NCBI GenBank assembly: GCA_009783115.1
Contig: WRHT01000054.1
Span: 1 to 8,443, forward strand
Length of the DNA: 8,443 nt
From: Desulfovibrionaceae bacterium
Lineage (GTDB): Bacteria > Desulfobacterota > Desulfovibrionia > Desulfovibrionales > Desulfovibrionaceae
Reading direction: 5' to 3'
Made by a program: the position numbers and the translations under genes. Below the pieces are notes generated by a model, which made no database searches, was not told the DNA's origin, and worked only from the letters and a program-made list of their open reading frames with translations. Shown in pieces: positions 1 to 8,443 of the stretch. The first letter of the stretch is position 1, and every line of letters starts with the position of its first letter.

Positions 1-162
1 AGGGAACAGGTCGAACTCCTGGAAATGCACAAAGACGGCATCGTTGTGGCCGAATACTGGACGGAGCTGCCGCCCAAAAAAGAGTTGGAGCAAAAAATCC
101 GCGACCTTTTACAGGAGGCGAGAGAGCGGCTGACGCGACGGCATCTCCGTTTGCCATCGTGA
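1..162 (+). CDS. PDDEXK nuclease family protein (YhcG/DUF1016 type), C-terminal end only
   Basis: An open frame runs from the window edge to a TGA at 160-162 and gives the last 53 residues of a protein whose start lies outside. The visible part reads LEMHKDGIVVAEYWTELPPK, followed by a charged helix (ELEQKIRDLLQEARERL) and a basic tail. This matches my memory of the C-terminus of the YhcG/DUF1016 family, where a 'D-x-GI-x-VAEY-x-TELP' segment closes the PDDEXK-like nuclease fold and a helix follows. Family knowledge: these proteins are predicted DNA-acting nucleases, often found in accessory regions and near restriction-modification genes, and their role is poorly defined. The catalytic part is not in the window, so activity cannot be judged. 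Its GC-rich codon use fits the background and differs from the AT-rich restriction gene to its right, with which it converges. Confidence 0.75.
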   Translation, partial: REQVELLEMHKDGIVVAEYWTELPPKKELEQKIRDLLQEARERLTRRHLRLPS

Positions 163-417
163 CAGGGTTTAGGGCTTGTCGCGGCCCAACTCAAATGGTA
201 ACTGCCGGAAAAAAGCGCGTACAAATTAGTTCAATCTCGGTCGCGGAGATCGTACTGACAGCAACGTAAAGCGAATGATGGGAATTGAATGTCATTGTAA
301 GCTGAAGTTCGTTGACATGCCAACAAGCAGGATCTGCCTACGTCAGCCGGCCAGACAATCTCTGGCTTCGGCATGGACCTCTTCGGAGGGGCAATCCGCA
401 ACCGCATGGCATACAAT
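163..417. other. Gene-free stretch between two convergent genes
   Basis: This stretch lies between the stop of the PDDEXK gene and the stop of the restriction gene. Base composition is intermediate. A 61-codon frame on the - strand (416 to 231) begins at a TTG two bases beyond the restriction gene stop. It has no ribosome binding site and resembles nothing I can name, although its second half is not obviously random (it contains CQRTSAYNDIQFP). A small CCTC-TTCG-GAGG hairpin (UUCG-type loop, around 378-389) is present, but no T-run follows it in either direction, so it is not a convincing terminator. The stretch may be a degraded gene remnant. Confidence 0.4.
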
Positions 418-1140
418 TTACAACAATTCCTTAAAAGCGTTTGGAGTAAATATCACAAAGCCATTGGGCAGCCGGTCAAGAGTTCCCTTTGTGTTGAATT
501 TAATAAATTCTTTCAATGAATCGCGTAGTTCATTTTTCCGTTTACCAATTTTGTAATATGGTTCATTTTCATATTCATTATAATTTGGAACAATATAATA
601 TACATCGACTATTCCACCAGTACTCGTAACATTTTTGTGCATTCTTGCTATTTCTGGACGGTGGGTTTCTTTTTTAATTTGTATTTTAAGGTTTACAGTT
701 CCATCAGAATTAACAACTAAAATATCAACATTTTTATGATCTAGTTCAGTTCCCATTTTTACAGAATTTTTACCGAATACAGACTCGGCTACATATCCGC
801 CATGAATTTGTGTAATCAATGCTACCCAAGTTCGATATATTCTTGCTTTTAGTCCTTTTTTGAAGCAGTCACAATTGGTCCCAAAGCCTGTTGTATGCCA
901 AAATTTTATAATGTCATTTTCATGTTCATCCCAATAAACTTTATAATAATCGTCAAATAATACTGGTTCAGCAAGGGCACATTTGTTTTGCCAATATTGT
1001 TCATAAATTGTTCTTAGCGCCTGTATTTGTTTGGGTAAATCCATTTCAACAGTCTTTATAAATTGAAACTGTTCTCTATAGCTCTGCAAATCAACCGTTT
1101 TTAGAAAATTAGTGAATTGCGCCAATGTAAATCTTGTCAT
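418..1140 (-). CDS. TaqI-like type II restriction endonuclease
   Basis: A 240-residue protein when started at the ATG at 1140-1138. That start has GGGAA (1150-1146) five bases upstream. An in-frame ATG at 1152 and the longer frame to 1218 lack a ribosome binding site. I recognise it as a relative of TaqI (about 263 aa), which cuts T^CGA. Shared features are an N-terminal FIKTVEMDLP segment (residues 27-36), ARIYRTWVALITQIHGGYVAE (99-119), and a catalytic stretch with Asp134, Asp139 (ELDHKNVDI) and Gln154-Ile-Lys-Lys157. The spacing resembles the D137/D142/K158 active-site set reported for TaqI. Members cut double-stranded DNA as homodimers and normally need a partner adenine methyltransferase. 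None lies on either side here. The gene is strikingly AT-rich compared with its neighbours, which suggests recent transfer. The family assignment is from memory of the sequence. TCGA specificity is inference. Confidence 0.8.
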   Translation of the reverse strand: MTRFTLAQFTNFLKTVDLQSYREQFQFIKTVEMDLPKQIQALRTIYEQYWQNKCALAEPVLFDDYYKVYWDEHENDIIKFWHTTGFGTNCDCFKKGLKARIYRTWVALITQIHGGYVAESVFGKNSVKMGTELDHKNVDILVVNSDGTVNLKIQIKKETHRPEIARMHKNVTSTGGIVDVYYIVPNYNEYENEPYYKIGKRKNELRDSLKEFIKFNTKGTLDRLPNGFVIFTPNAFKELL

Positions 1141-1167
1141 AAAAATTCCCATATTTAGGATAAAATT

Positions 1168-1173
1168 ATTATA
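1168..1173 (-). promoter_or_regulatory. Possible -10 element of the restriction gene
   Basis: On the - strand a perfect TATAAT lies at 1173-1168, 28 bases before the ATG at 1140, in a very AT-rich stretch. The hexamer at correct spacing upstream (1196-1191, AACTGT) is a poor -35. A better hexamer, TTGCAT (1191-1186), is only 12 bases away. This is therefore a -10-only call. It would give a short leader that contains the GGGAA ribosome binding site. Confidence 0.3.
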
Positions 1174-1234
1174 TTTCAGCCTGTTATGCAACAGTTTACT
1201 TTGTTCAAGCGCCCGCAACGTATCCTTTCTTCTC

Positions 1235-1261
1235 TTGCCAAGATGCTGATTAAGCTATAAA
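1235..1261 (+). promoter_or_regulatory. Likely promoter of tRNA-Arg
   Basis: TTGCCA (1235-1240) and TATAAA (1256-1261) are separated by 15 bases and end 15 bases before the first base of the tRNA. Transcription would start around 1267-1269, a usual distance for a short tRNA 5' leader. The spacer is shorter than the ideal 17, so this is a moderate call. A 7-bp inverted repeat brackets the -10 element (see the separate entry). Confidence 0.5.
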
Positions 1262-1270
1262 AACAGCATC
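1242..1270. repeat. 7-bp inverted repeat around the tRNA promoter -10
   Basis: GATGCTG (1242-1248) and CAGCATC (1264-1270) are perfect inverted copies separated by 15 bases. The tRNA -10 hexamer lies in the loop. In RNA read on the + strand only the distal arm would be transcribed, so a DNA-level role such as an operator is more likely than a transcript hairpin. Chance occurrence is quite possible. Confidence 0.35.
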
Positions 1271-1276
1271 CTAGAC

Positions 1277-1353
<77 letters not shown>

Positions 1354-1380
1354 AGAGAGCAACGCCGCGCGGGACCCGGA

Positions 1381-4300
1381 TCACAGGGCCATTACGGCTT
1401 CGTCCACAACGCCCATGATTATCTTGAATTGGCTATGCAGCAGGTGCTCGGAGATGGTGCCCAGCAGTTCCCTGATTGGACGGGGCCAAGCTTCCTGTTC
1501 TACCCCGGCCAGCGCCTCCCTGGCGGCTTTTTTGTTGTAGGCCGCGCAAGCCGCCTTAAGGGCAAGCAGCTTTTCGCGCAGACAAGCCCGATCTTCATCG
1601 GCCGAACCGCCGTCCCCGACATCTTCTTTGGGGGTAATCCTGGCAATCAGCTTTTGCAGCTTGTTCAACAGGGCCGGAGTTTGATCCGCGATGCGCGCGG
1701 CATCCCCCTCCCGCCCGGCCTTTTCCAGTTTAAGCGCGGCCGCGGCAAGATCCGTCTCACCTATATTGGCGAGGGCGCTTTTAAGGCCATGCACATTGAT
1801 GACGTACATCCGCACATCCTCATCGTCATACGCCCCCTGTTTTTCGCATAACGCCTTCAAGACCGCGATGGCCCTGGAGGCGTCCCTTATAAAAATTTTC
1901 GCCAATTTCGGATCCATAGATGTCCCTGGGGATGCCTCCGGCGCATGATCGCCCTCATCAACGAAAAGGTTTTTCCCCCGGCGCGCGGCCTCAATGACTT
2001 CAGGGGACTGCCGGTCGCGTATGTATTTATTCAGCAAGACATTCATCTGGCGTATGTCAATGGGCTTGGGGATAAAATCGTCGAATCCTTTTTCCAGGAA
2101 GATCTCCGCCTGTCCAGCCACGGCATTGGCGGTCAAGGCCACGATAGGAAGAGTGTACCCAAGATCGCGCAGCCGCCTGGTCACTTCAAGGCCGTCCATT
2201 TCCGGCATCATGTGATCCATGAACACGATATCGTAAGTTCTGCCCTGCCTGATTTTTTCAATGGCCGCGGCCCCGCTGCCTGCGGAATCAAAGGCCAGGC
2301 CATACGGGGTCAGTAGCCCTTGGGCGACATAGATGTTCGTATCCACATCGTCGACAACCAGAACGCTGCCGTAAGGCATCGGCTCGCGGACGATCTGCGC
2401 CCTTTTCATGTGCGTACTGCTGTTTATGCGAAATTGCCGCATGTTTTCCACGAGTTCCGGACCCAACACCCCGGAACCGGATCTCTTCTGCGGCAAACGC
2501 ACGGTAAAAACCGAACCCAGGCCCAATTCGCTCTCCACAGAAATTTCGCCGCGCATCATCTGCACCAGACCGCGCGTGATGTTCATGCCCAACCCCGTGC
2601 CCTCGGTCGCACGGTTGGCATCCTGGTTAAAGCGGGTATATTCGTCAAAGAGCCTGGACACTTGAGCCTCCGTCATGCCTTGCCCAGTATCGCGCACACG
2701 GAAAACCATAATGACCTCGTCCGGGGCAAGCCCGTCCCCGGTTTCGTGAGAAACAGACAGGGTGACCAGACCCTTGGCCGTGTATTTGAAGGCGTTGGAA
2801 AGCACATTATTCAGGATCTGCTTGACGCGCAACGCATCGCCAACCACCACCGCCGGCGTGCTTTCATCCACCCGCAGATCAAACTCAATCTGCTTGCTGC
2901 CTATGCGCATCATGTTCAGTTGCGCGGTGTCGTTAATCAGACTCATGAGCTCGTATTCCTCGGACGCAAGTTCCAGCTTGCCCGCCTCTATTTTGGACAT
3001 ATCGAGGATATCGTTGATGATGCCGAGCAAGAGGTCGCTGGAACTGTGGATTCTGCCCAAGGCTTCCTTTATGTCCGGCTCAAGGTTTTCGTTTTGCAGC
3101 TGAATTTCGGTAATGCCCATGATGGCGTTCATCGGCGTGCGTATTTCATGGCTCATGTTGGCCAAGAATACCGATTTGGCGCGGCTGGCGACTTTCGCAG
3201 CCTCAACCGCGGTTTCCAGATCCCGCTGAAGCTTGACCGTTTCAGTCACATCGTCCGTGCTGCCGACAACGCCGACGGTCTCGCCGTCGCCGTCGCGCAT
3301 CGGCACCGTATAGGAATGGAACACGCCCCCATCTATTTCGCCTATCCAGTCCTGCGGACCCTCGCGGAAGGTTTTTTCCACATTCTTGATGACATCCAGG
3401 TGCCTGTTTTTAAGCCTGGCGATCTCCAGTTTTTTCCCTTCCAGGAAGGACGGCTCAACCCCGATGCTTTTCAGGTACTGCCCGTTAAAGGTCGTGATCA
3501 CGCCCTTGTCGTCAACGCTCCAGATAACTCCCTTGTAATTGCCGATGACGGCTTCCATCTTGGTGAGGGTTTGCCGCATGCGCCGCGCAATCTCGCCGCG
3601 CTGGACACTGCCCACGGCCAGAAGCCCCCACGAGCGCAAGGCATTTTCTTCGGAAGCGGAAAAAACGCGCCGCCGATGGCAATCGTCAAAACTTACAAAA
3701 CCCCAGAATTCGCCCCGCAGGAACAAGGGGACTACCAGGAGGGACTGGAGCTGATAGGGCGAAAAGAAACCCTGCCTGGCCTCCGGAAGGGTATCCAGCG
3801 GTCCGTTCAGGATCTCTCCCTTGGAAAGCAGCTCTTCCCATCTCGGCAAGGTCTCCTGGTAGGAAAATTCAAACAGGCTGTCGTCCATCTTCCAGTCAAC
3901 GTGCGTCCACTTGCACACCTGCCGGTAATAGAGCCTGCCATCATCTTTCCTGATATTCTGCCACAAATACACCCGGTCGGCCTCCAGGCAGTTGCAAAGC
4001 ATTTCCATGCTGCGATTCAGCGCCCCCAGATAGTCCTCCGCGCCGGATTCCAGCAAAAGCACGGCGGCGTAATTGATTATGCCCATAATCGTATGCTGGC
4101 TGTCCAGCTCTTCGGTACGCTTCTCCAGTTCCTGGGTGCGCTTGTGCACAATGGCCTCAAGCCCTTTTTCATCACGGCGCTTTCTCTGGAATAAAATAAA
4201 CAGGAGGACGAGTACGCTCCCAAGCAAGATGGATACGCCGATCAGCCACGGGCGTTGCTCCCGGGCCAGCCTCCCCTGATAATCATAGGTGTTATGCACC

Positions 4301-5862
4301 CAATGGGCGGCGATTCCCTTTACGTCGATCATGTGCAGCGCTTTATCCACTATGGAACAGAGCACGGCCTCGTCTTTATTGAATCCAAAAGTGGACTGCG
4401 CGGCGAATTCAAAAACGATGTTGGCCTTGTAACCGGAAAATTCATGGTAATTGGTCAGGGCGAGAAGCCGGCGCTGGCTTGACATGACCATGTCAACATC
4501 GCCGCGATCCAAGGCGCTGAAAGCCGCGTCCGAGCTTTCATATTCCACGATATTCTCATGGTTCGGGAACCAGCTGCGAAACAATTCGGAATACACGGTG
4601 GCTTTGGTCAGGCCGACTTTGACATTCCTAACCTCGCCCATGCTGATATTGCGGAAATCCGACTTGGATAGCAGGGCGTAGTTATCCGACAAAAGCATGG
4701 TCTTCGGCCATATGAAACGGGCCGCCCGGTCTTCCGAATAAAGCAATTCGGTAAGCATGGAGGCTTCCCCGCTTTCAAGCATTCCCAATAAATCAGGCCA
4801 CTCCGCGTAATGGTCGTTGACCAGCTCAAAGCTCAAACCAGTGAGCTTTTCCACTTCCCCAAGCACATCGAAGGCAACCCCCCGCCACTGCTTTTCATAG
4901 GTGTTGTAAAAACTGATCGGGTAATTGTAATGCTCGGCCGCAAAACGCGCCACCGGGCGGCTATGTATATGCGCCTTTTCCTCTTCGCTAAGCTGCGTGT
5001 ACAGCTTATGCCTCAAATAATCCTGGCGCCCGCGGTCATAAAGCCCGGCCAGATGGCGGCCGGCGCCGCTCCACAGCGCTTTTTGCACAACCGAAATAAC
5101 CGTCTCAAGATCCGGATTCCGCGTTGACAAGGAAACCGGGCTGTAAATTAGTGGAAAAAAATCCTCGGCAGCCACATCGCTATACTCGTCAAAGGCGGCC
5201 GCCTCCGCGCCGCCCTTGGCGAAAACGGCGTCGACCTGCCCGTTTTTCAGCATGGCGTACGCCGCGTCAAAATTATCTATAAAGATCGTTTCAAAACTGT
5301 AAGGCGCGCGCGCGGCAACGGCTTCGGCCGTGCCAGCGCCGCTCAGGAAGGCCAAACGCGGCGGACGCGAAAACGCGATATCGGCCAAAGGCGCGCCGTT
5401 CGCCAAGCGCACATACTTCACCAGGCGTTCGGTGATGGCTCCGGTCATGTAGCTGGTATCCGAGCGTTGCTCGACGACCGCCAGCTCACCTGTGAAGTCA
5501 ATCTCGCGGCGCTCAAGGCCCGCGAGCAGCTCCCCCCACTCATAGAGCGTTGGGATGAAAGACATGCCGAAGAGTTCGGCAAGCCAGCCGCAAACCAGCG
5601 CGGCATATCCTCCAATCTCTCCGCCATCGTCAATGAAGGCCTCCGCGCCCAGGATCGTCCCGTAAACAAAAACACTCTTTTGCTTTTGGAGATCTTCAAT
5701 GATCCGTATTTCGCCAGCGGTCACGCCGGGAATCTCCCGAAACGAGGCATAGGCCGGCGCTTCGCTCCGCCGTCCCACGGCGGATTTTTCGCAGCCCGAA
5801 AGCACAAGCGGCATAAGCAAAACGGCCAACGTCACGCACAGTATCCGCCAGATTGTTCGCAT
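1381..5862 (-). CDS. BvgS-like hybrid sensor histidine kinase (VFT-VFT-TM-GAF-PAS-HK-REC-HPt)
   Basis: A 1493-residue membrane sensor. The ATG at 5862 has GGGAGA (5873-5868) five bases upstream. Residues 1-24 form a signal sequence ending in a lipobox-like LSGC (Cys24). Two bacterial solute-binding (SBP_bac_3, Venus flytrap) modules follow at about 55-275 and 300-522, then a membrane helix at about 539-558 and a charged coiled-coil linker (560-590). Next come a GAF domain (about 600-755) and a PAS domain (about 770-878). The HisKA domain has phospho-His905 (SHEIRTPMN), and the ATPase domain has its N box near Asn1019/Asn1023, DTGQG (1058-1062) and GTGLG (1088-1092). The receiver has Asp1171/1172, phospho-Asp1216, Thr1244 and Lys1266, and the HPt domain has His1358 (HGLKSAL). 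All phosphorelay residues are present. The order is that of BvgS/EvgS with an added GAF. It is preceded 31 bp upstream by an HD-GYP response regulator in the same operon, its likely phosphate acceptor. The flytraps should bind a small periplasmic solute, whose identity cannot be read from the sequence. Having both a lipobox and a later membrane helix is unusual. Confidence 0.95.
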   Translation of the reverse strand: MRTIWRILCVTLAVLLMPLVLSGCEKSAVGRRSEAPAYASFREIPGVTAGEIRIIEDLQKQKSVFVYGTILGAEAFIDDGGEIGGYAALVCGWLAELFGMSFIPTLYEWGELLAGLERREIDFTGELAVVEQRSDTSYMTGAITERLVKYVRLANGAPLADIAFSRPPRLAFLSGAGTAEAVAARAPYSFETIFIDNFDAAYAMLKNGQVDAVFAKGGAEAAAFDEYSDVAAEDFFPLIYSPVSLSTRNPDLETVISVVQKALWSGAGRHLAGLYDRGRQDYLRHKLYTQLSEEEKAHIHSRPVARFAAEHYNYPISFYNTYEKQWRGVAFDVLGEVEKLTGLSFELVNDHYAEWPDLLGMLESGEASMLTELLYSEDRAARFIWPKTMLLSDNYALLSKSDFRNISMGEVRNVKVGLTKATVYSELFRSWFPNHENIVEYESSDAAFSALDRGDVDMVMSSQRRLLALTNYHEFSGYKANIVFEFAAQSTFGFNKDEAVLCSIVDKALHMIDVKGIAAHWVHNTYDYQGRLAREQRPWLIGVSILLGSVLVLLFILFQRKRRDEKGLEAIVHKRTQELEKRTEELDSQHTIMGIINYAAVLLLESGAEDYLGALNRSMEMLCNCLEADRVYLWQNIRKDDGRLYYRQVCKWTHVDWKMDDSLFEFSYQETLPRWEELLSKGEILNGPLDTLPEARQGFFSPYQLQSLLVVPLFLRGEFWGFVSFDDCHRRRVFSASEENALRSWGLLAVGSVQRGEIARRMRQTLTKMEAVIGNYKGVIWSVDDKGVITTFNGQYLKSIGVEPSFLEGKKLEIARLKNRHLDVIKNVEKTFREGPQDWIGEIDGGVFHSYTVPMRDGDGETVGVVGSTDDVTETVKLQRDLETAVEAAKVASRAKSVFLANMSHEIRTPMNAIMGITEIQLQNENLEPDIKEALGRIHSSSDLLLGIINDILDMSKIEAGKLELASEEYELMSLINDTAQLNMMRIGSKQIEFDLRVDESTPAVVVGDALRVKQILNNVLSNAFKYTAKGLVTLSVSHETGDGLAPDEVIMVFRVRDTGQGMTEAQVSRLFDEYTRFNQDANRATEGTGLGMNITRGLVQMMRGEISVESELGLGSVFTVRLPQKRSGSGVLGPELVENMRQFRINSSTHMKRAQIVREPMPYGSVLVVDDVDTNIYVAQGLLTPYGLAFDSAGSGAAAIEKIRQGRTYDIVFMDHMMPEMDGLEVTRRLRDLGYTLPIVALTANAVAGQAEIFLEKGFDDFIPKPIDIRQMNVLLNKYIRDRQSPEVIEAARRGKNLFVDEGDHAPEASPGTSMDPKLAKIFIRDASRAIAVLKALCEKQGAYDDEDVRMYVINVHGLKSALANIGETDLAAAALKLEKAGREGDAARIADQTPALLNKLQKLIARITPKEDVGDGGSADEDRACLREKLLALKAACAAYNKKAAREALAGVEQEAWPRPIRELLGTISEHLLHSQFKIIMGVVDEAVMAL

Positions 5863-5893
5863 ACGCGTCTCCCAACCTTACTTACGCCATAAA

Positions 5894-6967
5894 TTATGCT
5901 TTTTTATGCGCGATCCCATCATGTAAAACAGGCCCTTCGTGGACATACGTGTGCAAGATCTCGCTGAAGCGCTCTTTTACCCCGGAAAACGCCTCAACAA
6001 TCAAAGGGTCGAACATTTTGCCGGCATTGTCCAGGATCAGGGAGATCACTTCTTGTTCCGTGAAAGCCTTTTTATAATAAGGCCGATCCGAAAGAAGAGC
6101 GTCATACAGGTCGGCCACCGCCAAAATACGCCCCTGGATCGGGATATTCATTTCTTTCAGGCCGCGCGGATAACCCGAACCATCCCAGCGTTCGTGGTGG
6201 CTGCCCGCAAATAATTTGGCGTTGTGCAAAAACGCCAGATCTCCTATCCGGGCGAGAACCTTGTCAATAATCCGCTCGCCCGCGACCGTGTGCGTCTTAA
6301 CCATTTCAAACTCTTCCAGGGTCAGCGCCCCGAGCTTGTTCAATATCGTGTCCGGAATGGCAAGTTTGCCCACATCGTGCAGACGCGCAGCCGAAGTGAA
6401 CGTTTCCAGGTTCAAGGCGCCTATTTCATCGGCATAAATCCCACGCGCCATCATCTCGCCCGTTAATATCCTGACATACTCCGAGGTGCGTTCAATATGC
6501 CCGCCCGTCGCCTTGTCGCGATTCTCGACAATATCCGCCAGAATAAACACCAAGCCGTTGCGCAAGCGCTCCAGTTCCGCCGTCCGTTCACGGATCAGAT
6601 CCTCGATGCTCAGATGGCTCATGATACGGTTTTGCAACACAGGCGCGGAAAATGGCTTGGCGACGAAATCCGTCACCCCCATTTCAAAACCCCTGGCCTC
6701 CACAGAGGCGTCCACCACGCTGGTCAGAAAAACGACCGGGATATCCGCATATTCCTCGTGTCCCTTTAAACGCCGCAAGGCCTCAAATCCGTCCATCACG
6801 GGCATTTCAATGTCCAGCAGGATTAAATCCGGGATTATCTCTTCCAAAAGCTCAAACATGGCCGCCGCGGAGGGCAGGGTCATCACCTGGTATTGTTCCT
6901 CAAGGGCCAGCTCCGCCGTGGCCAGATTGGTGTCGTTGTCGTCAACCACAAAGATCGTTTTCGGCAT
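5894..6967 (-). CDS. Response regulator with HD-GYP c-di-GMP phosphodiesterase domain
   Basis: A 357-residue protein from the ATG at 6967, preceded by AAGGG (6980-6976) eight bases upstream. The frame stays open to a TTG at 7009, but that start lacks such a site. Residues 1-120 are a receiver: Asp9/Asp10, phospho-Asp52 (LLDIEMPVMDG), Thr82, Lys104. A short coiled linker follows (121-137). Residues 138-345 form an HD-GYP domain with ENRDKATGGHIERT (148-161), HD at 197-198 (RLHDVGKLAIPD), His226, His257/His258 and the signature HHERWDGSGYP (257-267). Metal-ligand and GYP residues are intact. Family knowledge: HD-GYP enzymes hydrolyse c-di-GMP to pGpG or GMP in the cytoplasm and are often activated by phosphorylation. 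First gene of the operon; the hybrid kinase begins 31 bp after its stop, so the HPt of that kinase is the likely phosphodonor. Downstream outputs would be motility, adhesion or biofilm state. Confidence 0.95.
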   Translation of the reverse strand: MPKTIFVVDDNDTNLATAELALEEQYQVMTLPSAAAMFELLEEIIPDLILLDIEMPVMDGFEALRRLKGHEEYADIPVVFLTSVVDASVEARGFEMGVTDFVAKPFSAPVLQNRIMSHLSIEDLIRERTAELERLRNGLVFILADIVENRDKATGGHIERTSEYVRILTGEMMARGIYADEIGALNLETFTSAARLHDVGKLAIPDTILNKLGALTLEEFEMVKTHTVAGERIIDKVLARIGDLAFLHNAKLFAGSHHERWDGSGYPRGLKEMNIPIQGRILAVADLYDALLSDRPYYKKAFTEQEVISLILDNAGKMFDPLIVEAFSGVKERFSEILHTYVHEGPVLHDGIAHKKA

Positions 6968-7120
6968 ATCCTTGTCCCTTCTTTCGTGTGGGGTCAGCAT
7001 TAGAGTCAAAAAATTTTATTGTTGCATAACACTCTTTTCTCCCAAAGGCTATCCTAAGCTCCCAGCGTATTTTTCAAGGACGCGCCAGCCCCCGGGCGGG
7101 CAAAGATCCGCAAAAGCACG

Positions 7121-7149
7121 TTGAAAAAGCCATAAAAATAACCGATAAT
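7121..7149 (+). promoter_or_regulatory. Strong sigma70-like promoter for the DisA_N-family gene
   Basis: TTGAAA (7121-7126) and GATAAT (7144-7149) are separated by exactly 17 bases with an A/T-rich spacer. Each hexamer matches consensus at five of six positions. Transcription would start near 7156, leaving a leader of about 100 nt before the ATG at 7255. It is the best promoter in the window and points into the rightward gene. A TTGAAA on the opposite strand (7077-7072) could serve the leftward two-component operon, but its -10 partner (TAGGAT, 7056-7051, spacing 15) is weak. Confidence 0.6.
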
Positions 7150-7152
7150 GCC

Positions 7153-7194
7153 CTCCAACAGGTTTGCCCGGAAGGCCGCCGGGCGGGCCTGGAG
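7153..7194 (+). other. GC-rich hairpin at the 5' end of the leader RNA
   Basis: GGTTTGCCCGG (7161-7171) pairs with CCGGGCGGGCC (7179-7189): eight Watson-Crick and three G-U pairs around a 7-nt loop. A further CTCCA/TGGAG stem (7153-7157 with 7190-7194) lies beyond a 3-nt bulge. No T-run follows on either strand, so it is not a standard intrinsic terminator. Given the predicted start near 7156, the 11-bp stem would be almost the first thing transcribed and could act as a 5' stabiliser or a regulatory leader. The outer stem would be only partly transcribed. CCGGGCGGGC also occurs at 7092-7101, giving a direct repeat. Confidence 0.5.
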
Positions 7195-7254
7195 ATATTA
7201 AGGCGGCGCCCCGGCGATTGTCATGGGAATTTATTACAGAGAGGATGCTATTTA

Positions 7255-8443
7255 ATGCACAGCAAATTTTCCGAACTTTTTGACAACTGGCCCGCCTATA
7301 CGCAAAAAATCGGCGAACTATACGCGCGTTTGGGCGAACTGTTGACGGATTTAGGCATAACCCGAAGCGATGTCCGGATAATAGTCTTTATCAGCAGCGC
7401 ATGGCGCGGCGAACTCATGTTTTACGATTCAAACGGAAATTCAGGAAGTTCACAGCAATATTTGAAAACAAGTGATAAACATACAGATGAAGAACATCTT
7501 ATAAAATTATTTGATATTAAAATAGAACATTCATTATTAAATTTTGACAGCAACGCTGACGATCTTAAATCATATGATGAATTTGGCATTATTAACCACG
7601 GGCATGAAAATATTTGTGCATATGGTGTAATAATACAATACCCACAAATCGGATCTTCAAAAATAATTTTTGAATTATTATATCAAATAAGTTTGTTTTG
7701 TAAAAATGTCTTAGATAATGAAAATTTTGTAATTGAAGAATATATGTTGTCAAATATTGTCTATGTTTCCTTAAAAAAACAAATAGATATAGATTTTTAT
7801 AACACCCTGGCGTCAAGCCCTTATGAAAAAAAGGTTGCGTCCGGAGGGATACTACTGGCAAACACGGAACAGGATTATGATCTCAAATTGAACTTTAACG
7901 AAACATACCCTCTAGAAGTTAAAAATGTTAAACAAATTAGAAAACTACTTGAAATGACTACTGATAGACTATTTTTGGTATCAAAAAACGGCCATGTCAT
8001 AGGCGCAAGTGATTCCATAAATTCAGATAATAATTCTGAATTATTTATATTCAATGGACATCAGAGATGGTCTTATTATAAAAACGGCAGGGAACTTTTG
8101 TCATATAAAGAAGGTAAATATACTTTTGTTTTTGAAAGCAATAATAACTTCGTTTATTACTTCCCAAATGGCTTCATAAGTAAAAATAATTATGGATACT
8201 TAAATGTTATTTTGCACGAAATAAAGCAGCTCAGGCATGGAACATTATTAATAATTTCAGATGACGCGCAATATGAAGTTGATCGGCTATGCATGCTGAG
8301 AAGGGGATACGCCATAAAACCTATTGATTTTAAACTGCCTGTAAACAGATATTTATTATCAAGCATTACATCAATAGATGGCGCAGTATTCCTTGACACA
8401 AATTTTATTTGTTACGGAATAGGCATGATTCTGGATGGAGTCG
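7255..8443 (+). CDS. DisA_N (diadenylate cyclase-type) domain protein with unassigned N-terminal region, partial
   Basis: Open from the ATG at 7255 (AGAGAGGA at 7238-7245, nine bases upstream) to the window edge, 396 codons with no stop. From about residue 322 it matches the DisA_N fold as I remember it: RHGTLLIISDDAQYEVDRL (327-345), IKPIDF, then SSITSIDGAVFLDT with the DGA motif at 375-377 and YGIGMILDGV up to the edge. Family knowledge: DGA helps bind ATP in c-di-AMP synthases. The second motif (RHR, or ARGARYNSA in the relatives I recall) lies beyond the window, so activity cannot be judged. The first 320 residues have no signal peptide or membrane helix. They open with amphipathic helices (1-40), then a mixed region rich in Asn, Tyr and Ile. 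Related proteins carry assorted N-terminal sensor domains and I cannot tell which this is. The first 55 or so codons are GC-rich and the rest strongly AT-rich with small GC pockets, a mosaic. A stand-alone ligand-responsive cyclase is the best guess. Confidence 0.8.
   Translation, partial: MHSKFSELFDNWPAYTQKIGELYARLGELLTDLGITRSDVRIIVFISSAWRGELMFYDSNGNSGSSQQYLKTSDKHTDEEHLIKLFDIKIEHSLLNFDSNADDLKSYDEFGIINHGHENICAYGVIIQYPQIGSSKIIFELLYQISLFCKNVLDNENFVIEEYMLSNIVYVSLKKQIDIDFYNTLASSPYEKKVASGGILLANTEQDYDLKLNFNETYPLEVKNVKQIRKLLEMTTDRLFLVSKNGHVIGASDSINSDNNSELFIFNGHQRWSYYKNGRELLSYKEGKYTFVFESNNNFVYYFPNGFISKNNYGYLNVILHEIKQLRHGTLLIISDDAQYEVDRLCMLRRGYAIKPIDFKLPVNRYLLSSITSIDGAVFLDTNFICYGIGMILDGV

Follow-up and report, generated by a model that had tools for sequence, protein, structure and literature searches.

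The right end of contig WRHT01000054.1 from a Desulfovibrionaceae bacterium (8,443 nucleotides, analyzed at full length and hereafter called the window) carries an open reading frame with DisA_N hallmarks behind a long front part. This raises the questions of whether the gene represents a new sensor-cyclase arrangement, which nucleotide its product might make, and what role its neighbors may have. Domain order, predicted folds, motifs, conserved pairing, and purifying selection were computed for this locus and its relatives (Table 1).

Identification and extent of the gene

The reading frame begins with an ATG at position 7255 of the plus strand and remains open to the window end, with its last codon at 8442 and 396 codons present in the list of open reading frames. 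A protein search gave 65 relatives, the closest of which (P0002, 446 residues, 91% identical to the window protein) is encoded at locus L001 of a Desulfovibrionaceae assembly (contig WRIL01000003.1). The DNA of the window is approximately 90% identical to that contig from position 1275 to the window end, and the isolate names would point to termite guts as the source. Between the window and L001 genes, dN/dS was 0.117 over 396 codons, with values of 0.178, 0.091, and 0.078 for residues 1-165, 166-320, and 321-396, respectively. As the ratio is low in each, all three parts of the protein look to be under purifying selection. Given the overall ratio and the 91% identical, 446-residue relative, the window reading frame is a real gene. 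No solved structure was found when one was sought by sequence for the cyclase-like protein.

Table 1. Features of the locus, in window coordinates
Feature	Position	Strand	Remarks
Hybrid histidine kinase	1381..5862	-	SBP_bac_3, GAF, HisKA, HATPase, REC, Hpt
REC-HD-GYP response regulator, candidate phosphodiesterase partner	5894..6967	-	REC 6623-6955, HD_5 6005-6541
Divergent intergenic region, 287 bp	6968..7254		One promoter-like match per strand, consensus only
DACNH-DAC cyclase-like gene	7255..8443	+	396 codons; truncated at the window end
N-terminal domain, residues 1-165	7255..7749	+	No Pfam match above cut-off
DACNH, residues 179-290	7789..8124	+	Degenerate DAC fold predicted; DGA and RHR absent
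DAC catalytic domain, front two thirds, residues 306-396	8170..8442	+
RHGTLLII, residues 327-334	8233..8256	+	First conserved DAC strand; not the catalytic RHR
DGA motif, residues 375-377	8377..8385	+

Catalytic motifs of the DAC domain

The initial annotation had placed RHGTLLII (residues 327-334), DGA (375-377), and GIGMILDGV in the C-terminal segment and read them as DisA_N hallmarks. Translation located the first two at exactly these residues and GIGMILDGV at 388-396, and the DGA motif held as a hallmark, whereas the RHG stretch is not the catalytic RHR. The RHR equivalent is at residues 408-410, inside the block 405-412 (RGARYNSA in P0002), and the window stops short of this block. The Pfam DAC profile (PF02457, cut-off 27 bits) scored 13.6 bits in the cut window protein and 31.5 bits in full-length P0002. 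The lack of a DisA_N match at full length, which had been named as grounds for abandoning the assignment, was thus not observed, and the protein is predicted to have the DAC fold that marks the Pfam DAC superfamily.

In an alignment of 65 rows (A2), DGA was present in 62 rows, with DGS in two and DGV in one. Of the 64 rows covering the RHR site, 62 had R[YF]N there (59 RYN, three RFN); the other two were L007, with RLN, and a decayed L018 row. The latter is a motif-less DAC-like gene (L018:8208-9554), which entered the alignment in place of the adjacent better member, L018:9569-11629, and is included in all 65-row figures. Further exceptions in a wider set were L006 (RLN) and L049 (RHN). The DS2_3 members from Citrobacter and Gluconobacter carry IDGT with RGSRYNSG and RGARYNSA, respectively, while the sole canonical CdaA in the same motif run carries HDGA and IGTRHRAA. 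Since DS2_3 members share RYN with nearly all rows and canonical CdaA has RHR, the replacement of RHR by RYN is branch-wide. With DGA present and RHR absent, the protein is, by its motifs, not a canonical diadenylate cyclase, and the same replacement distinguishes the window's family from DisA, CdaA, and CdaS.

A tree of 66 DAC domains separated canonical from RYN-type rows at a support of 100/99, while its inner order is unsure because of the midpoint root and several long branches. Ten subfamily rows clustered at only 94/51 by themselves; the larger group that adds L003 and P0056 had 100/96.

The front part of the protein

The 320 front residues had been described as matching nothing that could be named, and this did not survive the Pfam search: DACNH (PF21750) takes residues 180-268 at 51 bits (cut-off 27). 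A new domain without relative was ruled out, as DACNH covers part of the front region. DACNH directly precedes DAC, the arrangement that defines the DACNH-DAC family, and both domains (PF21750 and PF02457) occur in this order above cut-off in P0002. Among 22 aligned rows, DACNH matched in all 22 and DAC in 18 (E up to 1). The initial annotation was right that the front part is neither the CdaA membrane anchor nor the DisA layout. The peak 19-residue hydropathy mean of the protein, 1.37, fell within the DAC domain, compared with 2.18 at residue 13 of CdaA, so that no stretch is as hydrophobic as the CdaA anchor, and no Pfam match to the other DisA domains was found. The protein is probably soluble. 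Its reading as a new sensor-cyclase arrangement fared unevenly: a sensor combined with a cyclase is plausible, and the arrangement is not new as such, since DACNH is a named Pfam family and was matched in every aligned row, and a relative of the protein belongs to the DS-2 system.

Structure prediction suggested that a degraded copy of the same cyclase fold probably makes up much of the front part, where the fold readings of the front domains come from comparison with a limited list of fold families. HMMER searches gave no support for equating DACNH with DAC, as second-domain matches in three proteins were noise (E 11-47). Pfam itself labels DACNH a "probable sensor domain". If the predicted fold is correct, a second, degenerate DAC-fold domain before the catalytic one would further distinguish the protein from DisA, CdaA, and CdaS.

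The N-terminal domain was weakly predicted to have a GAF-like arrangement at residues 13-158. Its profile gave nothing significant against DAC, DACNH, or the N-termini of more distant relatives (E 0.46 for the last), and a distant relationship to the DS2_3 N-terminus is possible (profile E 0.015, probability 3%). Identity to P0002 in this domain was at least 35% in 44 of the 64 other A2 rows (P0001 to P0048) and at most 22% in the remaining 20, and the domain is taken to mark a subfamily on this basis. By its domain content, the protein belongs to the DACNH-DAC family, where these 165 N-terminal residues without a Pfam match above cut-off set its subfamily apart. The literature searched, which did not cover Galperin 2023 "All DACs in a row", contained nothing on a DAC-like fold of DACNH or on HD-GYP neighbors.

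The divergent HD-GYP gene and the surrounding locus

The REC-HD-GYP regulator encoded head-to-head with the cyclase-like gene matched HD_5 at 105 bits, and its HD and HHxxxxGxGYP signatures are intact (LHDVGK and HHERWDGSGYP). The hybrid kinase gene starts 31 bp behind it in the window, and its product is likely the kinase of this regulator. The regulator is 91% identical in L001 and 64% identical over 328 residues in L002, a locus from an Oscillospiraceae assembly of another phylum, where the HD-GYP gene is again divergent to a DAC gene; P0002 and the DAC of L002 share 52% identity. The regulator and the hybrid kinase of L001 are separated by a glycosyltransferase-like gene (L001:6381-7139, minus strand). 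In L002, the regulator is followed not by a kinase gene but by genes for an ABC-2 membrane protein and a DUF4143 ATPase. Because the genes behind the regulator differ among the three loci, the conserved unit comprises two genes, DAC and HD-GYP. Compared with the RpfG-type REC-HD-GYP proteins in an excerpt of PMC12072042, the regulator shares the REC and HD-GYP domains, the intact signatures, and an adjacent hybrid kinase, and differs from what that excerpt describes in standing head-to-head with a DAC-type gene.

At the other end of the window, a TaqI-like restriction endonuclease is encoded at 418-1218 (minus strand; PF09573, 134.8 bits; PADLOC REase_II). A tRNA gene at 1277-1350 (plus strand) marks where similarity to L001 begins and is a possible integration site, and an integrase-like reading frame was recognized by eye on the L001 side of this shared tRNA. 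Given that frame and the lack of window/L001 alignment there, the tRNA flank appears variable. Rfam at the gathering threshold returned just two tRNAs for the window, L001, and L002, by which a c-di-AMP riboswitch nearby was ruled out.

Distribution and genomic setting

Among named genomes, full-length matches to the subfamily were rare. In a pattern-based scan of the species-genome collection, two of 20 loci covered residues 1-442 or more. The genome of L002 (G002) had the only full-length match among 394 genomes of its order and again among 199 of its relatives; in the survey around G002, genome G312 gave a match (E 2e-13) limited to profile positions 278-418. Subfamily profile matches occurred in 66 of 247 Desulfovibrionaceae genomes, the family of L001, and nearly all were confined to the last half or third.

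At 66 further loci besides that of L001, DAC was found in every case, and DACNH profile scores were 81-124 bits, which is partly circular as some loci trained the profile. These loci (789,343 bp) contained 26 HD-GYP-type genes. At 14 of the 66 loci, an HD-GYP-type gene followed the DAC gene on its strand at a distance of no more than 476 bp, and at the other 52 none did; a coarser call of reading frames (DAC in 54 of 66, HD-GYP in nine flanks) was superseded by this finer one. HD-GYP genes of divergent sequence may be missed in these counts, since the profile was trained on eight sequences only. Thirteen of the 14 downstream proteins look like one orthologous group (L095, L101, L104, L106, L112, L113, L120, L121, L123, L133, L142, L146, and L148). 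The first HD motif seems altered in this group: no LHD.GK pattern was detected, and three inspected sequences read LYDIG, while the HHER..G.GYP block is kept. Including the divergent pair, the DAC/HD-GYP pairings amount to roughly three independent ones, not seventeen. The fourteenth is a separate HD protein, encoded in L089 (genome G013) at 4838-5971 (minus strand), 3 bp behind the DACNH-DAC gene, with LHDLGK and without the GYP pattern; its front part looks GAF-like by eye.

Pfam DAC gave no match at E 0.001 in the genome of L001 (G001) and none in eight of 38 other genomes sampled around it. Because the RYN-type gene itself escapes this search in G001, the search was repeated with canonical CdaA, which gave no match in G001 at E up to 1, in assemblies that may be incomplete, and strong matches in G002, G018, and G019. 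A PgpH-type 7TM-HD protein was present in nine of ten genomes searched and was not found in G002; the genomes without a Pfam DAC match that nevertheless have it are G001, G012-G017, G020, and G029. GGDEF and HD_5 matches numbered nine and 11 in G001 and two and three in G002, so HD-GYP enzymes may perform ordinary c-di-GMP work in both genomes.

Proposed mode of action

DACs such as DisA and CdaA must pair face to face to join two ATP into c-di-AMP. From its N-terminus, the cyclase-like protein would comprise a GAF-like domain, DACNH as a DAC fold without catalytic activity, and a C-terminal catalytic DAC of the RG-x-R-Y-N type. The dead DAC would act as a regulatory element, either by packing against the catalytic DACs or by arranging them, and whether two catalytic domains meet would depend on a signal at the N-terminal domain. 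A mode of action as a regulated dinucleotide cyclase is likely. The product may not be c-di-AMP, because RHR is replaced by RYN. The hybrid kinase would phosphorylate the divergent REC-HD-GYP protein, which would hydrolyze the cyclase product; this candidate role as an eraser is a good hypothesis. The explanation as a whole, a predicted cyclase regulated by a dead DAC and presumably opposed by an HD-GYP eraser, is held with slightly better than even confidence.

A more far-reaching version appears doubtful, namely a self-contained circuit of a pseudo-DAC-controlled cyclase and a head-to-head HD-GYP eraser, apparently exchanged between phyla, in a lineage without a canonical c-di-AMP synthase, with a product that is maybe not c-di-AMP and the same pseudo-DAC governing the DACs of DS-2. 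Such a circuit is not described as such in the literature searched.

Alternative explanations

According to an excerpt of the DefensePredictor paper (PMC13092281), the DS-2 anti-phage system includes a relative as its third protein, and 15 of 30 homologues occur with CBASS. The protein might likewise serve in defense, as a DAC that acts against phage alongside a CBASS cyclase and an effector, and we consider this quite improbable. The DS2_3 model (NF053872) matches residues 180-396 of the window protein at 111 bits (E 4e-32), sharing DACNH and an RYN-type DAC, and the true DS2_3 members on plasmids of Citrobacter (L075, 804 bits) and Gluconobacter (L076, 712 bits) adjoin a patatin phospholipase and a CD-NTase. 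Full-length P0002, however, reached 169 bits against a cut-off of 630, in the last two domains only, and approximately eight residues follow the DAC match in the window's subfamily versus some 90 in DS2_3. PADLOC gave no match on the window protein. It was also run on 92 reading frames from 19 loci (17 of the 20 pattern-scan loci and two plasmid loci), with at most three frames per flank of the DAC gene and with genes of over 1,400 residues excluded. CBASS cyclase and effector models were absent from the 18 PADLOC families in these flanks, while both matched in the plasmid controls. The flanks of relatives did include the candidate system PDC-S01 (two frames), a CARF-ADA model, and methyltransferases, which would fit a role in defense, as would an nSTAND1 protein in L017. 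No CBASS cyclase or phospholipase neighbor was found among the flanking L001 and L002 genes examined, and the gene next to the DAC gene in L001 encodes a SIS-domain protein; the window ends inside the DAC gene. DS2_3 membership was ruled out by these scores and neighbors. A phage or prophage origin was also ruled out: 50,697 phage records contained no match, and no match in viral contigs could be confirmed. The nSTAND1 protein of L017 (1231-4374, plus strand, Chloroflexi assembly) is a defense-like neighbor that also has an FGE-sulfatase domain, and its reading frame overlaps the end of a DACNH-DAC gene.

The gene could instead encode a stand-alone c-di-AMP synthase that replaces a lost CdaA, next to an HD-GYP protein that is an ordinary c-di-GMP enzyme. 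The absence of a detected canonical DAC from G001, which retains a PgpH-type protein, is in its favor, and with 11 HD_5 matches an HD-GYP neighbor is not rare there. This explanation is nonetheless unlikely: a second phylum has retained the pair, in a genome with only three HD_5 matches and a canonical CdaA; the PgpH-type protein also occurs in eight more genomes lacking a Pfam DAC match and is thus not tied to the DACNH-DAC gene; and the absence of CdaA is read from possibly incomplete assemblies. Very improbable, in our judgment, is an inactive DAC that lost RHR and acts as a nucleotide-binding sensor or scaffold. The prevalence of R[YF]N at the RHR site would agree with it, and in M. tuberculosis DacA, as given in an excerpt of PMC3328451, RHR to AAA abolished activity and G73A in DGA did not, so that a kept DGA says little. 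Unlike in decay, however, DGA together with the RGxRYNS block is almost invariant, and the first arginine of RHR is kept. Moreover, defense against phage was lost when two predicted catalytic residues in the DAC of DS-2 were mutated (PMC13092281, excerpt), which disfavors a simple loss of function.

Under the preferred explanation of a regulated cyclase, if DACNH is a degenerate DAC, every member of the family, the defense-linked DS-2 cyclase among them, would gain a concrete regulatory hypothesis in which a pseudo-enzyme controls the pairing of catalytic DACs. A DAC-paired HD-GYP enzyme would widen the substrates considered for HD-GYP proteins, and the two-gene system is small enough for in vitro reconstitution.

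A separate observation concerns L018, where two DAC-type genes (8208-9557 and 9569-11629, plus strand) lie approximately 11 bp apart. The first has DGV, no RGxRYN block, and 30.7 bits to the DAC profile, and the second has IDGA and RGARYNAA. Such neighboring genes, one dead and one live DAC, would mirror the dead and live domains within a single protein.
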